From: Chloroflexota bacterium
Lineage (GTDB): Bacteria; Chloroflexota; Dehalococcoidia; Lucifugimonadales; GCA-002694895
Direction: 5' to 3'
Length of the DNA: 8,369 bases
NCBI GenBank assembly: GCA_002694895.1
Contig: NZNN01000008.1
Coordinates: 15,623-23,991 of the forward strand
In this document: one piece after another, positions 1-8,369 of the stretch
Position numbering within the stretch: position 1 is the first letter of the stretch
Layout: each line of letters begins with the position of its first letter
Notes under the pieces: model-generated
The model's input: only the letters and a program-made list of their open reading frames with translations
Databases searched by the model: none
What the model was told of the DNA's origin: nothing
Position numbers and translations under genes: made by a program

Positions 1-2304
1 ACAGTATGGGTCATGAACTATAGCTGTCACAAATCTACAGATGGTGGTAAAACATTTGAATTAGTACCAACTCCACATGGTGATAATCATGATATTTGGA
101 TTGACCCCAATGATAGCAACCGATTAATTCAAGGGAATGATGGTGGTGCTAACGTATCACTAAATGGCGGTGAATCATGGTCAACAATATACAATCAAAA
201 AACATCACAATTTTATCATGTACATACAGATAATCAATTTCCTTATAGAGTTTATGGTACTCAACAAGATAACTCTGCAATAAGTGTTCCTTACAGAACA
301 GAAACAGGAGCAATTACATGGTCCGATTGTTATATAACAGGTACATCTGAAAGTGGTTATATAGTTACAGACCCAGAAGACTCAAATTTGGTTTATTCAG
401 GGTCAATTGGAAGTTCACCTGGTGGTGGTGGGAATATGCTGAGATATGATCATTCTACGGGACAAGTAAGAATAGTTACAGTCTGGCCTGTTTTAAATAC
501 TGGTAAGGGTGCCGATGAAATGAAATATAGATTTCAATGGACATATCCTATTCAATTTTCTCCACATGACTCTGAAACATTATATGTTGCAGGAAATATA
601 GTATTTAAATCTGTTAATGGTGGGCAGACCTGGGATGAAATCAGTCCGGATTTGACAACTAATGATAAATCTAAACAAGCTGTTTCTGGTGGTGAAATTA
701 CAAAAGACACATCTGCTGCAGAAACATACTGTACTATATATTCTTTCTTGGAATCACCTTATAAAAAAGGATTGATGTGGGCCGGCAGTGATGATGGATT
801 AATTCATGTTAGTGAAGATAATGCAAAAACATGGAATAATGTAACTCCTAAAGATTTTCCTGAATGGGCAAGAATACACTGTATTGAACTTTCACCTCAT
901 AACGATTCTACAGCTTATGTTGTAGCTACAAAAAATATGCTAGATGATTACAGACCTATAATGTATAAAACTACAGATAATGGGAAATCATGGAATCGAG
1001 TTGATAAATCTTTTCCACAAGATGAAATTACAAGAGTTTTAAGAGTAGATAAAAATAATCCAAACATACTTTATGTGGGTACAGAAACCGGGCTATTTGT
1101 AAGTTTTGATGATGCTAAATCTTGGTCAAAATTAGATTCAAATTTACCAGTAGTTCCAATTTATGATATTGATATCAAAGATAATAATATGGTTGTAGCT
1201 ACACATGGACGGTCTTTTTGGATTCTGGACGATATTACAGCGATATCTCAACTTAATGATAACATTGATGAAGGTAATTTTATTCTGAAACCTGCTCCGA
1301 CATATAGAATATTACCTCCTTTTGGTTTTAGATTGTTCGGTACAGGCCCTGATAATGGTAAATCATATTCAGCCTCATTGGGATCACCTGTGCTTATTCA
1401 AAAATCAAAAAATCCTGATGGTGAAATCAATGTTGATTACTTAGATTCCGGTGAAAATCCTCCTATGGGTGTCCCAATATATTTTTATTTAGATAATGAA
1501 GTCGATCAAGCAGAACTTATTATTAAAGATAATAAAGGTAAAATATTAAAATCATTTTCAAATGAAAATAAAAATGATAATAATACAAAAATTACAAAAT
1601 CATTTTTACCTTCTAAAAAAGAAAATAAATTTCATCCTAAAAAAGGTTTTAATACATTTATATGGGATATGTATTGTGAGGGTCCTTATAAACTTGAAGG
1701 TGAAAAGTTAACTGAAGGGCTAAGCGGCCCAATGGCTTTACCAGGCAGTTATACTGTAGAAATCATCACTTCTAAGAAAAACAAATCGAATACACTTAAA
1801 ACTGAAATTATTTTAATAAAAGATCCAAGAGTATCAGCATCAAGTAAAGACTTTGAAGATCAGTTTAATTTAATTCAACAGGTTAATCAGAAATTATCTG
1901 AATTACATAAGAGTGTAGAAGTAATCAGGAAAAATCAATCTGAAATTTCTGATTGGATTTCAAGATCTGAAAACAATGAAAATTATAATCAAATAAAAAC
2001 CGATGGTGAAACATTAATTGACACACTTAAAGATATTGAAAATTTACTTGTGTTTACAGATTATAAAGGTGCAAGAGACAGGCTAAATACGCCTGTTGTG
2101 CTTAATGTTAAACTAGCTGGATTATTACCAGTTCTAGATAGTGCTGATTTCAAACCTACAGATCAGTCATATGGAGTATATACTGAAGTAAGTAATGAAA
2201 TTGATGAACAGCTAGACAAACTTAAAGCTACGCAAGAATCAGGTTTAGTAGATTTTCAAGAACTAGTTAGTAACAATAATATACCTGGATTAAAAAATTT
2301 ATAA
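1..2304 (+). CDS. BNR-repeat / sortilin (VPS10)-like beta-propeller protein, 5'-partial
   Basis: The frame is open from base 1 and ends at a TAA (2302-2304). The first ATG at 13 is internal, because the codons before it (Thr-Val-Trp-Val) continue the frame, so the true start and any signal peptide lie upstream. The visible 768 residues begin with beta-propeller repeats carrying Asp-box-like motifs (S/T-x-D/N-x-G/A-x-T/S-W/F) near bases 34, 157, 610, 811, 970 and 1102; the one at 34 (STDGGKTF) is textbook, and those at 811 and 1102 are degenerate. The segments HGDNHDIWIDPND and QGNDGGANVS, and QFYHV followed by YGTQQDN, are typical of the large VPS10/BNR 'glycosyl hydrolase' proteins of marine bacteria, usually about 1,000 residues. 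After the propeller (about base 1230 on) come Ig-like or FlgD-like beta regions (GFNTFIWDM, LPGSYTVEI) and a helical, probably coiled-coil region at about 1830-2060. No C-terminal anchor or sorting domain is visible. Such proteins are normally exported; the ligand or activity is unknown, and the glycosidase label is a family name only. The gene converges on the minus-strand operon with a 2-nt gap. Confidence 0.88.
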   Translation, partial: TVWVMNYSCHKSTDGGKTFELVPTPHGDNHDIWIDPNDSNRLIQGNDGGANVSLNGGESWSTIYNQKTSQFYHVHTDNQFPYRVYGTQQDNSAISVPYRTETGAITWSDCYITGTSESGYIVTDPEDSNLVYSGSIGSSPGGGGNMLRYDHSTGQVRIVTVWPVLNTGKGADEMKYRFQWTYPIQFSPHDSETLYVAGNIVFKSVNGGQTWDEISPDLTTNDKSKQAVSGGEITKDTSAAETYCTIYSFLESPYKKGLMWAGSDDGLIHVSEDNAKTWNNVTPKDFPEWARIHCIELSPHNDSTAYVVATKNMLDDYRPIMYKTTDNGKSWNRVDKSFPQDEITRVLRVDKNNPNILYVGTETGLFVSFDDAKSWSKLDSNLPVVPIYDIDIKDNNMVVATHGRSFWILDDITAISQLNDNIDEGNFILKPAPTYRILPPFGFRLFGTGPDNGKSYSASLGSPVLIQKSKNPDGEINVDYLDSGENPPMGVPIYFYLDNEVDQAELIIKDNKGKILKSFSNENKNDNNTKITKSFLPSKKENKFHPKKGFNTFIWDMYCEGPYKLEGEKLTEGLSGPMALPGSYTVEIITSKKNKSNTLKTEIILIKDPRVSASSKDFEDQFNLIQQVNQKLSELHKSVEVIRKNQSEISDWISRSENNENYNQIKTDGETLIDTLKDIENLLVFTDYKGARDRLNTPVVLNVKLAGLLPVLDSADFKPTDQSYGVYTEVSNEIDEQLDKLKATQESGLVDFQELVSNNNIPGLKNL

Positions 2305-2306
2305 AA

Positions 2307-2792
2307 TTATTTAATATAAATTAATATTTGATTTAATTTTGGCAATCTATTCCATTGTTTAATTACTAGTCCATCCTGATTTAATAGGAACATGGATGGG
2401 ACTGATTTATGGTTATATATATTGCTGAAATCTTTGCCTTGTAAAGTTGCTATATCATATTGTACAAAATGAATTTTATTCTTATTAATATCGGCTTTTA
2501 ACCTTTTCACGAAAGGTTTATATACTGTACAAGCAGCTCAGTAATTACTATAAAGATAAATTAATGTATTTTGATTATCTATAATTTCACTACTAACATA
2601 ATTATATTTAGAAGAATTATGTTGTGTAATTTTATTAAAAGTGAAAAATAATGCGAAAAATACAAAAACAAATAATGATGCAATTATCAAAATTTTACTT
2701 TTGTATAAATAAGAAAACAAAAGTAATGAAGTTAATAAAAGGAATATACAAATTATTAAAGAATTATAATTAATTAGATGAAAAAGTTTCAT
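2307..2792 (-). CDS. Membrane-anchored thioredoxin-like selenoprotein (UxxC), TGA read as Sec
   Basis: One frame runs from ATG (2792-2790) to TAA (2309-2307), interrupted only by TGA at 2540-2538. Reading that TGA as selenocysteine gives 161 residues. Residues about 11-30 and 34-52 are hydrophobic and form two predicted membrane segments. From about residue 62 to the end is a thioredoxin-like domain: strand TLIYLYSNY, then U85-A-A-C88, helix YKPFVKRLKAD, strand KIHFVQYDI, the cis-Pro motif SVPSMFLL (Pro132) and strand GLVIKQW. U85 sits at the N-terminal, nucleophilic Cys position of CxxC, where Sec is known in thioredoxin-fold selenoproteins. A SECIS-like hairpin follows directly. The start codon abuts the stop of the GGT-like gene with 0 nt between, and no well-placed Shine-Dalgarno is seen, so translational coupling is likely. 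The inferred role is a membrane-tethered thiol/selenol oxidoreductase; partner and topology are unknown. Alternatives are a pseudogene or a sequencing error of TGT/TGC to TGA. Intact sequence on both sides, the exact position and the hairpin argue against these. The selenocysteine machinery (SelA, SelB, SelD, tRNA-Sec) must be elsewhere. Confidence 0.85.
2500..2518 (-). promoter_or_regulatory. Bacterial SECIS-like hairpin for UGA recoding
   Basis: Read on the minus strand, the 19 nt are a perfect 7-bp stem (AACCTTT paired with AAAGGTT) closing a 5-nt loop, CGTGA. The loop starts 27 nt after the UGA and its G is the 28th nt. Bacterial SECIS elements lie within the coding sequence just downstream of UGA, with the apical loop roughly 16-37 nt away and a G in the first two loop positions, often followed by U. 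All of this is met here. A possible lower stem is GCTT (2534-2531) with AAGC (2497-2494), across an asymmetric internal loop. The element overlaps codons 92-98, so coding and structure are both under constraint. SelB binding is inferred from structure only. Confidence 0.75.
2538..2540 (-). other. In-frame UGA predicted to encode selenocysteine (Sec85)
   Basis: On the minus strand this codon is TGA, followed by GCT GCT TGT (Ala-Ala-Cys). It occupies the first position of a thioredoxin C-x-x-C motif. The other four coding frames in the window contain no internal TGA and use TGG for Trp, so a general reassignment of TGA to Trp or another residue is not supported. Every gene whose end is visible stops with TAA. 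Confidence 0.85.
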
Positions 2793-4424
2793 TTAAACTT
2801 TATATACTACGCCTCCACCTCTTGGATCAGATCCTCCTGATAATTCTCCAGATTTTTCATCAATAGCAATTAATTGCGCTCTTGCCATCATAGGATTATA
2901 AGGAAATTGTTCTTGAACAACATCAAATCCTAATTCAGCTAATTTTTCTTTATAATCAGATCTTATTCTTGCTTCCAAAAATACTTTTCCACTTTCAGTA
3001 TGAATCCTTGGAGCTGAAACTGCTTCTGTTGGTGTCATATTGTAATTTATTGTATTAAGTATAGATTGAAATACTGCACTTACAATTACTGCTCCACCAG
3101 GAGCACCACATATAATTACTGGTTTATTATTTTTTAGCACAAGAGTTGGAACCATATTTGATCCTCTAGCTTTCCCTGGAGCAATAGAATTTAAATTTCC
3201 AGGTCGAGGATCAGCTAAATTCATTCCATTATTGTACATAAAACCAAGTCCGGGAGTTATAACACCTGATGCCCATCCAAGTGTATGAGTAATCCCAACC
3301 CAATTTCCTTGTTTATCAACTACATTTACATGAGTAGTGGATCCTTTATCAGTATTTCCTGAATTAGGGATTACGTTATTTTTAATATCTTCAATTTTAG
3401 AATCAATATATTTATCATTTAAAATTTTTTGTAAAACAGGAATATCTACAAACTTTGGGTCAGCATTAAAATCGAGTCTATCTTGGTGAGAAATAGACAT
3501 AGCATTTGATAATATTCGTAAATAATCAAATGATCCGTGTTCTTTTAATTCACTTTGAAAAGGTTTAATTAATTTAAACATCTGCAATACAGACATACCT
3601 GTATTTGGTGGGGGTGGGGAAGATATAACATAATCTAAATAATTAATTTTTAAAGGTTCAACAAAATCTGGTTTATAATTTTTCAAATCTTCTTTTGTAA
3701 CAAACCCACCATTTTTCTCTATATCTTCAATAATAATTTTAGATAAATCACCTTCATAAAATTCTCTTGCTCCATTATCAGCTATACTACTAAGAGAATC
3801 TGCATAATCAGACATATTAATTAATTCACCTAATTTATATACTGATCCATCAGGTTTTGTATATTTTGATTTACTTCCCTCAGATGCTGTTAATCTTTGA
3901 TAAGTATTTGGTTGAAATGGGTTATTATTTTTATCTCCACCAGCATAACCAGTTTGAAAATATTGATCTAAATTAGGACTTACAGTTAATCCTTTCTTAG
4001 CAAGATCGATACTAGGTTGTAATAATTCGTTCCAAGGCATTGTGCAATATCTTTTATGTATTTCTTCAAAAGCAGCTAGCACGGTTGGTGTCATTATGGC
4101 TCTGTATCCAATTTCGCTTCTAAAATCTCTGAATTGAAATAAATTTGATACTTCACTTCTTGTTACTTCATCATTTGCCCACATATTTTCTGTACATTTA
4201 CTACCAGCAGTTCCTGCAAAATTAATTGCTATCAATTTTTGTGAATTACTATCATATATTTGTGCAATTCCCATACCACCCATTCCACACATGAATGGAT
4301 CAAGTATCCATTGTGTAAATGCTGTTGCTAAAGCCGCATCAAACGCATTTCCGCCAGATTCTAATATTTTAGCCCCTGTTTCTCCGGCCAAAGGTTGTGG
4401 ACATGTGATAATTCCATTAGTCAT
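2793..4424 (-). CDS. Gamma-glutamyltranspeptidase-family Ntn-hydrolase with altered substrate pocket
   Basis: This is a 543-residue member of the GGT family (family T3), made as a precursor that normally cleaves itself to expose an N-terminal Thr. The N-terminal part has PLAGETGAKILESGGNAFDA and GMGGMG. The autoprocessing site is Ser362/Thr363 in KGSTTHVNVVDKQGN, which would leave a 181-residue small subunit (E. coli: 190). The oxyanion glycines are Gly443-Gly444 in GAPGGA, and the C-terminal SGGSDPRGGG is typical. By alignment from memory to E. coli GGT, the gamma-glutamyl-binding residues are changed: Arg114 to Ala70, Asn411 to Gly383, Gln430 to Gly400, Asp433 to Leu403, Ser463 to Asn423; Thr409 (Thr381) and Ser462 (Ser422) are kept. 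The PROSITE-type signature is also imperfect (Asn367 where Ser/Thr is usual). The enzyme therefore probably autoprocesses and acts as an amidase or acyltransferase on something other than glutathione. There is no signal peptide; the start is right at the fold, so a cytoplasmic protein is likely. The start lies 1 nt after the ppsA stop and the stop is flush with the next gene. Confidence 0.9.
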   Translation of the reverse strand: MTNGIITCPQPLAGETGAKILESGGNAFDAALATAFTQWILDPFMCGMGGMGIAQIYDSNSQKLIAINFAGTAGSKCTENMWANDEVTRSEVSNLFQFRDFRSEIGYRAIMTPTVLAAFEEIHKRYCTMPWNELLQPSIDLAKKGLTVSPNLDQYFQTGYAGGDKNNNPFQPNTYQRLTASEGSKSKYTKPDGSVYKLGELINMSDYADSLSSIADNGAREFYEGDLSKIIIEDIEKNGGFVTKEDLKNYKPDFVEPLKINYLDYVISSPPPPNTGMSVLQMFKLIKPFQSELKEHGSFDYLRILSNAMSISHQDRLDFNADPKFVDIPVLQKILNDKYIDSKIEDIKNNVIPNSGNTDKGSTTHVNVVDKQGNWVGITHTLGWASGVITPGLGFMYNNGMNLADPRPGNLNSIAPGKARGSNMVPTLVLKNNKPVIICGAPGGAVIVSAVFQSILNTINYNMTPTEAVSAPRIHTESGKVFLEARIRSDYKEKLAELGFDVVQEQFPYNPMMARAQLIAIDEKSGELSGGSDPRGGGVVYKV

Positions 4425-4425
4425 A

Positions 4426-6720
4426 TTAAAATTGTTGCTCTATTCTATAAACTAAATTTCTAGTTGAATCTATACTATCTGGACTAACAGAAACAGATGT
4501 AATGCCCCATTTAACTAATCTTTCAGTAAGATCTGGAAAAAAAGAGGGAGCCTGTCCGCATATAGATGAAGTTATACCTTGTTTATTAGCAGCTGATATT
4601 ACTCTTTCAAGTGCCCACAATATCGAAGGATCTCTTTCATCAAATGATTTTTCAAGTTTTTCGTTGTCTCTATCAACTCCAAGAGTTAATTCAGTTAAAT
4701 CATTAGAACCAATAGAAATGCCATTAATTCCTTCATTTATAAATTGATTTATTAAAATAACATTAGAAGGAACTTCTACCATCATCCAAATTTTGTGTCC
4801 TTTCCCTATAGATATATCATAATTGTTTAAAATTGAAATTACTTCACGTAATTCATTTGGTGTTCTGACAAAAGGGATCATAATAATCAAATTATTATAT
4901 TTTCTTAATACTTGCTTAATGGCATTGACTTCTAATTCAAAAACATCTGTGTCATTAATATACCGTATTGCACCTCTATATCCCATCATAGGATTATTTT
5001 CATCATTTTCAAATAATTCCCCGCCTTTTAAATTCCGGTATTCATTAGTCTTAAAATCTGTTAAACGATAGACAACAGGTCGCTCGCCAAAACTTTCACA
5101 AAATATAGAAATATTATCAGATAATTCTTTAGTCCATTCTTCTGAAGTACCTTCTTTCAATGCTTGTTTTGGATGCTTTCCAATATTAGCAATAATAAAC
5201 TCTGCTCTTAGTAATCCAATACCATCAACATTACGTTCAGATACTTGAGGCGCAGAAATAGGATCAGCTAAATTTACATATATTTTTGTATTGGTTGTAA
5301 ATGAAGATTCTTGATTTTCTTGTTCTTCAGGGATATCCAGTAAACCTTCATATACATTCCCTTCAGATCCGTCTAATGTAATATTTTGTCCATTGCGAAT
5401 TTCTGAAGTTGCGGTTTTACCAGTTTCAGAGTCATAAGCACCAACAACACATGGTACTCCTAATTCCCTGCTAACAATAGCAGCATGACAAGTTCTACCA
5501 CCTTTATCAGTTATAATTCCTGATACAATTCTCATTATAGGAACAAAATCCGGAGTAGTCATTTCTGTAACAAGAATATCACCTTTTTTTACTTGGTCTA
5601 ATTCATTTAAATTTTTTACGATAATTGCTTTGCCTGCTCCATATCCAGGGCTGGCACCAGCTCCTTTAATAATAATATCTGCATTAGAAAAATCTAAGCT
5701 TATTTTTTTTGTATCTACTACACCTCTTGAATAATTTGTTACAGGCCTACTTTGCAATAGATAAATTTGATCATCTTTCATAGCAAATTCTATATCTTGA
5801 GGGAAATTATAATGTTCTTCTATTAAAAGAGCTTGTTGAGCTAATCGTTTTAAATTTTCCACACTAAGTTTAGGTTTTAAACTTTCCTCAGGTGTTAAAG
5901 GAACATTTATGTTTTGATTATTAATATCTGAAAACATTCCAGTATTACCATTTTCATCATTTAATGCAATTTTAAAAGTTTGTTGCATGTGTTTTTGTCT
6001 AACAACTGTTTGTGTGGATTTTTCAATTACATAATAATCAGGTGTTACAATTCCGGAAACTACAGCTTCCCCAAGACCAAATGCTGCTTCAATAACAATT
6101 TTATCAGGATCTAATGTGGTAGGTTCTAATGTAAACATAACACCACTTACGTCTGGTTGTACCATTTGTTGAATTACTACAGACATCCCAGATTTAAAAT
6201 GTGGTATATTTTGACTATTCCGATAAAAGATAGCTCTAGCTTCAAAAACAGATGCCCAACAAGCTTTAATCGATTCTATAAGAGAATTAAATCCTATTAT
6301 GTTTAAATATGTATTTTGTTGTCCAGCAAAAGATGCTTCCATAGAATCTTCAGAAGTAGCTGAAGATCTTACAGCAACTCTTGAAGAACCAATACGCTTA
6401 TATTCTTGTTCAATAGATGAAATAATATCTGAATCAAATGGAGTTTTATTAAACAATTCTTTTATTTGATTAGAAAGTTTTTGAAGTTCATTGATTTTTA
6501 AAGAATTAGAATGTTGAATTAAATTACTGATCTTTTCTTTTAGATTAGATTTGTTTAAAAAATCAAAATATAAGTCTGTACTAATTGCAAATCCTTCAGG
6601 AACATTGATGCCCGAATTAATTAATTCTCCTAAATTTGAAGCTTTACCTCCAAATTTTGAAGTATTAGAAGAATTTAATTTCGAAAGATCTATAATTTGA
6701 GTATTATTTTCAGAGGTCAT
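4426..6720 (-). CDS. ppsA: Phosphoenolpyruvate synthase (pyruvate, water dikinase)
   Basis: PEP synthase converts pyruvate, ATP and water to PEP, AMP and phosphate, the gluconeogenic entry step, in the cytoplasm. At 764 residues it is close to E. coli PpsA (792). Domains in order are: N-terminal ATP-grasp/pyruvate-kinase-like nucleotide-binding domain (GGKASNLGEL at 24-33, RVAVRSSATSEDSMEASFAG at 114-133, DIEFAMKDDQIYLLQSRPVT at 309-328); swivelling phosphohistidine domain with His412 in GGRTCHAAIVSREL (E. coli His421); and C-terminal PEP/pyruvate TIM barrel (GLLRAEF near 502-508, FKTNEYRNLKGG, NPMMGYRGA, MMVEVPSN, GSNDLTELTLGVDRD). Cys721 in SICGQAPS matches the catalytic proton donor (E. 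coli Cys751). These are the marks of PpsA rather than PPDK or enzyme I. It is the first gene of the operon and follows a promoter-like sequence only 8 nt before its ATG, suggesting a leaderless or near-leaderless transcript. No Shine-Dalgarno is visible. The C-terminus ends 1 nt before the GGT-like gene. Everything needed for catalysis appears intact. Confidence 0.95.
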   Translation of the reverse strand: MTSENNTQIIDLSKLNSSNTSKFGGKASNLGELINSGINVPEGFAISTDLYFDFLNKSNLKEKISNLIQHSNSLKINELQKLSNQIKELFNKTPFDSDIISSIEQEYKRIGSSRVAVRSSATSEDSMEASFAGQQNTYLNIIGFNSLIESIKACWASVFEARAIFYRNSQNIPHFKSGMSVVIQQMVQPDVSGVMFTLEPTTLDPDKIVIEAAFGLGEAVVSGIVTPDYYVIEKSTQTVVRQKHMQQTFKIALNDENGNTGMFSDINNQNINVPLTPEESLKPKLSVENLKRLAQQALLIEEHYNFPQDIEFAMKDDQIYLLQSRPVTNYSRGVVDTKKISLDFSNADIIIKGAGASPGYGAGKAIIVKNLNELDQVKKGDILVTEMTTPDFVPIMRIVSGIITDKGGRTCHAAIVSRELGVPCVVGAYDSETGKTATSEIRNGQNITLDGSEGNVYEGLLDIPEEQENQESSFTTNTKIYVNLADPISAPQVSERNVDGIGLLRAEFIIANIGKHPKQALKEGTSEEWTKELSDNISIFCESFGERPVVYRLTDFKTNEYRNLKGGELFENDENNPMMGYRGAIRYINDTDVFELEVNAIKQVLRKYNNLIIMIPFVRTPNELREVISILNNYDISIGKGHKIWMMVEVPSNVILINQFINEGINGISIGSNDLTELTLGVDRDNEKLEKSFDERDPSILWALERVISAANKQGITSSICGQAPSFFPDLTERLVKWGITSVSVSPDSIDSTRNLVYRIEQQF

Positions 6721-6728
6721 AATTTTTG

Positions 6729-6757
6729 ATTTTATACAATTAAAATTGCCCTGTAAA
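6729..6757 (-). promoter_or_regulatory. Predicted sigma70-type promoter of the ppsA operon
   Basis: On the minus strand, TTTACA (6757-6752, 5 of 6 to the -35 consensus) is followed by a 17-nt spacer and TAAAAT (6734-6729, 5 of 6 to the -10 consensus, within TATAAAAT). Only 8 nt separate the -10 box from the ppsA ATG, which would place the transcript start at or next to the start codon. In such an AT-rich spacer chance matches are common, so this is a prediction only. Confidence 0.45.
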
Positions 6758-6770
6758 GATAAAAATAATA

Positions 6771-6799
6771 TTGATAGTAAAACTAGTATGAGCTATCAT
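6771..6799 (+). promoter_or_regulatory. Predicted sigma70-type promoter of the CocE-like gene
   Basis: TTGATA (6771-6776) and TATCAT (6794-6799) are each 5 of 6 to consensus and are separated by 17 nt. The transcript would start near 6806, giving a leader of about 23 nt before the ATG at 6829. The leader has no clear Shine-Dalgarno. The evidence is by pattern only. Confidence 0.4.
6772..6798. repeat. Inverted repeat TGATAG / CTATCA with an extra direct copy
   Basis: TGATAG (6772-6777) and CTATCA (6793-6798) are perfect reverse complements separated by 15 nt. The right arm, CTATCAT (6793-6799), recurs as a direct repeat at 6820-6826, 27 nt further on and just before the start codon. The arms overlap the predicted -35 and -10 boxes, so this could be an operator for a dimeric regulator, or partly a by-product of promoter-like composition. 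Confidence 0.3.
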
Positions 6800-6828
6800 C
6801 TTTTTACATCAGATGAATTCTATCATTT

Positions 6829-8369
6829 ATGACAAAATATAACATTAAAATTTATAAAGATATCAAAGTTAAAATGAGAGATGGTATTAATTTATATACT
6901 GATATATATTTACCATCTGATACTGAATATAAATCCATAAATAATACACCTATATTACTCGAAAGAACTCCTTATGATAAAAAAGCATTAAATTTAACAG
7001 AAAGATATAATTACTTTTGTTCAAATGGATATATTGTTGTTACTCAGGATTGCAGAGGGTGTTTTGCATCAGAGGGAGAATTATATTTTTTAACACAAGA
7101 AGCACCAGATGGATTAGATACATTAGACTGGATAGGTAAACAAGATTGGTTTAAGAATTCTAATAAAAACGTAGGAACTTTTGGTACTTCATATCAGGCT
7201 TGGACACAAAGTGCCGCAGCAACGCAAAATCCAAAAAATTTAAATGGCATGATAGTAAATATGGGTGGTAGTAATGCATATACATCTACAGTCAGGCAGG
7301 GTGGGGCAATGGAATTAAGATTTATCGCCTGGGCTTTTTGGCACTCAGCCTCAAATACAAATAATAGTTTAAAATCACTTGAAACTGATTTGGCAATTAA
7401 TTCATACAATTTTGAAAATGCTCTCAATAACTGGCCTATTAAAAAAGGCTTAACACCTTTAAGCCTTATACCAAATTATGAAAGATGGGCATTTGATATA
7501 TTAACTAATACTAATTATGACGAATATTGGATGCAACCAGGTTTTGCTATTGATGAATATTATGATGATCATCCTGATATACCAATGATATATGTAGGTG
7601 GTTGGTATGATTCATATACAAGAGCTACAATTGAAAATTTTGTCGGATTAAATAAAATTAAAAATTCAGAAGTTAAATTAATAATCGGCCCATGGACACA
7701 TGGAACGGCGCAACCTGAGATAACATTTTCAGGAGATTTAGAATTTGGGGAAGATGCTTCAATTGGATCATTTAAAGATTTTCATCTTGCCTGGTATAAC
7801 AAATGGTTTAAAAATACAAAGACTAAAGATGATTCAAATTATTTATATGATGCACCTATTAAAATATTTGTTATGGGGTCAGGTGACGGTCATAAAACTA
7901 AAGATGGAAGATTATTTCATGGAGGATATTGGAGAGAAGAAACACAATGGCCATTAAAAGATACAAATTTTATTCACTATTATATGAATAACGATAATGT
8001 TTTATCCAAAACTAAACCTAACACTAATAATTCATCAACTTATATTTATGATCCGAACCACCCTGTACCTACAATTGGAGCTAATATATCATCACTAGCA
8101 GGAGTGAACCCATTACCATCAGGAACCAAAAATCCTACAGACGTACCAACTGCATTAAGAAGATATAGTATAGTAAATCCTGGTGGTTACAACCAAAAAG
8201 AAGACAAGCAATTTTATGGATCTAATCCTCCATATACAAATCTTTCTGAAAGACAAGATGTATTATCATTCCAATCAAAGCAACTTATAAAAGATACAGA
8301 AATAACAGGACCTATCCAATGTGTCCTTTATGTTTCATCTGATTGCCTGGATACTGATTTCACTGCTAA
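6829..8369 (+). CDS. CocE/NonD-family serine hydrolase (S15-like), 3'-partial
   Basis: The frame is open from ATG 6829 to the window end (513 full codons, no stop). It matches the cocaine-esterase/X-Pro dipeptidyl-peptidase-like alpha/beta hydrolases, which cleave esters or amides. The catalytic triad is visible: Ser121 in GTFGTSYQAW, Asp261 in GGWYDSY and His291 in GPWTHG, nearly the same spacing as in Rhodococcus CocE (Ser117, Asp259, His287). Tyr49 in RTPYDK corresponds to the oxyanion-hole Tyr44. The segments DCRGCFASEGE (74-84), YIYDPNHPVPTIG and the final DTDFTA are family hallmarks; the latter two belong to the C-terminal jelly-roll domain. By comparison with CocE (574 residues) about 100 residues are missing beyond the window. 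No signal peptide is apparent (the N-terminus is MTKYNIKIYKDIKV), so the protein is probably cytoplasmic. Odd features are Gln-Ala after SY, where Gly is usual, and a CRGC Cys pair in the normally D-x-R-G motif. The natural substrate is unknown; acylated small molecules or peptides are possible. It is transcribed away from ppsA. Confidence 0.92.
   Translation, partial: MTKYNIKIYKDIKVKMRDGINLYTDIYLPSDTEYKSINNTPILLERTPYDKKALNLTERYNYFCSNGYIVVTQDCRGCFASEGELYFLTQEAPDGLDTLDWIGKQDWFKNSNKNVGTFGTSYQAWTQSAAATQNPKNLNGMIVNMGGSNAYTSTVRQGGAMELRFIAWAFWHSASNTNNSLKSLETDLAINSYNFENALNNWPIKKGLTPLSLIPNYERWAFDILTNTNYDEYWMQPGFAIDEYYDDHPDIPMIYVGGWYDSYTRATIENFVGLNKIKNSEVKLIIGPWTHGTAQPEITFSGDLEFGEDASIGSFKDFHLAWYNKWFKNTKTKDDSNYLYDAPIKIFVMGSGDGHKTKDGRLFHGGYWREETQWPLKDTNFIHYYMNNDNVLSKTKPNTNNSSTYIYDPNHPVPTIGANISSLAGVNPLPSGTKNPTDVPTALRRYSIVNPGGYNQKEDKQFYGSNPPYTNLSERQDVLSFQSKQLIKDTEITGPIQCVLYVSSDCLDTDFTA

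Follow-up and report, generated by a model that had tools for sequence, protein, structure and literature searches.

A predicted selenocysteine-containing thioredoxin-fold protein with a two-helix membrane anchor in Chloroflexota

Organization of the locus

The window – the whole stretch of 8,369 nucleotides analyzed here – carries on its minus strand three tightly packed genes: a PEP-synthase-like gene (ppsA), a gamma-glutamyltranspeptidase-like gene (GGT) and a gene for a thioredoxin-fold protein, here named TrxU (Table 1). The first junction reads TAA-T-ATG and the second TAAATG, the stop codon of GGT directly abutting the ATG of TrxU. A large convergent gene with Sortilin-Vps10 and BNR-type repeats (plus strand, 1-2304) stays beside this trio in the genus. 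Searches of the window against Rfam at gathering thresholds gave no match, and nothing was found by PADLOC or in plasmid records.

In the ORF listing TrxU appears as two minus-strand ORFs of the same frame, one of 84 aa beginning with ATG (2538-2792) and one of 67 aa beginning with GTG (2307-2510). Translation of the window gives a single frame of 161 aa (2307-2792) if the TGA at 2538-2540 is taken as a residue. The first-pass annotation had described two ORFs joined through a single TGA, which ordinary ORF calling would report as separate peptides of 84 and 67 aa: exactly these two ORFs, and the frame that unites them, were recovered. The active site of the read-through product is NYUAAC, in which U85, derived from the TGA, stands at the attacking position of the CxxC motif, as had been claimed.

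Residues 68-144 match the Pfam thioredoxin model (PF00085) with 29.1 bits (cut-off 23.5), and residues 85, 88 and 132 are invariant in an 18-row alignment when U is counted as C. The predicted structure consists of two helices (residues 2-30 and 33-56) followed by a thioredoxin fold; mean pLDDT is 80.6, with values of 87-92 in blocks 71-160 and of 49-79 across the helix region. A Foldseek search of the PDB with this structure returned thioredoxins as its best matches (top match 7xao_A, E 6.3e-6). The marks of the thioredoxin superfamily – the fold, a C(U)xxC motif and a cis-Pro – are all present, and the expected architecture, an N-terminal pair of membrane helices with an intact fold and cis-Pro after the TGA, is what the predictions return. 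Close to the N terminus lies an NxxS motif, found in 79 of 80 family members.

Table 1. Coordinates of TrxU, its parts and the adjoining genes in the window
Feature	Position	Strand	Basis
TrxU as read through the TGA (161 codons and a stop codon), with a predicted pair of membrane helices and a thioredoxin domain	2307..2792	-	ORFs, Pfam, predicted structure
In-frame TGA, predicted to encode Sec at residue 85, where UxxC begins	2538..2540	-	Comparison with relatives
SECIS-like hairpin, bases 23-41 (T of TGA counted as 1)	2500..2518	-	Fold and pair conservation
Predicted membrane helix 1, residues 2-30, conserved NxxS near start	2703..2789	-	Predicted structure and alignment
Predicted membrane helix 2, residues 33-56	2625..2696	-	Predicted structure
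Thioredoxin domain, residues 68-144	2361..2591	-	PF00085 match
C88, predicted resolving cysteine	2529..2531	-	Invariant in 18-row alignment
P132, cis-Pro position	2397..2399	-	Invariant in 18-row alignment
Gamma-glutamyltranspeptidase-like gene, directly upstream of TrxU	2793..4424	-	Pfam; order kept in G000-G003
PEP-synthase-like gene (ppsA), presumed first gene of the operon	4426..6720	-	Pfam; gene order

The TGA codon in relatives, its hairpin and the selenocysteine machinery

Relatives were sought in 60 genomes: those of the genus (five genomes, G000-G004, G000 being that of the window) and of its order, which is possibly the marine SAR202 group. The read-through protein was matched 29 times, in 21 of the genomes; a single internal TGA lies in 23 of these matches, five are stop-free and one has a TAA. 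The TAA match and two of the stop-free matches were rejected as family members, being ordinary WCGPC thioredoxins that adjoin tRNA-Sec. The remaining three stop-free matches belong to relatives that have the two helices and Cys instead of the TGA (CGMC in G021, CAMC in G055, CVAC in G056). Six of the 23 TGA matches (L023 and the five distinct loci L025-L029) come from shorter relatives that resemble lipoproteins and lack the helix hairpin.

The shorter relatives include a second Sec-type thioredoxin in the window's own genome (L025, 1243-1824, plus strand, G000:C19; YLYADWUAEC), in which an N terminus that by eye is lipoprotein-like replaces the two helices; its relatives are L023 and L026 to L029, and in G035 the lipoprotein-type gene L026 lies directly after the two-helix gene. 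About 1.5 kb downstream of its two-helix gene, G030 encodes a further protein that resembles lipoproteins and TlpA and whose frame contains a TGA (FLSKYUGTC; L106, 10111-10662, plus strand, G030:C9).

The order was then searched with a profile in 250 genomes. A subset of the loci matched gave 97 distinct sequences, from which three ordinary WCGPC thioredoxins were dropped. The resulting 94 members comprise 83 that are full-length (from 80 genomes) and 11 that are short: residue 85 is encoded by TGA in 53 and by a Cys codon in 30 of the full-length members, and the short members divide into eight TGA and three Cys forms. Both forms occur together in G130 and G142. All 94 members have U or C at the site, although this count required the [UC]xxC motif and other residues could not appear in it; the 83 full-length members all span the site, and none of these was dropped. 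An in-frame TGA at the redox position, replaced by Cys in homologues, is a pattern by which bacterial selenoproteins are recognized. It had been said beforehand that finding TGA or Cys in homologues at this position would support the reading and that homologues lacking any redox residue there would speak against it: cases of the former kind are many and, within the motif-selected set, there are none of the latter. A sequencing error at 2538-2540, raised in the same place, is ruled out since 53 of the 83 full-length members share the TGA at that codon.

In two Cys-form members (L155, G146:C5; L166, G145:C5) the match passes over a TAG codon that precedes the active site; these are perhaps decaying copies or assembly errors.

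The distribution of the two forms was mapped onto a maximum-likelihood tree of the 80 full-length members that start at profile position 4 or earlier. The Sec/Cys label needs seven changes on this tree, six of them forced by well-supported branches (shuffled labels need about 24 on average). Several branches are long and the root is not determined, so no direction is claimed for the changes. In a sample of 400 genomes from the phylum, 51 matches were obtained in 48 genomes at E 1e-18 (41 with one TGA, 10 stop-free). Forty-four of these (38 TGA, 6 stop-free) lie outside the order and the class of the window, and none of the matches listed comes from a genome of the same class. Sixteen of the 44 loci were read in detail and have TGA (11) or Cys (5) exactly at the site. 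Judged by these matches, the family extends well beyond the window's order within Chloroflexota.

Directly behind the TGA lies a SECIS-like hairpin in which bases 23-28 pair with bases 36-41 (the T of TGA being 1). In the window the hairpin is AACCUUUCGUGAAAAGGUU (2518 to 2500); the 48 nt around it fold with -10.4 kcal/mol (z -2.26), and five of 200 shuffles were as good. Because the hairpin stretch codes for protein, expected numbers of pairs were obtained by resampling synonymous codons while keeping each protein. Among the 53 full-length TGA members 276 of 318 pairs are formed, compared to 204.0 expected (sd 6.2; maximum of 400 resamplings 220), and among the eight short TGA members 33 of 48, compared to 23.9 (sd 2.5). 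For the 30 Cys members the observed number (90 of 180) resembles that predicted (85.5, sd 4.1). Dereplication leaves this result in place: 157 of 186 pairs against 117.0 expected (sd 4.7) for 31 TGA members, a value reached in none of 1000 resamplings, and 69 of 138 against 66.5 for 23 Cys members, reached in 279 of 1000. Pairs covary in the dereplicated members, both at 27-37 (TA 18, CG 4, GC 2) and at 28-36 (GC 13, AT 8, TA 3, CG 2). The loci outside the order, which are independent of the definition of the hairpin, give raw counts of 58 of 66 pairs in 11 TGA members and 11 of 30 in five Cys members.

By these comparisons the hairpin is kept beyond the demands of the protein in TGA members and is absent in Cys members. 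A SECIS hairpin directly behind the TGA that is lost with Cys is a second pattern of bacterial selenoproteins, to which 11 of the 53 TGA members are an exception: six pairs are formed in 34 members and five in eight, but four or fewer in these 11 (seven in family group f28, three in f18, one in f41), which may use another hairpin register. The G at base 31 of the loop was rejected as evidence. It is present in 28 of 31 TGA members but also in 17 of 23 Cys members, where it starts a Val codon, and is for this reason worthless as a mark of the TGA form.

Comparison of G000 with G001 gives a dN/dS of 0.08 before the TGA and of 0.14 after it; on these values both halves of TrxU are under purifying selection.

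The first-pass annotation had asked for the sel genes in the source genome, and here the outcome is divided. Both selC and selB are present: a tRNA-Sec at C31:18815-18908 (58.1 bits, gathering threshold 47) and selB at C38:1565-3415 (260.9 bits, cut-off 242.25). Since the tRNA-Sec family score alone is unspecific (five of 14 control genomes exceed the cut-off), the anticodon was checked with ARAGORN, which gives TCA. However, neither selA nor selD exceeds its cut-off in this assembly, which is 65% complete; congeners carry them (selA in G001-G003, selD in G002-G004). Three matches to PF03841, the SelA family, were rejected as selA: they score 33-41 bits (cut-off 22.8), yet only 36-43 against TIGR00474, where 267.9 are needed, and are read as other PLP enzymes. 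Of the 60 relatives, 17 have genomes with the TGA form. All 17 exceed the cut-off for selB, 16 for selA (the exception is G000) and 14 for selD (the exceptions are G000, G001 and G040). The four Cys-form genomes include two with Sec machinery (G021, G055) and two, G031 and G056, in which selA, selB, selD and tRNA-Sec are all below cut-off.

Two further observations concern selenium genes in the relatives. Matches to selD over cut-off number 48, in 46 of the 60 genomes, and a single in-frame TGA occurs in each of them; SelD, too, seems to be a selenoprotein in those relatives. In the window's genome a WCGPC thioredoxin gene lies just upstream of tRNA-Sec on the same strand (L117, G000:C31; tRNA-Sec at 3815-3909, minus strand), a pair that recurs in at least 15 genomes, this one included. 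The linkage of thioredoxin and selC may reflect the reduction of selenium for Sec synthesis.

Topology, proposed function and alternative readings

We propose that TrxU is one gene for a membrane-anchored thioredoxin-fold protein in which UGA is read as Sec, and that the product is likely an outward-facing UxxC thiol-disulfide oxidoreductase; we put the probability of this reading at roughly 0.82. Its basis is sequence comparison: the read-through frame, the exchange of TGA and Cys, a hairpin found with TGA only, purifying selection on both sides of the codon, and the genes for tRNA-Sec and SelB. SelB on the hairpin would bring Sec-tRNA, and the in-frame UGA of the mRNA would be decoded as Sec. 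The selenolate of U85 would then attack a disulfide or other oxidised substrate, with C88 as the resolving residue; for TrxU the reducing direction is the more likely.

The predicted orientation comes from the distribution of charges. Over the same 80 members as in the tree, the turn between the two helices contains 197 K/R and 11 D/E; the N-tail, its first one to three residues left out (congeners begin MK), contains 2 K/R and 32 D/E; and the ten residues past helix 2 contain 67 K/R and 80 D/E. According to the positive-inside rule, positively charged loops lie inside. The K/R-rich turn would thus be inside and the thioredoxin domain outside.

A Sec thioredoxin with a cytoplasmic domain, reduced by ordinary thioredoxin reductase, has one observation in its favor: none of the five draft genomes of the genus gave a match to DsbD_TM, VKOR or DsbB, so that an outside domain would be without a known electron partner there. 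Across the 60 relatives the three models exceed their cut-offs in 13, 8 and 4 genomes, respectively, and in the 17 TGA-form genomes in 3, 0 and 1, with none of the three found in 13 of the 17: no common membrane partner is visible. However, because the genomes are drafts, such absences are weak evidence, while the K/R-rich turn, the nearly uncharged N-tail and the balance of charges past helix 2 all speak for both ends being outside. We therefore consider a cytoplasmic domain unlikely. A bolder version of the outward-facing reading would make TrxU a Chloroflexota-wide, self-contained membrane redox module, in which the helix hairpin with its NxxS directly couples the Sec domain to a membrane electron carrier – a quinone, for example – and takes the place of DsbD, VKOR and DsbB where these are not found; we regard this as improbable. 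Either way, an outward-facing TrxU raises a testable question, namely what its electron source is in genomes where DsbD, VKOR and DsbB are not found. If the topology is true, Dehalococcoidia and other Chloroflexota would carry out selenium chemistry at their cell surface.

A narrower role is conceivable from the position of the gene: TrxU could serve specifically the GGT-like and ppsA-like enzymes of the operon instead of acting as a general oxidoreductase, as the TAAATG junction and the conservation of gene order in G000-G003 might suggest. Yet among 37 loci compared, ppsA-GGT-TrxU with the convergent gene of about 1,068 aa is found in those four genomes only, all of one genus; at the remaining 33 loci this order does not occur and TrxU has other neighbors. 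No family-wide shared neighbor was seen in the 37 loci; we therefore do not assign TrxU to GGT or PEP metabolism, and a dedicated partnership is highly improbable. The suggestion that the place behind ppsA and a GGT-like gene may be new holds insofar as the order exists and is kept; on this comparison it characterizes the genus rather than the family.

Two readings deny that the TGA is Sec at all. In the first, TGA encodes tryptophan in the lineage (code 4), the site is YWAAC and there is no catalytic Sec. W does stand at the site in 24 close relatives from a metagenomic protein collection (the codon behind the W was not seen), which is what gene calling under code 4 would produce; more distant relatives in the collection carry Cys. 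However, the four long genes of the window contain 39 TGG and no in-frame TGA, TGA terminates 50 of 255 ORFs of the window's genome (minimum length 150 aa), the tRNA with anticodon TCA in that genome is tRNA-Sec, and the replacement in genome-derived members is always Cys, never Trp. Apart from the TrxU site, TGA is by these counts a normal stop in this genome, and the chance that code 4 applies is minute. The lack of any TGA stop among 37 stop-containing genes at four loci in the genus (L096, L097, L098, L116) was rejected as a sign of reassignment; given the wider count, it is due to chance.

The second reading, a membrane thioredoxin split by a nonsense mutation into remnants or separate small proteins, draws on the two pieces from standard ORF calling and on metagenomic 82-aa N-terminal pieces that end just before the site (P0035, P0036), which any caller treating TGA as stop yields, and is scarcely credible, given that the same TGA recurs in numerous families within the order as well as in other classes, and given the constraint downstream of it (dN/dS 0.14) and the conserved hairpin.

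If TrxU is a single selenoprotein gene, as we propose, then routine gene calling halves, or gives a false Trp to, a family spread over a large and mostly uncultured phylum. The roughly seven natural switches between Sec and Cys provide material for studying what makes a lineage retain Sec or lose it.

Relation to known thioredoxins and selenoproteins

To our knowledge, the Sec thioredoxin of the published inventory is a soluble protein. It is listed there as PF00085 with UxxC (Table 1 of PMC13188914) and shares with TrxU the thioredoxin fold and Sec at the attacking position of UxxC; the difference is the two-helix membrane hairpin that TrxU adds ahead of the domain. TrxU scores 25.4 bits against the thioredoxin equivalog TIGR01068, far under the cut-off of 96.8, and the ordinary thioredoxins of TrxU genomes are separate WCGPC proteins.

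Among membrane-associated thioredoxins, the TxlA/slr1796 type comprises membrane-anchored extracytoplasmic proteins. Its model (NF038096) shows weak similarity to 12 of 18 members (best E 1.7e-5; P0012 scores 22.2 bits, cut-off 140) and no match to the window protein up to E = 1. The C-terminal domain of DsbD (NF001419) is weakly similar to the thioredoxin end of 11 of 18 members (P0002, 13.4 bits, cut-off 330); the window protein gave no match, and the DsbD transmembrane domain is absent from the TrxU gene. The GOS_C selenoprotein (NF045500), described in PMC2398784 as marine, with UxxC and a thioredoxin-like fold, has no match in the window protein or in six relatives scanned. NCBIfam holds no dedicated model that matches the window protein, and none was seen among the 25 commonest of the 45 families matched by 17 relatives.

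Whether TrxU is undescribed, as the first-pass annotation suspected, can be checked only in part. Titles and abstract openings on Chloroflexota selenium, bacterial selenoproteomes and membrane thioredoxins, with subscription papers mostly outside this scope, contain no description of it. The literature covered also includes PMC1088965, PMC12013277, PMC9312934 and PMC9402790. The 2026 inventory, whose text gives 119 selenoprotein families, has no two-helix or Chloroflexota thioredoxin entry in its complete Table 1 (PMC13188914). These findings, with the missing NCBIfam model, favor the claim; overlap with an older class may count against it. The GOS survey of 2008 (PMC2398784) defines 'Trx-like 3' by cd02950 at E > 0.001 and UxxC, with 212 Sec and 183 Cys sequences. 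Like TrxU, this class is thioredoxin-like, has UxxC and exists in many Sec and Cys forms, and it is commoner in marine samples; compared by description only, it may include the TrxU family. By the domain-plus-motif rule of PMC13188914, TrxU would fall under 'Thioredoxin, PF00085, UxxC'.
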